Assembly (NCBI GenBank): GCA_013390745.1
Contig: JACASX010000003.1
Span: 1-64,000 of the forward strand
Direction of reading: 5' to 3'
Length of the DNA: 64,000 nucleotides
Source of the DNA: Marine Group I thaumarchaeote
GTDB lineage: Archaea > Thermoproteota > Nitrososphaeria > Nitrososphaerales > Nitrosopumilaceae
Under the pieces are notes generated by a model. The model saw only the letters and a list, made by a program, of their open reading frames with translations, was not told where the DNA came from and made no database searches. Made by a program: the position numbers and the translations under genes. This document shows, piece by piece, positions 1 through 64,000 of the stretch; positions within the stretch are counted from its first letter, which is position 1, and every line of letters begins with the position of its first letter.

Positions 1-42
1 AACTTTTGTGAGCATACATATCGCAAAGTAATAGCTCAATGA

Positions 43-50
43 TTTATAAG
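43..50 (+). promoter_or_regulatory. TATA box for rps19e
   Basis: TTTATAAG is centred about 26 bp before the ATG at 73. That is the archaeal TATA-to-start spacing expected when the transcript begins at or next to the start codon. It supports ATG 73 rather than the in-frame TTG at 64 as the start of S19e. Confidence 0.55.
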
Positions 51-72
51 ACGATTTACGAGTTTGACACCA

Positions 73-525
73 ATGGCTAAAGTCTATGATGTACCAGCTG
101 ATATCTTAATCAACAGACTCTCTGAAATTTTAAAAAATGAAGATATTCCTGCTCCAGAGTGGGCACAATTTGTAAAGACCGGCACTCATGCAGATAAACC
201 TCCACAAAATTCAGATTGGTGGCATGTAAGGTGCGCCTCAATCTTAAGAAAAATTTACCTTCACGGTCCAATCTCGGTTAATGAATTACGTTCCATATAT
301 GGTAGCGGTAGACCAGTTGGTTATGGTGCTGCCCACCACAAAGATGCTGGTGGTGCAATTATAAGAAATGCAATTCATGGATTAGAAAAACTTGGTCTGG
401 TTACAAAAATTGAGAAAAAGGGTCGTATGTTAACAGCACAGGGTACACAAAAATTAGATAGATTAGCTACTGAAATATTATCTGAGCTAATTGCGAAAGA
501 ACCGCATTTGAGCATTTACAGATAG
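73..525 (+). CDS. rps19e: 30S ribosomal protein S19e
   Basis: This is a small-subunit ribosomal protein of the archaeal/eukaryotic S19e family, needed for late 30S maturation. The 150-residue product begins MAKVYDVPAD and has the family's W-W-H-V-R-C-A-S-I-L-R-K segment, the GPISVNEL stretch and the Gly-rich loop with GSGRPVGYGAAHH, followed by a winged-helix-like C-terminus. I start it at ATG 73; a TTG nine bases upstream would add only three residues and is disfavoured by the TATA spacing. The PDCD5-family gene follows after 7 bp, the conserved archaeal order. Identification is secure. Confidence 0.95.
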   Translation: MAKVYDVPADILINRLSEILKNEDIPAPEWAQFVKTGTHADKPPQNSDWWHVRCASILRKIYLHGPISVNELRSIYGSGRPVGYGAAHHKDAGGAIIRNAIHGLEKLGLVTKIEKKGRMLTAQGTQKLDRLATEILSELIAKEPHLSIYR

Positions 526-532
526 TGATATT

Positions 533-817
533 ATGAGTTATCCAAATCAGGATGATGAGAATAATACTCAAGAAAAAGATAGTCAGCTAAAAGCACAAAA
601 AGAAATGATGTTAAAGCAAGTGTTATCGTCAGAGGCAAGACTTCGTTTAAACAATGTAAGAATGGTAAAACCTGACTTGGCTGACTTGGTAGAAAATTAT
701 ATTCTTAATCTGTCAGTACAAGGAAAAATTTCTGGGCAGATATCTGATGACCAACTAAAACAAATTCTAGCTTCAGCCCAACAACCTAAACACGATTTTA
801 AGTTCAATAGAGTCTGA
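533..817 (+). CDS. PDCD5/TFAR19-family DNA-binding protein
   Basis: A 94-residue basic and helical protein of the PDCD5 (TFAR19) family. Family members form a compact triple-helix bundle and bind nucleic acid; the archaeal role is not settled. The family signature is visible as a helical, charged N-terminus, then LSSEARLRLNNVRMVKPDLA and a C-terminal SDDQLKQIL motif. The short tail after that motif (KHDFKFNRV) is typical. It lies 7 bp after rps19e, so the two are almost certainly co-transcribed, suggesting a link to ribosome synthesis or translation. Length and neighbour order match the family. Confidence 0.9.
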   Translation: MSYPNQDDENNTQEKDSQLKAQKEMMLKQVLSSEARLRLNNVRMVKPDLADLVENYILNLSVQGKISGQISDDQLKQILASAQQPKHDFKFNRV

Positions 818-859
818 TCTCAAGAAAATATAATTAAGGGTAAAGAGGCGATAATATTC

Positions 860-1936
860 ATGAAGGCTGTTGTATACCGTGAATATGCACCTGATGACGA
901 TTATGCTAAAATTCTAAAAGTTGAGGATATTGATGAACCAAAACCAAAACAAGATGAGGTAATTTTTACAAATAAAGCATCTGCTCTTAACTATAATGAT
1001 ATCTGGGGAATGAGAGGCGTTCCAATTCCGGTCCCTCTACCACATGTTTCAGGATCCGATATTGCAGGAGATGTTATTGCAGTAGGTGAGGATGTAAAAG
1101 GTTTCAAAGTAGGCGACAGAGTTGTTTCACATTCAAACTTAGCATGTAGAGTTTGTGGAATGTGTACCTCTGGTAGAGAATTTGATTGTGCAAAAAGACT
1201 AGTTTGGGGATTCCAAACTGGTCCTAACTGGGGTGCTTTTTCAGAAATTACACATCTACCGGAAGTTAATGTTTCAAAAATTCCTGAGGGAGTTTCTTAT
1301 GATGAAGCAGCAGCTGCATCAATGACAATTCTTACATCTTGGCATATGCTTGTTGGACGAGCAAAGATTACTCCCGGACAAACTGTTCTTATCATGGGTG
1401 GTGGTTCTGGAGTCGGAAGCTTTGGAATTCAAATTGCTAAATTGTATAATTGTAAAGTTATTGCAACAGCTAGTCCAGATAAACTAGAAAAATGTAAAGA
1501 ATTGGGTGCAGATTATGCAGTTGATCACAGAAAGGATGATTGGCACAAAGAAGTAAGAGCAATTACGAAAGAAATTGCAAAATCAACTGGTGTCCAACCT
1601 GGTATTGATTTGACATTTGACCACATTGGCCAAACTCATTTCAACAAACAACTTACACTTCTCAAATATGGTGGAACTCTAGTTTCATGTGGAGCCACTA
1701 CTGGTTATGACGCACAAATTGATCTAAGACACATATTCTTTAAAGGAATCAATGTCTTAGGCTCAACTCAAGGAACAAAAGCAGAGATGGAACAAGGATT
1801 ATACTGGATGGGACAAGGAAAAATCAAAGCAGCAATTGATTCAATTTATTCTTTCGAGCAAGCAGCAGAGGCACATACAAAAATGCTCCAAGGAAAGTTC
1901 TTTGGCAAAATCTTAATCAAGCCAGAAGGCGCTTAA
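860..1936 (+). CDS. MDR-family enoyl-CoA reductase-like (candidate acryloyl-CoA reductase)
   Basis: A 358-residue medium-chain dehydrogenase/reductase: GroES-like fold first, then a Rossmann domain with GGGSGVGSFG at about 179-188 for NADPH. A structural zinc site is visible (C96, C99, C102, C110). The usual catalytic-zinc cysteine is replaced by the N-Y-N-D-I-W motif (44-49), as in quinone reductases and crotonyl-CoA carboxylase/reductases. The segment WGFQTGPNWGAFSEI (116-130) closely resembles crotonyl-CoA carboxylase/reductase. Family knowledge plus the 3-hydroxypropionate/4-hydroxybutyrate cycle of this phylum suggests an enoyl- or acryloyl-CoA reductase; that assignment is inference. 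A plain alcohol dehydrogenase is less likely. The neighbouring lyase-like gene, 7 bp downstream, also fits CoA-ester metabolism. Confidence 0.7.
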   Translation: MKAVVYREYAPDDDYAKILKVEDIDEPKPKQDEVIFTNKASALNYNDIWGMRGVPIPVPLPHVSGSDIAGDVIAVGEDVKGFKVGDRVVSHSNLACRVCGMCTSGREFDCAKRLVWGFQTGPNWGAFSEITHLPEVNVSKIPEGVSYDEAAAASMTILTSWHMLVGRAKITPGQTVLIMGGGSGVGSFGIQIAKLYNCKVIATASPDKLEKCKELGADYAVDHRKDDWHKEVRAITKEIAKSTGVQPGIDLTFDHIGQTHFNKQLTLLKYGGTLVSCGATTGYDAQIDLRHIFFKGINVLGSTQGTKAEMEQGLYWMGQGKIKAAIDSIYSFEQAAEAHTKMLQGKFFGKILIKPEGA

Positions 1937-1943
1937 TCACTTA

Positions 1944-2795
1944 ATGCCGAATTTATTTCGTAGTTTAGTTTTTGTTCCAGGGAACAATCCAAGATTTTTA
2001 GAAAAGGCGAAGTCACTTCCAGCTGACATTGTATGTTTTGATCTTGAGGATTCAGTACCAGAAAAAGAGAAGAAAAAAGCTAGAACATTGATAAAAAACA
2101 CACTCAAGCAAAGAAAAAAGTATTCACCAGATGTTTTTGTTAGAACAAACTCACCAGAATCAGGCATGGTTGAAGCAGATCTTAAGGAGATTGTACAAAA
2201 AGGAATTGATGGAATTGTAATTCCAAAGGTAAATTCAGTAAAAGAACTCAAGAAAATTGAAAAAATAATCTCATCTCTAGAGAAGAAAAGAAAGATCAAA
2301 GGAATCCGTTTGATGCCTTCAATAGAATCTGCACTTGGTGTCGTGAATTGTTATGAGATAGCTTCATCAAGCAAACGTATTGACGCTTTGGTATTTGGCA
2401 TATTTGATTTATTGAATGATATGGGAATAGAATACACTAAGGGAAACCCACCCGGTGCAAAATATTCTCGATATAAGGTTCCTGTAGCGGCAACTGCTGC
2501 AGATGTTGTTGCCATTGACGGAATATGGCAGGACTTGAAAGATAAGAGTGGATTTGTTAAGGATTGCCAGATTGGTAAAAGTCTAGGCTATGCTGGAAAA
2601 AGTGTGATTCATCCAGATCAAATCAAGACGGTTCATAAAATTTTCCATCCTAGTAAACCAGAAATTGTGTGGGCCAAGAAGGTTTGCAGCGTTTATGAAA
2701 AATTAACAAAGAAAGGGAAAGGTGCTACCGTTGTTGAAGGAAAAATGATAGATGAAGTTCATTATAAGCGGGCAAAGGCACTTTTGGAAATTTAA
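1944..2795 (+). CDS. CitE/HpcH-HpaI family lyase (malyl-CoA lyase-like)
   Basis: A 283-residue TIM-barrel protein of the CitE family, which contains citrate lyase beta subunits and L-malyl-CoA or beta-methylmalyl-CoA lyases. The N-terminus RSLVFVPGNNPRFLEKA, the acidic FDLEDSVP motif, a catalytic-type Arg in FVRTNS and the metal-binding segment with VFGIFDLLNDMG are all present. The C-terminal GKSVIHPDQI motif is also typical. The alpha and gamma citrate lyase subunits are absent here, so a stand-alone CoA-ester lyase is more likely than citrate lyase. It starts 7 bp after the reductase gene and should share its transcript. The exact substrate cannot be read from the sequence. Confidence 0.8.
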   Translation: MPNLFRSLVFVPGNNPRFLEKAKSLPADIVCFDLEDSVPEKEKKKARTLIKNTLKQRKKYSPDVFVRTNSPESGMVEADLKEIVQKGIDGIVIPKVNSVKELKKIEKIISSLEKKRKIKGIRLMPSIESALGVVNCYEIASSSKRIDALVFGIFDLLNDMGIEYTKGNPPGAKYSRYKVPVAATAADVVAIDGIWQDLKDKSGFVKDCQIGKSLGYAGKSVIHPDQIKTVHKIFHPSKPEIVWAKKVCSVYEKLTKKGKGATVVEGKMIDEVHYKRAKALLEI

Positions 2796-2803
2796 TTTAT
2801 AAC
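2796..2803 (+). promoter_or_regulatory. TATA box for ribE
   Basis: TTTATAAC begins just after the stop codon of the CitE-like gene and is centred about 27 bp before the ribE ATG at 2827. The spacing implies a leaderless ribE transcript starting close to the ATG, separate from the upstream pair. Confidence 0.5.
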
Positions 2804-2826
2804 GATCTAGCCAAATCAATAAAATC

Positions 2827-3411
2827 ATGTTTACTGGCATAATTGTTGGGACTGGAAAAGTCACAAAACTTGATCAAAAAACAAAGAATAGAAGTGCTAT
2901 ACGGATGACTGTTAACCTAGGAAAGTATACAAAAGGTTTGAAGATTGGTCAAAGCGTTGCTATAAACGGAGTTTGCCTTAGTGCCACAAAAATTTCAAAG
3001 AACAAATGTGTCTTTGAAATGATTGACGAAACAATAAAGAAGACTGATTTGGGAAATGTGAAGGCAGGAAGTACTGTTAACATTGAACGTAGTTTGAAAG
3101 TTGGTGATAGGTTGGAAGGTCACTTTGTTTTAGGACACATAGATGGCGTAGCAACAATAACAAAGATTGAAAAAAAACCAAAGGAGGTAAAGTTCTGGTT
3201 CAAGGTTCCAAAAAGACTAGCTAGATATGTTGTGAAAAAAGGTTCAATTACACTTGATGGAATTAGTCTGACTGTCGTTGATGCAAAAAAAGATCTTGCG
3301 TCTGTTTGTTTGATACCACATACAATCAAAGTTACTAACTTTAAATCAAAAAAAGTTGGAGACAAACTTAACATAGAGACAGACATTCTTGGGAAATACA
3401 TTAAAAATTAA
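2827..3411 (+). CDS. ribE: Riboflavin synthase, bacterial-type alpha chain
   Basis: Catalyses dismutation of two 6,7-dimethyl-8-ribityllumazine molecules to riboflavin plus a diaminopyrimidine that is recycled. The 194-residue product has the two internal lumazine-binding barrels of the family: MFTGIIVGTGKV opens the first and GHFVLGHIDGVATI the second, each with its own ING(V/I)S-type loop (INGVCLSA; LDGISLTV). Length matches bacterial and fungal enzymes. Methanogens use an unrelated RibC, so this is the bacterial-type enzyme in an archaeon. It sits 79 bp before ribB with its own apparent promoter. Confidence 0.95.
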   Translation: MFTGIIVGTGKVTKLDQKTKNRSAIRMTVNLGKYTKGLKIGQSVAINGVCLSATKISKNKCVFEMIDETIKKTDLGNVKAGSTVNIERSLKVGDRLEGHFVLGHIDGVATITKIEKKPKEVKFWFKVPKRLARYVVKKGSITLDGISLTVVDAKKDLASVCLIPHTIKVTNFKSKKVGDKLNIETDILGKYIKN

Positions 3412-3420
3412 GGCTAATCT

Positions 3421-3456
3421 ATTACCACAAAATTAGTAATTACCACATTTTTAGTA
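3421..3456 (+). repeat. Tandem 18-bp direct repeat upstream of ribB (candidate operator)
   Basis: Two adjacent 18-bp copies: ATTACCACAAAATTAGTA at 3421-3438 and ATTACCACATTTTTAGTA at 3439-3456. They differ only in a central AAA/TTT triplet. They end 2 bp before the TATA box, and the junction creates the 8-bp palindrome GTAATTAC. The 18-bp phase is a little under two helical turns, so two protein units could lie on nearly the same face. The position just upstream of the core promoter suggests a regulator site; the archaeal riboflavin regulator RbkR is one candidate, which is inference. Confidence 0.6.
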
Positions 3457-3458
3457 AG

Positions 3459-3466
3459 TTTTATAG
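3459..3466 (+). promoter_or_regulatory. TATA box for the ribB-ribH-arfA operon
   Basis: TTTTATAG is centred about 27 bp before ATG 3491, consistent with a leaderless mRNA. This is why I place the ribB start at 3491 rather than at the TTG at 3485. It directly follows the tandem 18-bp repeats. Confidence 0.55.
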
Positions 3467-3490
3467 TATCTTCACAATCAATTTTTGGTA

Positions 3491-4165
3491 ATGACATTCG
3501 ATACGGCAATTGCTTCTCTAAAACAAGGTGAGTTTGTCATGATTTATGATTCAGACGGACGAGAAAGTGAAGTAGATTTGATGGTTGCAGCTGAATTTTG
3601 CACACCGGAACACGTGGCAAGGATGCGACAGCATGCAGGCGGTTTGCTTTGTCTTGCAATTTCAAATGGTTTAGCCAAAAAATTAGATCTAGAATACATG
3701 CACAACATACTTGCAAATTCTGACGATCTTGATTCAGAGTCAAAAAATATGGTAATGGGAATGGCACCATATGGGGATCATCCAACTTTTTCAATATCTG
3801 TAAACCACAAGCGAACATACACTGGAATTACTGACAGTGATAGGGCTTTGACCATAAAAGAAATGGCAAACTTGTACAATTCAGATAATCCAAAAAAACA
3901 ATTCACTTCTTCATTTAAGACACCAGGACATGTTCCATTGCTACTTGCTTCAGATGGTCTTCTTTCTTCCAGAAAAGGCCATACGGAGATGTCAATTTAC
4001 CTAGCAAAGCTAGCAAAGTTACACCCCGTTTCTGCCATCTGTGAAATGATGGATGCAGAAACTTATGCTGCATTGTCTTTTGTAAAGGCAAAAAAGTATG
4101 CAGAAGAGAATGCCATTCCATTTATTGATGGCAAAGAACTCTATGAATTTTCAAAGGTGCGTTAA
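3491..4165 (+). CDS. ribB: 3,4-dihydroxy-2-butanone 4-phosphate synthase
   Basis: Converts ribulose 5-phosphate to 3,4-dihydroxy-2-butanone 4-phosphate, the four-carbon donor for lumazine. The 224-residue protein has the acidic metal/substrate loop (DGRESEVDLMVAAEF, where most homologues have Glu-Gly-Asp-Leu), the HAGGLLCLAI segment, DRALTIKEM, and the C-terminal GHTEMSIYLAKLA histidine motif followed by a VSAICEMM-type segment. ATG 3491 is chosen over TTG 3485 from TATA spacing. It is the first gene of a tight operon: ribH follows after 2 bp. Single-domain, with no fused GTP cyclohydrolase II, as expected where GTP cyclohydrolase III (ArfA) is used. Confidence 0.95.
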   Translation: MTFDTAIASLKQGEFVMIYDSDGRESEVDLMVAAEFCTPEHVARMRQHAGGLLCLAISNGLAKKLDLEYMHNILANSDDLDSESKNMVMGMAPYGDHPTFSISVNHKRTYTGITDSDRALTIKEMANLYNSDNPKKQFTSSFKTPGHVPLLLASDGLLSSRKGHTEMSIYLAKLAKLHPVSAICEMMDAETYAALSFVKAKKYAEENAIPFIDGKELYEFSKVR

Positions 4166-4167
4166 TT

Positions 4168-4581
4168 TTGAATATTGCAATAGTGGTTTCGGAATTTAAC
4201 AACAAAGTGACGTCTAGAATGCATAAGGTTGCACTTGAAAAAGCCAAAGAATTGAAACTAAACGTCAAATACGAGTGTAATGTTCCTGGGGTTTTTGATA
4301 TGCCTTTAGTTATTGATACCTTACTGCAAAAAAAAGACATTGATGCAGTTGTTACGCTAGGTGCCATTATCAAGGGACAAACCAAACATGATGAATTAAT
4401 TGCAAATGTTGTTGCAGCAAGAATTTCCAAATTATCAATTAAATATCAAAAACCAGTTTCGTTAGGAATTTCTGGTCCAGGAATGTCTGAGAGGCAGGCG
4501 TTTGGAAGAATTCGACCAGTATCTGAAAGGGCAGTTGATGCTATTTTCAAGACAGCGGAAGAATTGAAGAGGATAAAATAA
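4168..4581 (+). CDS. ribH: 6,7-dimethyl-8-ribityllumazine synthase
   Basis: Condenses the ribitylaminopyrimidinedione with dihydroxybutanone phosphate to give lumazine. The 137-residue product carries the family signatures: S-E-F-N near the N-terminus for pyrimidine binding, the VPGVFDMP segment, VVTLGAIIKGQTKHDE with the catalytic-type His, and a C-terminal region with AVDAIFKTAEEL. The start codon is TTG, 2 bp after the ribB stop, and the stop codon overlaps the next gene by one base. It is short relative to many bacterial enzymes but normal for archaea. Confidence 0.95.
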   Translation: MNIAIVVSEFNNKVTSRMHKVALEKAKELKLNVKYECNVPGVFDMPLVIDTLLQKKDIDAVVTLGAIIKGQTKHDELIANVVAARISKLSIKYQKPVSLGISGPGMSERQAFGRIRPVSERAVDAIFKTAEELKRIK

Positions 4582-5330
4582 TGATTCAGATCACAGTTAT
4601 CAAAATTACAGGTTATGGTCCTTGGACTCTAACATTAGGAAGTGACCGGGAACATGAAATACAGATGCTTCAAGCTTCATTATATCTCCAAATACAGAAA
4701 TTATTTTCTGAAAAAAATGGTCTAGTTTTTTCAAACAGATCTGATGAATTTTTTGCAATTACAAGCGGCATTACACTTGAGGATCATATAGAAATCCAAA
4801 AGAAACTTGAATCATCTTTTGATTTGAAGTTGTCAATGTCAATCGGTTATGGTGATTCCCCATTTGATGCTAATCTTAGTGCATATGATGGGAAAAAATC
4901 TGAAATAAAACTGAATGAGGAACATAACATTTTTGGATTCATAGATGAGCAAACAGAGTCGAAAGTTACAATCATGCACCTAGATGTTGATAATCTAACT
5001 TCTAGAGGAGAAACAGCATCGCCATACGAAATTTCATCATTAATATTCAAATTATACGCAAAGATGTCAGAGTTTTTCTTAACTAAGAAAGCACTTTCAT
5101 TTTTCATGGGAGGTGATAATTTCATGGTTGTTGCAAACTCAAACCATAGGGAAAGTGCAGAAGAATTTATTGATATAATTAAAAACGAACTTGGAATTGA
5201 ACTAAATTGTGGAATAGGAACAGGAAAAACTGCTAGAAATGCAGTAAAACTCGCAACAAAGTCTCTTGATACAATCAGAGAGGTTCGTGATTCAGGGAAA
5301 GAGAAACCAGAAATCTATGAGCTTACATGA
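4581..5330 (+). CDS. arfA: GTP cyclohydrolase III (GTP to FAPy nucleotide)
   Basis: Archaea-specific first step of riboflavin (and F420) synthesis: opens GTP to 2-amino-5-formylamino-6-ribosylamino-pyrimidinone monophosphate without releasing formate. The 249-residue protein shows the duplicated GGDEF-like palm architecture of MJ0145: a first half ending with an NRSDEFFAI segment (52-60) and SMSIGYGDSP (86-95), and a second half with LDVDNLT (134-140) and the metal-binding FFMGGDN (174-180) and CGIGTGKTA motif. It overlaps ribH by one base and the amidohydrolase by 4 bases, so translational coupling is likely. Identification is strong. Confidence 0.92.
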   Translation: MIQITVIKITGYGPWTLTLGSDREHEIQMLQASLYLQIQKLFSEKNGLVFSNRSDEFFAITSGITLEDHIEIQKKLESSFDLKLSMSIGYGDSPFDANLSAYDGKKSEIKLNEEHNIFGFIDEQTESKVTIMHLDVDNLTSRGETASPYEISSLIFKLYAKMSEFFLTKKALSFFMGGDNFMVVANSNHRESAEEFIDIIKNELGIELNCGIGTGKTARNAVKLATKSLDTIREVRDSGKEKPEIYELT

Positions 5331-6514
5331 TATTAAAAAATATCAGCGTATTGTATGGAAACAATTTAAAATTTATAGAAAAAACAAATGTGCTGATCAC
5401 TAATAACATATTTCAAAAAATTAATTCTAAAATTAAATCTACTAAAAACAAAGTTGTAAACTGTGACGGTTTTTTACTAATTCCAGGATTAATTAATTCA
5501 CATACACACATTGGTGATTCAATCGCAAAAGATATAGCTCTGGATAGGGATCCTGATTCTAAAATCAATCCTATTTTTGGAATTAAACAAAAAGTTCTCA
5601 GAGAAACCGAGCCAAAAAAACTCATTCACTTTATGAGAAACACTGTAAAATCCATGCTAAAAAAAGGAACAACAACATTTGTTGATTTTAGAGAGGGTGG
5701 TTTAGATGGAGTTTTGCTTATGCAAAAGGTATTATCAAACACTCCAATTCGTTCTATAATACTGGGTAGAATAGAATACTATCAATCAAAAGACCAGATC
5801 AGAAGAAACATACCAATTCCACAGTCCTATCAAAACCAGATAGATCAATTACTAAAAAACTGTGATGGAATAGGAATCAGCGGTTCAAATGAAAACAGTG
5901 ATTCTTCTCTGAAACAGTTTTCTAAAATCAAAAAGATTCGTGCAATTCACTGTGCAGAAACCAAGCAAAGTTATTTGAAATCAAAGCAAATTACAAGAAA
6001 AACAGAGCCAAAGCGTTCCATGTTACTAAAACCAGATTTCCTTGTACATATGACATACGCCTCAAAAAGTGATCTGAATATTGTATCTAAAAAAACAAGA
6101 GGCATAGTTGTTTGTCCTCGCGCAAATGCATCTTTAGCGGAAGGAATTCCAAACGTTGTTCAAATGATGGAAATGAATTGTAATATAACAATTGGAACTG
6201 ACAATGTGATGATTAATTCGCCTGATTTGTTCAGAGAAATGGATTTTTTATGGAAGACAACGATGGGTATTCATCAAAAACGCATTGAACCAAAGAATAT
6301 TCTAAAAATGGTCACTATTAATGCGGGAAAATTGCTAGGTAAAAAAATAGGATGTATCAAAGAGGGATACTTAGCAGACGCTGTTTTTATTAAAAAGAAT
6401 GACTTAGATCTTGATCCCTTGCGAAACCCATACGCATCTATTGTACATAGAGCAAACGAAAATTCAATTCAAGCAGTAATGATTGGAGGTAAGATAGTTC
6501 ATGGAAAGCTTTAG
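5327..6514 (+). CDS. Amidohydrolase-superfamily deaminase in the riboflavin operon
   Basis: A 395-residue metal-dependent hydrolase related to cytosine, guanine and TrzA/AtzB-type deaminases. All metal and catalytic residues are visible: H59-T-H61, H208-C-A-E211 (metal His and general-acid Glu), H241 and D292 in IGTDN. It overlaps arfA by 4 bases and arfC by 14, so it is embedded in the riboflavin operon between the first enzyme and the reductase. In archaea reduction precedes deamination, and the deaminase of that step has lacked a gene assignment as far as I know. The Glu motif favours C-NH2 deamination. Alternatively it could replace the ArfB formamide hydrolase, which is also not seen here. 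Function is inference from context and motifs. Confidence 0.75.
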   Translation: MILKNISVLYGNNLKFIEKTNVLITNNIFQKINSKIKSTKNKVVNCDGFLLIPGLINSHTHIGDSIAKDIALDRDPDSKINPIFGIKQKVLRETEPKKLIHFMRNTVKSMLKKGTTTFVDFREGGLDGVLLMQKVLSNTPIRSIILGRIEYYQSKDQIRRNIPIPQSYQNQIDQLLKNCDGIGISGSNENSDSSLKQFSKIKKIRAIHCAETKQSYLKSKQITRKTEPKRSMLLKPDFLVHMTYASKSDLNIVSKKTRGIVVCPRANASLAEGIPNVVQMMEMNCNITIGTDNVMINSPDLFREMDFLWKTTMGIHQKRIEPKNILKMVTINAGKLLGKKIGCIKEGYLADAVFIKKNDLDLDPLRNPYASIVHRANENSIQAVMIGGKIVHGKL

Positions 6515-7154
6515 ACCACATGTAATATTCAGCGCTGCGATTACTTTAGATGGAAAGTTAGCAACACGAACTGGAGATTCAAAACTTTCCTCAAAAAAAG
6601 ACAAAATTAGAGTTCATAAACTTAGAAGTAAAGTTGATGCAATCCTTATTGGAAAAAATACTGTTGAAATTGATGATCCACTTTTATCTGCACATAATAT
6701 TAGGAAAAAAAATCCAATACGTATAATTCTTGATTCAAATGCGACAATCCGTACGAATTCAAGAATTTTAAAAACATGTTCAAGAATTCCCACCATTATT
6801 GCGGTATCAAAAAAAGCACCGAAAAAAAACTTGCAGAAACTAGGAAAATTTTCTGCCCAGGTTATAGTTTGTGGAAATTATACAGTAAACATAAAGAAAT
6901 TACTTGGAATTCTCAAAAAAAAAGGCATAAAAAATATTCTAGTTGAGGGTGGTGGGACAACAAACTGGGCATTTGTGAAAGAAAACCTAGTAGACGAAGC
7001 TATAATTACAATCACACCTTATCTTGTAGGAGGCATAACTGCCACAACATTAGTAGACGGCGATGGATTTTCAACTGTTGTGAAGTCAATAAGGCTAAAA
7101 TTAAAAAATGTTACAAAAATGAAAAATGAAGTTATACTACACTATGAAAACTAA
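6501..7154 (+). CDS. arfC: 2,5-diamino-6-ribosylamino-pyrimidinone 5'-phosphate reductase
   Basis: NADPH-dependent reductase that turns the ribosyl side chain into ribityl, corresponding to the C-terminal domain of bacterial RibD and to yeast Rib7. The 217-residue protein has the dihydrofolate-reductase-like fold signatures: ISAAITLDGKLA-type start (here FSAAITLDGKLATRTGD), RSKVDAILIGKNTVEIDDP, PIRIILDSNATI, and ILVEGGGTTNWAFVKENLVDE. No deaminase domain is attached, so the deaminase must be a separate protein. It overlaps the upstream amidohydrolase by 14 bases and the convergent tfe gene by 4. Confidence 0.92.
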   Translation: MESFRPHVIFSAAITLDGKLATRTGDSKLSSKKDKIRVHKLRSKVDAILIGKNTVEIDDPLLSAHNIRKKNPIRIILDSNATIRTNSRILKTCSRIPTIIAVSKKAPKKNLQKLGKFSAQVIVCGNYTVNIKKLLGILKKKGIKNILVEGGGTTNWAFVKENLVDEAIITITPYLVGGITATTLVDGDGFSTVVKSIRLKLKNVTKMKNEVILHYEN

Positions 7155-7669
7155 CTTCGCATTTCTTTTTTCATCTTATCAATTTGTTTAGCAAATGCCT
7201 TTTGTGACTTCTCGTTTTTCTTGAGATTTAAAACCCCACCACATGACTTACATTTAAAAAATTCATCAAGAGCCTCTTCAAATGTCATTCTTGAACAATC
7301 AGCGTTTCCACAATGATAAAACTGTGATGAATTTTCATAGTCTAATCTCTGTTGAAGTCTCTCACTAATCTTTTTCTTCTGATTCTCAATAAAGTTCTCA
7401 ACCTCATCTCTTCTAGAACGCCAACGGTAGACAAACCAGCCTTTTCTTTCATCTTTTACTCTAACTCCAGTAATGAGAGCTTTGCCAAAAAGATCATAGA
7501 GTACTTTTCGAACCATGTTGATTCTTAAACCAGTTGAACTTGCAATTTCTTCATCTGTTGCATCCTGTGATTTTAAGAGTGACCTTGCAACCTTGAGGTA
7601 TTCATCACCACCAATCATATACGAAATTTTCACAAATGGATCTTCGTATTTGTCAATCAACAGAAACAA
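7151..7669 (-). CDS. tfe: Transcription factor TFE, alpha subunit
   Basis: Archaeal homologue of TFIIE-alpha, which helps RNA polymerase open promoters. The 172-residue protein has an extended winged-helix domain (about 15-90, with ATDEEIASSTGLRINMVRKVLYDL as recognition region; only key residues cited), a charged linker helix, and a C-terminal zinc ribbon with two CxxC-type pairs (YHCGNADC and CKSCGG). It ends with a lysine-rich tail. It is the last gene of a minus-strand cluster with trm56, hflX and a PhoU-like gene and is convergent with arfC, overlapping it by 4 bases. Confidence 0.92.
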   Translation of the reverse strand: MFLLIDKYEDPFVKISYMIGGDEYLKVARSLLKSQDATDEEIASSTGLRINMVRKVLYDLFGKALITGVRVKDERKGWFVYRWRSRRDEVENFIENQKKKISERLQQRLDYENSSQFYHCGNADCSRMTFEEALDEFFKCKSCGGVLNLKKNEKSQKAFAKQIDKMKKEMRS

Positions 7670-7672
7670 TCC

Positions 7673-8218
7673 TTATTTTCCATTATTAATCAGTTTTTTA
7701 TTTACCCTAACATCTTTGCCTTGTTCCTGAGGAATTATTGTTCTCTCTGGATTCTCAAACTTGAATTCAAACTGTTTTCCCTGTTGAATACGGTCCAATA
7801 GTACGCCCAAAGCACTCACTTCTGAGTGTGGTTGACTACCCACTGCCACATTATAGTCTGCCAATTCGTAGATCTCTCTTGGAACTTTCTCAGCTCCAAC
7901 TACAATCATAATTTTGTCTTCATTTCGTATTTTTGTTTCAATATTATTGATATTCTGACCATACATTGTAAGATGAACAATTTTTACCGCTGCATTTTTC
8001 TTTTCCTTAATAATTTTTTTCCATTCTGAAATAATTTCAATTTTAAAATTACCGCCCCAAGTTTTGTTAATGCCAGAAATAGTACGCTTTATCTCAGGAT
8101 TTACTTCATTCATATAGATTTTTTGTGCACCAAATGATCTTGCAACTAGAGCTACATGAGTAGTAACTCTATCATCTCTAACAACCCGTTGACCAATTCT
8201 TAGAACTTCAATTTCCAT
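7673..8218 (-). CDS. trm56: tRNA (cytidine(56)-2'-O)-methyltransferase
   Basis: Methylates the ribose of C56 in the T-loop of archaeal tRNAs. It is a SPOUT-fold enzyme. The 181-residue product begins [20 protein letters not shown] and continues [11 protein letters not shown], the hallmark of aTrm56; the knotted C-terminal part has [21 protein letters not shown], with the Gly-rich SAM site and [14 protein letters not shown] use ATG 8218; an upstream in-frame start at 8278 would add 20 unrelated residues and extend 71 bases into hflX. With ATG 8218 the overlap with hflX is 11 bases, typical of coupled genes. Confidence 0.92.
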
Positions 8219-9317
8219 AGGTCTTTGCTCCAACTTTATCACTATTCTGTGATATGTCATTTTGAAAAACGTTACCAATTATTTTTTCAAGTTTGTCCAT
8301 GTTTTTTCCTGTAACTGCAGAAATATCAATCCATTTTTTACTTTCATTTAATTCTAAGTAATCTACTATGTCTAAAATTTCATCGTCATCTAACGATTCT
8401 GATTTATTTAAAGCGAAAACCAGCTTGTTTGATTCCACACCAATTTCATTTAATGTTGTGCAGCAACTTTTGAATTTTTTTCGTAATTCATCTAGATTAT
8501 CACTTGCATCAATTACAAATATTATAACATCGGTATACAATAATTCTTCTAGTGTGGATTTGAAAGCTTCAATCATATATGCTGGAAGCCTGCTGATAAA
8601 TCCTACAGTATCTGAAATCAATGCAATTTCTTGGTTTATCATTACTCTACGAACAGTTGTTGAAAGAGTTGTAAACAGCTCATCGTTTTTTTCTCGGTGT
8701 TCTCCTGTTAGTGCATTAAACAATGTAGTTTTACCTGCTGAAGTATATCCCGCAAGTGAAATTGTCTTGAAACCAAGCCGTTTTCTTGCCTCTCTATGAA
8801 GTTTACGTTGTTTTCCTGACTTTACCAGCTTTGATTTGATGTTAATCATTCTTTTTTTGATTTCGTTATAGTATACATCAACTTCAAATGTTCCAAGACC
8901 CATAAATCCTGGCTGTTCACCTTTTTTTGAAAGTCTTACTTTTTCTTTAGCTCTTGACATATCATAGCGTGCCTGTGCCAGTTTAACTTGAAGCTTGGAT
9001 TCAGCACTGGAAGATCTTTTCTCAAAGATTTGTAAAATCAAAGCTTCTCTATCCAATATTTCCATTTTAAGCTCGGAAGCCAGATTATAGTTCTGGCTTG
9101 GCTTTAATATCTCATCAAAAACTATCACATCTGGTTTTACCGTAGATATAATTTCTTTAAGATCTTCAATTTTACCACCACTCAAGCCATATTTTGGCTT
9201 CTGCAGGAAGTTTTGTTTTATGACATGCTTTACTTTATAATCAGCCGATTCGCAAAGGGCGACTGCCTCATTAATCATATCGTCTTGATCATATGTAATT
9301 AAAACAGCTGAATCCAT
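8208..9317 (-). CDS. hflX: GTPase HflX
   Basis: Ribosome-associated GTPase of the Obg-HflX group, implicated in splitting or rescuing stalled ribosomes. The 369-residue protein has an N-terminal HflX domain (about 1-110), a helical linker with the Q-A-R-Y-D-M-S-R region, and a G domain: P-loop [11 protein letters not shown] (190-200), TTLSTTVRR switch [11 protein letters not shown] (G3) and NKSE (G4). The family's GFMGLG motif (137-142) is also present. It overlaps trm56 by 11 bases and follows the PhoU-like gene by 10, so it belongs to the same minus-strand unit. Confidence 0.92.
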
Positions 9318-9327
9318 CGCTAAAACT

Positions 9328-10374
9328 CTACATCTTTGGTTTTTTGAGAATTTTTTCTATATTCATATTTAAAACAATTTCCCCAATGTCGCTTGCATAT
9401 TCTGCAACTCTTTTTACATTCTCCACAATTTTTCTAATTCTAAAAATTTCCTCCTCATCTTTACTTGTTTTCAAATTGTCCAATATTCTTTTTTCATATT
9501 TTTGAATATTATTTGCACTTTCAATTGATTTCTCTGCTTGGTCATAGTCTTTTTTGAACAAGGCTAGGCATGCATCATCCATTACTGAAATCGCATAGCT
9601 ACTCATTTCCTGTATTCTATCAAAGTTTTTGCCTTGTATGGGAGTTTTATAATCTAAAACATCCTGTGATAGTCTTACCGCATGATCACCCAATCTTTCC
9701 ACGTTTTTGACAACAACTCTGTAACCAAGGCAATCACGTGCATTATCAAATCCCATTTCCTTTAACATGTGATCATTTTCAATTGCAATTGCAAGCTGCC
9801 TAGTGATGTAAAATCCAAATCTATCTACATCATCATCACTGTTGATTACTTCTTTTGCAAGTTCTTCATTTCCTTCCTTTATTGCAATCAATGCATCATC
9901 TAGCATTGATTTTGCCAATAACATCATTCTTTTGAAAGCGGCATCAACTGATAATTCTACCAAATTAATTAAAATCTGAACAGTTATACCATCTGATGAA
10001 TCAGCAGTTATTTCTGCACCCATTAAAATTTTCTTAACAGCATTTCTAATTCCAATTCTCTGTGCTGGTGTAATTCGTCCTACTCTAGGCTTGATGCTGA
10101 TTGTCTTAAAGTGAAGAAAGTATAATGAAACTAATTTTCTTACTACAGTTGATGTTTCTTCCGTTGGTTCAATTTCAATTGTGGCTGTTTCAGTTTGGTC
10201 TTTTTTTCTAGTATTGTATGGTGTAACATGTAAGCTGGAAATTCCTTTTCGACCGACTAAAACTTGATCTCCCTGCTTTAGGCCTAGATCAGTAATCCAT
10301 TGTTTGGGCAGAGAAATAATGTAAGTGGATTTACCTGTAAACTGGATTTTTCTAGTTTCTTCACCAGATGACAT
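9328..10374 (-). CDS. AbrB-PhoU domain phosphate-uptake-type regulator
   Basis: A 348-residue two-part regulator. Residues about 5-50 form an AbrB/SpoVT-like swapped-hairpin DNA-binding domain ([20 protein letters not shown], then GDQVLV), and about 120-345 hold two PhoU helical-bundle domains with metal-binding-type E/D-rich helices ([44 protein letters not shown]). Archaeal proteins of this layout are commonly linked to phosphate response, but no pst genes are adjacent. It heads the hflX-trm56-tfe cluster. An ATG directly after the palindrome AACTATAGTT is the start. Confidence 0.85.
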
Positions 10375-10395
10375 AACTATAGTTATTTCTCTGTT

Positions 10396-10403
10396 CTATA
10401 TAG
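10396..10403 (-). promoter_or_regulatory. TATA box for the phoU-like/hflX/trm56/tfe cluster
   Basis: CTATATAG (self-complementary) is centred about 26 bp before the ATG at 10374 on the minus strand, giving a leaderless transcript. A perfect 10-bp palindrome AACTATAGTT (10375-10384) lies directly before the start codon and could be an autoregulatory site; that is inference. Confidence 0.45.
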
Positions 10404-10415
10404 ATTAACGGAATT

Positions 10416-10426
10416 CTATATTATAG
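10416..10426 (+). promoter_or_regulatory. TATA box for the PUA gene and nac
   Basis: CTATATTATAG lies 38 bp before the GTG start at 10464 on the plus strand; transcription would begin near 10448 with a leader of about 15 bases. It shares the 89-bp divergent region with the minus-strand promoter. Confidence 0.4.
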
Positions 10427-10463
10427 TACCAACGAATATTTAGATATCTAGGCAAGCATTTGA

Positions 10464-10916
10464 GTGGATCCTGTTTTAAAACTAAAACACACTATTGATG
10501 CCCTGTTTGGAGTAGGCATATCTAGACATTTGCCTAAACAGATAGAGTTTTTCTTTTCAAAGAGAACTGGACGAATACGTGAGGTATATCATAAACAGAA
10601 ACTTCTTTGCACATTACGAATTGATGGTGGTCTGGCAATAACACCATATTTTGCTCAAATTCTTATGAAGAGTAAAAAATTCAAAGAAAACTGTATAGAG
10701 ATTGACAATGATTCAAAACCATTTGTAGAAGAGGGAAGGTCGGTCTTTTGTGGTCATGTTGTTTGGTGTGGTAAAAATATCAGGATCCAAAGTGACGTTC
10801 CAGTTCTGTACAAAAATAAGGTTATTGCAGTAGGAAAGGCCATCCTGTCTTCAGAGATGATGAAAGAACAAACAATTGGAGTGGCAGTAAAAGTTAGGGA
10901 TAGTTTAAAAAGTTAG
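10464..10916 (+). CDS. PUA-domain RNA-binding protein
   Basis: A 150-residue protein with a C-terminal PUA domain (about 72-148), recognised from FVEEGRSVFCGHVVWCGKNIR and the VPVLYKNKVIAVGKAILSSEMM segment (key parts cited) typical of PUA folds. The N-terminal half resembles the small domain that precedes PUA in archaeal RNA-binding proteins. The start is GTG. It lies 12 bp before nac and the pair are very likely co-transcribed, an arrangement that fits a role in RNA processing or translation. I cannot name its RNA target. Confidence 0.75.
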   Translation: MDPVLKLKHTIDALFGVGISRHLPKQIEFFFSKRTGRIREVYHKQKLLCTLRIDGGLAITPYFAQILMKSKKFKENCIEIDNDSKPFVEEGRSVFCGHVVWCGKNIRIQSDVPVLYKNKVIAVGKAILSSEMMKEQTIGVAVKVRDSLKS

Positions 10917-10928
10917 CCGGAGGGATAA

Positions 10929-11276
10929 ATGAACATGATGCGTGGAGGCAATCGCCAAATGCGAAGAATGATGGATAAGATGGGTCTTGATATGGAGGAG
11001 ATTCCAAACGTACAGGAGGTCATCATTAAGACAGACAAAAAAGAGATTATTATTCCAAAGCCATCTGTTACCGAAATGAAATCAAAAGAAAATTCAATCT
11101 TTCAGGTAATTGCAGAGAGTTTTGAGGAAAAAGAACTTGAAGTACCTATATTTTCAGAAGATGATATAATGCTAGTCTGTCAACAGGCAAATTGTGATGA
11201 AGAGAAGGCTAAGGATGCCTTGGCTGAGACCAAGGGTGATATTGCCCAGGCGATTCTAAGACTAACCAGTGGTTAA
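10929..11276 (+). CDS. nac: Nascent polypeptide-associated complex protein (alpha-NAC)
   Basis: Binds ribosomes and emerging polypeptides. The 115-residue product has a Met/Arg-rich N-terminus (MNMMRGGNRQMRRMMDKMGL), a short NAC beta domain (about 25-65, EVIIKTDKKEIIIPKP) and a C-terminal UBA domain (about 75-113, EDDIMLVCQQANCDEEKAKDAL). Length and order are standard for archaeal homodimeric NAC. A purine-rich GGAGGG at about 10919-10924 lies 4 bases before the ATG, a good ribosome-binding site for an internal operon gene. Confidence 0.93.
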   Translation: MNMMRGGNRQMRRMMDKMGLDMEEIPNVQEVIIKTDKKEIIIPKPSVTEMKSKENSIFQVIAESFEEKELEVPIFSEDDIMLVCQQANCDEEKAKDALAETKGDIAQAILRLTSG

Positions 11277-11288
11277 ATTACGACTATG

Positions 11289-11465
11289 AAAAAAACCTTA
11301 GAAAAATGACACAGCCAGTATGGACACTAACTGATAAGGAAAAAATCAAAAAGACTTTAGAATTAATTAAAGATTTTGAGAATTCGGGATCATCTAAACA
11401 TTACAAAGCAAACGCACAGAAGATGAGAATAATGCTAGATGCAATTAAAAAAACCTTAGAAAAAT
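11289..11465 (+). repeat. 19-bp direct repeat flanking a small gene
   Basis: AAAAAAACCTTAGAAAAAT occurs perfectly at 11289-11307 and again at 11447-11465, 158 bp apart. The second copy encodes the last residues (KKTLEK) of the small gene at 11306-11467. The first copy, in the same sense, sits at its start codon and makes a tiny ATG...TGA reading frame (11286-11309). It looks like a duplicated 3' end of the gene or the scar of a tandem duplication. Confidence 0.7.
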
Positions 11466-11467
11466 AG
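11306..11467 (+). CDS. Small conserved-looking protein, 53 residues, function unknown
   Basis: Begins MTQPVWTLTDKEKIKKTLEL and ends with DAIKKTLEK. It is Lys-rich and predicted fully helical, with a central break at FENSGSSKHYK. I do not recognise the family. Support for being real: it starts 29 bp after nac, ends cleanly, and has balanced amino-acid use (Trp, His, Tyr, Met all present) rather than the skew of a chance frame. It could be a small ribosome- or RNA-associated protein given its place after nac, but that is only context. The ATG lies inside the first copy of a 19-bp repeat. Confidence 0.5.
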   Translation: MTQPVWTLTDKEKIKKTLELIKDFENSGSSKHYKANAQKMRIMLDAIKKTLEK

Positions 11468-11701
11468 TATTTCAGAAGTGTGAAAGCCTCAAGAATTGGT
11501 TAAAATGCAGATTTTTCCTGTAAATTGCTTGCGAAAATTCGCAAAAACATGTTATTAATATACCTTTTTATAATTTTTTTTGTAAATGCTTCATAAGATT
11601 ATATAAATGAATGAAATTATTACATGTTTTTCCCAGAATATTGAAAATTTTCGCAGATCTAACCTTATTAACTTATTATTCCTATAATATATGTAATAAA
11701 A
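11468..11701. other. 234-bp intergenic region with inverted repeat
   Basis: No coding frame is evident. It holds TTGCGAA-AA-TTCGCAA (11529-11544), an inverted repeat with 7-bp arms. A related TTTTCGCA element recurs at 11648-11655. Several T-rich stretches follow (TTTTTATAATTTTTTTTG near 11565-11582), suitable as a terminator for the nac unit. TATA-like sequences at 11664-11672 and 11683-11690 precede the next gene. A regulated promoter for the zinc-ribbon gene is plausible. Confidence 0.4.
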
Positions 11702-11941
11702 ATGACATGTAAAGGAATTTGCCCTAGATACAAGGCACAAAAACCTGTAGGAACAGGAAGGTATGCTTCAGGTCAACGTAGGTGTCAGATTTGTGAGATT
11801 TTCATCAAGTGGGAAGGTCTGTGGTGTCCATGCTGTGGATATCGATTAAGAACCAAACCACGAAACTTGAAATACAAAGCAAAACTGCGTGCACGAGTAA
11901 ATGCTGAAGCTAAGACAGAATCGATAGCAATAAACAGTTAA
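11702..11941 (+). CDS. Small zinc-ribbon protein, 79 residues
   Basis: A basic, Cys-rich protein with CKGIC near the N-terminus and then CQIC and CPCC in the centre (QRRCQICEIF...WCPCCGYRLR), enough for one or two zinc sites, followed by a Lys/Arg-rich helix. Proteins of this shape are common in ammonia-oxidising archaea, often in several copies, and are thought to bind nucleic acid; that role is inference. It has an isolated promoter region upstream and ends 17 bp before the next start. No enzymatic motif is present. Confidence 0.75.
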   Translation: MTCKGICPRYKAQKPVGTGRYASGQRRCQICEIFIKWEGLWCPCCGYRLRTKPRNLKYKAKLRARVNAEAKTESIAINS

Positions 11942-11958
11942 ACCACTTCGTAGGCTTA

Positions 11959-12297
11959 TTGCTAAACGAATCGCGTTTTTCGAAGACAGTTGTCGACATT
12001 GACAAACGTAGTTTTACAATTCAGATATTACTCTTCGATAACGGAAGTTTTGTTTCTATAACGGAAGGTCAGGAAAAGATTGGCGGATTAACAGCATCAA
12101 TCGGTACAAACACTATACCAATTACTACTTCAATCATACCGGCAAAATCAGAATCTCTTTTTTTAAAATTAATCTCTGAACAACTCTCTTCAATCATATC
12201 TGGCATTAACATCATATCTGCGTTTATTCCAAAAGAGCTAGAAAACAAAACCGCTAAAACTCTGATTGCTAAAATAAAGGAGATTGTTGAAAAATGA
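11959..12297 (+). CDS. Proteasome assembly chaperone 3-like protein (tentative)
   Basis: A 112-residue alpha/beta protein starting with TTG and overlapping the next gene by 4 bases. Its order of elements resembles eukaryotic PAC3 (PSMG3): a strand pair ILLFDNGSFVSITEGQEKIGG, a GGLTASIG turn, a strand TTSIIPAKSESLFLKLISEQL where PAC3 has a comparable LLG-x-x-E-P-L-x-x-x-x-A-K-N-L segment, then a central strand and a C-terminal helix (key residues only). I see this by eye and cannot score it. If wrong, it is a conserved hypothetical protein tied to the UbiD-like gene by translational coupling. Confidence 0.45.
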   Translation: MLNESRFSKTVVDIDKRSFTIQILLFDNGSFVSITEGQEKIGGLTASIGTNTIPITTSIIPAKSESLFLKLISEQLSSIISGINIISAFIPKELENKTAKTLIAKIKEIVEK

Positions 12298-13628
12298 CTG
12301 TTGATATGAGAAGCTTCCTACAACAAATCAAAAAAACCAATGATATATTCATAGTAAAGAAGAGGGTTTCTACAAAATATGAGATTGCTGCTGTAACTGA
12401 AAAGCTTGATGGTTCAAAGGCCGCATTGTTTGAAAATGTCAAAGGAAGCAAATTCAAGCTAGTTTCAAACCTGGTGGGAAGCAGAGATAGGTTTGCACAG
12501 GCAATAGGCTCCAAAAAGTCTGATATTAATCAAAAAATTGTCAGAGCAATTTCTTCTGCAAAAAAACCAAGAATTTCATCAACTGCAAAGTTTTTTGAAA
12601 ACAGCTCTAAGGATATTTCCATTCTTCCAATTGTAACTCACTTTCAGAACGAATCAGGTCCTTTCATCACATCATCTATACTATATACAAGAAACCTAGA
12701 AAAGAAATCTCAAAACTCGTCTTTTCACAGACTAATGCCAATAGGGAAAAACCAATTCTCAATTAGAATGGTAGAGGGTAGAGATCTTCATAGATCATTT
12801 ATGTTTGCAAAAACCCATGGACAGGACCTACCGATTGCAATTACTATTGGAGTTCACCCTGCCATTTCAATTGCTTGTGCATTTCAGGCAAAATGGGGAA
12901 AAAATGAACTTGAAATAGCTAACTCACTTTTAAACAACAAACTTACTTTGGCAAAATGTCCTAGCACTGGCTTGCTGGTACCATCAACTGCGGAAATTGT
13001 CATGGAAGGGAAAATCTTACGAGATAAGACACACAAGGAATGGATGGTCGAAATGCTTCGAACATATGATATGCCAAGACCGGCACCAGTGATTCAAATC
13101 GAAAAATTGTATTTTAGAAACAATCCAATTTATCATGATATTCTGTCTGGTTACACAGAGGCAAGATTGCTCATGGGCATGCCTATTGAGGCTAAACTCA
13201 ACAGTATACTGAAAAAGAAATTCCCGCAGACAAAACAGGTGATCCTGACAAGCGGTGGAGCCAATTGGCTTCATGCCGTAGTCCAAATCTCCAAAACCAG
13301 ATCAACCAATGTTAAAAAAATTATTAACGAAACTTTCGCAAGTCACAGATCGTTGAAGATGGTGACCGTAGTAGATGATGATATTGATCCTACCGATGCT
13401 GTAGCTGTAGAATTTGCTATGGCCACAAGATTTCAGGCTGACAAGGATCTGGTAATAATAAAAAATGTGAGAGGCTCTAGCCTTGATCCCTCTAGTGACC
13501 AAAAGAAATTACGAACCACAAAAATGGGAATTGACGCCACAATACCTGCTTCAAAAAGGCCAGAAGGTTTCAAGTTAGGCAAGATCCCAAAAGCTAAAAC
13601 AAATCTGAAAGACTATTTGAAGAAATGA
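12294..13628 (+). CDS. UbiD-family prenylated-FMN decarboxylase (candidate anhydromevalonate phosphate decarboxylase)
   Basis: A 444-residue UbiD-family protein. Family features are GRDLHRSFMFAKTHG with ITIGVHPAISIACAF, the AEIVMEGKI motif, and the late segment TVVDDDIDPTDAVAVEFAMATR. The usual E-G-P-F segment after the EIV-x-E-G motif is replaced by KEWMVEML before RTYD, so the active-site rim differs from typical UbiD. In archaea one UbiD homologue makes isopentenyl phosphate in the modified mevalonate pathway (shown in Aeropyrum), a good candidate role here, with HMG-CoA reductase at 42.6 kb. Another aromatic-acid decarboxylase is the alternative. It overlaps the next gene (CbtA) by 4 bases. 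Confidence 0.8.
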   Translation: MTVDMRSFLQQIKKTNDIFIVKKRVSTKYEIAAVTEKLDGSKAALFENVKGSKFKLVSNLVGSRDRFAQAIGSKKSDINQKIVRAISSAKKPRISSTAKFFENSSKDISILPIVTHFQNESGPFITSSILYTRNLEKKSQNSSFHRLMPIGKNQFSIRMVEGRDLHRSFMFAKTHGQDLPIAITIGVHPAISIACAFQAKWGKNELEIANSLLNNKLTLAKCPSTGLLVPSTAEIVMEGKILRDKTHKEWMVEMLRTYDMPRPAPVIQIEKLYFRNNPIYHDILSGYTEARLLMGMPIEAKLNSILKKKFPQTKQVILTSGGANWLHAVVQISKTRSTNVKKIINETFASHRSLKMVTVVDDDIDPTDAVAVEFAMATRFQADKDLVIIKNVRGSSLDPSSDQKKLRTTKMGIDATIPASKRPEGFKLGKIPKAKTNLKDYLKK

Positions 13629-14341
13629 ATGCAGGTTATTTTATCGTAATTGTGCTAGTTTCTGGATTTGTTGCAGGCACAATACATGGAGCAGTAAATT
13701 TAGCAATTGTAGAACCATATCTGGACGAAGCAATTGGAATTGAAAACCAAAACCTCTTTACATCTGGGGAGGCTGAAGACACTCCTCAATTTTGGGTTGA
13801 ATACAACTCATACCGTGATTGGCAAAAAAGTGGTCAGTTGCTAGCGGGTGGAATTCTAGGAATGTCAATAGGGGCATTGTTTGGTGTTGTGTTTGCCTAT
13901 TCAAGAAATTCTCTACCCAAAGGACACACTGTAAAAAAAACATTTGTTCTTGCTGCAATCATGTGGCTTACGATTTTCTTAATACCATTTTTGAAATATC
14001 CTGCAAATCCTCCAACCGTGGGAGATGCAGATACTGTGGTACTGAGAGGAATATTGTATCTTTCATTCATTGCAATCTCCGGTTTTTCAGCTGTTGGTTT
14101 TTCCAGATTGTACAAGAAACTTGAAAACAAAAAATATCTTGCATTTGTTGGTTATACGGTTTTTATCACAGCTGTATTTTTCATAATGCCACCAAATCCT
14201 GATGAAGTTACTGCTCCAATGGATTTGGTGAACGGTTTTAGAATAATGTCTGTGATTGCCGTTACAACATTCTGGATTGCTGAAGCGATAATACTTGGGT
14301 TACTGTGGCAAAAGTACAAGACAAAGTTACAGGAATCATAG
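13625..14341 (+). CDS. cbtA: CbtA-family predicted cobalt transporter
   Basis: A 238-residue membrane protein of the CbtA family, predicted in comparative genomics to import cobalt for B12 synthesis. About six membrane segments are visible, starting with VIVLVSGFVAGTIHGAVNLA (His in the first segment is conserved in the family), then GGILGMSIGALFGVVFAY, a segment ending with FLIPFLKYPANPP, and a last one with VTTFWIAEAIILGLLW. Conserved loops YLDEAIGIE and EDTPQFWVEY are present. The small partner CbtB is not encoded next to it. It overlaps the UbiD-like gene by 4 bases; the cobalamin operon lies 6 kb away. Confidence 0.82.
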   Translation: MNAGYFIVIVLVSGFVAGTIHGAVNLAIVEPYLDEAIGIENQNLFTSGEAEDTPQFWVEYNSYRDWQKSGQLLAGGILGMSIGALFGVVFAYSRNSLPKGHTVKKTFVLAAIMWLTIFLIPFLKYPANPPTVGDADTVVLRGILYLSFIAISGFSAVGFSRLYKKLENKKYLAFVGYTVFITAVFFIMPPNPDEVTAPMDLVNGFRIMSVIAVTTFWIAEAIILGLLWQKYKTKLQES

Positions 14342-14407
14342 CTTGCAATTTAGCAACAACTATTTTCATTCTACATTCTTAGAATAAGAAATTAGAATGA
14401 CTAGATG

Positions 14408-14434
14408 TTTTAAATAACTTAGCTAAACCTAAGT
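14408..14434 (+). promoter_or_regulatory. Promoter and inverted repeat upstream of the phnD-type gene
   Basis: A TATA-like TTTAAATAA (14408-14416) is followed at once by ACTTAG-CTAAAC-CTAAGT (14417-14434), a 6-bp-arm inverted repeat between TATA box and start site, where a repressor would block polymerase. A second inverted element, CATTCT...AGAATG, lies at 14374-14399. The start near 14439 would make the TTG at 14441 nearly leaderless. Confidence 0.4.
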
Positions 14435-14440
14435 AATCAC

Positions 14441-15538
14441 TTGTCTGTGAAATCAAAAATCATGACTAGAAAGCTCATTCCGCTTTTTGCACTGGTTACT
14501 GGAATCGTTGCCTTCCCATTAGCGGCTTCAGCACAAAGTGACGCTATTCCAGCTTGGATTAAAAATACAGCAGGCTGGTGGGCAGATGATCAGATTTCCG
14601 AGACAGAATTTGTAAACTCGATGGAATATCTAATAGATTCTGGAATTATTCAAATACCCTCACAACAAAATGTAGACGTTACTGAACTCACTATTGGTTT
14701 CATACCAATTGAAAAAGCGGATGAGCTCACATCAAAGGCCGAATCGTTGGAAAAGTTTCTAGAACAGAAGATACCAAATGTGGATTTTAAAATAGTTGTT
14801 CCAAATAATTATGAAACAATAATTGAAGGAATGAAGTTTGGTCACATTGATGCTGCCTTTATGGATACTGGACCTGGTTGGATAGCACATAACAGAGCTG
14901 GCACCGAAGTTGTATTGGCTGAAGTCGTAAAGGGAAAAGTAAACTATCAAGCAACTGTTTGGACGAAAGCAGATAACAATTCTATTAATTCTCTAGAAGA
15001 TACGCTGGGCAAAAAAGTGGCCTTTACAAGTATTACTGGCTCGTCAGGATTTGTAATGCCAATGGGCACGCTAGTCACAGATGGTCACATCAACATTGAG
15101 GGAGATGATATTGTTGCGCTAGAAGCAGCATTAGTAGATTCATTTCAAAGCTACACGTTTGCAGGTGGATACAAAGCAGCACTTCAATTATTATTAAATG
15201 ATCATGTTGATGTTGCCTTTGGTTCTGACATTGCACCAAAAAAGTATCTTGATCCAGTTGATCAAGGAAAATTAAAGGCAGTTTATACGATAGGACCAGT
15301 TCCTTCCCATGTATTTGTGGTCAGCTCCGAAATGTCCGACGGCACAAAAACTGCTTTAGTTAATGCCTTAGTACAACTAAATTATGCGGAAAATAATGAA
15401 ATCCTCAGAAACATTTACGGTGCAGAAGCATTGCTTCCAACATCTACAGAAATGCATATTGGAGATTTTGGAAAATTCATTGACGCGTTAATAGGTCTTG
15501 ATCAAAAAATTCTAGACAAGTACAATAAAGGTAGTTGA
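14441..15538 (+). CDS. phnD: PhnD-type ABC substrate-binding protein with N-terminal WIKN module
   Basis: Secreted solute-binding protein of the phosphate/phosphite/phosphonate family, 365 residues. A signal peptide (hydrophobic core LIPLFALVTGIVAFPLAASA) is followed by a 38-residue module IPAWIKNTAGWWADDQISET...LIDSGIIQIP, found in many secreted proteins of this phylum. From about residue 85 the PhnD fold begins (ELTIGFIPIEKADELTSKA; FGHIDAAFMDTGPGWIAH; FTSITGSSGF; VDVAFGSDIAPKKYLD). Starts at TTG 14441, GTG 14447 or ATG 14462 are possible; I give the longest because of the TATA position. Ligand (phosphonate, phosphite or phosphate) cannot be read. It is the first gene of the transporter operon. 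Confidence 0.88.
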   Translation: MSVKSKIMTRKLIPLFALVTGIVAFPLAASAQSDAIPAWIKNTAGWWADDQISETEFVNSMEYLIDSGIIQIPSQQNVDVTELTIGFIPIEKADELTSKAESLEKFLEQKIPNVDFKIVVPNNYETIIEGMKFGHIDAAFMDTGPGWIAHNRAGTEVVLAEVVKGKVNYQATVWTKADNNSINSLEDTLGKKVAFTSITGSSGFVMPMGTLVTDGHINIEGDDIVALEAALVDSFQSYTFAGGYKAALQLLLNDHVDVAFGSDIAPKKYLDPVDQGKLKAVYTIGPVPSHVFVVSSEMSDGTKTALVNALVQLNYAENNEILRNIYGAEALLPTSTEMHIGDFGKFIDALIGLDQKILDKYNKGS

Positions 15539-15539
15539 A

Positions 15540-16376
15540 ATGTCTTTTACAAAGCCACCTAAAGTAAAATCGTTAGAAAAATCATCAATTTTTACAAAAA
15601 CCATTGTTCAGATGAATGATATTTCTGCCTCATACGACTCGAAGAATTATGTGCTAAAAGACATCAGTATGTCAATAGATAGAGGAACCAACTATGCGAT
15701 CGTTGGGCAATCGGGCTCTGGAAAATCTACCTTATTGAGACTGATAAATGGCAGAATGAACCCAAGCAAGGGAAAAATCATGGTTGATTATCAAACACCT
15801 AACATCTCTGATAAAAAATTCAAGCTATTTATGCACAAAATTGGCTACATTCCACAAAATCTTGGCTTGATAAAAAATTCTACAGTACTTGAGAATATTT
15901 TGATTGGAGCCCTACATCGTGTCAGCGGATTCGATTCGTTTTTCAAAAAATTTTCTGATTTGGAGATTGACAATGCCAAAAAAATTCTAAAGCAAGTTGG
16001 TCTTCAGGGCAAAGATGAGAGAAAGGTCTACATGCTCAGTGGAGGAGAAAAGAGAAGAGTTGCAATAGCAAGGGCTCTTGTTCAAAAACCAGAGATCATT
16101 CTTGCCGATGAAATTGTATCTGAGCTGGATCATGTGACAGCACGAGAGATCATGGATGTCCTGGCAGAAGCACAAGCAACAATGAAACTCACTGCAATAA
16201 TGGTTCACCATGACCTTCAACTTGCATTAGAGTATGCTGACAGAGTAGCAGTGATCAAGGAAGGCGAAAAGATTCTTGAGATTGGAGTTGAGGGAGATAG
16301 AATTGTCGACTTTCAGTCAGGAAATTTCACACAAAGAGAGATTTTGGAGATGTTTAGCAATGAATCAAAAGAATAA
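15540..16376 (+). CDS. phnC: PhnC-type ABC transporter ATP-binding protein
   Basis: Cytoplasmic ATPase that powers import with the neighbouring binding protein and permease. The 278-residue protein has Walker A GQSGSGKSTLL, a Q-loop in IGYIPQNLGL, the ABC signature LSGGEKRRVAIARAL, Walker B EIILADEIVSELD and a switch His in MVHHDLQLALEYADRV. The N-terminal 20 residues are extra and Lys-rich. It begins 1 bp after the phnD stop and overlaps the permease gene by 17 bases. The E in ADEIVSELD replaces the more common ADEPxxxLD proline, a small deviation seen in the PhnC group. Confidence 0.9.
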   Translation: MSFTKPPKVKSLEKSSIFTKTIVQMNDISASYDSKNYVLKDISMSIDRGTNYAIVGQSGSGKSTLLRLINGRMNPSKGKIMVDYQTPNISDKKFKLFMHKIGYIPQNLGLIKNSTVLENILIGALHRVSGFDSFFKKFSDLEIDNAKKILKQVGLQGKDERKVYMLSGGEKRRVAIARALVQKPEIILADEIVSELDHVTAREIMDVLAEAQATMKLTAIMVHHDLQLALEYADRVAVIKEGEKILEIGVEGDRIVDFQSGNFTQREILEMFSNESKE

Positions 16377-17142
16377 TCTAATCATCGGACTAATTATTGC
16401 AGGTGTTGTAGTTATGTCTGCGAATGTAGATGCAGACCCTAGAGACTTTGTAGAGGGATTGCCAAACATTGGAATTATGCTACAAGAGATTACCGACGTA
16501 GATTCCTCGCTTTTTGTAACTGCATTCTGGTCAATGTTAGAAACAATCCAGATGGCATTCATTGGAACCGTTGTGGGTGTTGCAATTGCACTTCCACTAA
16601 GCCTGCTAGCTGCCAGAAATTTGAACAACAAATTTGTCTACGTACCAATTCGTGCACTGCTTGCAGCCATCCGTACTTTCCCATCAATACTTTGGGCAAT
16701 TTTATTTGTGATTATAGTTGGTCTTGGTCCATTTGCAGGAGTGCTAGCAATCATCATGTACACGGTTGGATTTATCGCAAAGCTGCAATACGAAGCCATC
16801 GAAGCCACTGATGCTGACCCTATGGATGCAGTAGACGCTATTGGAGTTTCCAAACTACAGCTGATCAGATTTGTTGTACTACCAGAATCTGCATCACATC
16901 TGCTCAGCCAGATTTTGTATATTTTTGATTATAACATTAGGCAGACTAGTATACTTGGTCTCGTAGGTGCAGGCGGAATTGGATTTTACATCATTAACTA
17001 CATAAAGTTCTTTGAGTATGGAAAGGCTGCAGTTTTCATGTTAGTTGTTCTTGCAACCGTCTTGATAATTGAGTGGGTTAGTGTACGAATAAGAGACAAG
17101 TATATTGTCAAATCACAAAGGGGAATGCAGGTTAAAGCTTAA
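16360..17142 (+). CDS. phnE: PhnE-type ABC transporter permease
   Basis: Membrane component of the importer, 260 residues from ATG 16360. Segments include LIIGLIIAGVVVMSANV at the N-terminus, FIGTVVGVAIALPLSLLAA, ILWAILFVIIVGLGPFAG, and a C-terminal AAVFMLVVLATVLIIEWVSV. The EAA-type coupling loop DAVDAIGVSKLQLIRFVVLP (807-style permease motif, Gly centred) and the family's NIRQTSILGLVGAGGIGF are present. A longer frame from 16276 would run inside phnC and is rejected. It ends the operon and overlaps a possible small minus-strand frame by 4 bases. Confidence 0.9.
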   Translation: MNQKNNLIIGLIIAGVVVMSANVDADPRDFVEGLPNIGIMLQEITDVDSSLFVTAFWSMLETIQMAFIGTVVGVAIALPLSLLAARNLNNKFVYVPIRALLAAIRTFPSILWAILFVIIVGLGPFAGVLAIIMYTVGFIAKLQYEAIEATDADPMDAVDAIGVSKLQLIRFVVLPESASHLLSQILYIFDYNIRQTSILGLVGAGGIGFYIINYIKFFEYGKAAVFMLVVLATVLIIEWVSVRIRDKYIVKSQRGMQVKA

Positions 17143-17375
17143 CAGCCCTTAATTCCACTGCTCACAAAAATCGAATAGCAACCCAGACCACATTCTTCAC
17201 ATCTTGGTTTCATAGAATCTTTTTCTGCGCTTCCGATGCAACAAGGTTTTTTCTCCCTGCCTAAATGATCAACGGAAAGAATAGCCCTCTTTGACCAAAC
17301 TAAAGAACAGAATCCACCATTAGTGCAATGAAAAGTACAGCCAAATATGGACTTGAAAACTTGAACAAAACCCAT
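17139..17375 (-). CDS. Possible small Cys-rich protein downstream of ctaB (uncertain)
   Basis: The frame encodes up to 78 residues with a striking C-terminal part: KPCCIGSAEKD then MKPRCEECGLGCYSIF and a final GIKGC, nine cysteines in all counting the N-terminal part. The only ATG upstream (17375) lies 76 bases inside ctaB, and no ATG/GTG/TTG occurs between the ctaB stop and the internal ATG at 17211, which would leave a 24-residue peptide. Cys spacing suggests a metal-binding or membrane-associated protein connected with heme/oxidase assembly, but this is speculation. It could equally be a chance frame. Confidence 0.3.
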   Translation of the reverse strand: MGFVQVFKSIFGCTFHCTNGGFCSLVWSKRAILSVDHLGREKKPCCIGSAEKDSMKPRCEECGLGCYSIFVSSGIKGC

Positions 17376-18229
17376 GAAGCCTTTTCGCTTGGCTTTGCAA
17401 CAACCCAGAAACTAAGAATCACCATTAAAACTCCCGATGCGATTGCAGTATACAAATAAACTTCATGCATTAACGGTTCCCCATTTTCATGTGTTAGGAA
17501 AAATGGAACTACGCTGAAGAGTACCATCATTAGTGTAGTGCCGGCAATTATTCTAGCAGACGTTTTTTCCGATTGAACCGCAGTTAACATTGGAACGTTT
17601 ACTTTTTTGTAATCATCCTTAAAGTGTAAAGTTAATGCCCAAATGTGCATTGGAATCCAAACAAAGACTAATCCAGCTATAACAAGACCAAAGTCCCAAA
17701 GACCAGTTGTAGTCACAGCAACATATCCAATCAGTGCTGGTGCACCGCCTGAGAATCCTCCCAAAACAATGTTTGTTCTACTTTTGCGCTTTAGACAATA
17801 ACTATACACCAAAATATTATCTACTAATCCAAATGCCATAAAAGAACCAGCTAAGATGCCTTGCCAAAATGATGCAGTGAAGCATATACCAAAAGCACAT
17901 GCTAATGATATTGCAGCAAGCACAAGTCCAAAATTCCTAGCCTTTTCTGCAGGATAAATTCGTCTACTTGGTATTGGTCTGTTCTTGGTTCTCTCCATTA
18001 TCGCATCAATGTCTCTGTCATGATAATTTGTCAACGTATTCGCAGCGGCAGAACCGGCAGCTACTCCTCCAAGGAGTAATGCCCATGTTTCAAGAGAAAT
18101 TGGAACATTGAAAACATTTGAAGCGGTAATGGCTGCACCAAAGGCAGTAAACACAAGAAGGTACCAGATCTTTGGTTTTGTCAGCTCGTAGTATACAGCG
18201 ATATTTGATTTTGTGTTAAAAGTTTGCAT
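17300..18229 (-). CDS. ctaB: Protoheme IX farnesyltransferase (heme O synthase)
   Basis: UbiA-superfamily membrane enzyme that adds a farnesyl group to heme B, giving heme O for terminal oxidases. The 309-residue protein has the prenyl-diphosphate-binding motif N-Y-H-D-R-D-I-D with RTKNRPIPS, the second motif YSYCLKRKSRTNIVLGG-type loop, then GAPALIGYVAV and IPMHIWALTLHFKDDYKKV, and about eight or nine membrane segments. Length is standard. It is transcribed toward phnE. The Lrp-type gene lies 31 bp upstream on the same strand. No oxidase subunit genes are in view. Confidence 0.93.
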   Translation of the reverse strand: MQTFNTKSNIAVYYELTKPKIWYLLVFTAFGAAITASNVFNVPISLETWALLLGGVAAGSAAANTLTNYHDRDIDAIMERTKNRPIPSRRIYPAEKARNFGLVLAAISLACAFGICFTASFWQGILAGSFMAFGLVDNILVYSYCLKRKSRTNIVLGGFSGGAPALIGYVAVTTTGLWDFGLVIAGLVFVWIPMHIWALTLHFKDDYKKVNVPMLTAVQSEKTSARIIAGTTLMMVLFSVVPFFLTHENGEPLMHEVYLYTAIASGVLMVILSFWVVAKPSEKASWVLFKFSSPYLAVLFIALMVDSVL

Positions 18230-18260
18230 TAATCATCACTCTATTCTCAGATCTGCATCA

Positions 18261-18707
18261 CTATTGTAACATATAGGGCATTTGTTTTGTTCGCGTCTTC
18301 ATTTCTATAAAACTCTCAGAGCCTATAATTCCTTCAATTTTACCAATATTATCTGAAACAATCTTATACATATCATTCAGGTTTTCGGCATACATTGTTA
18401 CCAGTATGTCAAACCTACCGGTCACTTCCGCAACCTCTCTCACACCTGGGATCTTGAATAATTCTTGGATAACATTATCTCGTTGCTTTGAATCCATGTT
18501 AATTCCTGTTATTGACTTTACACCAAACCCTAATTCCTTATTGTTAATCTCAATTGTAAATCGCTCAATGAGTTTTTTATTTATTAATCGCTTTATCCTG
18601 CTATAAACTACTGAAGAGTTGGCGTTAATTTTTTCAGAAAGTTTTGGAATTGATATTGATGAATCCCTACTAAGCTCTGATAAAATCTTTTGATCTATTT
18701 TATCCAC
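18261..18707 (-). CDS. Lrp/AsnC-family transcriptional regulator
   Basis: A 148-residue regulator with an N-terminal winged helix (about 1-50: DQKILSELSRDSSISIPKLSEKI region, then NSSVVYSRIKRL as recognition helix; key residues cited) and a C-terminal RAM/ligand-binding domain (about 65-145: ITGINMDSKQRDN, VAEVTGRFDILVTMYAENL, IGSESFIEMKTR). These are the two standard domains of the family, which senses amino acids or other small molecules. Between asd and ctaB it may control lysine/threonine-family synthesis or itself; the target is not visible. Confidence 0.88.
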   Translation of the reverse strand: MDKIDQKILSELSRDSSISIPKLSEKINANSSVVYSRIKRLINKKLIERFTIEINNKELGFGVKSITGINMDSKQRDNVIQELFKIPGVREVAEVTGRFDILVTMYAENLNDMYKIVSDNIGKIEGIIGSESFIEMKTRTKQMPYMLQ

Positions 18708-18788
18708 TTTTACCGTTTAAAACACCTGAGACATTACATATTTTTCGGATTAATAAAGCTATTATTGAAATTTTTATAATTTTTTTCT

Positions 18789-19868
18789 TTAAATCTTATC
18801 TTTTTTGTATAGCATCTCAGCTAGGAGAACAGCACCCTTTGCAGATCCCATCTTCTTGTTGTGTGAGAATAACATGTACTTCAATCCATGATCAAACAAC
18901 TCCTCTTTTTCTAATCTTCCAATTGTTGTCGTCATTCCGCCACCTACATGTCTTTCAATTCTTGGCTGCGGTCTTGTTGGGTCATCATGCACTACATAGT
19001 AATTTTTTGGCGCTGATGGAAGACCTGCAACACTAATTTCCTTATTGTATTGTTCATATGTTTCCTTTGCATTTTTAGGATTAACCTCTTTTTCAGTTTC
19101 AACGAATACGGATTCGGTATGACCATCAATTACTGGAACCCTTGTACAAGTACAACTAACACGTATGTCGGCCGGTTCTATTTTACCATCCTTTAATTTT
19201 CCAAGTATTTTTTTTGTCTCAATCCTAACTTTGTTTTCTTCCTTTGGTATGTAAGGGATAATGTTATCTGTGACATCCATAGCCGAAACACCTGGTGATC
19301 TGCCGCCACCCGAGATCGCTTGCATCGAAGTCATCATGACTTTTTTTGCTCCATATTTCTCATAAAGTGGTTTCATAGTAATTGCTAATCCAGTTGTGGT
19401 ACAATTAGGCAAAGGAGCTACCCATCCTTTCCAACCTCTGTTCTTTTTTTGTACTTCTAACAACTCAGCTTGCTCATCGTTTATCCCTGGAATTAGAATT
19501 GGCACATCATCCTCATATCTATACGCAGAAGAAGTTGAAATTACAGGTATATCCTTTGCAAACTTTGTCTCAATATCTCTTGCAGCGTTAGATTCGACAG
19601 CAGAGAATACCAAGTCTAACTCCGCAACATTAATCTCGTCAATTTTTTTTACAGTCATTCCTTTGATGTATTCCGGGATTTCTTCACCTACTTCCCATTT
19701 GATAATTCCACTGTCTGGATCTCTAATTGCATCAACGTAGTTTTTTCCTGCAGATCTTTCTGAAGCTGCAATTTGTGTAACTTCGAACCATGGGTGATCC
19801 TCTAGAGATAGCACAAATTCTTGTCCTACCGCTCCAGTGACTCCAATTATCGCTACTTTCTTTTTCAT
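18789..19868 (-). CDS. asd: Aspartate-semialdehyde dehydrogenase (or malonyl/succinyl-CoA reductase paralogue)
   Basis: NADP-dependent reductase of acyl phosphate or acyl-CoA to semialdehyde; 359 residues, the archaeal type. Rossmann motif GVTGAVGQEF (about 9-18), catalytic Cys in PNCTTTGLA, SMQAISGGGRSPGVSAMD, and the substrate Arg region VSCTCTRVPVIDGHTESV are present. In archaea with the hydroxypropionate/hydroxybutyrate cycle, malonyl-CoA reductase descends from this same family, so the alternative role is a CO2-fixation enzyme; motifs by eye do not decide. Divergent from the cobalamin operon, with 79 bp between start codons. Confidence 0.85.
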   Translation of the reverse strand: MKKKVAIIGVTGAVGQEFVLSLEDHPWFEVTQIAASERSAGKNYVDAIRDPDSGIIKWEVGEEIPEYIKGMTVKKIDEINVAELDLVFSAVESNAARDIETKFAKDIPVISTSSAYRYEDDVPILIPGINDEQAELLEVQKKNRGWKGWVAPLPNCTTTGLAITMKPLYEKYGAKKVMMTSMQAISGGGRSPGVSAMDVTDNIIPYIPKEENKVRIETKKILGKLKDGKIEPADIRVSCTCTRVPVIDGHTESVFVETEKEVNPKNAKETYEQYNKEISVAGLPSAPKNYYVVHDDPTRPQPRIERHVGGGMTTTIGRLEKEELFDHGLKYMLFSHNKKMGSAKGAVLLAEMLYKKDKI

Positions 19869-19947
19869 TGAGTCATTTTCAAGTTTTCAATTAATAATCG
19901 TTAGCAATAACCAAAACACACTATATTGGCAATTAATTATCTATAAT

Positions 19948-21027
19948 GTGAAAATTCATCCAAACAAATCAGCACAATCACACATCCCAGCCTCACACGG
20001 AGGCAAATATGGCACAAAAAATCCTGATGTTAATGTGATTGATTTCAGTTCAAATGTAAACCCGTTAGGATGCCATCCAGGCGTAAGACGCTATTTGAAA
20101 AAACATTTGGATTCAATTTCAGAGTATCCTGATCCAAATTCTACGGATTTACGTGCAAACTTGGCGTGGTTTACCGGTGTTCCAAAAAAGCAGATTGTTG
20201 TTGGGAATGGCGCGACGGAAATAATTTACAATTTCTGCAAAACTTTTCTAAATAAAAAGACGCGTGTTTTGATTCCAATACCAACTTTTAGTGAGTACGA
20301 AGTTTCTGCAAAACTTTGTGACTGTAAAATATCATTTTTTAAAACTATGGATCTTTCGAGAAATTTACAAAAATTTATCATGGAAATTCCCAGAAATGGC
20401 TGTGTTTTTATTTGCAATCCAAATAATCCCACTGGTATTTTAATCCAGAAGAATGAAATACTAAAAATTGTCGCAGTGGCAAAGAAGAAATCAACAATTG
20501 TATTTGTAGATGAGACATTTATTGAGCTTGTACCAGGAAATGATGAATCCGTAATAAAGCATATCAAGAATTTCGAGAATTTGTTCATTTTACGTTCACT
20601 CACAAAATCTTTTGGTTTAGCAGGAATTAGAATTGGCTATGGAGTAGGCAGTCCACAAATTATAGAACCACTACAAAAAATCAAGATTCCTTGGAATGTA
20701 AGCAATCTAGCACAGCGTGCAGCAAGTGCAGCAATATGTTATCATCCATTTTTAGATAAAACATGTAAATTAATCAAAAAGGAGAAAAATTTCATATACT
20801 CAAATTTAGCAAAATCGAAAAAATTTGCTTGCTATACTTCAGCAACAAACTTTCTTCTAGTCAAGACAAAAATTAAATCAAAACTTTTGCAAAAGAAACT
20901 TCTCAAACAAAAAATTCTGATTAGAGACTGTAGCACATTTCGTGGATTAAACCAGAATTACATTAGAATTGCGGTAAAAACTAGAAAAGAGAACATAAAA
21001 CTGCTAAAGGCATTGAAGGTGATTTAG
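19948..21027 (+). CDS. cobD: L-threonine-O-3-phosphate decarboxylase-type aminotransferase
   Basis: PLP enzyme of the HisC-like fold I family that in B12 synthesis makes (R)-1-amino-2-propanol phosphate for the corrin linker. The 359-residue product from GTG 19948 begins with SAQSHIPASHGGKYG, the CobD hallmark, then VIDFSSNVNPLG, IVGNGATEIIY, CNPNNPTGILI, FVDETFIELVP and the PLP lysine in SLTKSFGLAGIRIGYG. I reject the longer frame from 19837, which would run into asd. Its position as first gene of cobQ-cbiB-cobS-cobY supports CobD over histidinol-phosphate aminotransferase; a true hisC lies at 46.0 kb. Confidence 0.88.
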   Translation: MKIHPNKSAQSHIPASHGGKYGTKNPDVNVIDFSSNVNPLGCHPGVRRYLKKHLDSISEYPDPNSTDLRANLAWFTGVPKKQIVVGNGATEIIYNFCKTFLNKKTRVLIPIPTFSEYEVSAKLCDCKISFFKTMDLSRNLQKFIMEIPRNGCVFICNPNNPTGILIQKNEILKIVAVAKKKSTIVFVDETFIELVPGNDESVIKHIKNFENLFILRSLTKSFGLAGIRIGYGVGSPQIIEPLQKIKIPWNVSNLAQRAASAAICYHPFLDKTCKLIKKEKNFIYSNLAKSKKFACYTSATNFLLVKTKIKSKLLQKKLLKQKILIRDCSTFRGLNQNYIRIAVKTRKENIKLLKALKVI

Positions 21028-21043
21028 CATCTCAAAAACGCTA

Positions 21044-21868
21044 ATGGTTCAGGGAACCGCATCCAGTGCAGGTAAAACAACACTTGTTACTGCACTCTGC
21101 AGAATTTTTCTGGAAAAGGGATTCTCTGTAGCACCGTTCAAGGCGCAAAACATGTCAAACTACGCCTACAAAGGAAAAGATTTTGAAATTTCTCGTGCTC
21201 AGGCAGTTCAAGCTCTCGCATCACGTATTGAAATATCACCAGATTTGAATCCAATTTTGTTAAAACCTCTAGGTGATTATAGAAGCTCCATTTTCCTAAG
21301 GGGAAAATTCTATAAAAAAATGCATGCTGATGACTATTACAGGAAGTTTGTTCAAAAAAATGGAATGAAAACGGTTTTGAGATCATTTCATACCTTAGAA
21401 AAAAACCATGATTTGATTATCATTGAGGGCGCTGGTTCTCCTGCCGAAATTAATCTTACAAGATATGATATTGCAAACATGAAACTTGCCGAGAAAACAA
21501 AATCACCTGTAATTTTAATTACAGATATTGAGAGAGGCGGATCTTTTGGAAGCATTGTTGGTACCCTGTCATTATTAGAAAAAAAATACCAAAGAATGAT
21601 CAAAGGTTTTGTTTTTAACAAATTTCGTGGCGACTTGAATATTCTTAAACCTGGATTTAGAAAGCTAAAACAAAACACAGGAAAGCCAGTTTTTGGTACC
21701 ATCCCACTGACCAAATTTCTGCTTCCCGAGGAGGATTCCATAACTTCAGATTCAAAGCAGCTTGCACTCAATAGTAAGAACCTAAAAAAGATCGATTCCG
21801 AAATTGAGAAGTTAAGCAAGGTTGTAAAGTCAAGTCTTAATATCAGAGCAATTGAAAAACTACTGTAA
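21044..21868 (+). CDS. cobQ: Cobyric acid synthase, ATPase domain only (no amidotransferase domain)
   Basis: CobQ amidates four side chains of adenosylcobyrinic acid a,c-diamide. The product is 274 residues against roughly 480-500 for normal CobQ. The ATP-dependent dethiobiotin-synthetase-like domain is complete: QGTASSAGKTT (3-13), FKAQNMSNYA, SRAQAVQA, IIEGAGSPAEINL, FVFNKFRGD, and GTIPLTKFLLPEEDS. The chain ends about 45 residues later, so the class I glutaminase domain with its Cys-His-Glu triad is missing. The stop codon overlaps the cbiB start by one base, so this is a clean gene end and not a frameshift. It must use free ammonia or a separate amidotransferase. Confidence 0.88.
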   Translation: MVQGTASSAGKTTLVTALCRIFLEKGFSVAPFKAQNMSNYAYKGKDFEISRAQAVQALASRIEISPDLNPILLKPLGDYRSSIFLRGKFYKKMHADDYYRKFVQKNGMKTVLRSFHTLEKNHDLIIIEGAGSPAEINLTRYDIANMKLAEKTKSPVILITDIERGGSFGSIVGTLSLLEKKYQRMIKGFVFNKFRGDLNILKPGFRKLKQNTGKPVFGTIPLTKFLLPEEDSITSDSKQLALNSKNLKKIDSEIEKLSKVVKSSLNIRAIEKLL

Positions 21869-22839
21869 TGATACTTGAAAGCGTCGTTATAGTTGGATTT
21901 GCTCTTTTATTGGATTTTTTAGTGGGTGATCCAAGAACCAAGTATCATCCAACTGCTTGGATTGGAAAACTAATAGCATCACTTGTTCCTTTTACAAAAA
22001 GCAACTCGGTAAGAAAGGAATTGATTGGTGGCATCTTGCTTGTTAGTGTAATTGTAGTAACTGTCTGCACAATGCTTGTTGTTTTGGATATTGGAATTAG
22101 TTTACTCACTATTGATATTGTCTCATTAATTGTGTCGATAGCTGTTGGTTCAATCTTACTAAAAACAACTATTGCTATTAGAGGAATGCAAAAACATGCC
22201 TTAGCGGTAGTTGATGCGGTTGAGAAAGGAGATTTAGGTTCTGCTCGAAATCATCTCTCTATGATTGTAAAGAGAGATACCAAGAATTTAGATAAAAATC
22301 ATATTTTGTCTGGCGTTTTGGAGAGTGTAAGCGAAAATACGGTTGATGGAATTACTGGTCCGTTATTCTATTATGCTATTTTTGGTCTTCCAGGCGCATT
22401 TGTTTACAGAGCAATAAACACTGTAGACTCTATGATTGGCTACAAGACAACCTTGTTCAAGAATGTGGGTTGGTTTGGAGCCAAGTGTGATACTGTACTG
22501 AACTATGCTCCATCTAGACTAACTGGGTTAGTGATGATTCTAGGCGCATTAATTTTGGGCTACAATTGGAAGGAATCGCTATACATTATGAGACGTGACA
22601 GCGGAAAACTAGAAAGCACCAACGCAGGATTTCCAATGGCTGCTTTGGCTGGTGCACTTGGAACCAGGTTAGAAAAGATGGATTATTACACAATTGGCAA
22701 TGGTAGTATAGAATTTACAAAATCTCACATTACGTCTGCAGTTACGTTGATGAAAGTTTCGTCAATTTTATTCTGCGGTATAGTTACTATTCCAATAATC
22801 GTAACTCTTTCATTTTTAGGATGGTGGATACATGCTTAA
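21868..22839 (+). CDS. cbiB: Adenosylcobinamide-phosphate synthase
   Basis: Membrane enzyme that attaches aminopropanol phosphate to adenosylcobyric acid. The 323-residue protein has LLDFLVGDPRTKYHPTAWIG at the N-terminus, the ENTVDGITGPLFYYAIFGLPGA core (key part cited), YRAINTVDSMIGYK and NYAPSRLTGL, the classic CbiB series, with several membrane segments between and a hydrophobic C-terminus. It starts at the last base of cobQ and overlaps cobS by 8 bases. Identification is secure. Confidence 0.94.
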   Translation: MILESVVIVGFALLLDFLVGDPRTKYHPTAWIGKLIASLVPFTKSNSVRKELIGGILLVSVIVVTVCTMLVVLDIGISLLTIDIVSLIVSIAVGSILLKTTIAIRGMQKHALAVVDAVEKGDLGSARNHLSMIVKRDTKNLDKNHILSGVLESVSENTVDGITGPLFYYAIFGLPGAFVYRAINTVDSMIGYKTTLFKNVGWFGAKCDTVLNYAPSRLTGLVMILGALILGYNWKESLYIMRRDSGKLESTNAGFPMAALAGALGTRLEKMDYYTIGNGSIEFTKSHITSAVTLMKVSSILFCGIVTIPIIVTLSFLGWWIHA

Positions 22840-23557
22840 GGAAATTAGTTCAGTTTTCTCATTCCTAACAATAATTCCTTCTAATAATACTGATCTGGAA
22901 ACTGTTGCAAGATACATGCATGTTTTCCCTATAATTGGAATTGGAATAGGACTTCTAATTGCCTCAATTGGATTTGGACTTTCATTTTTCCTAGAACCAT
23001 TAATTGTTGCATTATTGGTTGTTGCATCCATCGCTATCATTACAGGAATACATCATACTGATGGGTTGGCGGATTTCGCTGATGGTCTTATGACCAGAGG
23101 GACAAAAGAGAAAAAACGCAAGGCGATGAAAGATCTTTCAACTGGCTCTGCAGGAATTGTTTCTGTTGTATTGTCTATAGTTGGCGTAATCATAGCCTTG
23201 TCACTGATAACTGGCTACGAGTTGTTTCAGGCTATTTTACTTAGTGAAATTTTAGCTAAGTTCTCAATGGTGTTAATGGCTAGTATTGGAAAATCAGCGG
23301 CTGTTGGTTCCAATTCACCATTCATACAAATCATGAAAGATAAAAGAAGACTGGCGGCTGCTGGTGTTATTACGATTATTCCGCTTGTTGTGATAGGCGG
23401 AACTACTGGCCTGATACTTTTTGGTGCATCAATTGGTGTGACATTATTTTTGATTGGTCTATCCACCAGAAGTTTTGGTGGAATAACTGGTGATGTTATG
23501 GGTGCTGCTAATGAACTTACAAGACTTTCATCACTGCTAATCTTTGTATCACTATGA
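22832..23557 (+). CDS. cobS: Adenosylcobinamide-GDP ribazoletransferase
   Basis: Final membrane step of B12 assembly, joining alpha-ribazole(-phosphate) to GDP-cobinamide. The 241-residue protein has the CobS signatures FSFLTIIPSN near the N-terminus, HTDGLADFADGLMTRG with its DxxxD metal motif, LSTGSAGIVSVVLS-type segment, and the C-terminal GGITGDVMGAANELT. About six membrane segments are evident. It overlaps cbiB by 8 bases and cobY by 4, so the operon is tightly coupled. Confidence 0.94.
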   Translation: MLKEISSVFSFLTIIPSNNTDLETVARYMHVFPIIGIGIGLLIASIGFGLSFFLEPLIVALLVVASIAIITGIHHTDGLADFADGLMTRGTKEKKRKAMKDLSTGSAGIVSVVLSIVGVIIALSLITGYELFQAILLSEILAKFSMVLMASIGKSAAVGSNSPFIQIMKDKRRLAAAGVITIIPLVVIGGTTGLILFGASIGVTLFLIGLSTRSFGGITGDVMGAANELTRLSSLLIFVSL

Positions 23558-24138
23558 TTGGGCTTGTTATGGCGGGAGGCAGAGGATCTAGGATGGAATT
23601 TCCTGCCCCTGAAAAATTATTACTTGAATATGAAAAACCTATAATTTTCCATGTAATCGATTCATTAAATGACTCGCATTGTTTTTCTAAGGTTTTTGCT
23701 GCCACAAGCCCAAATTCACCTGATACAAAACGTGTATTGGAGGAAAGAGGGATAGAAACTTTAGACACACAAGGAAATGGATATGTTAACGACCTAAATT
23801 TTCTATTACAAAAGATCGATGGATTTGTATTTGTTGTTTCTGGAGATTTGCCATTACTGGATGAAGAAATTATTCAAAAGTTGGTCGAATTTAATTCAGA
23901 AAGTGTTTGGACTAGTTTTCTTGTATCCAAGGAATTTCTGAATTCCTTAGGTTTGGAATCTAATCTATTAGTGAAATATGATAGTACTGAATGTGTATAC
24001 ACGGGAATTTCTATCATTAACGCTGATAAAATTAAAAATTTGAATTTAGTTAACGAAGACTATATTATCTTAGATGATAAGAGAATAGCTTTTAATTTGA
24101 ACACAAACGAAGATTTCGAATTACTCAACAGTTCCTAA
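23554..24138 (+). CDS. cobY: Adenosylcobinamide-phosphate guanylyltransferase (CobY)
   Basis: Archaeal, non-homologous replacement of the bacterial CobU guanylyltransferase: transfers GMP from GTP to adenosylcobinamide phosphate. The 194-residue protein has the nucleotidyltransferase N-terminus GLVMAGGRGSRM, a Lys in APEKLLLEYEKPI, and VFVVSGDLPLLDE for the metal Asp. No kinase domain is seen, as expected for CobY. It ends the operon and its last 18 bases overlap the 3' end of the convergent S27e gene. Position among cob genes makes CobY more likely than the similar MobA. Confidence 0.88.
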   Translation: MIGLVMAGGRGSRMEFPAPEKLLLEYEKPIIFHVIDSLNDSHCFSKVFAATSPNSPDTKRVLEERGIETLDTQGNGYVNDLNFLLQKIDGFVFVVSGDLPLLDEEIIQKLVEFNSESVWTSFLVSKEFLNSLGLESNLLVKYDSTECVYTGISIINADKIKNLNLVNEDYIILDDKRIAFNLNTNEDFELLNSS

Positions 24139-24318
24139 AATTTTTCCTATTATTCGTGCCTTAGAACCAGCAGGCTCAGATATCACATTACCACAAGACT
24201 TGCACGTAACAGATGTTGACGCATGCGAATAAACAATATTTTCTTTCTCACATTCCTTACAACTAATTTTAAGGAATTTGCTATTTGGTTCTGGAATGAG
24301 TATGTGTTCTTTTTTCAT
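24121..24318 (-). CDS. rps27e: 30S ribosomal protein S27e
   Basis: A 65-residue zinc-ribbon ribosomal protein. The two Cys pairs are in ISCKECEKEN and VTCKSCGNVI, and the C-terminal segment after them (KARIIGKILGTVE) fits the family. It overlaps the upstream L44e gene by 4 bases in the conserved archaeal order L44e-S27e, and its 3' end overlaps the convergent cobY by 18 bases. Confidence 0.95.
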   Translation of the reverse strand: MKKEHILIPEPNSKFLKISCKECEKENIVYSHASTSVTCKSCGNVISEPAGSKARIIGKILGTVE

Positions 24319-24596
24319 TTTGCAACCAACTCAAATTTTCTGATTCTAATACCATACTTCATCGTCTTCTTCTTGCATTCTGGGCATGTAAAAACCTGTG
24401 TAACTTTCTTTGTTGTTTTTGCGGGCTTAGCAAGCTTGGGGAATTTTTGTCCTCCATACCCTTTTTTCCGTAATGCATGTCTTCTTTCTCCAGCAGCAGT
24501 GCCTCTGCGTTTGCCTGCCTTGTAAATAGAAATCTTTTGTATAACATGTTTATTACATTTAGGACAGAAACGATTGATCTCTTTGGGTATATTCAC
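24315..24596 (-). CDS. rpl44e: 50S ribosomal protein L44e
   Basis: A 93-residue basic zinc-binding protein of the large subunit near the E site. CPKCNKH at the N-terminus and CPECKKK in the C-terminal half form the four-Cys zinc site, and the GKRRGTAAGERRH segment (about 29-41) with KKGYGGQKFPK is the family's signature. It starts 75 bp from the divergent adenine deaminase gene and is followed by S27e with a 4-base overlap. Confidence 0.95.
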   Translation of the reverse strand: MNIPKEINRFCPKCNKHVIQKISIYKAGKRRGTAAGERRHALRKKGYGGQKFPKLAKPAKTTKKVTQVFTCPECKKKTMKYGIRIRKFELVAK

Positions 24597-24671
24597 AATT
24601 AGAATCCGAGCCTGGCGGTAATTTAAACATGGTCTCTAATCTATAATAATACGAGTGTACATCATAGAATA

Positions 24672-26435
24672 TTGTTCCTCGGGTTGTCTAGAAGTATCCA
24701 GACTTTAAATGAAGTTGCTATTGGTGACAAACCTGCTGATCTTATTCTAGAGAACTGCTCGTTGGTGAATGTTTATTCGCGTGAGATAATGCCGGAAACT
24801 CAGATAGCTGTATCCCACGATAGGATTGCTTACGTTGGTCCAGATGCATCCCACACAAAGGGGAAAAAGACTGTCATAATGAATTTAAAAAAAAAGTATG
24901 TAACTCCAGGATTTGCTGATCCTCACATCCATATAGACCAGTTTGTTTTACCTGCCGAATTTACAAAAAAATCTCTTCTGTGCGGAGTAACATCGCTTTT
25001 TTCTGATCCTATTGATATCGTGAGTACCTGTGGCTATAGGGGATTCAAAGAATTTGTTAGGATGACATCTGAACTTCCTGCACGTTTTTTTCATATGGTG
25101 CCAGGCGGAGTTCCAGTTGATAAGAAGTTCAGCCATGGAAGAGAGATCAGCCTAGCAGAAGCAAAACAAGCACTCAAAATTCCGGGCGTTCTTGGTCTAG
25201 GCGAGGTATTTTCGTGGACAAAAGTGACAAAACGTGATCCTAAGATAATGAAAATGTTATCAACCATGCTTGAAAATGATTGTGTAATTAACGGTCATAC
25301 CGCTGGTGCATCTGGCAAAAAACTAAATGCTTACGTGTCATCTGGGATTTTGTCCTGCCATGAACCAATAAACTTTGATCAAGTTTTGGAGCGATTAAGG
25401 TTAGGGATGTGGATAATGATAAGGGAGGGTTCCATTCGTAGAGATTTAAAAGAAATTGTCAAGTTAGTACTCTCAAACAAAACATACACTGACAGATTGA
25501 TGTTTTGTTCTGATGGTCTTGACCCATCTGACATTACAAGATTTGGTCACATTGATCATTGTATAAGAGAATCAGTAAAACTGGGTCTTAATCAGATAGA
25601 TGCAATTTCTATGGCATCAAAAAACTGTTTTGATTATTATAACATGGGAAAGGATTTGGGTGGCATTGCTCCAGGAAAACTTGCGGACATTTTAGTTTTC
25701 GACGATCTAGCCAAAATGAAACCCAGGAAAATTTTTGTTGGCGGAAACTTAGTTGTGTCAAACGGCACCATTGTGTCTCAAATAAAAAAATATACAGTAC
25801 CTAAATGGATGGCAAAAACGGTCAAGTTACATAAATTCTCAGAAGATGATTTTACAGTAAAATCTCGAAATAACACAGTAAATGTTAATGTCATAAATAT
25901 GAAGACAGAGATTATAACAGAAAAGATAAACGAAAACCTGTCAGTAAAGGATGGAAATGTTGTAGCATCTACTGATAAGGATATCTGGAAGGTAGCAGCA
26001 TTTGATCGAACATTTGGAACACGGAAACACGCAGTTGGATTCTTGAAGAACTTTGCAGCCAAAATAGGTGCATTTGCCTCAACATGGAACTTCCATGAAA
26101 ATAATTTGCTAGTAATTGGCTCTAATGAAAAAGATATGGCAAAGGCAGCAAACAGCCTTGTCAATACACAGGGTGGCATAGTGGTAGTCAATGAGGGAAA
26201 AATCCTGGCGTCTATGCCTCTTCAAATGGCTGGTATTGTATCTACAAATAGCTTTGAAACAGTTTCAGAAAACTTTGAAAACTTAAACGCCGTATTAGCG
26301 GATACTGGCTGCAAATTCAAAAAACCACATCTCATTCCACTCTTTTTGCCATTTCTAGCACTACCAGACATACGAATACTGAGTACAGGCTTGGTTGATG
26401 TGAAAAATCGTTCATTCTTAAGCGTATTTGCGTGA
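24672..26435 (+). CDS. ade: Adenine deaminase
   Basis: Hydrolyses adenine to hypoxanthine and ammonia in purine salvage. The 587-residue protein is an amidohydrolase: N-terminal beta domain with ADLILENCSLVNVYSREI, metal motif GFADPHIHID, GLGEVFSW with metal-bridging Glu, INGHTAGASGKKL, CFCSDGLDPSD-type Asp motif (here MFCSDGLDPSD), and a C-terminal domain unique to adenine deaminases (from about 420, with GTRKHAVGFL). The start appears to be TTG; an ATG appears only well inside the frame. The C-terminal domain separates it from the riboflavin-operon amidohydrolase. Confidence 0.9.
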   Translation: MFLGLSRSIQTLNEVAIGDKPADLILENCSLVNVYSREIMPETQIAVSHDRIAYVGPDASHTKGKKTVIMNLKKKYVTPGFADPHIHIDQFVLPAEFTKKSLLCGVTSLFSDPIDIVSTCGYRGFKEFVRMTSELPARFFHMVPGGVPVDKKFSHGREISLAEAKQALKIPGVLGLGEVFSWTKVTKRDPKIMKMLSTMLENDCVINGHTAGASGKKLNAYVSSGILSCHEPINFDQVLERLRLGMWIMIREGSIRRDLKEIVKLVLSNKTYTDRLMFCSDGLDPSDITRFGHIDHCIRESVKLGLNQIDAISMASKNCFDYYNMGKDLGGIAPGKLADILVFDDLAKMKPRKIFVGGNLVVSNGTIVSQIKKYTVPKWMAKTVKLHKFSEDDFTVKSRNNTVNVNVINMKTEIITEKINENLSVKDGNVVASTDKDIWKVAAFDRTFGTRKHAVGFLKNFAAKIGAFASTWNFHENNLLVIGSNEKDMAKAANSLVNTQGGIVVVNEGKILASMPLQMAGIVSTNSFETVSENFENLNAVLADTGCKFKKPHLIPLFLPFLALPDIRILSTGLVDVKNRSFLSVFA

Positions 26436-26475
26436 ATAGAATATTAAGGGGAAACAAACCATTTTTGTTGAATAC

Positions 26476-28107
26476 ATGGCATCAATACAACAAACACCTC
26501 AAGGTCCAGTTTTAGTTCTAAAAGAAAGCGCACTACAGCAAAAAGGACGTGATGCGCAGAAAAATAATATTGCTGCCGCAAAACTGGTAGCAGAACTGGT
26601 TAAAACAAGTCTTGGTCCGCGTGGTTTAGACAAAATGCTAGTGGATTCACTAGGAGATGTCACAATTACAAATGATGGCGCTACAATTCTAAAGGAGATT
26701 GATACACAGCATCCCGCAGCAAAAATGATGGTTGAGGTATCCAAAACTATTGATACTGAAGTGGGTGATGGAACAACATCTTCTGTTGTTTTTGCCGGAG
26801 CACTATTAGAAAAAGCAGAAAAGCTTCTTGAAAAAGATGTACACTCTACAGTGATTATCGATGGGTATCAGGCTGCCTCAGAAAAGGCTCTTGAATTATT
26901 AGCAAAACTAGCAAAAACAATCAAACCTGATGATCGAGAATCATTAATCAAAATTGCAAAAACTAGCATGCAATCTAAACTAGTTTCTGAAGACAGTGCA
27001 CCTCTATCAAAATTAGTTGTTGATGCAATTCTGAAAATTGCGGAAAAAGATGGCGATAAACATTCTGTTGACCTTGATAATCTCAAAGTAGAAAAAAAGG
27101 CAGGCGGTTCTATTGATGATACTAGTTTAATCAATGGTATAGTTCTTGATAAAGAAATTGTTCACAGTGGCATGCCAACAAAGGTTGAAAAAGCCAAAAT
27201 AGCACTTGTTAATGCTGCACTTGAAGTAGAGAAGACTGAGATGAGCGCTGAAATTCGAATTTCTGATCCAACTCAAATGCAGCAGTTCTTAGAAGAAGAA
27301 AATAAGATGTTAAAATCAATGGTCGATAAAATACATAATATTGGTGCCAATGTGCTGATTTGCCAAAAAGGAATTGATGATATCTCACAACATTATCTTT
27401 CTAAACATGGAGTTTTGGCTGTACGAAGAGTAAAAGAAAGCGATATGACTAAACTAGCTAAAGCTACTGGTGGAAGGATTTCTACAAATCTTGATGATAT
27501 TTCAGCAGATGATTTGGGTTCTGCAGAAATTGTACAACAGAAAAAAGTGGAATCAGACAAGTGGGTATTCATAGAAGGATGCAAAAATCCTCGTTCAGTA
27601 ACAGTTCTCATCCGAGGTGGTTCACAAAGAGTAGTTGATGAGGTTGACCGTTCCATACATGATGCGTTGATGGTAGTCAAAGATGTTGTTGAAAAACCAT
27701 CAATTGTGGCTGGCGGTGGTTCACCGGAAGCATATCTAGCTGCGGAATTAAACGAGTGGTCAAGTATTTCTGAAGGTAGGGAACAACTTGCTATCAAACA
27801 ATATGCGGAAGCATTTGAATCAATTCCATTAACAATAGCAGAAAACGCCGGAATGGATCCAATTGATACTATTATCACGCTGCGTGCAAACCAAAGCAGT
27901 GGTAAACACACTGTTGGAATCAATGCAAAGGAAAGTAAGATTGGGAATATGTTATCTTTAGATATAGTAGAACCACTAGTGGTAAAAGAACAAATTATAA
28001 AATCAGCCACGGAGGTAGCTTGTATGATTCTAAGAATTGATGATGTGATTGCAGTTTCTGGCGGTCCAGGTGCTGGTGGTTCTTCAGGCATGCCACCAAT
28101 GGGATAG
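26476..28107 (+). CDS. ths: Thermosome subunit (group II chaperonin)
   Basis: Subunit of the archaeal double-ring ATP-driven chaperonin. The 543-residue protein has all equatorial-domain nucleotide motifs: [41 protein letters not shown] and [10 protein letters not shown] near the C-terminus, with the apical-domain helical protrusion region around the [13 protein letters not shown] segment. The tail is Gly/Pro/Met-rich ([12 protein letters not shown]), as usual. It has a short upstream gap with a TATA-like AATATTAAG about 28 bp before ATG. Other subunits, if any, lie elsewhere. Confidence 0.96.
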
Positions 28108-28158
28108 TCCATTCCAGATTAAACTAAAACTTCAAAACTTACTCAATTAACTATATTT

Positions 28159-29034
28159 GTGCATAAAATTGGAATCGATCTTGGTGGAACCAAGATAGAA
28201 GGTATTTTGCTAGATGAAAAATATAATACAATTCAACGCAAACGTATCGAAACACATCAAGAAAATGGTTATGATTCTATTGTAAAATCTATCACATCTT
28301 TAGTAAACGAATTAAAAGCAAAAACAGGAGAAGAGACATCAGTTGGAATATGTACACCGGGTATTATTGATACTAATTCAGGATTAGTCAAAAATAGTAA
28401 TACCCAATGTCTCATAGGAATGCCATTAAAAAACGACATTGAGAAAGCATTGGGGTCTCAAATTGTAATGGAGAACGATGCCAATTGTTTTGCCCTTGCG
28501 GAATCATTACTAGGATCTGCCAAAAGGTATGATGTTGTTTTTGGCGTAATAATCGGAACCGGTGTTGGAGGTGGTATTGTCATCAACGGAACCTTACACA
28601 AAGGAAAAACAAACATTGCTGGAGAATGGGGACATCACACACTAAGACCAGATGGAAATGAGTGTTATTGTGGAAAGCAGGGATGTGTTGAAACGTACAT
28701 CAGCGGACCTGCTCTCGAAAAGCGCTGGCTAGAACTTACTGGGAAGAAAGAACCGTTGCAATCAATAGTACAAGATCTTTCTGATGAAAAAGCAAAACAA
28801 TGGAAAGAGGAATTTCTTGAAAATTTTGGTACTAGTCTTGCGAACGTAATTGACATTTTAGATCCTAATGTTATTGTTTTAGGAGGAGGTGCTTCAAACA
28901 TACCGTTCTTGTATGATGAAGGGAAAAAAGCGGTTTATGATAAAGTGTTTAGTGATTCTATTGAAACTCCAATACTCAAAAACAATCTTGGTGATTCTGC
29001 TGGTGTCTTTGGTGTCTGTTTGTTGTGTAACTAG
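28159..29034 (+). CDS. ROK-family sugar kinase (glucokinase-like)
   Basis: A 291-residue ATP-dependent sugar kinase or ROK regulator without a DNA-binding domain, hence a kinase. It has phosphate-1 motif IGIDLGGTKIEG, catalytic Asp in VMENDANCFALAE, IGTGVGGGIVING, the ROK zinc motif CYCGKQGCVE and a following ETYISGPAL. Starts with GTG. It lies 51 bp after the thermosome gene and is convergent with guaA, whose stop lies immediately after its own. Substrate (glucose, N-acetylmannosamine or other) is not readable. Confidence 0.88.
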   Translation: MHKIGIDLGGTKIEGILLDEKYNTIQRKRIETHQENGYDSIVKSITSLVNELKAKTGEETSVGICTPGIIDTNSGLVKNSNTQCLIGMPLKNDIEKALGSQIVMENDANCFALAESLLGSAKRYDVVFGVIIGTGVGGGIVINGTLHKGKTNIAGEWGHHTLRPDGNECYCGKQGCVETYISGPALEKRWLELTGKKEPLQSIVQDLSDEKAKQWKEEFLENFGTSLANVIDILDPNVIVLGGGASNIPFLYDEGKKAVYDKVFSDSIETPILKNNLGDSAGVFGVCLLCN

Positions 29035-30555
29035 TTATTGTGGTTCTATTGTAGCAGGTGGCTTGCTTGACACCACATAAGATACCCAAGTAACGTCATC
29101 AATTTCATTCGTGATCCGATTACTTATCTTCTCTAAGAGTTCATTTGGTAATCGAGTCCAGTCTGCGGTCATCGCGTCAATAGAATCTACAATTCTAATC
29201 ATTACAATATTACCATATTTTCTTTCATCTCCAACAACACCAACCGCCTTATCATCTCCTACTGCAGCATATGCTTGCCAAACTTTATCGTACAAATCTG
29301 CATTTTGTAATTCTTCTTCCACTATCTTACTTGCAACTCTTGTGATTTCCAATTTCTTTTTTGTAACTTCACCAATAATTCTTACCGCCAGACCTGGTCC
29401 TGGAAATGGATGCCGTACAATCAGATCTTGAGGAATTCCAATAATCTTTGCAACCTTTCTTACTTCATCTTTATACAAATCGCGAAGTGGCTCCAAAACT
29501 TTCAGATGTAACTCCGGTAAGCCGCCAACATTGTGGTGTGTCTTGATTACTGATGCAGGTCCTTTTGATACCCCACTTTCAATCACATCAGGGTAAAGAG
29601 TTCCCTGAGCAAGCCAGGTAAACTGTCCATTTTCCTTGGAAAATTTTGTAAATATATTACCAAACTCTTTGCCAATAATCTTCCTTTTTTCTTCCGGATC
29701 GATTACCCCATTTAATTTTGAAAGAAACTGTTCTTGCCCATCTATTTTTGTGAAATTAACCTCAAAATTATTCTTAAACATGTTCTCTATCTCTTCTGCC
29801 TCATTCAGTCTCAGAAGACCATTGTCAACGAAAACACATTTTAGTCTGTTTCCAATTGCCTTCTGAATTAATAATGCAGCTACAGTAGAGTCAATACCAC
29901 CACTAACTCCACACAGAACGTTTCCCTCTACTTTGGAAATGTTTTCAACAGCATTTTCAACAAATTTTTCCATAGTCCAGTCTGGATTTGCATAACAAAC
30001 ATCTAGAACAAAATTTTTCAGAATTTCAGTTCCTTTTTCCGTATGTACTACTTCAGGGTGAAATTGAATTCCGAATACGGTCTTCTGTTTGTTTGCAATA
30101 GCTGCAGAACGCGAGTTTTCAGTATGTCCAATTATTTCAAAACCTTCTGGCACATTCTCTGCTTCGTCTCCATGACTCATCCATGCTCTAACAGAATCTC
30201 CAATTCCATTTAGGATATCCGAATTACTGTCAATCGTAAGTACAGATGACCCATACTCTTTGTTTGCACGTTTTATCTTACCACCAAAATTATTCACAAT
30301 GATTTGATGCCCATAGCATATTCCTAATATTGGTACATTCAGTTGGAAGATTTTCTTATCAGGTATGGGCGCACCGGAGTCGTATACACTTGATGGTCCA
30401 CCAGAAAAGATAATTCCTTTCGGATTTAGCTTGGTTAGGTTCTCTAAAGAAATGTCAAATGGAACAAGTTCGGCGTATACAGAGAAATCTCTAATCCGTC
30501 TGCATATCAAGTGGCTGTATTGTGAGCCAAAATCTAAAACAACAATTTTATCCAT
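29035..30555 (-). CDS. guaA: GMP synthase (glutamine-hydrolysing), single chain
   Basis: Converts XMP to GMP with glutamine and ATP. The 506-residue protein has the class I glutaminase domain first (GICYGHQI with nucleophile Cys, FHPEVVHT with His-Glu), then the ATP-pyrophosphatase domain (P-loop GVSGGIDSTVAALL) and the C-terminal dimerisation domain (RHPFPGPGLAVRIIGE). Many archaea encode two separate subunits, so this fused bacterial-style form is notable. I start it at ATG 30555, 4 bp after the stop of the upstream gene; an ATG at 30576 would overlap that gene. Confidence 0.94.
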   Translation of the reverse strand: MDKIVVLDFGSQYSHLICRRIRDFSVYAELVPFDISLENLTKLNPKGIIFSGGPSSVYDSGAPIPDKKIFQLNVPILGICYGHQIIVNNFGGKIKRANKEYGSSVLTIDSNSDILNGIGDSVRAWMSHGDEAENVPEGFEIIGHTENSRSAAIANKQKTVFGIQFHPEVVHTEKGTEILKNFVLDVCYANPDWTMEKFVENAVENISKVEGNVLCGVSGGIDSTVAALLIQKAIGNRLKCVFVDNGLLRLNEAEEIENMFKNNFEVNFTKIDGQEQFLSKLNGVIDPEEKRKIIGKEFGNIFTKFSKENGQFTWLAQGTLYPDVIESGVSKGPASVIKTHHNVGGLPELHLKVLEPLRDLYKDEVRKVAKIIGIPQDLIVRHPFPGPGLAVRIIGEVTKKKLEITRVASKIVEEELQNADLYDKVWQAYAAVGDDKAVGVVGDERKYGNIVMIRIVDSIDAMTADWTRLPNELLEKISNRITNEIDDVTWVSYVVSSKPPATIEPQ

Positions 30556-30559
30556 AACA

Positions 30560-31105
30560 TCACGCCGAATTTTCAATCATTCGTGTGAGAGACCATGTTG
30601 CGGTGTTAATGATCTCATCTACTCTTTCTTCCTGACGATAATTTTTGATTATAATTTCTCTTATCCTACTCCCATTATCATTTATTACACAATTAATAAT
30701 ATCGTCTTTCTTTATTTCACCACTTTCAGCTTGCTCGATATCCTTTTTTTTCATCTCGCCAATAATACGATCAACGAAAAAAGTTTTCAGAGGAGGCATA
30801 TCAGGATCAAGCGTAACATTATCCTCTAAAATAATTGAAACCTTATCATTTGTAACAAACGCATTAGCAATGGTTATACCATCTGAGCTTTTTGTAATTG
30901 CTATCTTTCTTTCTTGTTTTATTACTTTTACAGCGTTACGCGTTAGCTCTGATGCTTTTGTAAAACTTGATTGTTTAAGGATTGTATCCAACACAGAAAT
31001 ATTTTTTTCCAGTTTTTCAATCTGTTCCTTATACTTGATTATTTTTTCAGTGAGCTCTTCTTTTAACTCTAACATATCACGAATTTGCTCATCAGAAAAC
31101 CCCAT
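30560..31105 (-). CDS. Coiled-coil protein of unknown function upstream of guaA
   Basis: A 181-residue cytosolic protein that I do not recognise. Residues about 8-50 form a charged coiled coil (ELKEELTEKIIKYKEQIEKL), followed by an alpha/beta part with DGITIANAFVTNDKVSIIL and a C-terminal helical region ending in EIINTATWSLTRMIE. No catalytic motif, signal peptide or membrane segment is seen. It lies 4 bp upstream of guaA and is probably co-transcribed. The N-terminal coil plus small domain layout might suit a transcription- or chaperone-related factor, but there is no direct evidence. Confidence 0.75.
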   Translation of the reverse strand: MGFSDEQIRDMLELKEELTEKIIKYKEQIEKLEKNISVLDTILKQSSFTKASELTRNAVKVIKQERKIAITKSSDGITIANAFVTNDKVSIILEDNVTLDPDMPPLKTFFVDRIIGEMKKKDIEQAESGEIKKDDIINCVINDNGSRIREIIIKNYRQEERVDEIINTATWSLTRMIENSA

Positions 31106-31196
31106 ACAGCTTCTTATGTAAGACGATATTAAAACGCATTCTTACTAATTAGTCTGTTAAAAAAATATTAATAATTGTCAAAGCAGAAGAGAACTA

Positions 31197-32624
31197 GTGA
31201 CATCAAGCGCTAGTATTATTTTGATTAGTGGATCTCTTGGATTGGCACTTCTTGTGGTATTTGGGCTTTTTGCATTTCCTGCTGAATTAGAATATTCTGA
31301 ACCCGCAGCTGAAGTAGAACCCGCAGCTGAAGTAGAACCCGCAGCTGAAGTAGAACCCACAGCTGAAGTGGAACTCGCAGCTGAAGTGGAACCGGCAGCT
31401 GAAGTAGAACAAGTAGATTTTGAGGCTGGGGAAGGTTTGGAACTAAACTGCAATCCTGAAGTTGACAAAGATGGTGATGACATTCCAGATAACTTAGATG
31501 TTAAAGGACCAATAGACTGGTCAAATTGTAGTCTATTTGGTTTGGATCTATCTAATCTTCAGTTATCTGGTGCAAACCTATCAGGAAGTAGTCTATATGC
31601 AGCGGACATTTCTAACACAGATCTTTCTGGAGCAAATCTTTCACACGCACAAATCTATAAGGCAAATATATCTAATACAAACTTCACATACGCTGATCTA
31701 TCTTATGCAAATTTGTGTGGTGCAGCATATGATGAGAATAATCCTAACGAGCTACCTGGAGTGGGCACAGTTTATTTTGATTTTACTGGTGCTAATTTAT
31801 CACATGCAGATTTGGATCATTCATCTTTGAGAGATGCAGATTTGACAGATGCGTTAGTTATGTATACTAATTTCAACGATGCAGATCTATTACGTGTAGA
31901 CCTATCCGGTAAGGATCTCACTGGGACGATATTAACAGAAGCTGATCTCACGCAGGCAAATCTTACTGGTGTAGACCTATCCGGCAAGGATTTTGGATTA
32001 TCTACTATGTCTGGTAAAGAGAAAACTGGCACAGTATTTACTGGCGCTAACCTTTCTAATACCAATCTCACCGGTACAGACCTATCCGGCAAGGATCTAA
32101 CTGATACAATATTTACCGGTGCTAACCTTTCTGATACCAATCTCACCGGTACAGACCTATCCGGCAAGGATCTAACTGATACAATACTTACCGGTGCTAA
32201 CCTTTCTGATACCAATCTTACCGGTACAGACCTATCCGGTAAGGATCTAACTCAAACAGTACTATCAGGGGTGAACCTTTCTAACACAAATCTCACTGAA
32301 ATGATACTAACCGGAGCTGACCTTTCTAACGCAAATCTATCTGGCGTAGACCTGTCAGGCAAGAACCTCACTGATACAATACTTACCGGTGCTGACCTTT
32401 CTAACGCAAAGCTGTTGGATGTAAACTTGACTGGCGCTAATTTACAAAACGCTGATTTAAGATATACTTTACTAATAGATGCAAATCTATTAAATGCAAT
32501 ACTTACTGGCGCTGATCTTTCACAAGCAGTTCTTTCTGGGGCAATACTAACAGGCGCTAATCTTGAAGATGCTATTCTAACTAATGCAATCTTAAATTGT
32601 ATTGGTCATTCTATCTGTATTTAA
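31197..32624 (+). CDS. Membrane-anchored pentapeptide-repeat protein
   Basis: A 475-residue protein from a GTG start. An N-terminal membrane segment (ILISGSLGLALLVVFGLFAF) is followed by a low-complexity acidic stretch of six EPAAEV-type hexapeptides, a short region with CNPEVDKDGDDIPDNLD (calcium-loop-like), and then from about residue 120 to the end a right-handed pentapeptide beta-helix of A(D/N)LSx units. The helix contains long repeats with DLSGKDLTDT. Such helices are binding scaffolds; no enzyme domain is attached. The orientation implies that the repeats lie outside the cell. Repeats are homogenised at DNA level, so length may vary among strains. Confidence 0.85.
   Translation: MTSSASIILISGSLGLALLVVFGLFAFPAELEYSEPAAEVEPAAEVEPAAEVEPTAEVELAAEVEPAAEVEQVDFEAGEGLELNCNPEVDKDGDDIPDNLDVKGPIDWSNCSLFGLDLSNLQLSGANLSGSSLYAADISNTDLSGANLSHAQIYKANISNTNFTYADLSYANLCGAAYDENNPNELPGVGTVYFDFTGANLSHADLDHSSLRDADLTDALVMYTNFNDADLLRVDLSGKDLTGTILTEADLTQANLTGVDLSGKDFGLSTMSGKEKTGTVFTGANLSNTNLTGTDLSGKDLTDTIFTGANLSDTNLTGTDLSGKDLTDTILTGANLSDTNLTGTDLSGKDLTQTVLSGVNLSNTNLTEMILTGADLSNANLSGVDLSGKNLTDTILTGADLSNAKLLDVNLTGANLQNADLRYTLLIDANLLNAILTGADLSQAVLSGAILTGANLEDAILTNAILNCIGHSICI
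31299..31406 (+). repeat. Six tandem 18-bp repeats in the pentapeptide gene
   Basis: Six in-frame copies of an 18-bp unit like GAACCCGCAGCTGAAGTA encode EPAAEV (with EPTAEV and ELAAEV variants). The first three are nearly identical. It forms an acidic spacer between the membrane segment and the extracellular domain. Confidence 0.85.
32073..32222 (+). repeat. 75-bp tandem repeats in the pentapeptide gene
   Basis: Copies at 32073-32147 and 32148-32222 differ at only two of 75 positions, both in the third codon base or a Phe/Leu change. More diverged copies flank them (about 31896-32072 and 32223-32400). Each unit encodes 25 residues, five pentapeptides, beginning GTDLSGKDLTDT. The near identity implies recent duplication or gene conversion. 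Confidence 0.85.
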
Positions 32625-33351
32625 TTATATTACCAATATCTCGCAAGTTTATTTTTGTTAATCCTTTGATCTTAGTTGTAGAATAAAGATCAGCTTCACT
32701 TTTTTTTGCGAGCCATTCTAGTAATTTCTTTCCACGACGCAATTTTTTAATTTTGGTAGTTCTACTAATTACTCTAGTTTTAGAGTATTTTCCAATCCTA
32801 GTTCCAAAATCCATTCCAAGAAGAATTATTTTTTTTGCCTTAAAATGATTAGCCAAAAATACACATCTATCTCCATCCGTAAATCCACCAAAGTTGTGAA
32901 CCTTTCCTACAGGTTTTGTTTGTGTTGTTCCTATACAATTTTTGAAGTCTTTTACAAGATGGATCTTTTCAGCGTTATCGCCATGCGCATGCACAACCAT
33001 CATTGTGTTTGTTCTGCCAGCTTTTTTTAGCGATTTTATATCACCATCAAGATCCGTGACTATAATGTCTGGCTTCAAATTGTTTTCGATCATTGCTTTT
33101 GTAGCACCGTCAGCCACTATTTTTGTAATTTTCTTGTATTTTTTCAAAATTAAAATGCAAGATGGTAATGAAGGACCAGCACCTATTACGAAAACTGGTT
33201 TATTCTCAATTAGGTTTCTGATTTTTACGATTGGTGTTTTTTTTGGTAATAACGAATCTAACAATTTGCATGATTGAGTGTCCTTCTTTCTTGAATAGCC
33301 GAAATCTTTCAGAATATCCTGATATTTTGATTCCCAACCAACAATGGTCAT
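32611..33351 (-). CDS. mptE: 6-hydroxymethylpterin diphosphokinase MptE-type
   Basis: Archaeal (DUF115-related) enzyme that pyrophosphorylates 6-hydroxymethyl-7,8-dihydropterin, replacing bacterial FolK. The 246-residue product from ATG 33351 has FVIGAGPSLPSC, VADGATKAMIENNLKPD, IVTDLDGD, VHAHGDN and NFGGFTDGDRCVFLA, the family's signature series. An in-frame TTG at 33360 is possible, but a TATA-like TTATCATAAA centred about 25 bp upstream of the ATG favours 33351. It is divergent from dihydropteroate synthase, so the two steps of pterin assembly are paired. Its end overlaps the convergent pentapeptide gene by 14 bases. Confidence 0.9.
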   Translation of the reverse strand: MTIVGWESKYQDILKDFGYSRKKDTQSCKLLDSLLPKKTPIVKIRNLIENKPVFVIGAGPSLPSCILILKKYKKITKIVADGATKAMIENNLKPDIIVTDLDGDIKSLKKAGRTNTMMVVHAHGDNAEKIHLVKDFKNCIGTTQTKPVGKVHNFGGFTDGDRCVFLANHFKAKKIILLGMDFGTRIGKYSKTRVISRTTKIKKLRRGKKLLEWLAKKSEADLYSTTKIKGLTKINLRDIGNIIKYR

Positions 33352-33373
33352 ATGACTCAAATTAGTAGGGTTT

Positions 33374-34234
33374 ATGATAAGTCATGTGAATAAATTAGGA
33401 ACTGTCAGGGTCGGAGGTTCAAACCCTGTCAGAATAATGGGAATTTTAAATACAAGCTCTGAATCATTTTACAAAAAATCTATCTCAGTTGGCAAGCAAA
33501 AAATTGTTGATGCAGTTCACAGCATGGAAGAAGAAGGTGCTGATTTTATTGATGTTGGCGGTATGTCTACTGCACCATACCTGTCAACAATGATATCAGA
33601 AAAAATTGAGATGGCTCGTATAGTTAATGCAATTAAGATAATTCAGCGTACAACAAACTTACCCATCTCCGTTGATACGTGTAGGGCTGCAGTCGCAAAG
33701 GAAGTCTTAGAATTAGGAGTTGATATAATCAATGATGTTACTGGACTGAAATACGATATAATGATGCCAAAAATAATTGAAAGATACAGTCCATCACTTA
33801 TTTTATGTGCATATAGTAAAAAAATCATTACTGGTAACCAACTACATGAGACAAAACGATTGTTAAAAAAAAGTTTGGAAATAGCAAAATCTGTAAAAAT
33901 CTCTAGAACTAAAATTGTTTTAGATCCTGCCATTGGGTTTTTTAGGAAAAAAGGCAGAAATTCTTTTTTTACAAAGATTAATTCAGATTGGGTTAAAAGA
34001 GATTTGTTGATTTTAGAAAATTTAAGATCAATTAAATTGAATACACCACTTCTCATATCAGTATCAAACAAATCATTCATTGGGAAAATCTTGAAAAAAG
34101 AAAATCCATCGAATAGACTTGCAGGATCATTGGCAGCTGAGACAGTCTGTGTTTTAAACGGAGCAGACATAATTCGTACTCATAATGTAGCTGAAACAAA
34201 GGAAGCAATTACAATATCTCAAAAGATATCATGA
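33374..34234 (+). CDS. folP: Dihydropteroate synthase-like protein
   Basis: TIM-barrel enzyme joining a pterin diphosphate to an arylamine (p-aminobenzoate or the methanopterin-type precursor). The 286-residue protein has IMGILNTSSESFYKKS where bacterial enzymes have N-V-T-P-D-S-F, DFIDVGGMSTAP, ISVDTCRAAVAKE, IINDVTGLKYD and a C-terminal IIRTHNVAETKEA with the pterin-phosphate Arg/His. The altered first loop and missing K-G motif are usual in archaeal forms, so the true acceptor may not be p-aminobenzoate. It diverges from mptE with only 22 bp between the ATGs. A T9 tract follows its stop. Confidence 0.85.
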   Translation: MISHVNKLGTVRVGGSNPVRIMGILNTSSESFYKKSISVGKQKIVDAVHSMEEEGADFIDVGGMSTAPYLSTMISEKIEMARIVNAIKIIQRTTNLPISVDTCRAAVAKEVLELGVDIINDVTGLKYDIMMPKIIERYSPSLILCAYSKKIITGNQLHETKRLLKKSLEIAKSVKISRTKIVLDPAIGFFRKKGRNSFFTKINSDWVKRDLLILENLRSIKLNTPLLISVSNKSFIGKILKKENPSNRLAGSLAAETVCVLNGADIIRTHNVAETKEAITISQKIS

Positions 34235-34246
34235 GAGCAAGAAAGG

Positions 34247-34279
34247 CTTATAACGGTTTTTTTTTCTAAAGTAGGAGGT
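34247..34279 (+). promoter_or_regulatory. guaB promoter, overlapping T-tract and Shine-Dalgarno site
   Basis: CTTATAAC (34247-34254) is a TATA box; a T9 run (34257-34265) just after the folP gene would end its transcript; AGGAGGT (34273-34279) is a full Shine-Dalgarno match 4 bases before the TTG start at 34284. The strong ribosome-binding site is unusual here, where most first genes look leaderless, and supports the TTG start. Confidence 0.5.
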
Positions 34280-34283
34280 TCGG

Positions 34284-35720
34284 TTGGATATACAAGAAGG
34301 ATTGACATTTGACGATGTTCTTCTTGTACCCAAATTTTCAGATGTATCAAGTCGTTCCCAGACTGATCTCTCAACACAACTTTCTAGAAACATTTCCATA
34401 AACATTCCGTTAATCAGCGCTAACATGGATACAGTTACAGAATCGTCAATGGCGGTAACTATTGCTCGTGAAGGTGGCATAGGAATCATACATAGATTTT
34501 TGTCAATTAAAGAAGAAGTGAACGAAGTTCTAAAAGTCAAACGTTCTGGAAGTGTGATTATAGAAAATCCATATTCAATTAATCCTGAACAAACGATTGA
34601 AAATGCTTTCAACATAATGAATGAAAAGCAGGTGTCTGGACTTTTAGTTGTTGATTCCAACTCTAAACTAACAGGAATTTTGACCGAGCGGGATGTCTTA
34701 TTTGAACCACCTAATTGCTCTAAGTTAGTTCAGGATCTAATGACAAAAGATGTTGTTTCTGCAAAACAAGGTACTGATTTAGAAGAGGCGAAAGAGATTC
34801 TCAAAAAGAACAGAATTGAAAAATTACCTATAGTTGATGATAATAATCTAGTCAAAGGTCTGATAACTTGCCAGGATATTTCGAATTTGGAAAAATATCC
34901 GAATGCATCAAAGGATAGCAAAGGGAGACCAATTGTTGGAGCAGCTGTTGGTGTCAAAGGTGATTTTATGGAAAGAACAGAAGCCTTGATTGGTGCAGGA
35001 ACGGATGTTATAGTTGTAGACATTGCACACGGTCATAGCGAAAATGCCATAAACACAGTGAAAAATATCAAAAAAGCATTTTCTGATTGTGAACTCATTG
35101 CAGGAAATGTAGCAACAGCAAAGGGAACTGAAGATTTGATTAAGGCTGGCGTTGATGCAGTAAAAGTTGGGGTTGGCTCTGGCTCAATTTGCATAACTAG
35201 GGTTATCACGGGTTCTGGAGTTCCGCAACTCACGGCAGTTTTGGATTGTGCTAAAGTTGGAAAAGAACATGACATACCAATCATCTCAGATGGCGGGACA
35301 AGGAACTCGGGCGATGCAACAAAGGCTTTGGCTGCTGGCGCATCTTCCATTATGGTGGGCAGTATTTTAGGTGGAACAGATGAGACACCAGGCACTACAA
35401 TTACAAAAAACAACAAGCGCTTCAAGATTTATCGTGGAATGGCTTCCTTGAGTGCCTCTATGGGAAGGAAGACCAAAGAAACTGGAACATTCGAGCTAAC
35501 TGATGACATAAATGATTATGTCGCTGAAGGCGTAGAAGCCATGGTTCCATACAAAGGAAGTGTTACTGATATCATAACACAAATCACAGGAGGAATTCGT
35601 TCAGGACTAAGTTACTGTGGAGCCCACAACATAAAACAAATGCACAAAAATGCAGAATTTATCAAAATATCTAGAGCGGGATTTGCTGAAAGCCAGCCTC
35701 ATGATGTAGACGTAATGTAG
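34284..35720 (+). CDS. guaB: IMP dehydrogenase
   Basis: NAD-dependent oxidation of IMP to XMP, the committed step to GMP. The 478-residue protein has a TIM-barrel with paired CBS domains inserted at about 95-205 (ERDVLFEPP; RIEKLPIVDDNNLVKGLITCQD), the nucleotide loop GVGSGSICITRV with catalytic Cys, ISDGGTRNSGD and the mobile-flap GMASLSASMGR. The loop reads G-S-G-S-I-C rather than the usual G-P-G-S-I-C. The start is TTG with AGGAGGT upstream. GMP synthase is 4 kb away on the other strand. Confidence 0.95.
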   Translation: MDIQEGLTFDDVLLVPKFSDVSSRSQTDLSTQLSRNISINIPLISANMDTVTESSMAVTIAREGGIGIIHRFLSIKEEVNEVLKVKRSGSVIIENPYSINPEQTIENAFNIMNEKQVSGLLVVDSNSKLTGILTERDVLFEPPNCSKLVQDLMTKDVVSAKQGTDLEEAKEILKKNRIEKLPIVDDNNLVKGLITCQDISNLEKYPNASKDSKGRPIVGAAVGVKGDFMERTEALIGAGTDVIVVDIAHGHSENAINTVKNIKKAFSDCELIAGNVATAKGTEDLIKAGVDAVKVGVGSGSICITRVITGSGVPQLTAVLDCAKVGKEHDIPIISDGGTRNSGDATKALAAGASSIMVGSILGGTDETPGTTITKNNKRFKIYRGMASLSASMGRKTKETGTFELTDDINDYVAEGVEAMVPYKGSVTDIITQITGGIRSGLSYCGAHNIKQMHKNAEFIKISRAGFAESQPHDVDVM

Positions 35721-35724
35721 TTAG

Positions 35725-35754
35725 TTTTTTATTCATCATCTCAGAGTTTTTTTT
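35725..35754 (+). terminator. T-tracts after guaB
   Basis: Two T runs (six at 35725-35730, eight at 35747-35754) follow the guaB stop within 34 bp. Archaeal polymerase terminates at T-rich stretches without a hairpin. The second run ends at the next ATG. Confidence 0.45.
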
Positions 35755-36225
35755 ATGTTAAACAAGTATACCATAATAGGTCTAATTGTGGGATGTGTCA
35801 TCTCAGGACTTGGTGTTGCTTCCATGATCGATTCGTTTGTAAATCCAATCGAAATAAGGCAAACTAATGATACTTTTGGAATTGGCGATTCTGATAAAAT
35901 TAGATTTAATGCGCCTGCAAACTCTTTTCAAACGTTGACAATTACCGGTGACACATTTGATGTGAAAATCTTAACTACTGATGAAAAAAACAATATCGAT
36001 AATAGCTATAATGACAAAGAAACTTTTTCATGGACAAATACGGTCTCTGGTGAAAATGTAATCCAAATCCAAAATACTGGAAAATCTGAATTTAATATAT
36101 CTGGAACATTTGAGTTGGCTCGTGATCCATTATTCCTCACGTATCACATTTTAGTTATCATATCAGGTATTGTTGTAATTGGATTCAGTGCAGCTTTTAC
36201 TGTAAGAAAACCACGAGGATTCTAG
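35755..36225 (+). CDS. Small two-segment membrane protein with extracellular beta domain
   Basis: A 156-residue protein with an N-terminal membrane segment (YTIIGLIVGCVISGLGVASM), a soluble part of about 90 residues predicted as beta sandwich (IRFNAPANSFQTLTITGDTF; NVIQIQNTGKSEFNISGTFE), and a second membrane segment (ILVIISGIVVIGFSAAFTV) ending in a short basic tail. The beta part would be outside the cell. I do not recognise a named family. It is preceded by T-tracts and its end overlaps pheA by 4 bases on the opposite strand. Confidence 0.75.
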   Translation: MLNKYTIIGLIVGCVISGLGVASMIDSFVNPIEIRQTNDTFGIGDSDKIRFNAPANSFQTLTITGDTFDVKILTTDEKNNIDNSYNDKETFSWTNTVSGENVIQIQNTGKSEFNISGTFELARDPLFLTYHILVIISGIVVIGFSAAFTVRKPRGF

Positions 36226-37037
36226 TCTAGCTTTGCAATAGGATACGAACCTAAAATTTTCAGGAAAGTAGAGTGGTTTCTTAACTTTTCCAACAGGTCT
36301 TTAATTGAAGAGTCGTCTTGATGACCCTCAAAATCAACATAGAAATTGTATTCCCATGCTGTACTTTTGTTTGGTCTAGATTCAATCTTTGTTAGGTTTA
36401 TTTTGTGCTGGTAAAACTCGTTGATGATTTGGTATAGAGTGCCAGCTTCATGTTTTACCGAGAAAATTATCGACGTCTTGCTATTTTCAGTTTTGTCATT
36501 CTTTTCTTTAGAAAATACCAGAAACCTCGTATAATTATTTGCAGTATCTTCAATACCCTCTTGAATTACTGGAACATCAAAAATTTCTGCGGCATTTTTA
36601 CTTGCTATGCATGCTACGTTGTTCTTATTCAAATCTTTGATAATTTTTACACTACCAGCAGTGTCATAAGATGGAATAGTCTTTAGTGAGTTTTCTTGAA
36701 TGAACTGCCTGCACTGGCCTAAAGCCTGTGGGTGTGAATACACCGTCTCAATATCTCCAATTGATCCAGTTCCTATAAGGCAATGATGTACCCTATGATA
36801 AATTTCACCTGTAACAATAAGATTCGTAGATAATAACAAGTCATTGCTTTCACCCACACTTCCTTCAAGTGAATTTTCAACAGGCAAAATGGAGTAATCA
36901 CTTGCGCCATTTTCCGTATTTTTTAATGCATCAGCAAAAGTAGAGCATGGAATAGTCTCTATTTCACCTTCAAAAAATGAGATGGATGCAGCCTCACTAT
37001 ATGCTCCTCGTTCACCTTGGAACGAAATACGATTCAT
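36222..37037 (-). CDS. pheA: Prephenate dehydratase
   Basis: Converts prephenate to phenylpyruvate for phenylalanine synthesis. The 271-residue protein starts MNRISFQGERGAYSEAA, has VENSLEGSV, the catalytic NYTRFLVF (Thr-Arg-Phe) motif, and a C-terminal ACT domain with the ESRPNKSTAWEYNFYVDFEG regulatory motif, so phenylalanine feedback is expected. It lies 3 bp after csl4, and its 3' end overlaps the small membrane-protein gene by 4 bases. Confidence 0.94.
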   Translation of the reverse strand: MNRISFQGERGAYSEAASISFFEGEIETIPCSTFADALKNTENGASDYSILPVENSLEGSVGESNDLLLSTNLIVTGEIYHRVHHCLIGTGSIGDIETVYSHPQALGQCRQFIQENSLKTIPSYDTAGSVKIIKDLNKNNVACIASKNAAEIFDVPVIQEGIEDTANNYTRFLVFSKEKNDKTENSKTSIIFSVKHEAGTLYQIINEFYQHKINLTKIESRPNKSTAWEYNFYVDFEGHQDDSSIKDLLEKLRNHSTFLKILGSYPIAKLD

Positions 37038-37040
37038 ATA

Positions 37041-37589
37041 TTATTTTCTCACTTTTAAGAAATCAGTTTTTAAAAAATCACTTGATAGCTTTCTATCATC
37101 AGTCCATCCACATTCAACGCATTTTACAATATCACGTAATGGCTTTACATCCATACCACACTTTCTACATTTAGTAAATAATACTCCCAATTCAGGATCC
37201 TGCATGGTAGCATGTATTGCTCCGTTTAGGTGTCCAATAATTTTGAGCTTGACTAAATCTTTTACCAAAGCAACATTCTTTTTTCTAATACTTCTTGTCG
37301 CACAAATACATTCTACTTGTGCTTTGACGGGTTTAGAGTTTATGTAGTTGATCAGTACAGCTATCATTGATCCCATAACAGCTTCAACAGTACCGATAAC
37401 AATATCACCTTTTTCTGGAATTGATGTGGTATTTTGATTTTTTACATTAACTATACGCTCTTTTTGGTCAATTTCACTTTCACCAATAACAGTAGCTCTC
37501 ACAACATGATCATCATCACAAGCATTACTGCCCGCTTCATATTCTTCAATTATAGCTATCTTGTCTCCTGGTAAAACTGAATTAGACAT
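37041..37589 (-). CDS. csl4: Exosome RNA-binding subunit Csl4
   Basis: Cap protein of the archaeal RNA exosome that recruits substrates and DnaG. The 182-residue protein has an N-terminal beta domain (VLPGDKIAIIEEYEAG), a central S1 RNA-binding domain (about 60-140: PEKGDIVIGTVEAVMGSMIAV cited in part) and a C-terminal zinc ribbon (CRKCGMDVKPL ... VKCVECGW). The order matches archaeal Csl4. It follows dph2 by 32 bp and precedes pheA by 3 bp on the minus strand, consistent with one transcript; the Csl4-Dph2 neighbourhood is common in archaea. Confidence 0.93.
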   Translation of the reverse strand: MSNSVLPGDKIAIIEEYEAGSNACDDDHVVRATVIGESEIDQKERIVNVKNQNTTSIPEKGDIVIGTVEAVMGSMIAVLINYINSKPVKAQVECICATRSIRKKNVALVKDLVKLKIIGHLNGAIHATMQDPELGVLFTKCRKCGMDVKPLRDIVKCVECGWTDDRKLSSDFLKTDFLKVRK

Positions 37590-37621
37590 GTATAACTTCT
37601 CAAATTATAGCTATTATTTGT

Positions 37622-38617
37622 TTACAGCCAATGTTTTATTTGAAAATAATTCTCAATGTTTTCTTTTCTTAGCAGTTTCATGAGTGCAACAGCCTGAGGG
37701 GTTGATAGAACAGGCTTATCAAACCTATTATCAGTTGAAATTCTTGGGCATGCTACCTGAATAAAAGCATCAATATCTTTTAGATTTCTTAGTCTTTCGT
37801 TTGTAATATCCGTTAACGCAATAAGATGAACAGTTTTGCCTTCGCTTTCCAATTCTTTTTTGAATTTAAGAGCAGTCAATTTAGAAAGCTGACCCTCTTT
37901 TAATCCAACTATCACACCAAAAGTTTCAGCATCAGCAGCTTTGTAAATTTCTAAAGTGGCTTTTTTCTGTAATTTTCTTGCAAAGTCAGTTATCTCTCGT
38001 ATTTCATTAAAGTACGGATCTAAAATGTAAGTTGGCTTGTTTGTAGCCATAGCCACACCTGCGGCATGAAAGTTGCTTTGTCCTAAAAAGACGTTAGCAT
38101 CTACGTCATCTATTGTTTCAGTTGCAGGATAGAATTCGCACCCAAAAACTTGTCCATCATTAAGTTGCCCCTTTCCTTTTCCAATTTTTACATTAACTCC
38201 CTTTTCTTCTAATGTTTTCTTAATTAGCTCTATTTGATTGAGGTGCTGACTATCTGTAATCAATGAAATAGTTTTTCCTCGAAGAAGCTTGACGCATTTT
38301 TCCGTTACTTTGTCAAAAGAAATATCATCAAAGGCATCAATCATTATAACATTTTTTTCAAATGTTTCCATACTGTTTGTATGGCCAATGTTGAATAGTA
38401 TCTCAGCATTCAAGACTTTTGCACCATTAGAATTCAGATCACAGGTACCCCAAGTAGTGTCCGCAAGAAGATAGGCTGGAATTCCATATTTTTTACCAAT
38501 TCTTAACGTAAGGTCTTGTACCTTAGGCAGTAAGCCATCAGGACCGTTTAAGGCAACAGAAACAGGCTTGCGCGCCTCAATAATATCAAAAATCTTTTCC
38601 TCATCAATAACTATCAT
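37622..38617 (-). CDS. dph2: Diphthamide synthase 2-(3-amino-3-carboxypropyl)histidine synthase
   Basis: Noncanonical radical-SAM enzyme that modifies a histidine of elongation factor 2, first step of diphthamide. The 331-residue protein has three repeated domains, each giving one cysteine for the [4Fe-4S] cluster: WGTCDLN in the first, VFGCEFYP in the second and QVACPRIS in the third. The VSVALNGPDGLLPKVQDL N-terminus is typical. Archaea use a homodimer, so no Dph1 partner is needed. It starts 58 bp from the divergent tiaS gene. Confidence 0.94.
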   Translation of the reverse strand: MIVIDEEKIFDIIEARKPVSVALNGPDGLLPKVQDLTLRIGKKYGIPAYLLADTTWGTCDLNSNGAKVLNAEILFNIGHTNSMETFEKNVIMIDAFDDISFDKVTEKCVKLLRGKTISLITDSQHLNQIELIKKTLEEKGVNVKIGKGKGQLNDGQVFGCEFYPATETIDDVDANVFLGQSNFHAAGVAMATNKPTYILDPYFNEIREITDFARKLQKKATLEIYKAADAETFGVIVGLKEGQLSKLTALKFKKELESEGKTVHLIALTDITNERLRNLKDIDAFIQVACPRISTDNRFDKPVLSTPQAVALMKLLRKENIENYFQIKHWL

Positions 38618-38675
38618 TTGTATTCTACGAAGGCTTTTTTAATTTAAACCAATCTAGATTCAAAACTAAAAATGT

Positions 38676-40019
38676 ATGAAAAGTACTAGGATATTATTGC
38701 AAAATGACACAATTCTTCATATTGGTATTGATGATACAGACTCGCCTAAGGGAATGTGCACCACTTTTCTTTCCTATAAAATTGTAAAATTTCTTGAAAA
38801 GCAAGAGATTCAATTTATGGATTTTCCATCTTTGATTAGGTTTAATCCTAACATCCCATGGAAGACACGAGGTAATGGCGCCGTTCGGCTAACCATCAAG
38901 ACAAAAAATCCTAAAAAAATAAAAAATAAAATTACACAGCTTGTAACAAGTTATTCTGATACAAAAAATGGCGCCAATCCTGGACTTGTATTTTACCAAA
39001 ACGAAAAAATTCCTGTATCATTTCATAAATTTAGCAAGTTAGCACTTTGGAAATTAATCAGTAGAAAACAGGCTAAACAATTTGTTTCAGAAAACAACGT
39101 AGAATCATTTTATCTTGGAAATGGTCAGGGACTAGTTGGTGCTATCAGTGCAATAGGTTACAAATTTTTTGACCATACATTTGAGCTATTATGTTACAGA
39201 AAAAAATCTCAGTTTGGGAAAAAAAGAGACATCAGTAATGATAGTGTAAAGAAGATGCAATCCGCTACATTTCCTGATACCTTTAGCAGTTATGACATTG
39301 AAAACGATAGAGTGCTAATCACCCCACATGGACCAGATCCAGTATTTTATGGTGTACGTGGTGAAACTATCAAGTCAGTTGTTAGAGCATCTACAATAGT
39401 GAATTCTGATGAAAAATTAGATGGATATATGGTTTTCAAATCAAATCAAGGGACAGGAGACCATCTAAATAATGAACTTCAAGTAGATGATCTTAAACCA
39501 TTTACTTCTGGTTTTTTAGTTGGAGAAGTTTGTAACAAACCTGTAACTGAGCAAGGAGGACATGTATTTTTTTCAATTCAAGTAAAAGATAAAAAAATTA
39601 GATGTGCTGTCTACAAACCAACAAAAATTACCCAGATAGCACAAAATCTTATTCCCGGAGACAAAATTCATCTTGGTGGAGGAATTAGAAAAGCATCAAA
39701 AAAACATGGAAGAGTACTTAATGTTGAATTTTTACGTGTTTTACAACTCGCAAAAAATTATTTGTTGGTTAACCCAACTTGTAAAAAATGCAACAAAAAA
39801 ATGAAATCAAAAGGCAACAAGCAAGGATTTGAATGTGTTAAATGCGGTAACAGATCAGTTTCAAAATCTATTTTAGAAATTCCACGAAAAATACAATGTA
39901 AACTTTACCTTCCATCTGTATCTGCACATCGTCATTTAACGCGACCATATCAAAGAATTAAAAAAAGAAACAAGAATATTCAATTTAAGACTTCTATTCC
40001 ATGGATGCATGTTTTCTAA
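38676..40019 (+). CDS. tiaS: tRNA(Ile2) 2-agmatinylcytidine synthetase
   Basis: Ligates agmatine to C34 of tRNA-Ile(CAU), allowing AUA decoding, an archaea-specific step. The 447-residue protein has HIGIDDTDSPKGMCTTFL at the N-terminus (substrate/ATP Asp motif), GNGAVRLTIKTKN, the NGQGLVGAISAIGY segment, DPVFYGVRGE, an OB-type nucleic-acid-binding domain and a C-terminal zinc ribbon (CKKCNKKM ... FECVKCGNRS). Architecture and length match TiaS. It is transcribed away from dph2. The initiator tRNA in this window also has a CAU anticodon but is not its substrate. Confidence 0.94.
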   Translation: MKSTRILLQNDTILHIGIDDTDSPKGMCTTFLSYKIVKFLEKQEIQFMDFPSLIRFNPNIPWKTRGNGAVRLTIKTKNPKKIKNKITQLVTSYSDTKNGANPGLVFYQNEKIPVSFHKFSKLALWKLISRKQAKQFVSENNVESFYLGNGQGLVGAISAIGYKFFDHTFELLCYRKKSQFGKKRDISNDSVKKMQSATFPDTFSSYDIENDRVLITPHGPDPVFYGVRGETIKSVVRASTIVNSDEKLDGYMVFKSNQGTGDHLNNELQVDDLKPFTSGFLVGEVCNKPVTEQGGHVFFSIQVKDKKIRCAVYKPTKITQIAQNLIPGDKIHLGGGIRKASKKHGRVLNVEFLRVLQLAKNYLLVNPTCKKCNKKMKSKGNKQGFECVKCGNRSVSKSILEIPRKIQCKLYLPSVSAHRHLTRPYQRIKKRNKNIQFKTSIPWMHVF

Positions 40020-40119
40020 ATCACTAAACAATGATTTTAAAAAATTCATTTCATTCTCAAACTTTGAAATTAAATAAAAGATAGATAATATTTAATGTAA
40101 GACTATAAACTTCAATTCA

Positions 40120-41313
40120 ATGAAGGTTTTTCAAATACGAGCCTCAATAGTTCTAATTCTATTCTTTTCATTAATAGGCTCAGGCATATTTGTTCCAAAC
40201 TCTTCTGCTCAAGATGCTCAAATCCCTGACTGGATCAAAAACGTTGCAGGTTGGTGGGCAAGCGGTGTTATTTCCGAAAATGAATTTGTAACTGGAATTG
40301 AATATCTGATTAATAATAATATTATTTTGCTTGATTTTGTTCCGTGTAATGACAAGATTCAAAGTCAATATGGAGACACAAAGTCTGTTCCAGACTGGAT
40401 CAAAAACAACGCAAGTTGGTGGTCTGATAATCTAATTGGTGATACTGATTTTATCAATGGCTTACAATATTTGATCGAGTATAAAATTATCAAGATAGAT
40501 AACAAAAAAATTCTAGGAAAAGTACCATTAGAAGATATAAGATTTTCACCTAGTTGGCAAGTTGATAAAAATTTCTTGGTTTTCGTACAATCATCTTTCT
40601 TTGAGGTTTATGGTGTATATGGAAATTGTGTAATGGATGGTAGTGAACAAGTATGGAAATCTCTTTCGTTAGGACTAAACCCAAACAAATTGGACATGTA
40701 CAACGAAGTTGCAGTTTGGAATGATCCCCAGAAGACAGTTGTTGTATATCCTTACTTTACTTATGCTGCATATAGCAAACCAGGTTTTTACACATATTAT
40801 AGTGGTCAATGCGATGATTGTACTACAACCAAATTTACACCATCAACCCCATTATACACATCAAGTGGAATAGGTCATCAGGCTCTAACCCTGTTAGGTT
40901 ATACTAGTATAACTGATGCGGACATAGATAGAAATCCTAGCATATTACAACAGTTTGACAAGGTAATAATGTTGCATAATGAATACGTAACTCGGACGAT
41001 GTTTGATGCAATAACAAACCATCCAAACGTTATCTATCTTTATCCCAACGCACTTTATGCAGAAATTGAAGTTAATTACATTGATGAAACAATCACTCTG
41101 ATAAGAGGTCACAACTATCCGGAACCTGAAATAACAAACGGCTTTGATTGGGAGTTTGATAACACACATCCGTATGAATTTGATTCCGAGTGTCAAAGGA
41201 TGAATATATACAAAATTAAAAACGGTTGGATGACTACATGCTATCCAGAAAATGTTTTCTTAAAGAAATCCCAACAGCTTTTTGATCTTCTAAAAACAAT
41301 TAAAGATCTATAG
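40120..41313 (+). CDS. Secreted protein with two WIKN modules and a beta/alpha C-terminal domain
   Basis: A 397-residue protein with a signal peptide (IVLILFFSLIGSGIFVP), then two copies of a roughly 38-residue module: IPDWIKNVAGWWASGVISEN and VPDWIKNNASWWSDNLIGDT, each followed by a [F]-x-x-G-x-x-Y-L-I helix. From about 145 to the end is a larger domain; a part around DKVIMLHNEYVTRTMFDAI and VIYLYPNALYAEI looks like the flavodoxin/ThuA-type glutamine-amidotransferase-like fold, without a clear nucleophile. Six or more Cys occur, some in CDDC. Function unknown; surface location is inferred from the signal. Its TAG stop overlaps the 3' end of the opposite-strand tRNA. Confidence 0.75.
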   Translation: MKVFQIRASIVLILFFSLIGSGIFVPNSSAQDAQIPDWIKNVAGWWASGVISENEFVTGIEYLINNNIILLDFVPCNDKIQSQYGDTKSVPDWIKNNASWWSDNLIGDTDFINGLQYLIEYKIIKIDNKKILGKVPLEDIRFSPSWQVDKNFLVFVQSSFFEVYGVYGNCVMDGSEQVWKSLSLGLNPNKLDMYNEVAVWNDPQKTVVVYPYFTYAAYSKPGFYTYYSGQCDDCTTTKFTPSTPLYTSSGIGHQALTLLGYTSITDADIDRNPSILQQFDKVIMLHNEYVTRTMFDAITNHPNVIYLYPNALYAEIEVNYIDETITLIRGHNYPEPEITNGFDWEFDNTHPYEFDSECQRMNIYKIKNGWMTTCYPENVFLKKSQQLFDLLKTIKDL

Positions 41314-41385
41314 CGGGGAGTAGATTTGAACTACTGATTTTCGGGTTATGAGCCCGACGGGATGACCTGACTTCCCCACCCCGCT
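41311..41385 (-). tRNA. Initiator tRNA-Met (CAU)
   Basis: A complete 75-base cloverleaf on the minus strand without encoded CCA. Acceptor stem AGCGGGG pairs with CCCCGCT and discriminator A; the A1-U72 pair is the mark of archaeal initiators. The anticodon arm is TCGGG-CTCATAA-CCCGA, with three consecutive G-C pairs next to the loop, as in initiators; the T arm is AGTAG-TTCAAAT-CTACT. No intron is present. Its 3' end shares three bases with the stop codon of the upstream convergent gene. Confidence 0.95.
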
Positions 41386-41404
41386 GAACAAAAATTCTTT
41401 ATAC

Positions 41405-41412
41405 GTTATATA
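41405..41412 (-). promoter_or_regulatory. TATA box of the initiator tRNA gene
   Basis: On the minus strand TATATAAC is centred about 24 bp before the tRNA 5' end (41385), the expected archaeal spacing. A second TATA-like GTATAAAG lies closer, at 41398-41405. Confidence 0.5.
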
Positions 41413-41462
41413 CGCCTTTATCCAAACTTGTAATTATTATTACGATTTGAAGTAATTTGATT

Positions 41463-42554
41463 ATGGATAAGCGAATTAGAATTGGCGGAATAGTTGCAGC
41501 AATAATTTTTGCTATTTTAATATGGGTTTCTCCTTCTAATCCTCCACCAATTCCAGAACCTACTACGGAATATGGTAATGAATATGTACAAATTTTAGCT
41601 ACTAATTTGGAAAAACCTTGGGCTATTGGTTTTGCAGACGATAAAATCTTTGTAACAGAAAAAGTTGGACGAGTAAGAGTAATAGAATCTGGGATTCTCC
41701 TAGACGATCCGTTAGCTACGTTAAGAACTGCAAATGTTTTTGATGGCGGACTACTTGGAATTGCAGTCCATCCAGCTTTTGACAGCAATCATTTCATCTA
41801 CGTCTATTATACATACGAAAAGGATGGTACACTTTGGAACAAAATTCTTAGAATCACTGAATCAAACAATAAGCTAGATGCTGCAAAAACAATATTTGAC
41901 AAGATACCAGGATCCGCATATAACAACGGAGGAGTTATCAAATTTGGTCCAGATGGGAAACTCTATGTAGGTACTGGCTATGTCTCAGATTCTCATGGTC
42001 CTCAAGACATTCAATCACTCGAAGGAAAAATTCTTAGATTAAATGATGATGGAACCATACCAAACGATAATCCTTTCTCAGATTCCCCTGTATTCTCATT
42101 TGGGCATATGAATACGAAAGGCTTGGGCTGGGATAACGAAGGAAATCTTTTTGTGACCGAAATGGGTCCTTCCAAAAACGATGAAATCAATTTAGTTCAG
42201 CCAGGAGGAAATTATGGATGGCCGGAACAAGAGTGTTCTGGCAACGAAGAATTTATTGATCCTATCAAGTGTTATGATCCCGCGATAGAGCCTGGTGGTA
42301 TTGTGTTTTATTATGGGGACAAGATCAAACTAGAAAATTCTCTTGTATTAGCAAGTTTACGTGCTTCACACCTATTTAATCTGGAAATTGATGAAGGTGA
42401 AGTAAAATCTCAAAAAAGTATACTAAGTGGAGTGGGAAGGATTAGAGACGTCGCTGTGGGACCAGATGGCTATCTTTATCTTATAACCTCTAACACTGAT
42501 GGAAAAGGTTTTCCAGACGCTAGTGATGATAAATTGTTGAGGATAGTGAAGTAA
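41463..42554 (+). CDS. PQQ-dependent sugar dehydrogenase-like (glucose/sorbosone dehydrogenase family)
   Basis: A 363-residue beta-propeller protein with an N-terminal membrane anchor (IGGIVAAIIFAILIWVS), so an outward-facing enzyme. Family signatures are LEKPWAIGFADDKIFVTEK, GLLGIAVHPAFDSNHFIYVYY (key parts), NNGGVIKFGPDGKLYVGTG, GHMNTKGLGWD and PGGNYGWPEQECSG. Soluble PQQ glucose dehydrogenases and related aldose dehydrogenases share these; PQQ synthesis genes are not in view, so the cofactor and substrate remain open. An in-frame TTG at 41457 would add two residues. It ends 1 bp before the HMG-CoA reductase gene. Confidence 0.82.
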   Translation: MDKRIRIGGIVAAIIFAILIWVSPSNPPPIPEPTTEYGNEYVQILATNLEKPWAIGFADDKIFVTEKVGRVRVIESGILLDDPLATLRTANVFDGGLLGIAVHPAFDSNHFIYVYYTYEKDGTLWNKILRITESNNKLDAAKTIFDKIPGSAYNNGGVIKFGPDGKLYVGTGYVSDSHGPQDIQSLEGKILRLNDDGTIPNDNPFSDSPVFSFGHMNTKGLGWDNEGNLFVTEMGPSKNDEINLVQPGGNYGWPEQECSGNEEFIDPIKCYDPAIEPGGIVFYYGDKIKLENSLVLASLRASHLFNLEIDEGEVKSQKSILSGVGRIRDVAVGPDGYLYLITSNTDGKGFPDASDDKLLRIVK

Positions 42555-42555
42555 A

Positions 42556-43713
42556 ATGGCAGATTCATCCATATCAAAATTTTTTGAAAAATCACTAAAA
42601 GAAAGACTTGATGTAGTGGCAGATTTTTCTGGCTTGTCACAAGACGAATTAAAAATCATTGAAGATGCCACGGGAGGAATTTCCTATGACAAAGCTGATA
42701 GTATGATAGAAAATGCAATAGGCACATTCTCATTGCCATTAGGAATTGCTACAAATTTCCGAATTAATGATAAAGACTATCTAATTCCAATGGTAATCGA
42801 AGAGTCTTCAGTAATTGCAGCTTCATCAAAGGCAGCCAAAATTGCAAGAATTCATGGGGGTTTTAAGGCTAAATCTGAACAATCATACAGCATCGGTCAA
42901 ATTCAAATAGTAAACGTTGATGTTCAATCAGCAATACCCAAAGTTATTGGAGCTTCAACTGAAATTCTAAATCTTGCTAACTCAAAAAGTAATACGCTTT
43001 CCAAATTGGGAAAAGGCGCGAAGGAAGTTTCTTGCAAAGAGATACAGACTGATTCTGGTCACATGCTGATTGTAGAATTATTAATTGATGTAGGCGACGC
43101 AATGGGGGCAAATGTAACAAACACAATGTGTGAAGCAGTTGCACCAATGATAGAAGAATTAACTGGGGGAAAATCTCTTCTCCGAATTCTATCAAATTAC
43201 TCTACGAAAAGGATGGCTAGTGCTTCTGCTGTCTTTGACAAAGATGCTGTTGGCGGAGAGAATGTTGTTGATGATATCATATTGGCTTTTCAATTTGCTG
43301 AAAATGATCCGTATAGAGCAGTAACTCATAACAAAGGTGTAATGAATGGCACAATAGCTGTCGCAAATGCTACAGGACAGGATAGCAGAGCTATTGAAGC
43401 TGCAGCTCATGCATACGCAGCTAAAAGTGGTGCTTATCGTTCCTTGACAAAATGGGCAAAAGATGCAAATGGAAATTTGATTGGAGATTTTGAATTGCCA
43501 CTATCTGTTGGCATAGTTGGAGGAATTATTCAACACCACCCAATTGCAAAAATTTGTACAAAGATACTTGGAGTTTCTACTGCTAGTGAGCTTTCATGTG
43601 TTATGGCTGCAGCAGGCTTGGCTCAAAACTTTGCTGCCATGCGTGCATTGGTCACCGAGGGAATTCAAAAGGGTCACATGAAGCTTCATGCCAGAAAAGA
43701 AGGCAAAAATTGA
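42556..43713 (+). CDS. mvaA: HMG-CoA reductase, class II (bacterial type)
   Basis: Reduces HMG-CoA to mevalonate for archaeal lipid isoprenoids. The 385-residue protein resembles the class II enzymes (Pseudomonas MvaA type) rather than the class I of most archaea: IATNFRINDKDYLIPMVIEE, VDVGDAMGANVTNTMCE-type motif (here LIDVGDAMGANV), NKGVMNGTIAVANATGQD, and a late GGIIQHHPIAKICTKILG with the catalytic-type His. Class II genes in archaea are generally taken as transfers. No catabolic HMG-CoA lyase is nearby, so a biosynthetic role is more likely than the degradative one the family name implies. It begins 1 bp after the propeller gene. Confidence 0.9.
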   Translation: MADSSISKFFEKSLKERLDVVADFSGLSQDELKIIEDATGGISYDKADSMIENAIGTFSLPLGIATNFRINDKDYLIPMVIEESSVIAASSKAAKIARIHGGFKAKSEQSYSIGQIQIVNVDVQSAIPKVIGASTEILNLANSKSNTLSKLGKGAKEVSCKEIQTDSGHMLIVELLIDVGDAMGANVTNTMCEAVAPMIEELTGGKSLLRILSNYSTKRMASASAVFDKDAVGGENVVDDIILAFQFAENDPYRAVTHNKGVMNGTIAVANATGQDSRAIEAAAHAYAAKSGAYRSLTKWAKDANGNLIGDFELPLSVGIVGGIIQHHPIAKICTKILGVSTASELSCVMAAAGLAQNFAAMRALVTEGIQKGHMKLHARKEGKN

Positions 43714-43743
43714 CAGATCGCATTTATATTAGCTGAAAATGTT

Positions 43744-44730
43744 TTGAAAAAAATTGCACCGGTAAAATTTTCAATTCCTAAAGGAAGCCTAGAGGAGGCT
43801 ACATTCAAACTACTAGAAGAATCTTGGACAAAAGTTAGGCGAAGACCGAGAACTTACCGCGTTTTCTTGGATGATCCAGACATTAAGGTCAAAATGCTTC
43901 GTCCCCAAGAGATTCCAACTCTAGTCGGAGATGGTGTGTACGACGTAGGTATTACTGGGCAGGACTGGATTGATGAAAACAAGGCAGACGTTGAAACCCT
44001 GCTTGATTTAGAATATGGAAAAATTAAACTTGTAATCGCCATTCCTGACAGTTACAAGTACAAGTCTCTTGACGACATGATTTCGTCTTATGCAAAAAAG
44101 AAAAAGACACTTAGAATTTCATCAGAATACCTTACAAACGCTTCAAAGTTTATAAAAAAATGCAAGTCCTACAAAAAACTTTACGGTTCTAAAGATCCCC
44201 AAATTGTTACTCCTTGGTTACGCTTGGGAACTAACAAAAATGTACAGATTCATCTATCTTTCGGCGCAACAGAAGCTAAACCACCAGATGATGTTGACGC
44301 CATAATGGATGTAACCGAAACAGGAACAACTTTGAAACAAAACCAATTGAAGATAGTTGATACAGTCATGTGGTCAAGCGCACAATTAATTGCCAATAAG
44401 AAATCTCTGAGGGATAAGCAAAAACGTGAAAAAATATTTGATATTGTTACACTGATGAGAGGCGCTGTTCAGGGCAGAAAATACCTGCACATTTACATGA
44501 ATGTGAAGGAAAAGAACCTGAAAAAACTGCTAACAGAAATTACCTCTCTTAAGAGACCCACCATCAGCCCACTCAGTGAGAAGGGCTGGTATGGTGTAAA
44601 CACTGTAATCCCCAAGTCAGAATTTCACAAATTAGTTCCTAAACTAAGAAAACTTGCACAGGGACTGGTAGTTCACGAGCCAAGACAAATACTGGAACTT
44701 GAGGAGATAAAGCGTGACGAAGAGAATTGA
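43744..44730 (+). CDS. hisG: ATP phosphoribosyltransferase, long form
   Basis: First step of histidine synthesis: couples ATP and PRPP. The 328-residue protein has FSIPKGSLEEATFKLLEES at the N-terminus, VGITGQDWIDENKADVE, LRISSEYLTNA, and the PRPP loop DVTETGTTLKQNQL. The last roughly 80 residues form the PII-like regulatory domain of the long, hexameric form (YGVNTVIPKSEFHKLVPKL), so histidine feedback is expected without HisZ. The start is TTG; a TATA-like TTTATATT lies at 43723-43730, a little closer than usual. It heads the histidine operon and overlaps hisD by 4 bases. Confidence 0.95.
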   Translation: MKKIAPVKFSIPKGSLEEATFKLLEESWTKVRRRPRTYRVFLDDPDIKVKMLRPQEIPTLVGDGVYDVGITGQDWIDENKADVETLLDLEYGKIKLVIAIPDSYKYKSLDDMISSYAKKKKTLRISSEYLTNASKFIKKCKSYKKLYGSKDPQIVTPWLRLGTNKNVQIHLSFGATEAKPPDDVDAIMDVTETGTTLKQNQLKIVDTVMWSSAQLIANKKSLRDKQKREKIFDIVTLMRGAVQGRKYLHIYMNVKEKNLKKLLTEITSLKRPTISPLSEKGWYGVNTVIPKSEFHKLVPKLRKLAQGLVVHEPRQILELEEIKRDEEN

Positions 44731-46007
44731 TCAAGATATTACAGGTTCGTAATATTGACAGCTTTGTAGAATCCAGACGTCAAAAGACCTCAGAAAAAGA
44801 CAAGAAAACAGTTCAATCAATACTGAATGACGTAAGAAAAAATGGAGATTCTGCTGTTAAAAAATATGAACTAAAATTTAATCGAAGAAATACTTCACAG
44901 CTGCGCGTAAGTGCGAAAGAGATCAAGGAAGCACGGTCTAAAATTAGTAATCAAGAAAGAGAAGCAATACAGGAAATGAGGAATACCTTAAGTTGGCAGG
45001 AAAGCGAATATCTAAAGATTCTTCCCAGCTACAAGTATAATGAGCGCGACGATTACATCAGAACTGCAAAATCATTTACGCCAATTCCAAGTGTAGGTTG
45101 CTACGTTCCAGGCGGTCAAGCAAGATATCCCAGTTCTGCTATCATGTCTGTAGTACCTGCAAAAGTTGCTGGCGTTAAGAGAATTGTAGTTGTTTCCCCA
45201 CCTGGTCGTGATGGAAAAATTGATCCATTAACAATTGCGGCTGCAAAGATGTGTGGTGCTACTGAGATTTACAAGGTTGGTGGTGCACAAGCAATTGGTG
45301 CATTGGCATATGGAACAAAATCCATACCAAAAGTTGATAAAATTGTCGGACCGGGAGGAAAATTTGTCAGTATTGCAAAATCACTCGTCAGTGATCAAAC
45401 AGCGATTGACATGGTTGCAGGACCAACAGAGCTTGGAATTATGGCAGATGCAAGTTCAGATCTTGAGCTTGTCGCACTAGATCTGATTTCTCAGGCAGAA
45501 CACAGTAAGGACACAATGTGCTTTGTCATAACACAGTCAAAAACCATTGCAAAGCAGATTCAAAAATCAATTGAAAAATTAATTCCAGGTGTAGAAAGAA
45601 GCTCAATAATTAAAGAAAGCATATCAAAAAATGGATTCATTGCTGTATGCAAGAATCAAAATCAAATGGTTGAATTGGCAAACAAGATTGCACCAGAACA
45701 CTTGGAACTAATGGTGAAGAGTGCCAAATCTCTTTCAAAAAAGATCACCGGAGCGGGTTTAGTGCTAATAGGAAAAAATACACCATCTGCTGCAAGTGAT
45801 TACCTTCTTGGTACCAACCACATACTTCCAACTAATGGATTTGGAAGAACAAGGGGCGGATTGTCCGTTTTAGATTTTCTCAAGCTACAAACAGTAGTTG
45901 AATCTTCATTAGACTATCTCAATTATTCTGAATACGATCTAGAAACATTAACAGATGCAGAAGGCTTACCAAATCACTACAAGGCGGTAGAGAGGAGATT
46001 AGATTGA
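44727..46007 (+). CDS. hisD: Histidinol dehydrogenase
   Basis: Zinc enzyme that oxidises histidinol to histidine in two NAD-linked steps. The 426-residue protein has VGCYVPGGQARYPSSAIMSV, KVGGAQAIGALAYGT, DKIVGPGGKFV, GPTELGIMAD, the zinc-site SQAEHSKDT, and GTNHILPTNGFGRTRGGLSV. Starts with TTG, overlapping hisG by 4 bases and hisC by 4 bases. All catalytic motifs are intact. Confidence 0.96.
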   Translation: MIKILQVRNIDSFVESRRQKTSEKDKKTVQSILNDVRKNGDSAVKKYELKFNRRNTSQLRVSAKEIKEARSKISNQEREAIQEMRNTLSWQESEYLKILPSYKYNERDDYIRTAKSFTPIPSVGCYVPGGQARYPSSAIMSVVPAKVAGVKRIVVVSPPGRDGKIDPLTIAAAKMCGATEIYKVGGAQAIGALAYGTKSIPKVDKIVGPGGKFVSIAKSLVSDQTAIDMVAGPTELGIMADASSDLELVALDLISQAEHSKDTMCFVITQSKTIAKQIQKSIEKLIPGVERSSIIKESISKNGFIAVCKNQNQMVELANKIAPEHLELMVKSAKSLSKKITGAGLVLIGKNTPSAASDYLLGTNHILPTNGFGRTRGGLSVLDFLKLQTVVESSLDYLNYSEYDLETLTDAEGLPNHYKAVERRLD

Positions 46008-47071
46008 ACAAAGAATTCCAAAAGAAACTAAACGAGTTGTCAAAACTCTCTGGTTATGAAAAACCAAAGAAGATTTCCGGTTCGTTGAAGCTAGACTCTA
46101 ACGAGAACTTTGTAATCGGAAAACAGTTCCAGTCGGATCTAATCAATGCTGCAAAAAAACGATGTGACATCAGAGAGTATCCGTTGGGCGGAACAGAAAA
46201 ACTGATTGCCAATCTATCAAAGTATCTCAAAGTTCCGTCAAACATGGTTGGAGTAGGAAACGGTTCTGATCAGGTACTTGACTTATTTCTTGCTAACTTT
46301 TGCACGAGAAAAACTAGAATTCTCACATCCGAGCCTACTTTTGCATTCTTTGAAGAGAGATGCAAGCTTTACGGAGTCAAAATGATCAAGGTCCAGTTTT
46401 CTGAAAGAATGACTCTTGATGTAGATCAGTTTCTGTCAAAATCAAAAAATGCAGACTTGATCTACATTGATTCGCCAAACAATCCTACAGGTTTCCAATT
46501 TTCAAAATCTGATATACAAAAAATCATCAAAAAATTCAATGGTCCTATCATCATAGATGAGGCCTATGGAGAATTTTCAGATTATTCAGTGGTTAATCTA
46601 GTAAAAAATAATGACAACCTGATTGTCATCAGAACATTCTCAAAGGCTTTTGGATTAGCAGGATTAAGACTAGGTTATTTTGTAGCAAACAAAAAATTCA
46701 CTGATATCTTTTCACGTATAATTCAGTATCCATATCCGCTCAACTCACTTGCAATTGAGGTGGGAATCTTAGCATTGCAAAAATCAAAACAAATATCACA
46801 AATTTTTTCCTTAATTAAAAAAGAAAGAGAGCGCGTGATTAAAAATTTAAGAGACTACGATATTTTTGAGGTGTTTAACTCCAAAGCAAATTACGTACTA
46901 TTTGACGCCAAAGGATCTGACAGTCGTGTTTATCATGCCTTAGCTGAACAAGGAATCTCAATAAGAAAATTGGGAAAAATTGGAAAACACAAAGGATGTC
47001 TTAGAGTCACAATTGGAACTAAAGAGATGAATTCGAAATTTTTACTTGCGATACGTGATCTGGTTAGATGA
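46004..47071 (+). CDS. hisC: Histidinol-phosphate aminotransferase
   Basis: PLP enzyme converting imidazole acetol phosphate to histidinol phosphate. The 355-residue protein has LDSNENFVIG, VGVGNGSDQVLDLFLA, YIDSPNNPTGFQFS, IIIDEAYGEFSDYS and the PLP lysine in TFSKAFGLAGLRLGYF, plus the C-terminal RVTIGTKEMN. Starts with TTG inside hisD (4-base overlap) and overlaps the HAD gene by 4 bases. It is distinct from the CobD-type paralogue at 19.9 kb, which carries the CobD N-terminus. Confidence 0.95.
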   Translation: MNKEFQKKLNELSKLSGYEKPKKISGSLKLDSNENFVIGKQFQSDLINAAKKRCDIREYPLGGTEKLIANLSKYLKVPSNMVGVGNGSDQVLDLFLANFCTRKTRILTSEPTFAFFEERCKLYGVKMIKVQFSERMTLDVDQFLSKSKNADLIYIDSPNNPTGFQFSKSDIQKIIKKFNGPIIIDEAYGEFSDYSVVNLVKNNDNLIVIRTFSKAFGLAGLRLGYFVANKKFTDIFSRIIQYPYPLNSLAIEVGILALQKSKQISQIFSLIKKERERVIKNLRDYDIFEVFNSKANYVLFDAKGSDSRVYHALAEQGISIRKLGKIGKHKGCLRVTIGTKEMNSKFLLAIRDLVR

Positions 47072-48000
47072 AAACTGACGAATTTGATTCCATCATATTT
47101 GATTGTGATGGGGTTTTGATTGATGTAACCGAATCATATGATGTAACGATAAACAAAACCATTTCCTACGTGTTAAAGGAAATAGCAAACATCACTGTAG
47201 ATACTCCATTAACAAATGAGATACTTTTAGAATTCAAATCAACTGGTGGTTTTAACGATGAAATAGATATTACATATTCTGGAATTTTGTGTTTCATTGC
47301 CGCTGAAAAACTCAACAAAAATCCTACCGAATTAATTCTTGACGTACTTAACAATGCAGATGATACCGGAATAGCGTATATCGAAGATTTTCTGAACAAA
47401 ATTGATGTGGATATTGCAGATATAAAATCGAGATTGGGTTATCCAAGCACAGACAAAAACGATTTGATCCACGCAACATTTGATCAGTTGTTTTTCGGTC
47501 CAGAACTATATAGCAAAATTTTCCAGAAAAAATCCAATTTCTCTGAAAAAGGATTTATCGAAAATGATAATGTTATTGTAAACTCTGAATTGATTGAAGC
47601 GCTGAAGGAAAAATTCAATGATAAAATTGCAATTGTTACAGGTAGAGGGTTTAACGCAATTAGCTCCTCCCTCAAAGAAATCTTGAATCAATTCAACGTA
47701 GAAAATTCTGTTTTTCTTGAGGACGAATTACGAGATCTGGCTAAGCCAAACCCACAGTCACTAATCAGAGCAATGAAGGGTCTTAATTCAAAAAATTGTC
47801 TGTATGTGGGCGATTCTATGGAGGATATGATTTTGGCACAAAAGACCTCAGAATTAGGTTTTAAGGCAACTTTTTGCGGAATCTATGGTTCTGGCAAACT
47901 ACCTGATATGAGGAAAAAGTTATTTGCAAAGTACAATGTTCCATTAATTTTAGAATCAATTAATCAACTTCCTTACATCTTAATGATAAAAAAAGCGTAA
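47068..48000 (+). CDS. HAD-superfamily phosphatase, candidate histidinol-phosphatase
   Basis: A 310-residue haloacid-dehalogenase-type hydrolase: motif I FDCDGVLID (nucleophile D12, acid D14), motif II IAIVTGRGF, motif III Lys in LAKPNPQSL and motif IV VGDSMEDM. A large cap of about 140 residues lies between motifs I and II. It overlaps hisC by 4 bases. Neither the PHP-type nor the HisB-N-type histidinol-phosphatase is seen in this operon, so this gene is the natural candidate for that step; a HAD-type enzyme for it has been reported in a Thermococcus. Specificity is inference; sugar-phosphate or phosphoglycolate activity is the alternative. Confidence 0.75.
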   Translation: MKTDEFDSIIFDCDGVLIDVTESYDVTINKTISYVLKEIANITVDTPLTNEILLEFKSTGGFNDEIDITYSGILCFIAAEKLNKNPTELILDVLNNADDTGIAYIEDFLNKIDVDIADIKSRLGYPSTDKNDLIHATFDQLFFGPELYSKIFQKKSNFSEKGFIENDNVIVNSELIEALKEKFNDKIAIVTGRGFNAISSSLKEILNQFNVENSVFLEDELRDLAKPNPQSLIRAMKGLNSKNCLYVGDSMEDMILAQKTSELGFKATFCGIYGSGKLPDMRKKLFAKYNVPLILESINQLPYILMIKKA

Positions 48001-48031
48001 CATAGTAAATTGAGGAGTGTTTTTCTAAATC

Positions 48032-49747
48032 ATGATACGTGCATTTAACATGAAATCCATTCTATTTTTTGTTTTTGCATTTTTGCTTGTTGGTATTTTA
48101 ACAATATATTTAGTGGAAAACAATATAATCAAATTCCAATCCGAGCTTGATTTTGAAGAAACTCAGAATATTGAACAATACATACTTGATTGGGATACTA
48201 TAGTCAATGATTCAAAATATGCACATGATGGTTCACTTAGACTACAGAATAAGGTGTTTGGTGATATCGGCTATACTGCAGAATACAACGTATCAGCTGG
48301 TGGTTTGAGTGATTATAGCGAACCAACTTTGCTTGAGTCTGGTGTTTGGCTTTATCAAATTACCGGGAATGAACAATTTCTTGCTAATTCAAGAACTATA
48401 GCCAATTTAATTGAAGAATCATATTTGTATAATTCTGGAATTGTGATGAATGTACATCCAATTACAAACACAGTGAATATTAACGAGGAACACACTAACC
48501 AAGTAATTCTCTGCGATATAGCAAAACTTGCCTTAGTAGACTCGAATTACACACAATTAACAAAAACATTAGCAGACGCAGTAATTGAGCACGAAATAAA
48601 TCATGAAACAGATTTGTTTTACTCATATGTTACACTTGAAGGAGAACCACTAGACCGATCCATGTACATGTCATACGGTGGCTCTGTTGGTTTAGAATCT
48701 CTCTTACTTGCATACGAGGTGACTTCTGATAAGACGTATCTAGAACAGACCAAAAGAACTATTCTTGCGTATTGGGACTTGAGAGATAAAGAGACAAATC
48801 TAATTCCGTCATGGGTAAATGCAGATACTAATAGTGTGAAAGAGCCTTTCATGCAGCAATACGGGGCAGGAATTTTTCTCAAGGTTTTACTTCATTATTA
48901 TTATCTAACTGAAGACAAAGATGTCTACAAGATTATTGAAGATTACACTGATTCTGTTGTTGATTATTTCTGGGATGGAAAAACCTGGAATTATCGTGTA
49001 GATTACGATGGAATAGTTAGGTCGAGTGTTATTGAAGCAAATTATGGTAAATTGGATGACGCATTATTCTTGGTTTATGATTTGAATCCAACAAGATTCC
49101 AAAAGGCTTACAATCTAGCAAAGTTGGACTATGATTTTTCATTTCAGGATAAAACTAGTGTAGTAAATGGTCTTGTCACTCACTCAGTAAAGGATGATGG
49201 CTCTCGTGAAAGTGTTGAATCTATGATGACTTATGCATTCATAATTAATCAGAATCCTGCGGTCAGACTTTATCAAGATACGATGCAACCAGAATATATT
49301 GAAGATATGAAGGCTTTTTACGAGAAAGTTATTTTTCATCATAAACGGGAGTATGGATACATCTGGGGAATAGATGCTTATACGTTGGAAGACACTCCAT
49401 TAGGATCAAATCTAAACCAACGTGCCGCCGGGATGATTGGAAATAAAATAAACTTATCATTCATTCCGTCAGATAATGTAAAGATTGTATGGACCAAAAT
49501 AGGAAATTTTGAAATCACAGAACCCTTTGTAGTATACTTTAACGAGCCGGGCAGATTTAACGCTATTAGCTTTGATTATAAAGAAAAATCCATATTTTTT
49601 GAAACTATTGAAAATCATGGAACTGTAACATTTTCTGGTGTGATAAAAAATGTATTAGTTGATGATCAAAATTATTCTAATTTTAATGGAAAGGTACTAA
49701 ATACTTTGGAAGGCAAACATAGCTACAAAGTTACGCTAGTGGATTAA
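48032..49747 (+). CDS. Membrane-anchored alpha/alpha-toroid-like protein inside the his operon
   Basis: A 571-residue protein with an N-terminal membrane segment (ILFFVFAFLLVGILTIYLV), then a long region of paired helices (about 50-430) with repeated aromatic and acidic residues (GVWLYQITGNEQFLANSRT; YMSYGGSVGLESLLLAYE; MQQYGAGIFLKVLLHYYYLT), and a beta-rich C-terminal domain (about 460-571). This resembles six-hairpin glycosidase or C5-epimerase folds acting on surface polysaccharide. No catalytic residues can be assigned by eye. It lies between the HAD gene (31 bp) and hisB (70 bp) in the same direction, an odd partner for histidine genes. Function unknown. Confidence 0.65.
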   Translation: MIRAFNMKSILFFVFAFLLVGILTIYLVENNIIKFQSELDFEETQNIEQYILDWDTIVNDSKYAHDGSLRLQNKVFGDIGYTAEYNVSAGGLSDYSEPTLLESGVWLYQITGNEQFLANSRTIANLIEESYLYNSGIVMNVHPITNTVNINEEHTNQVILCDIAKLALVDSNYTQLTKTLADAVIEHEINHETDLFYSYVTLEGEPLDRSMYMSYGGSVGLESLLLAYEVTSDKTYLEQTKRTILAYWDLRDKETNLIPSWVNADTNSVKEPFMQQYGAGIFLKVLLHYYYLTEDKDVYKIIEDYTDSVVDYFWDGKTWNYRVDYDGIVRSSVIEANYGKLDDALFLVYDLNPTRFQKAYNLAKLDYDFSFQDKTSVVNGLVTHSVKDDGSRESVESMMTYAFIINQNPAVRLYQDTMQPEYIEDMKAFYEKVIFHHKREYGYIWGIDAYTLEDTPLGSNLNQRAAGMIGNKINLSFIPSDNVKIVWTKIGNFEITEPFVVYFNEPGRFNAISFDYKEKSIFFETIENHGTVTFSGVIKNVLVDDQNYSNFNGKVLNTLEGKHSYKVTLVD

Positions 49748-49817
49748 TAATGAATGAAATGAAGCAGATAGTTAGTATTAAATCAGGTTTAGAACCAAAG
49801 ACAGACTCAGGATAACC

Positions 49818-50405
49818 ATGAAACCAAGAACATCAAAAATAAACAGAGAAACCAAGGAAACCAACATCAAAGCTACGGTTAATCTAGATGGAACAGGCAA
49901 GACTTCAATCCAGACTGGAATTAGCTTCCTAGATCACTTGATAACCTCATTTGCTAAGCATTCAATGATTGATCTAACTGTAAAGGCAAAATCTCTGGAC
50001 AACATAGAACATCATCTTATTGAAGATGTAGGAATAACAATCGGAGCAGCAATAGATAAGGCATTAGGAAACCGCTCGGGAATTACTAGGTTTAGCTTTG
50101 CCTCGGTTCCAATGGATGAATCTTTGGCGGAAACATCAATTGATTTAGTCAAAAGACCATTTACTAAAATTACACTGCTGATTAAGCGTACAAAGATAGA
50201 AGGAATTTCAAAGGAAGACATAGAACACTTCTTTTCATCCCTTACACAGAATCTAAACTCATGCATACACATCACTGTAAAGTATGGCGAAAATGATCAT
50301 CACAAGATTGAAGCGACTATAAAATCATTTGCGGTTGCATTCAGGTTAGCAGCTTCACCTGACAAAAAGCGAAAGGGGGTTCCAAGCACTAAAGGTGCTA
50401 TGTAA
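49818..50405 (+). CDS. hisB: Imidazoleglycerol-phosphate dehydratase
   Basis: Manganese enzyme that dehydrates imidazoleglycerol phosphate. The 195-residue monofunctional protein has the duplicated metal motifs: [13 protein letters not shown] and [16 protein letters not shown] in the first half, [16 protein letters not shown] and [17 protein letters not shown] in the second. No phosphatase domain is fused, so a separate histidinol-phosphatase is required. hisH follows after 2 bp. Confidence 0.95.
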
Positions 50406-50407
50406 CA

Positions 50408-51013
50408 TTGAAAGTTGCAATATTTGATTATGGAGCCGGAAATATTTTCAGCCTAAAAAACTCACTGGAAAAAAATGGTGCACAGGTAGATATCATTACT
50501 AACTTAAACAAATCAAAAGAATATTCTGGTTTACTATTGCCTGGTGTTGGTAACTTTGATCCTGCTATTAGAAGTATACGTGATTATTCTTCAACTGACT
50601 TTAAAGATTATGTTGGGGAAATTATGCCAGTACTTGGAATATGTCTTGGAATGGAGATGTTCTTTGAAAAAAGTGAGGAGGGTAAAGAACAAGGCTTGAG
50701 TGTTATCAACGGCGAAGTTGTTCTTCTACCAAACACAATGAAAGTTCCACATATGGGTTGGAACAGTTTAGAGATCGAACGACAAAATAATTTCTTGGAA
50801 GGTGTTAATGATGGTTCATGGGTTTATTTTGTACACTCATACATGATAAAGACAAAAGAAATAGGATTGATTGCAGCAAATACAGATTATGGCATTAATG
50901 TCCCCGCAGTAATTCAACAAAAAAATTTCATTGGAACACAATTTCACCCAGAAAAATCAGGAAAAATTGGTTCCTTAATGTTAAGTAACTTCCTAAGTGA
51001 ATGTAAAAAATGA
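50408..51013 (+). CDS. hisH: Imidazole glycerol phosphate synthase, glutaminase subunit
   Basis: Supplies ammonia from glutamine to HisF. The 201-residue class I amidotransferase has the nucleophile elbow LGICLGMEMFF, oxyanion loop PGVGNFDPAI, MGWNSLE, YFVHSYM and the His-Glu pair in TQFHPEKSG. Starts with TTG 2 bp after hisB and overlaps hisA by 4 bases. Confidence 0.95.
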   Translation: MKVAIFDYGAGNIFSLKNSLEKNGAQVDIITNLNKSKEYSGLLLPGVGNFDPAIRSIRDYSSTDFKDYVGEIMPVLGICLGMEMFFEKSEEGKEQGLSVINGEVVLLPNTMKVPHMGWNSLEIERQNNFLEGVNDGSWVYFVHSYMIKTKEIGLIAANTDYGINVPAVIQQKNFIGTQFHPEKSGKIGSLMLSNFLSECKK

Positions 51014-51714
51014 AAATAATTCCTGCGATAGACCTAATGGAAGGAAAAGTAGTTCGGCTCTACAAGGGTGACCCTAACAAAAAAACCATCTACAGTGAAA
51101 ACCCACTGGAAATTGCAAAAAAATGGGAGTCTGCTGGTGCCGATATGATTCACTTAGTAGATCTTGATGCAACACTTGGAAGGGGTTCTAACTTTGAGGC
51201 ACTTGGTAACATAGCAAAATCGGTTAAAATTCCTGTCCAAGTTGCTGGAGGACTTAGAAATGAAAAGATTATCGAAAAGGCTTTGGAATTTGCCCAAAGA
51301 GTAGTGATAGGAACGCTTGCATTCAAGGATAAAACAGTGCTTGATAGGCTTCTAGCAACATATGGTAATGAAAAATTAGTGATATCGGTTGATCACAATG
51401 ATGGTCTTATAGTTGTAAATGGATGGCAACAGACCACGAAGATATCGTTAATTGATGCTGTAAACGACTTCAGAAAAATGGGTTTTTCAGAATATTTATC
51501 GACTAGTATAGTCAGGGATGGTACACTAAATGGACCTGACCTAGAACCACTAAAAACGATAAATCAAATCGAAAATATTAATCTCATTGTTAGTGGAGGA
51601 ATTTCCAATATTGGCGATGTAATTAAAGTGAATGAATTAAATCCATTTGGCGTAATATTAGGTAAGGCACTTTATGAAAATCAGGTTACAATTGAGGAGG
51701 CAAAAAAGGTATGA
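51010..51714 (+). CDS. hisA: ProFAR isomerase
   Basis: TIM-barrel isomerase of phosphoribosylformimino-AICAR phosphate. The 234-residue protein has IIPAIDLMEGKVVRLYKGD with catalytic Asp, HLVDLDATLG, VQVAGGLRNEK, ISVDHNDGLIVVNGWQ, VRDGTLNGPDLEPL with the second Asp region, and LIVSGGISNIGD. Both phosphate-binding half barrels are intact. Overlaps hisH and hisF by 4 bases each. Confidence 0.95.
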   Translation: MKIIPAIDLMEGKVVRLYKGDPNKKTIYSENPLEIAKKWESAGADMIHLVDLDATLGRGSNFEALGNIAKSVKIPVQVAGGLRNEKIIEKALEFAQRVVIGTLAFKDKTVLDRLLATYGNEKLVISVDHNDGLIVVNGWQQTTKISLIDAVNDFRKMGFSEYLSTSIVRDGTLNGPDLEPLKTINQIENINLIVSGGISNIGDVIKVNELNPFGVILGKALYENQVTIEEAKKV

Positions 51715-52514
51715 CTTTAACTAAAAGAGTAATACCATGCCTTGATGTAGCAAATGGCAGAGTGGTTAAGGGATTAAATTTTAAATCAATTAAAGATGCA
51801 GGTGATCCTGTTTTACTGGCTGAAAAATATAGCAATGAAGGTGCAGACGAACTTGTCTTTCTTGATATTACTGCGTCAGAAGAGAATAGAGAAATAATAA
51901 AGTCACTAGTTTCTAAGGTTGCCCAAGTAATCAACATCCCATTTACTGTTGGTGGTGGAGTTAAGACACTTCAGCATGCAAGGGACATATTGCTTAGTGG
52001 CGCTGATAAGGTGGCGATTAACACAGGTGCTGTAAAAAATCCTAAAATAATTACAGAATTAATGGAACTGTTTGGAAGACAATGTATTGTAGTTGCAGTT
52101 GATGTGAAGAGAAATTATAACATTGCTGGGCAAAAAAATGTATTCACATACAATGATAAAAAATTCTGGTTTGAAGTTTTCATTTATGGTGGAAAAAAGG
52201 AAACCGGCATTGACGCAATTGAGTGGACAAAAAAAATGGAATCTTTGGGAGCAGGGGAAATACTTCTAACTAGTATAGATATGGACGGAACAAAGAACGG
52301 TTATGACATTAACTTGACAAGAGAAATTGTTAACTCTGTTTCTATTCCCGTTATTGCATCAGGAGGCTGTGGAAAACCTGAAGATATGATTGATGTTTTT
52401 AAAAAAACTGATGTAGAAGCAGCATTAGCTGCCTCGATATTTCATTACGAAACACATTCTGTTAATCGTATCAAGGAATTGATCAAGGAAAACGGAATTC
52501 CTGTGAGGATATAG
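51711..52514 (+). CDS. hisF: Imidazole glycerol phosphate synthase, cyclase subunit
   Basis: TIM-barrel cyclase that uses HisH-derived ammonia to form imidazole glycerol phosphate and AICAR. The 267-residue protein has RVIPCLDVANGRVVKGLNF, LVFLDITASEENRE, PFTVGGGVKTLQHARDIL, SGADKVAINTGAV, LTSIDMDGTKNGYD and PVIASGGCGKPEDM. Catalytic Asp residues are present in the CLDV and DMDG motifs. Overlaps hisA by 4 bases. Confidence 0.96.
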   Translation: MTLTKRVIPCLDVANGRVVKGLNFKSIKDAGDPVLLAEKYSNEGADELVFLDITASEENREIIKSLVSKVAQVINIPFTVGGGVKTLQHARDILLSGADKVAINTGAVKNPKIITELMELFGRQCIVVAVDVKRNYNIAGQKNVFTYNDKKFWFEVFIYGGKKETGIDAIEWTKKMESLGAGEILLTSIDMDGTKNGYDINLTREIVNSVSIPVIASGGCGKPEDMIDVFKKTDVEAALAASIFHYETHSVNRIKELIKENGIPVRI

Positions 52515-52548
52515 TAAAGATTAACAAACACACGTTTTATGACAAACT

Positions 52549-52878
52549 ATGGAACAAAACATCACCAACATTGATTTTTCAAAGGGAGACGGTATAGTTC
52601 CTGTCATAGTACAGGATGCTAACACCAACGAGGTTCTAACGTTGGCGTATTCAAACAAGGAATCACTTGAACGTACTTTATCTACTGGCAACTCTTGGTT
52701 TTGGAGCAGATCTAGAAAGAAGCTATGGATGAAAGGCGAAGAATCAGGAAACACACAGAAAGTTAGGAAAGTTTTGGTTGATTGTGATTCTGATTCGCTG
52801 ATCTATATGGTAGATCCCGAAGGCCCGGCATGTCATACTGGTGAAAGAACATGCTTCCATAACTCTCTAAAAAGTTAA
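52549..52878 (+). CDS. hisI: Phosphoribosyl-AMP cyclohydrolase
   Basis: Opens the purine ring of phosphoribosyl-AMP. The 109-residue protein has VIVQDANTNEVLTLAYSNKE, WFWSRSRKKLWMKGEESGN, the metal motif VDCDSDSLIYMVD and CHTGERTCF. It is monofunctional: the HisE pyrophosphatase is neither fused nor elsewhere in this operon. It follows hisF by 34 bp. Confidence 0.95.
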   Translation: MEQNITNIDFSKGDGIVPVIVQDANTNEVLTLAYSNKESLERTLSTGNSWFWSRSRKKLWMKGEESGNTQKVRKVLVDCDSDSLIYMVDPEGPACHTGERTCFHNSLKS

Positions 52879-52924
52879 GTGTTACTTAACTTGATATTAG
52901 GATATTTTATCAATACTATTACGA

Positions 52925-54148
52925 ATGTCTGGCATGAGCAAGACCTTCCTACGGTGTAGGGAATGCAAAAAGGAGTATGATTCTACTTTCAAGTATATCT
53001 GTGATGAGTGCTTTGGTCCGTTAGATGTTCATTATAACTTTCCACCTATAACAAAAGACACCTTTACAAATCGTGAGCAAACCTACTGGAGATATTTTGA
53101 GTTACTTCCAATCATTGACAAGTCAAACATTGTTAGCATAAGTGCTGGAATGACACCGCTTGTCAGAGCAGAAAAACTAGGCAAGGAGATTGGCCTAAAC
53201 AATCTTTACATAAAAAATGATTCTGTTAATCCAACATTTTCATTCAAAGACAGACCAGCAGGCGTTGCAATTTCAAAGGCAAAAGAGTTTGGTTTAAGCT
53301 CTGTTGGATGTGCATCCACTGGAAATCTTGCGGCAGCTACTGCTGCACATGCAGCTAAAGGAAATTTCCCATGCTATATATTCGCACCAAGTGACATTGA
53401 GCACGCAAAGATTACACAGGCATTGTCATATGGCGCAAACTACATAGCTGTTGATGGAACTTATGATGATGCTAATAGAATAGCTGCGCAGATAGGTGAC
53501 AGCAAAGGCATTGGTATTGTAAACATCAACATGAGATCCTATTATGTTGAAGGTTCAAAGACGTTAGCTTATGAAGTGGCTGAACAATTAGACTGGCAAG
53601 TGCCTGATCAGTTGGTTGTTCCAACTGGAAGTGGTGCAATGTTGAATGCAATTTGTAAGGGCTTTGAGGAACTGGAAACTGTTTCATTAGTAGATAGAGT
53701 ATCAAAAATACACATGAACTGCGCGCAACCACATGGCTGTGCACCAATAGTTGACGCATTTAAGAACAACAGTGATGATGTTATTCCAGTAGAAAACCCC
53801 GATACTGTAGCAAAAAGTTTAGCAATTGGTGATCCTGGTGATGGCCGTTATGTTCTAAAAAGGCTTAAGCAATACAACGGAATAGCACAAGAATCAAACA
53901 ACAAAGAAATACTTGATGCAATTTTATTACTTGCAAAAACAGAAGGTATATTCACGGAACCAGCTGGCGGTGTATCAGTAGCTGTACTAAAGAAAATGGT
54001 TGAAGACGGACAGATTGACAAGGATGAAACCACAGTTTGTTATGTAACTGGAAATGGATTAAAGGCAACAGAATCTATCATGGAGGTACTATCAAGACCG
54101 GAAGTTATGCAGCCTGATATTGCAAAGATTTCGGCAGTTGTGAAGTAA
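52925..54148 (+). CDS. thrC: Threonine synthase
   Basis: PLP enzyme of fold type II that converts O-phosphohomoserine to threonine. The 407-residue protein has an N-terminal zinc ribbon (LRCRECKKEYDS ... YICDECFGPLD), PLP lysine in NPTFSFKDRPAGVA, the ASTGNLAAATAAHA loop, PTGSGAMLNAICKG phosphate-binding loop and FTEPAGGVSVAVL. A TATA-like ATATTTTAT about 25 bp upstream suggests its own leaderless transcript. An UBL-E1 fusion gene starts 1 bp after its stop. Because this fold also includes sulfhydrylases acting on the same substrate, a second activity is conceivable. Confidence 0.92.
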   Translation: MSGMSKTFLRCRECKKEYDSTFKYICDECFGPLDVHYNFPPITKDTFTNREQTYWRYFELLPIIDKSNIVSISAGMTPLVRAEKLGKEIGLNNLYIKNDSVNPTFSFKDRPAGVAISKAKEFGLSSVGCASTGNLAAATAAHAAKGNFPCYIFAPSDIEHAKITQALSYGANYIAVDGTYDDANRIAAQIGDSKGIGIVNINMRSYYVEGSKTLAYEVAEQLDWQVPDQLVVPTGSGAMLNAICKGFEELETVSLVDRVSKIHMNCAQPHGCAPIVDAFKNNSDDVIPVENPDTVAKSLAIGDPGDGRYVLKRLKQYNGIAQESNNKEILDAILLLAKTEGIFTEPAGGVSVAVLKKMVEDGQIDKDETTVCYVTGNGLKATESIMEVLSRPEVMQPDIAKISAVVK

Positions 54149-54149
54149 A

Positions 54150-55505
54150 TTGACAAGTATTACGTTCACAATTCCATCTGTTCTTAACGGTGGTGCAGGG
54201 GAAAAAAAAATTAATCTTGATGCAGATACACTAAATGATGCATTTGCTAAAATTTCAGAAACAATGGGTGATGATTTTAAACGCAAAGTTCTAAATGAAG
54301 ATGGCACACCAAGATCACTGATCAACATTTACATCAATGGAAAGAATGCAAAGTTTTCTTCAGGACTTGACACTGCACTAAGTGATGGAGATGATGTATC
54401 AATTCTTCCTGCAGTAGCAGGGGGATCCAGTGGGATAGGGGGAGAGGGGTCTGACCTTTCCGAAAAAGAATTGGACAGATATTCTCGACAAGTTATGTTA
54501 GAAGAAATTGGTTATCAAGGACAATTAAAATTGAAACAAGCTAGCGTTTGTGTTGTTGGTGTTGGTGGTTTGGGCAATCCTATAGTAACAAGACTTGCTG
54601 CAATGGGTGTTGGTAAAATTCGAATTGTTGATCGTGATGTCATTGAGTTGTCAAACCTTCATAGGCAAACGATGTTCACCGAAGATGATGTTGGTCAAGT
54701 TAAAGTAGAGATAGCTGCAAAAAAATTACGTAAACTTAATGCGGATATAATTATAGAAGATCTAGCTGTTTCAATAAATGACTACACTGCATTCGAAGTT
54801 GTTGATGGTTGTGATGTTGTTGTTGATGCGCTTGACAGTGTTAATGCACGCTATTCACTTAACAAAGCTTGTATAGAAAAGAAAATTCCGTTTGTTACTG
54901 GTGCAGCAGTTGGTGTTACTGGTCAGTGTTTTACAATCTTGCCTAACAAATCTGCCTGTTACTACTGTTTGTTTCCTGCACTTGACGAAGATTCTATGCC
55001 AACCTGCAGCATTGAGGGGGTGCACCCATCAATACTTTCTATCATAGGTGGTATAGAAGTTTCTGAAGCTGTAAAGATCATCACAGGGAAGGCGCCAAGT
55101 CTTAAGGACAAAGTTTTGCACGTTGACTTGGAAAATTTAATTTTTAATTTTACAAAAGTTTCTAGGGTTCAAGAGTGTTCGGTTTGTGGTTCTGGTAAAA
55201 AGCAGGATAAACCAAAAGAAGAGCTCATACTTGAAGAATTGTGCGGACGAAACAGGGGCAAGCGAACATTTTCCGTTACACCGACGTACCCTGTGGCGCT
55301 AAATGTTGATGACATTACATCCATTGCCAAGGAAAAGGGGTTTGTTGTGGAAAATTTAGGTGATCTTGGTATCTCCATGAGGACAAATGACATATCTGTC
55401 AGTTTCATGAAAAGTGGGTCAGCCGTATTGGTTGGGCCAAAGGATGAGCAGGAGGCAACCTCACTTTATAAAGACCTCCTAGGCGTAAAATCGCTCATAA
55501 AATAG
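54150..55505 (+). CDS. MoaD/ThiS-like ubiquitin domain fused to an MoeB/ThiF-type E1 enzyme
   Basis: A 451-residue fusion. Residues 1-92 form a MoaD-type beta-grasp domain ending DDVSILPAVAGG, with the Gly-Gly (91-92) that is normally C-terminal. A Gly/Ser linker (93-103) leads to an adenylating E1 domain: DLSEKELDRYSRQVMLEEIG, nucleotide loop GVGGLGNP (137-144), zinc cysteines C270, C273, C343, C346 and a candidate active-site Cys286 in MPTCSIEG. The last 85 residues (about 367-451) are a small alpha/beta domain that is not rhodanese. E1s adenylate UBL C-termini for thiocarboxylation, so the internal Gly-Gly is odd and would need cleavage. Starts TTG, 1 bp after thrC. Confidence 0.85.
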   Translation: MTSITFTIPSVLNGGAGEKKINLDADTLNDAFAKISETMGDDFKRKVLNEDGTPRSLINIYINGKNAKFSSGLDTALSDGDDVSILPAVAGGSSGIGGEGSDLSEKELDRYSRQVMLEEIGYQGQLKLKQASVCVVGVGGLGNPIVTRLAAMGVGKIRIVDRDVIELSNLHRQTMFTEDDVGQVKVEIAAKKLRKLNADIIIEDLAVSINDYTAFEVVDGCDVVVDALDSVNARYSLNKACIEKKIPFVTGAAVGVTGQCFTILPNKSACYYCLFPALDEDSMPTCSIEGVHPSILSIIGGIEVSEAVKIITGKAPSLKDKVLHVDLENLIFNFTKVSRVQECSVCGSGKKQDKPKEELILEELCGRNRGKRTFSVTPTYPVALNVDDITSIAKEKGFVVENLGDLGISMRTNDISVSFMKSGSAVLVGPKDEQEATSLYKDLLGVKSLIK

Positions 55506-55582
55506 AGTCAAAAGACTTATTAGATATGACAGCTATTTTGCAATAATTTCAATAAATGATCTAAAAATTATAATATTTATGG

Positions 55583-55616
55583 TTGCGATCTGTAAAATGT
55601 ATAAACAGATATGCAA
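55583..55616 (+). promoter_or_regulatory. Interrupted inverted repeat upstream of the S-layer promoter
   Basis: TTGCGATCTG (55583-55592) pairs with CAGATATGCAA (55606-55616) with one extra base and a 13-bp spacer. It lies 25 bp upstream of the TATA box of the S-layer gene, where an activator could bind. Regulation is inference. Confidence 0.35.
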
Positions 55617-55640
55617 AAATGAACAAGATGTCCATTAGTG

Positions 55641-55649
55641 TTATATACT
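55641..55649 (+). promoter_or_regulatory. TATA box of the S-layer gene
   Basis: TTATATACT is centred about 30 bp before ATG 55675, which gives a transcript with a leader of only a few bases. No strong ribosome-binding site is seen. Confidence 0.5.
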
Positions 55650-55674
55650 AAAATTTCAAAGAAATTCCAATAAC

Positions 55675-58600
55675 ATGAAAAACGAAATAGGACGTAAATT
55701 AACTAGTCTTACAATAATGGCGATTATGTTCGCCGGCGGTATGGCAATCGGTGTCCCAAGCTTTATGCCTGAGGCAGCATCCGACTTGTCAGTAACTGAC
55801 GGCTTACTAACCGTAAGTACAACAACTCTGCAAGGAGTAGCAATTTTAGAAATTGTTGTTAACGACCCAGATAACAGTGATACAACAGGAGACGTAACTG
55901 CACTATCAGCTTCAGTAGGTGGAACTTCTTATGACTTGACACAAGCAACCAACGGTAAATGGTATGCATATGTTGTTGATTTGTCACAAGCAGATCTATT
56001 GACAGCTGATGGCACAGGCCTCGAGTTTGGTATCAAATGTACAGAAGGTTTAGGTAAAGCTGAATCTACAACCGACCTTATAGTCGGTACATCAACTGAT
56101 GTTTATGCAGCAGTTGGATCATCAGTAAACCACTCAGCAGTAGCTCACATAGGCAATTGTCTTGACGCAGATGGTGCACTCGGTGTAACAGATGATACTG
56201 CAGGTTCAACAGCCAGAGAAGATCTGACTGCCGCAGTATTACAAGGAGCACCATCACTAAGTGATCCTGACAGTGACGCAGCTAACCTAGGACAACGAGC
56301 TCACGGGCTCAATGCTTCTGGTTATGGTACATGGCCTTACATCATTGGTGTCGACTTAAATGACGACAACGAGGTAGCATATGGTAGTGACGCAATCAAC
56401 GTCGTGTATGGAAATACTGACGATGAGACAAGCATCAGTATGTCAAACAGAAACCCAGCAGACAATTCTGAGATTCATTTGACAATAACTGATCCGGCAC
56501 TAAACATTGACCCAACAACTGCAGATCTGTGGCAATTTGATCTAAGTGATACAGCATTCGATACTAATTCAGCAGTATTCGGTAATAACGGAACTGGAAA
56601 CACTGCACAAAGTGCAGCTCAGATGGGTGACCTTGGTTTTGAATCCAATGGATTACTATCTGCTAACATTGAAACAGTATTAGCTACAGGTGCAAACAAC
56701 GTAGACACTGTAATAATGACTGAAAGTGGTGCAAACACAGGCGTGTTTGAATCATTCGACATTAACGGCAACGGCCAATTCCAAACAACAGTTGGCGCAG
56801 CCGCTGATACACAGGTCATATTCGGTTATGGTGGAAACAGTGTTGACATGATTATCACATACAACGACGCAACAATTTCAATGGACGCTGGCGGAGATTG
56901 GGCTCCAGGTCAAACGGCAACTATATCAGTAAATGATCCAGATGCCAACCGAAACCCAACCTCAGCAGAAACGCTGAACGCTTATGACGAAACAGTAGTA
57001 ATTCCAACTATCGTAATGGGTACTGGTGGTTTGACGCTTGCAACAGGTGCAAACCCATCACTGGAGAAAGGTGATACCAACGCAACTACAGGAGTAGTTG
57101 TTGGTACTGGTGACCAAAGCTCATACCTACTGACTGTCCAAAACACAACTGATAACAGTGAAAGATTACGAATCATCCACAGTGCTGAACATACAGCTTC
57201 TGCACTCACAACATACACATGGGTTAACGTAACAACAGGTCACACAAGAGCAAATTTGATTGACTTAGCAGGAACAGTAGTTCTTAACTATGATGTCAGA
57301 GGAGCAGCAGACCTAATGGCATCAACCGCAATCTCTACATATGTAGTTGATTCAGGCGAAAACTCAACCAACAACTCAGGAGGATTGATCACAGTCAATA
57401 CATCTGGTAACGTTAAAGCAGGCAGCTATGACTTAGCACCTGGAATAACAAATAATGATGTAACTGCAGTCCAAACCTTTTCCAGCAGCGATGCTGGTGA
57501 AGCAGGTACTGTATTTGTTGGCGTAGCCTTCAAGTTTACACACGCAGCTGGCAAAGATCTTGCCTCCAATGCAGACTATGCAATTTCAGCAGACTTTTGT
57601 AACTTCGATCAAGCAAATGGCTCACTTACTCACAACTGTATCTACAGATTAGAAGCCGTAGAGACCGGTGACAACACTGGTATCTTTGAAGGCACTGTAG
57701 AATACGTTAACCTAAACAACTCAACAACTGGCGGTGCCATCAGTGGTGAACACGATGGTGGTGACCAAGAAGTTGAGGGTCTTTTGGGATACATACGAGG
57801 TGACGCACTCACTGTAGTCTTAATGGACTCAGTAAGTGGCAGTGACTCTGTACGTGTCGTGTATAACGACACAGATGCATTCCAAGTTGCCACCAAGATT
57901 GGTGCACAACTAGAAACATCTACATACACAGGTGACATTAGTCTTGATGCAGATAGTTACGGAGCAGCAGACATTGCAGTAATAACAATAGTCGATGCAG
58001 ATCTTAACACAGATAGTGCTTCACGTGATACTTACCAAAACAGTTCTACTACATTCAACATTACAGTCACACAATCCGGTCAAACCAATTCTGAACAATT
58101 GGTAGCAGCAGCTATGACAATCATTGAAACTGGCGACAATACTGGTGTCTTTGTAGGAACATTCTCTGTTCCTGATTACAAGGGCTCAGATTTGGAACTA
58201 GTATACTATGATTCAAGAGATGCTGGCGGAAGTGCCGTAGAATATTATGATACAGCAACAGTAGTTTCAAACTCTGGTTCTGTAGCATTTGATAGATCTG
58301 TATATCCAGTTCCATTCACCGCTGGTGACCTTAGAACAGGATCTGCAGAAACGACACTACAGACTGAACCAGGTATCGTAACCGCATGGATTACGGTTTC
58401 AGATGGCGACGAAACTAACGACACATTAACCACTGCCTCTACAACAGCAGCTGGTCTAATTCTGATCAAACATACTAACTCTACAGGATCTGTAACTATT
58501 GCTACCGCAGGTAGCACAGCTGCATATTCTGGAACAGCTGGTTCACTTGTTCAAGAACTAGGACCTCTTAGCGAGATTGTAATAGGTAGCAGTGAGTTTG

Positions 58601-60285
58601 AAGTGTCTTTGTCCATATCTGAAACAATGGGAACCGCGAGCGGAACTCACACAATCCAAGCTGGTGACGTTATCCAAGTAGAATATGTTGATACAGCAGA
58701 CAGTGCAGGCAGTACAAGTACCTTCTATGATTCTTCAACATTTGATCTAAGAACAGGTACACTTTCAGTTGACAAGGATGTCTATGTAATGGGCAGCGAT
58801 ATGGTTGTTACAATAACCGATCCTGACTTGAACTTAGACTCTGGAACATGTGAATCATATGCAATGAGTATCCTAGAATGGGATTCATCTGCTGATTCAT
58901 CTCAATTGTTAGCAACCTCTTCTGCATCAAACACCTCAGCTTACTTTACATCAAACCCATCATCTATCGAGGAAACTGGTTGTGACACTGGAGTATTCCA
59001 GACTGTAGTCACACTACCAGTCACAACAATTGGTGATGGAGGCGATCCAGAGTATGGTGAAAGTGTAACATTGACATATGTCGATGTTGGACTATCTGGT
59101 GAAAGCGATGTAGAAGGCGACACTGCAGACATTGAAGCTTACTTCAGTATATCCAACTTTGGTGCTATTGTCGAACTCGACAAGGCACTCTATAATTGGA
59201 CTGATACTGTGTACATAACAATCACTGCACCTGATCACAACAACAACAGCGCCGCTGAAGAAACAATTGGCACATCAGCACTTCCAATTCAGTTAACAAC
59301 ACGAGCTGGAAAGATGTGTACAACTGCTAACGGCAGCGCATACGCAGTAGCAGCAGAAACTGGTCCTGACACTGGAGTATTTACTATGGAAGTAGCATTA
59401 CAAGGATATCAGCTAGCCGCGGCAACTAACACGCCATCGGCATCAGCCTTCGCTTGTAGTGGATCATCCAGTACAGCTGGAACAGCAAAAACTGCAGGAC
59501 AAACTGACGGTGTATCCGTTTCATACGAGTACACTGACGCAGTAGTAGTTGTTGCATCAGCCTCAATTGCATTCAATATAGCAGAAGCAGGCTTTGACAC
59601 AAGTAGTGCCTCAGCAGGCGGCTCAGCAGTATTGACCGTAACAGACGCAGATGAGAACACGAACAGCGGCATTATTAACACGTTAACAGCAGCAGTATTC
59701 TCCGATTCAGATAATGGTGGTTTCACACTCACCTTGAACGAGACAGATGAAGACACAGGAGTATTCGAAGGAACGGTATTCTTTACCTCCACGGATGCAA
59801 CTTCTGGTTCAAGTCTTCGTGTCTCTGAAGGTGACACAGTAACCACTGAATATTCTGACACAACTCTACCAGAACCATATACTGATAGCGATTCATTGAC
59901 CATAGCATCCACATTGACAATAGGCACAGCATTCCCTCCACTTGAGAGAGCACCTGCTGCTAACGCACGAGTAGTCGACGCATTCGGCTCTTCGGTAGCG
60001 GAAGTATCAGTTAATCAACAAGTGCAGATTGCAGCCGACGTGTCAAATGGACAGAGCAGTGATCAAGCATTCGCATACTTAGTACAGGTACAGGATGGAG
60101 ACGGAGTAACGGTGTCATTAGCATGGATTACAGGTTCTTTGACTGCAGGACAATCAATGAGTCCAGCATTGTCATGGACGCCTAGCGCTGCCGGATCATA
60201 CACTGCAACAGTGTTTGTCTGGGAGAGCGTAGATAATCCAACCGCGCTATCACCAACCACATCTGTAACCATAGACGTAGTATAA
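55675..60285 (+). CDS. Giant S-layer protein of Nitrosopumilus type
   Basis: A 1536-residue secreted protein with a signal peptide (SLTIMAIMFAGGMAIGVPS) and no C-terminal membrane anchor. The chain consists of about seven Ig-like domains marked by recurring acidic motifs: a V-x-D-P-D-x-N element (for example VTITDPDLNLDS) and E-T-G-x-N-T-G-V-F-E-G (six variants), likely calcium-binding. It is rich in Thr, Ser, Ala and Asp, with many N-x-S/T sequons, and has exactly eight Cys in four local pairs. This matches the S-layer protein described in N. maritimus, which coats the cell and may concentrate ammonium. Codon use looks more refined than in neighbours, fitting very high expression. Confidence 0.88.
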   Translation: MKNEIGRKLTSLTIMAIMFAGGMAIGVPSFMPEAASDLSVTDGLLTVSTTTLQGVAILEIVVNDPDNSDTTGDVTALSASVGGTSYDLTQATNGKWYAYVVDLSQADLLTADGTGLEFGIKCTEGLGKAESTTDLIVGTSTDVYAAVGSSVNHSAVAHIGNCLDADGALGVTDDTAGSTAREDLTAAVLQGAPSLSDPDSDAANLGQRAHGLNASGYGTWPYIIGVDLNDDNEVAYGSDAINVVYGNTDDETSISMSNRNPADNSEIHLTITDPALNIDPTTADLWQFDLSDTAFDTNSAVFGNNGTGNTAQSAAQMGDLGFESNGLLSANIETVLATGANNVDTVIMTESGANTGVFESFDINGNGQFQTTVGAAADTQVIFGYGGNSVDMIITYNDATISMDAGGDWAPGQTATISVNDPDANRNPTSAETLNAYDETVVIPTIVMGTGGLTLATGANPSLEKGDTNATTGVVVGTGDQSSYLLTVQNTTDNSERLRIIHSAEHTASALTTYTWVNVTTGHTRANLIDLAGTVVLNYDVRGAADLMASTAISTYVVDSGENSTNNSGGLITVNTSGNVKAGSYDLAPGITNNDVTAVQTFSSSDAGEAGTVFVGVAFKFTHAAGKDLASNADYAISADFCNFDQANGSLTHNCIYRLEAVETGDNTGIFEGTVEYVNLNNSTTGGAISGEHDGGDQEVEGLLGYIRGDALTVVLMDSVSGSDSVRVVYNDTDAFQVATKIGAQLETSTYTGDISLDADSYGAADIAVITIVDADLNTDSASRDTYQNSSTTFNITVTQSGQTNSEQLVAAAMTIIETGDNTGVFVGTFSVPDYKGSDLELVYYDSRDAGGSAVEYYDTATVVSNSGSVAFDRSVYPVPFTAGDLRTGSAETTLQTEPGIVTAWITVSDGDETNDTLTTASTTAAGLILIKHTNSTGSVTIATAGSTAAYSGTAGSLVQELGPLSEIVIGSSEFEVSLSISETMGTASGTHTIQAGDVIQVEYVDTADSAGSTSTFYDSSTFDLRTGTLSVDKDVYVMGSDMVVTITDPDLNLDSGTCESYAMSILEWDSSADSSQLLATSSASNTSAYFTSNPSSIEETGCDTGVFQTVVTLPVTTIGDGGDPEYGESVTLTYVDVGLSGESDVEGDTADIEAYFSISNFGAIVELDKALYNWTDTVYITITAPDHNNNSAAEETIGTSALPIQLTTRAGKMCTTANGSAYAVAAETGPDTGVFTMEVALQGYQLAAATNTPSASAFACSGSSSTAGTAKTAGQTDGVSVSYEYTDAVVVVASASIAFNIAEAGFDTSSASAGGSAVLTVTDADENTNSGIINTLTAAVFSDSDNGGFTLTLNETDEDTGVFEGTVFFTSTDATSGSSLRVSEGDTVTTEYSDTTLPEPYTDSDSLTIASTLTIGTAFPPLERAPAANARVVDAFGSSVAEVSVNQQVQIAADVSNGQSSDQAFAYLVQVQDGDGVTVSLAWITGSLTAGQSMSPALSWTPSAAGSYTATVFVWESVDNPTALSPTTSVTIDVV

Positions 60286-60311
60286 GACTAGAAACTTTCT
60301 AACCCCCCCCC

Positions 60312-60324
60312 TTTCTTTTTTTTT
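60312..60324 (+). terminator. T-rich terminator after the S-layer gene
   Basis: A run of nine C followed by TTTCTTTTTTTTT lies about 26 bp after the S-layer stop. Archaeal polymerase stops at T-tracts. It would insulate the highly expressed S-layer transcript from the next gene. Confidence 0.6.
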
Positions 60325-60405
60325 AAAAATCAATAACTAGCGGATGCTCAAATTAAAGAAAATTTGTTCAGAAACAATATCTATAAGGCTAAATTAACAT
60401 AAACG

Positions 60406-61389
60406 TTGAAATTTCTAATTTTCATTATTCTCAGTCTTCTAATTACAGTTAGTTCACCACAGGTGTTTGCGGAAGAACTGAAAATGTACACGAACCAGCA
60501 GATATACTCTACACAGCATCCGCTTTTAGTATATGGTACCGGGCCTGAAAACTCGCCTCTGATTTTACGTTTGTTTGCGCCAGATGGAACCATTGCAGAG
60601 TTTGAGCAGATTATAACAAACACTGACGGCTCGTTCAGCCATAAGATACTGGATTGGCCACCTTCCTCAACAAAATATCCATTTGGTACTTACACAGTTG
60701 AAGCAATAACAAATGTTGGTGAAAGCCAAAAAATTGACATAAAGTTTGCATCATCTACAGAACTTGAACTGATACCCATAGAACGCAAAATCACTACACA
60801 AGTATTTGCACCTGAGATGGCAGCGGCAGATCGATCTTTCCGCGTGTTTGTACAGGTTACAAGTGATGGTCTTTTGGTGAGCGGCGATGCAAAGAAGGTA
60901 TTGTCATCATCACACATACATTCTCCCGACGGAAAAGTGCAAAGCCTTGCAATGTCAATGGAGATGCTACATGAGGGGCTTTACTTTGTTGAATACACTC
61001 CTAGAATTGAAGGTACTTACATCTTCCATATGGTAGCATTTTCCCAAGGAACGCAGTCCCATGGCTCTGCCGCCACTCTTGTTCTGGGACAAGACTTGGG
61101 AGGAATATCTAAGCAGATCGTAATTCTTGATGAAGTGTTAACCACTGCATCGGATAATCTCAATGTGTTACAAACTGACATACATGGATTCGGTTCCACC
61201 CTTGAAGACGCTAGTACCACACTACGGAACAGCGTAACAACTATTGATGCTAGTGTGTCTTCCATGTCATTAGCAGTGGATAATATAGAGGAGGCGTCAT
61301 TACAGGTAAATTCGTTATTGTTTCCAATAATGGGTGCTATTGCAGTTATACTTGCCCTACAGATTTCAATAATTGCTAGAAGAAGATAA
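60406..61389 (+). CDS. Surface protein with beta domains, coiled region and C-terminal membrane anchor
   Basis: A 327-residue protein from TTG. It has a signal peptide (MKFLIFIILSLLITVSS...VFA), beta-sandwich-like segments (LKMYTNQQIYSTQHPLLVYG; PFGTYTVEAITNVGESQKI; LYFVEYTPRIEGTYIFHMV), a helical, probably coiled region at about 235-300 (EVLTTASDNLNVLQTDIHG; TTLRNSVTTIDASVSSMS), and one membrane helix (FPIMGAIAVILALQISII) with RRR at the very end. This is the layout of a membrane-standing stalk. Directly following the S-layer gene, it is a candidate S-layer anchor analogous to SlaB of Sulfolobales; this is inference, and no homology to SlaB can be shown by eye. Confidence 0.7.
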   Translation: MKFLIFIILSLLITVSSPQVFAEELKMYTNQQIYSTQHPLLVYGTGPENSPLILRLFAPDGTIAEFEQIITNTDGSFSHKILDWPPSSTKYPFGTYTVEAITNVGESQKIDIKFASSTELELIPIERKITTQVFAPEMAAADRSFRVFVQVTSDGLLVSGDAKKVLSSSHIHSPDGKVQSLAMSMEMLHEGLYFVEYTPRIEGTYIFHMVAFSQGTQSHGSAATLVLGQDLGGISKQIVILDEVLTTASDNLNVLQTDIHGFGSTLEDASTTLRNSVTTIDASVSSMSLAVDNIEEASLQVNSLLFPIMGAIAVILALQISIIARRR

Positions 61390-61419
61390 TTATAATAAAC
61401 GAGCAAAGAATTTTCAATC

Positions 61420-64000
61420 ATGCCAAAACTGGCTCTTTTTTTATCGGCATTTTTTTTACTGATTTTATTTCAGCAAAGCTCTTACGGCTTTATTGAGGGA
61501 GCTGAAGTTCCCATGCTTTCAAATTTTGACATCGAAAGAACATCGGATATCATCTCAATAGATTTGCCTCACCAGGAAAACTTGGCAAAAAGATATCTGG
61601 TTTATGGTTCGGGTTCGCTAAACAGCGCATTTACTGATACAAAAAATATTGCATATGGAATTGACGCGGACAAGGGATTTTTTTCGGTTGGGATTTTAAC
61701 CGAAAATGAGGCATCTAAACTAAAGTCAAAGGGATACTATGTAATTGAGGACTTTCCCTTAGATTTTCACTCCAAGTACGTTTCGACAAACGCAATTACT
61801 AAAATATCCCAGTTAGGCAATATTGCAAACTCAGAACAGGTTCATAAACTCTATGATATAACTGGCAAAGGAGTAACTATCGCAGTAGTGGATACTGGAG
61901 TTGACTTTTCTAATCCTGACATCATGGAATCACTGGCACGAGACGACGATAATAATCCCATAATGCTTGATGCTGACGGACAGGGATTGGTTCTTACAAA
62001 TTCAACATTTGCTGCAAACATAAAGTATGGTAAGGTGTACAATTTCACAAAAACTGCCATGCTGCAATTAAATGCAACCTCTCATGTGTACGAGTCAAGT
62101 GACGGTGTATTTTTGAACACACAGGCAAAAAATGGCACAATTTCTATTTACAACTCTTTTTCTCCGAATTATGGTAATGCGTATGTTCTTGAAGGCAGAG
62201 TAACAGGCGACTTGAAAATTGGAACAAGTCAAAAAAACTTTATCCAATCCAAAAGCGGGATTTATCATCTAGGTGCAATTCTTGCTTCTCATGTTGGAAA
62301 ACTTCAGGTTCTGGTTGTTTTAGTAACTGATCCAAATCAAGCAGGAGTATACGACACCATTACGCCTGACATGTCAACTTCTTGGATGGACTTTACGAAG
62401 AAAGAACAATCTAGACCAGATTATGACTTTGATTTTACTGACGAGACGCCGATTACCATTGGTAGCGGAAACGAATTCCTGGTTTATGATTCAGATGATG
62501 ACGGAATCAATGATTATTCAGCAGGAACAGTAGGTGCAAGAGTAGTTGACATATACGGAATTATTTCAGACAAAGCAGAAATTGATGATAAGATAGGCGC
62601 AGTTAACGGAACTTTGCTCCCTGCAATGGATAAGAACGGCAATTACTTTGGGGTAATGAACGATTTTTACGGACATGGTACTGCCACTTCTGCGACCATT
62701 GCATCAAAGGGAAAAATGGAGTATGATATCTACAATGGCACCAAAAAATACACAATACTAGGTATTGCCCCAGACGTCAGCATACTTCCAGTAAAGTCGT
62801 TGTGGTTTGGCGATGTGTTTTATGGATGGATGTGGGCTGCCGGGTTTGAAAACGAGGAAAGCAAGTGGATATACACAGGAGAGCCAAAAACAGATATTAT
62901 TTCAAACAGCTGGGGCATTAGCAATTTTCCAAGCCTAGAGTATGCTCCGGGTCTGGACATCTCATCACACATCCTTAACGCACTGGTCATACCACAATCA
63001 CTTCATCAAAATTATACAGGTACAACGATAATATCAAGTGCTGGAAACTCGGGACATGGATATGGTACTATGGGCATGCCAGGCATCTCATCGTTTGGTA
63101 TCTCAGTTGGTGCGGTAACAAGTAACGATTTTGTTGGATATGGTCCATTCAAAGACCAGCCACGATTTGGTAACACAACTGACCATTCAGGTCATGTTGT
63201 TGATTTTTCAGCCAGAGGTCCAGGAGTAATTGGTGACCCCAAGCCGGATTTAATGAGTATTGGGGCATATAGCTTCGTTCCATCAGCCATAACAAAATAT
63301 TTATCGAAAGAGGGCGAGACTAGGGAACCATTTAGTGTTTTTGGCGGTACCAGCATGTCTGCGCCAATTGCTGCTGGGAGTGCGGCTCTCTTGGTTGAAA
63401 GTTTGAAAGAGAAATCAGTGAGCTATGATCCGTTTACGATTCGAAACCTGTTGATGTCATCTGCGGACGATCTGCACAACGATCCGTTGACACAGGGTGC
63501 AGGATTAGTAAATGCGCTAGATGCTGTAAGGATAGTGAATGGGCACGGAGGAAAATTTTTGGTGCATAACGATGCAACATTTTCAAACATAAAAGAAGTG
63601 ATTGACATTTCCTCATCATCATTTAATTTAGATTTATTTGGTATTGATGAATTTGGTCTTTCCGACAAGACATTCCCCATGACAAGTTGGTATGGTGGAA
63701 GATTGAATCCTGGGGAAGAATCTACCACCACTTTTACAATTGAAAATCCAAATAACTATACAATTAATGTTAAAATCAAACCAGAAACTCTAAAGTTAAT
63801 TGATACACTACAAATGAGCGGAGTCACCGAGCCTCATCTGCAAGACCAAATTTTAAATGAACCAGAAACATATAGACCAAATTACATCAAACTAGATGAC
63901 ATTCCAGCAGAGCATAGAATTTCTAATGAAACCAGCATAATCCATCCAGACTCTTCGCTCATGATACTGAACCTTCACTTTCCATTCAACACTTTCATGA
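61420..64000 (+). CDS. Large secreted subtilisin-like protease, pyrolysin type (3' end beyond window)
   Basis: A frame of at least 860 residues from ATG 61420, open to the window end. It has a signal peptide (LALFLSAFFLLILFQQSS), a propeptide of about 130 residues, and an S8 catalytic domain with D158 in VAVVDTGVDF-type context (AVVDTGVDF), H419 in YGHGTATSAT, Asn in SSAGNSGHG and S645 in GGTSMSAPIAAG. The 260-residue insert between Asp and His is the mark of pyrolysin and tripeptidyl-peptidase II-like subtilases; it contains an Asp-rich DSDDDGINDYSAG calcium-loop-like motif. Beyond about 690, beta domains begin. It follows the anchor gene by 30 bp, suggesting a cell-surface protease tied to the S-layer. 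Confidence 0.9.
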   Translation, partial: MPKLALFLSAFFLLILFQQSSYGFIEGAEVPMLSNFDIERTSDIISIDLPHQENLAKRYLVYGSGSLNSAFTDTKNIAYGIDADKGFFSVGILTENEASKLKSKGYYVIEDFPLDFHSKYVSTNAITKISQLGNIANSEQVHKLYDITGKGVTIAVVDTGVDFSNPDIMESLARDDDNNPIMLDADGQGLVLTNSTFAANIKYGKVYNFTKTAMLQLNATSHVYESSDGVFLNTQAKNGTISIYNSFSPNYGNAYVLEGRVTGDLKIGTSQKNFIQSKSGIYHLGAILASHVGKLQVLVVLVTDPNQAGVYDTITPDMSTSWMDFTKKEQSRPDYDFDFTDETPITIGSGNEFLVYDSDDDGINDYSAGTVGARVVDIYGIISDKAEIDDKIGAVNGTLLPAMDKNGNYFGVMNDFYGHGTATSATIASKGKMEYDIYNGTKKYTILGIAPDVSILPVKSLWFGDVFYGWMWAAGFENEESKWIYTGEPKTDIISNSWGISNFPSLEYAPGLDISSHILNALVIPQSLHQNYTGTTIISSAGNSGHGYGTMGMPGISSFGISVGAVTSNDFVGYGPFKDQPRFGNTTDHSGHVVDFSARGPGVIGDPKPDLMSIGAYSFVPSAITKYLSKEGETREPFSVFGGTSMSAPIAAGSAALLVESLKEKSVSYDPFTIRNLLMSSADDLHNDPLTQGAGLVNALDAVRIVNGHGGKFLVHNDATFSNIKEVIDISSSSFNLDLFGIDEFGLSDKTFPMTSWYGGRLNPGEESTTTFTIENPNNYTINVKIKPETLKLIDTLQMSGVTEPHLQDQILNEPETYRPNYIKLDDIPAEHRISNETSIIHPDSSLMILNLHFPFNTFM

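Follow-up and report, generated by a model that had tools for sequence, protein, structure and literature searches.

Which enzyme deaminates the pyrimidine precursor of riboflavin in archaea, which are without the riboflavin deaminase of bacteria and fungi? Reduction precedes deamination in these organisms according to PMC3403918, which builds on Methanocaldococcus jannaschii work. Our computational analysis points to an answer in the 64,000-nucleotide stretch of DNA studied here (the window), which belongs to a marine group I thaumarchaeote genome of 1.08 Mb and 86% completeness and contains an intact gene (5327-6514, forward strand) whose product we label AHD. We regard AHD as a candidate riboflavin-pathway deaminase, a mononuclear-metal amidohydrolase on the route from GTP to 5-amino-6-ribitylaminouracil, and give this reading a probability of about 0.87.

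AHD is encoded between arfA and arfC in a riboflavin cluster

Open reading frame analysis of the window gave AHD as a protein of 395 residues with an ATG start, and the opposite strand has stops throughout. Its nearest named records are 81-88% identical. The cluster runs ribE-ribB-ribH-arfA-AHD-arfC (Table 1), and the placement proposed in an earlier note on this DNA, with the gene between arfA and arfC and overlapping both, is confirmed: the AHD start falls inside the arfA stop in a 4-bp ATGA (5327-5330), and AHD shares 14 bp (6501-6514) with arfC. The same note had described ArfC as a stand-alone reductase with no deaminase domain, which agrees with its score above the TIGR01508 cut-off and with Pfam, where RibD_C is the only domain found in it.

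The ribE gene of the cluster encodes a trimeric riboflavin synthase of bacterial type in place of archaeal RibC, and genomes of the window's family have one PF00885 match, compared with two (RibH and RibC) in Sulfolobales-like genomes. A transcription factor E alpha gene (7151-7669) is convergent with arfC, overlapping it by 4 bp, and is the same neighbour in several relatives.

Table 1. Genes of the cluster and conserved positions of AHD in the window.
Feature	Position	Strand	Evidence or remark
ribE, bacterial-type riboflavin synthase	2827..3411	+	NF006767, 226.5 bits, cut-off 155
ribB	3485..4165	+	TIGR00506, 216 bits, cut-off 177
ribH, lumazine synthase	4168..4581	+	TIGR00114, 126.8 bits, cut-off 84.6
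arfA, GTP cyclohydrolase III (GCH_III)	4581..5330	+	PF05165, E=2.6e-54
AHD, candidate deaminase with an amidohydrolase fold, for the archaeal riboflavin/F420 precursor pathway	5327..6514	+	NF005552/PRK07213, 342.9 bits, cut-off 294
H59-x-H61, metal ligands	5501..5509	+	Invariant; coordinates counted from ORF start 5327
D64, invariant, family-specific	5516..5518	+	Most salvage paralogs have Met or Gln here
K87, invariant, family-specific, possible phosphate contact	5585..5587	+	Kept in every member
H208-C-A-E211, third metal ligand and proton-relay Glu	5948..5959	+	H208 and E211 invariant in 12 orthologs
H241, fourth conserved His	6047..6049	+	Invariant in 12 orthologs
C263-P-R265-A-N267 motif	6113..6127	+	R265 absent from salvage paralogs
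D292-N293, catalytic Asp and family-specific Asn	6200..6205	+	Gly, Ser or Ala for N293 in salvage paralogs
arfC, 2,5-diamino-6-ribosylamino-pyrimidinone 5'-phosphate reductase, stand-alone RibD-C	6501..7154	+	TIGR01508, 208.5 bits, cut-off 186.45

AHD follows the archaeal riboflavin pathway across genomes

Gene linkage in relatives revealed AHD within this riboflavin cluster in all 18 other genomes of the window's family and the order arfA-AHD-arfC at 93 of 98 Nitrosopumilaceae loci; at the other five, the stretch retrieved showed no arfA or no arfC, and many such stretches end at a contig end. Given this recurrence, the linkage is far beyond chance. Distant lineages show other arrangements, namely ribC-ribH-arfA-AHD (family f18), arfA-AHD (f29), arfC-arfA-ribB-ribC-ribH-AHD (f15), arfC adjoining AHD (f14, f26, f30 and f32) and AHD divergent from ribB-ribC-ribH-arfA (f3), and such independent re-linking with different partners is stronger evidence than a single inherited operon. 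The earlier note held that relatives with the gene unlinked to riboflavin genes would refute the proposed role. Such relatives do exist, among them those of f9 and f20 and some of f11 and f15, yet the pathway is still present in those genomes, and in other distant relatives the linkage holds.

To place AHD against the pathway as a whole, 121 evenly sampled Thermoproteota genomes were scored for AHD (by profile A1 together with the residue signature), ArfC (TIGR01508, at least 110 bits), RibH (PF00885, at least 100 bits) and ArfA (PF05165) at thresholds that we set ourselves; genomes with weak A1 matches only were counted as AHD-negative, their hits not being read singly, and G070, whose homolog is without R265, was counted as positive. 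AHD was present in 49/49 genomes with ArfA and in 49 of the 50 with RibH, compared with 3 of the 71 without RibH (Fisher p ~1e-29, relatedness ignored), and no genome among the 121 had RibD above its cut-off. Those RibD-model matches that include the reductase cover the reductase half only, and the few others in these genomes match the deaminase half weakly. The suggested co-occurrence with the archaeal pathway, in genomes lacking the RibD N-terminal domain, is thus borne out. Families of mixed content show AHD following the pathway: within f20, G080, G110 and G116 have it and G048 and G086 do not; within f3, G043 has it and G002, G094 and G100 do not.

The exceptions are G060 (7% contamination), which has RibH and no AHD, and G080 (locus L146), a 99% complete f20 genome with AHD, RibH and ArfA and no ArfC match, from which its two congeners differ. 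An ArfC-like protein occurs with no AHD in six genomes (G075, G087, G108, G050, G048 and G086; loci L163-L168), and these are no longer counter-examples because RibH is absent from all six. We also considered a RibD N-terminal domain hidden elsewhere in the genomes and rejected it: none was above the cut-off, and cytidine-deaminase-fold proteins do occur in G075 and G087, but both are without ribH. The window genome's sole PF00383 protein resembles dCMP deaminase.

Active site and proposed reaction

AHD would hydrolyse the 2-amino group of a pyrimidinone intermediate between GTP and 5-amino-6-ribitylaminouracil, the substrate most likely being the ArfC product 2,5-diamino-6-ribitylamino-4(3H)-pyrimidinone 5'-phosphate, and its product, once dephosphorylated, would serve both riboflavin (through RibH and RibE or RibC) and F420 (through CofG/CofH). 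Catalysis is predicted to follow the cytosine- and guanine-type deaminases, in which case H59, H61, H208 and D292 would hold the metal and hydroxide, E211 and H241 would relay protons, and the tetrahedral intermediate would lose ammonia, while K87, R148 and R265 are possible contacts for the ribityl phosphate.

The complete set of metal and proton-relay residues that had been read from the window is all there and is invariant in 12 orthologs, some just 24-28% identical to AHD. Next to this core, D64, K87, E123, N267 and N293 are kept down to very distant orthologs, K87 in every member, and R265 in nearly all, being lost in G070 and G110, and R148 is missing from f9, f20, one f15 member and most haloarchaeal copies. 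Because neither arginine is kept in all members, a phosphate role for R148 and R265 is doubtful. The most divergent homolog (L155:8601-9791, from G070) keeps D64, K87 and N293, has Ala at position 265 and has its GTD motif changed to GGD. Haloarchaea carry plasmid-borne homologs (L134-L137) that are unlinked to riboflavin genes and annotated as 'nucleoside deaminase' or 'amidohydrolase family protein'; the signature is present in them and NF005552 is their best model, with Ser in place of R148 in three of the four.

It is unlikely, if conceivable, that AHD instead deaminates a neighbouring intermediate, either the ribosyl form that precedes ArfC, as in bacteria, or the ribityl form without its phosphate. 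Neither gene order nor co-occurrence shows which of these intermediates AHD uses, and with R148 and R265 not in all members its phosphate contact is putative, but the ArfC product is favoured by the archaeal order of steps (PMC3403918), by the match of the window's ArfC to TIGR01508, an equivalog for the archaeal reductase, and by the universal K87.

AHD is separate from the salvage deaminases

Family searches assigned AHD to Amidohydro_1 (E=2.9e-41), with Amidohydro_1/3 as the only Pfam matches and neither a PF00383-type (cytidine deaminase fold) nor a PF02633 (creatininase) domain. The protein belongs to NF005552, with 343 bits in the genome search, and that model was also the top NCBIfam match for each distant ortholog tested. 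Guanine deaminase and SAH/MTA deaminases are among the best PDB matches of an AlphaFold model (mean pLDDT 86.9, with residues 65-86, the loop adjoining K87, as a low-confidence part). So is the isocytosine deaminase Vcz (TMq 0.84), whose substrate bears the same 2-amino-4-oxopyrimidine group as the one we propose. AHD is like TM0936 (1p1m/2plm, SAH/MTA deaminase), guanine deaminase and Vcz (7ww2, 8is4) in its amidohydrolase fold and HxH-HxxE-H-D site (TMq 0.79-0.84), whereas identity to them is 14-20%, their substrates are nucleosides or bases, and the D64/K87/R265/N293 signature is wanting in the salvage paralogs related to them.

The superfamily and fold shared with these enzymes, like the NCBIfam name 'chlorohydrolase', would suit a salvage deaminase or chlorohydrolase (SAH/MTA, guanine, cytosine or triazine) that stands in the cluster by chance. 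We dropped this as very improbable on family scores, signature and tree. AHD falls far below the cut-offs of the SAH/MTA (59.7 against 779), guanine (63.6 against 375.4) and N-ethylammeline (134 against 617) models, and in SAH/TRZ-type paralogs of this phylum position 64 is mostly Met or Gln, position 87 mostly has no conserved Lys, position 265 is mostly Val, Ile, Ser or Thr and position 293 mostly Gly, Ser or Ala, so that salvage paralogs are without D64, R265 and N293 and mostly without K87 too. In a tree of 47 sequences, a 100/100 branch sets all 32 signature proteins apart, with the salvage-type paralogs as a separate clade, and the latter occur in genomes without riboflavin genes, where AHD hardly does. 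Signature and branch accordingly bear out the distinction from SAH, guanine and cytosine deaminases, and together with linkage and co-occurrence this separation lends strong support to the earlier note's reading of the gene as a candidate archaeal riboflavin deaminase.

AHD acts before the riboflavin/F420 branch point

Two genomes, G018 and G102, show no RibH or ArfA above threshold and have AHD and arfC adjoining cofG and cofH, the genes of these groups all scoring well above curated cut-offs; GTP cyclohydrolase II as a first-step enzyme was not found in either genome. The AHD-arfC-cofG-cofH groups, at L222:8744-13028 and L223:9556-13769, are dedicated F420 precursor groups. FO synthesis begins from 5-amino-6-ribitylaminouracil, which is a riboflavin precursor too (PMC8498797), and AHD, standing beside arfC, cofG and cofH in the absence of RibH and ArfA, therefore acts before this branch point and not in the lumazine/riboflavin branch.

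The formamidase step upstream has its own protein. A creatininase-family (ArfB-type, PF02633) protein is found in 50 of the 52 AHD genomes, the exceptions being the window genome and G118, with one such protein in each of the 18 other genomes of the window's family, and in f15 the creatininase adjoins AHD in one cluster. Because a separate ArfB-type creatininase coexists with AHD in this way, we dropped as scarcely credible the reading in which AHD is the second-step formamidase, an ArfB analogue deformylating the ArfA product: its gene does lie between those of steps 1 and 3, amide hydrolysis is also known in its superfamily and a search of the window's own 86% complete genome gave no creatininase, but its HxH-HxxE-H-D set is of the aminohydrolase type and the deaminase would still be missing. 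ArfB/BrbF, the riboflavin hydrolase of step 2, works on the same pyrimidine series as AHD's proposed substrate but is of a different protein family. With ArfA and ArfC encoded by separate genes and the formamidase step taken, deamination and dephosphorylation are left before 5-amino-6-ribitylaminouracil, and an aminohydrolase site fits deamination.

Earlier proposals and significance

The earlier note took the deaminase to be a gap in the archaeal pathway, and this stands in part: the literature searched yielded no experimental proof of an archaeal riboflavin deaminase, but a candidate, MJ0699/HVO_2483, already dates from Rodionova et al. 2017, as cited in a later paper. That paper (PMC8305020, 2021) leaves three gaps in haloarchaeal riboflavin synthesis, two of them with candidates that Rodionova et al. 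2017 had put forward. Table 6 there gives HVO_1235 as arfB candidate, HVO_2483 (34% to MJ0699, 'also predicted for MJ0699') from the 2017 work, and an unfilled phosphatase gap (EC 3.1.3.104); because the other gaps in the table are arfB and the phosphatase, HVO_2483/MJ0699 would be the deaminase candidate by elimination. Both likely belong to AHD's family, NF005552; a control search with this model matched Methanocaldococcus jannaschii, two controls, given without their identities, being above the cut-off. A 2022 paper assigns the archaeal step to bifunctional RibD (PMC9478397), which disagrees with the genomes surveyed here. AHD as deaminase is not the first proposal of its kind; what is new is the genome survey, the finding of F420 genes beside AHD, the case against a formamidase and the residue signature.

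The deamination predicted for AHD is equivalent to that of the RibD N-terminal domain and fungal Rib2, which have the cytidine deaminase fold, but AHD is of another fold and superfamily, and no such domain is fused to ArfC. AHD is probably the deaminase on the archaeal route to 5-amino-6-ribitylaminouracil. It would be an enzyme of amidohydrolase fold, with no relation to RibD/Rib2, whose product feeds riboflavin as well as F420 and which some lineages would have kept only in the AHD-arfC-cofG-cofH group after loss of riboflavin synthesis. If this is true, an essential step of flavin and F420 synthesis gains an enzyme in ammonia-oxidising archaea, Sulfolobales and others, and a function would be given to a family (NF005552/PRK07213) that NCBIfam of June 2026 names 'chlorohydrolase', with no riboflavin role implied. 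It would also make a clear case of two unrelated folds for one reaction.

Follow-up and report, generated by a model that had tools for sequence, protein, structure and literature searches.

Fusions of a ubiquitin-like protein (UBL) to an E1 enzyme have been described in archaea. Makarova & Koonin 2010 mention a 'Ubl-E1-TBP in Thaumarchaeota', and a UBL-Cgi121 fusion has likewise been known since 2010 (PMC2948915). A 2024 archaeal survey gives a MoaD-MoeB fusion in 61/98 Thaumarchaeota (PMC11237513). The protein described here is the same one, with the same domains in the same order and in the same archaea. To the passages of these two sources that deal with the fusion, the present analysis adds the internal Gly-Gly, the split relatives and the MetM-like neighbour (PMC2948915, PMC11237513). 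The UBL-E1-TBP architecture was thus already known, and what is new is a functional assignment, which has moderate support.

Four kinds of characterized systems are relevant for comparison. According to a passage of PMC12172450 citing Hasebe et al. 2024, MetM is a homocysteine synthase that uses O-phosphohomoserine, and metO is a sulfur-carrier gene. The locus resembles this Streptomyces pair in that a ThrC-like pyridoxal phosphate (PLP) enzyme is encoded beside a small sulfur carrier, but the archaeal carrier is fused to its E1 and would need to be released. In the CysO system of M. tuberculosis (PMC3227635), a UBL thiocarboxylate feeds the PLP enzyme, and the amino acid is split off the carrier by the JAMM peptidase Mec+. 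As in CysM-CysO-Mec+ with MoeZR, a CysO-like UBL, a PLP enzyme, an E1 and a JAMM peptidase are all encoded; unlike in that system, the PLP enzyme is ThrC-like and not of the CysM type, the E1 carries a predicted TBP-like domain and no rhodanese, and JAMM genes lie outside the cluster. In G263, a genome of the same class, a JAMM gene does lie inside the cluster. Thirdly, the cut in MoaX falls between Gly82 and Ser83 (PMC4326299), and the Deinococcus MoaD-MoaE fusion DR2607 is cut by a JAMM protease (PMC8832034). Our protein shares with both an N-terminal UBL and an internal Gly-Gly, here after a folded UBL and predicted to be exposed, and most archaeal fusions have Ser directly behind it, as in MoaX; its fusion partner is an E1 rather than the sulfur acceptor MoaE. 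Lastly, UbaA and Uba4/MOCS3 are, like it, E1 enzymes for sulfur carriers and modifiers, but here the UBL is fused in and the rhodanese is missing.

The window, i.e. the whole stretch of 64,000 nucleotides that was analysed, belongs to a Marine Group I thaumarchaeote genome that is 86% complete, with 18 contigs totalling 1.08 Mb. The features of the locus are as follows.

50408..52878, + strand: hisH-hisA-hisF-hisI, the usual upstream context in ammonia oxidisers (ORFs and Pfam; same order in relatives)
52925..54148, + strand: threonine-synthase-like PLP enzyme, read as a MetM-like homocysteine synthase (PALP, 239.4 bits)
54150-55505, + strand: UBL-E1 fusion ORF of 451 aa with a TTG start
54150..54425, + strand: UBL sulfur-carrier domain of the MoaD/ThiS/CysO type, residues 1-92 (PF02597; CysO match; folded in the model)
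54420..54425, + strand: Gly91-Gly92, the probable C-terminus after processing (invariant in 78/78 fusions; free UBLs of relatives end here)
54426..54476, + strand: variable and disordered linker, residues 93-109 (no invariant position at 93-107; pLDDT <50 at 89-100)
54477..55190, + strand: E1, a MoeB/ThiF-type adenylyltransferase, residues 110-347 (PF00899, 239.9 bits)
55005..55007, + strand: Cys286, equivalent of the MoeB/ThiF transthiolation cysteine (MPTCSIEGV, aligned with TCVEAGV of MoeB)
55215..55502, + strand: predicted TBP-like C-terminal domain, residues 356-451 (AlphaFold2 model with Foldseek/VIA-align matches)

A single nucleotide separates the stop codon of the PLP enzyme gene from the TTG start of the fusion. 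Pfam assigns residues 27-92 to the ThiS family (38.2 bits, cut-off 22.5) and residues 111-344 to the ThiF family, and the ThiS profile ends exactly on Gly91-Gly92, which occupy its final two positions. The best PDB match of the UBL half is M. tuberculosis CysO (chain 3dwg_C, 2e-12), and those of the E1 half are MoeB and ThiF; the fold comparison gave E. coli ThiF (Z 35.0) and MoeB (Z 34.6). The AlphaFold2 model has a mean pLDDT of 87.6. The values drop below 50 at residues 89-100, a segment that comprises the Ala-Gly-Gly together with the first part of the linker, and they are also low at the extreme C-terminus; Gly91-Gly92 is thus predicted to sit within a flexible, exposed linker. Across 78 distinct fusions, the nucleotide-site residues R113, H171-R172-Q173, K185 and D229, the zinc cysteines C270, C273, C343 and C346 and also Cys286 are invariant, the last likewise in an alignment of 69 rows. 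Judging by these residues, the E1 half is equipped with the complete MoeB/ThiF-type set of adenylation site, zinc cysteines and transthiolation cysteine.

Close relatives of the protein in named genomes come from Marine Group I thaumarchaeota, at 90-91% identity, and from Nitrosopumilus-like archaea, at 68-75%. An archaeal fusion at 73% identity is also present in a record titled Nitrosomonas sp. MAG OFTM37 (L160), a bin that is probably mislabelled or mixed.

The sequence-only reading had proposed a MoaD-type domain with an internal Gly-Gly, from which the chain runs on into an E1, and the profile and PDB matches together with the 78 fusions bear this out. The motif LPAV[AS]GG is fixed in all of them, with Ala/Ser at one position as the sole variation, and Gly91-Gly92 is invariant in 78/78. 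Conservation is concentrated at this site: 18% of positions 1-85 of the UBL are invariant, as opposed to 6/7 at 86-92 and none at 93-107. The linker up to the E1 motif [RK][YF]SRQ measures 9 to 47 residues, mostly 9-10, and in 67/78 sequences Gly92 is directly followed by Ser. Fusions with Gly91-Gly92 occur in families f1, f2, f3 and f5 of the source's order; given this distribution and the number of distinct sequences, the fusion is not a product of chance or a sequencing artefact. The second Gly-Gly that had been pointed out in the linker (97-98) is seen in the source species only, as its two nearest relatives read SSGTGEQVS and SSGTGEEVS in this region. It was dropped as an element relevant to processing, being species-specific and not conserved.

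We searched the source genome for other UBLs and E1s. It contains one ThiF E1 and two ThiS-type domains above the cut-off, one in the E1 fusion and the other fused to the KEOPS subunit Cgi121 (L053:6391-7179, - strand; G000:C4:21390-22178). In 9/9 genomes compared, the latter protein keeps an internal HGG, with Ser, Ala or Asn as the next residue. Both UBLs being fusions, neither is made with a free Gly-Gly end. From its sequence, UBL-Cgi121 would also require cutting and would rely on the single E1. No free ThiS/MoaD-type protein was found in this 86% complete genome, and thus the separate MoaD/SAMP set that would have spoken against release of the fused carrier did not turn up; absences are provisional as the genome is incomplete.

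In a number of relatives, the UBL and the E1 are encoded apart. Families f4, f6, f7, f9, f11 and f15 have a UBL gene of its own, whose product ends precisely with P-[AS]-V-x-Gly-Gly. UBL and E1 are neighbouring genes, with the UBL stop exactly at the Gly-Gly, in G200, G197, G185, G228, G221, G099, G101 and others. The UBL of G033 nests among the fused UBLs in the tree, in which the sequences are too short to separate MetO from CysO. Its gene ends GGA GGC TAA, and nothing of an E1 is left behind the stop; the E1 of this genome is encoded elsewhere, on a different contig, by a separate paralogue that shares 78% identity with the second E1 of G192. Within genus g23, the linker of G134 is a long Ser/Asn stretch, and in G125 and G143 (L079, L078) the UBL and the E1 are in different overlapping frames that part within the linker, leaving the UBL with a tail of 8-15 residues past the Gly-Gly and the E1 with ATG codons of its own. 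Altogether, these split forms argue that the UBL and the E1 work as separate molecules and that the working end of the carrier is Gly92. The linker of G125 and G143 looks frameshift-prone.

These data also bear on the possibility that the fusion is never cut, in which case the UBL would serve as an integral regulatory or docking domain and the Gly-Gly would have a structural role. Cleavage at Gly92 is, after all, an inference from sequence, and in some bacteria a UBL-ThiF fusion exists alongside a separate ThiS, so that another role was assumed for the fused UBL (PMC1779556). Against this, the Gly-Gly is invariant although it lies in a disordered segment, no separate UBL was found in the source genome, and the UBLs of relatives, one of them descended from the fused form, end precisely with the Gly-Gly. 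We therefore regard a permanently uncut fusion as very unlikely.

Release of the carrier at Gly92 calls for a protease, and the earlier suggestion of a JAMM enzyme led to two candidates in the source genome, JAMM1 (HSHPNSDAIPSSTD) and JAMM2 (HSHPVGSAEPSLTD), both with a complete HxHx7SxxD motif and an upstream Glu. Their genes are on contig C1 and the fusion is on C3; no JAMM gene is adjacent to the fusion locus in the ammonia oxidisers examined. JAMM1 matches the desampylase model with 65 bits, under that model's cut-off. It is present in 75/81 family genomes and persists in G061, whose long contig has neither the PLP enzyme nor the fusion, and it must therefore have other work. Being nearly universal in the family, it is uninformative as a marker of the fusion.

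Release at Gly92 is very probable, considering the invariant Gly-Gly, the free UBLs of relatives that stop there, the lack of a free MoaD/ThiS-type protein among those searched for in the genome, the two full-motif JAMM proteins and the cutting of the MoaX and Deinococcus MoaD-MoaE fusions. This part of the sequence-only reading, a carrier freed by a protease such as a JAMM, thus stands as a probable event, without its second Gly-Gly. That the protease is one of the JAMM type is a somewhat less secure proposal, towards which we lean.

The gene directly upstream gives clues to the role of the carrier. Family models label the PLP enzyme a threonine synthase. Nevertheless, its substrate loops differ from those of canonical ThrC, while the fold family is kept: most of 119 orthologues have NPTFSFKDRPA, STGNLA[AS] and N-N-R-YYVEGSK, where the canonical counterparts are NPTGSFKDRGM, STGNTSA and NPYRLEGQK. 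A second ThrC-like enzyme of the source genome (L060:1114-2499, G000:C1) keeps the canonical motifs and is probably the true threonine synthase. In the tree, the PLP enzyme and its Nitrososphaeria orthologues group with a Nonomuraea ThrC-like enzyme, apart from canonical ThrC, with moderate support (89/92); in this comparison, the uncharacterised Nonomuraea pair stands in for the characterised MetM/MetO of S. albulus. The two enzymes are 44% identical, and the Nonomuraea gene directly precedes a UBL gene whose product ends SIIPAVAGG. When aligned, the Nonomuraea pair has the same enzyme motifs and the same Gly-Gly end as the archaeal system, and its make-up fits MetM/MetO.

The PLP enzyme gene is directly upstream of the UBL in the sufficiently long loci from f1, f2, f3, f5, f6, f7, f9, f11 and f15, leaving aside the rhodanese-type clusters, and the order PLP enzyme-UBL-E1 is conserved throughout the class. 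Where the E1 has moved away (G033, G083), the UBL is still beside the PLP enzyme. Genomes of the family that lack the PLP enzyme tend to lack the fusion as well; we set this co-loss aside as weak evidence, since in G011, G012, G070 and G075 the contig ends just after hisI (hisF search and loci) and, among the loci examined, G061 is the sole case in which a long contig carries neither gene.

Two sister clusters in the class have other partners. G263 encodes CysM-JAMM-UBL-E1-rhodanese (L141:4033-7332), with a UBL tail of 15 residues past the Gly-Gly, and G095 encodes PF01053 enzyme-JAMM-[UBL-E1-rhodanese] (L140:2774-5924), with the JAMM gene directly upstream of what is apparently an independent fusion event. 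The partners in these clusters are thus PLP enzymes of cysteine and homocysteine synthesis. The G095 cluster would be a good system for studying JAMM processing.

Might the released UBL be mainly a protein modifier, similar to SAMP or Urm1, with the JAMM protein as desampylase and the PLP enzyme as an operon neighbour or target? The UBL matches the models of SAMP1 (51.9 bits, cut-off 60) and archaeal MoaD (49.6 bits, cut-off 49.5), JAMM1 resembles a desampylase, and HvJAMM1 is described as cutting SAMP fusions (PMC8832034). However, the PLP enzyme stays with the UBL even where the E1 leaves, and the sister clusters pair the UBL with PLP enzymes of cysteine or homocysteine synthesis. A mainly modifying role is therefore unlikely, although the two roles may coexist.

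Cysteine is another conceivable product, if the pair were of the CysM/CysO/Mec+ type and the ThrC-like enzyme acted on O-phosphoserine. CysO is the best PDB match of the UBL, and a CysM-JAMM-UBL-E1 cluster exists in the same class. ThrC-like enzymes are able to switch to O-phosphoserine, for which cysteate synthase is the precedent. Nevertheless, the enzyme is ThrC-like and aligns with CysM merely in short stretches, at 24-28% identity, and the source genome has a separate CysK/CysM-like enzyme (L062:1303-2850, G000:C2), a possible cysteine synthase of this archaeon. We thus consider a cysteine-making pair improbable. The C-terminal extension of the L062 protein looks rhodanese-like by eye, with no Pfam match.

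No full-length PF01053 protein and no PF01837 protein was found in 11 single-contig Nitrosopumilaceae genomes, in 5 single-contig genomes of f2/f3 or in the 86% complete source genome. Homocysteine is thus left without a source among the families tested in ammonia oxidisers, and the conserved MetM-like neighbour points to its synthesis. A finding that counts against a MetM function is that a cyanobacterial enzyme 51.6% identical to MetM made threonine in vitro (PMC12172450). On balance, a MetM-type function of the PLP enzyme/carrier pair is quite likely.

We therefore propose, as the likely reading, a homocysteine pathway of the MetM/MetO type in which the carrier is synthesised as a pro-protein together with its own E1 and is released at Gly92. 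Translation would yield a MetO-like carrier, a loose linker and the only E1 found in the genome as one polypeptide, hence a 1:1 supply of carrier and E1. Proteolysis after Gly92, for which the two JAMM metalloproteases are the most likely candidates, would free the C-terminus of the carrier. The E1 would adenylate the freed Gly92, which would be converted to a thiocarboxylate via Cys286 and a sulfur donor. MetO itself is, reportedly from Hasebe et al., a thiocarboxylate donor. From the carrier thiocarboxylate and O-phosphohomoserine, the neighbouring MetM-like enzyme would then form homocysteine, which is the methionine precursor. By analogy with Mec+, the same JAMM protein could make both cuts, for maturation and for amino-acid release. 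What we observed are the domain anatomy, the invariant Gly-Gly, the free carriers of relatives that end in it, the conserved gene cluster and the lack of two other homocysteine enzyme families; from these we infer the cleavage, its protease, the thiocarboxylation, the substrate and the product. A stricter version, that fusion-bearing ammonia oxidisers make homocysteine and methionine only via the pro-carrier and that one JAMM protein both matures the fusion and releases homocysteine, the cycle thus opening and closing with one peptidase reaction at the same Gly-Gly, is possible but rather doubtful.

Few cells in the sea and soil are as abundant as ammonia-oxidising archaea, and neither of the tested homocysteine synthase families was found in them. 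If the proposal is true, their methionine route would be assigned, and the threonine-synthase annotation of the upstream enzyme would have to be corrected. It would also explain why the two UBLs of the source genome are both fusions with an internal Gly-Gly. The fused, split and re-split genes would then form a natural set for studying UBL maturation and supply to the E1.

The C-terminal domain had been predicted not to be the rhodanese of Uba4, and this proved correct: Pfam detected no rhodanese at the C-terminus of the fusion protein. As fold searches with the whole model returned E1 only, we folded the domain by itself (pLDDT 84.8). TATA-binding proteins then topped the list of matches (best Z 8.7 over 89 residues, rmsd 3.3), and the domain is thus predicted to be TBP-like.

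Regarding the surroundings of the locus, an Rfam scan of 47-61 kb gave no match, and hence no SAM riboswitch was found there. Directly downstream (window 55675-60285) is a gene for a large, repetitive surface-layer-like protein, and a number of MAG assemblies are interrupted somewhere from hisI to this gene.
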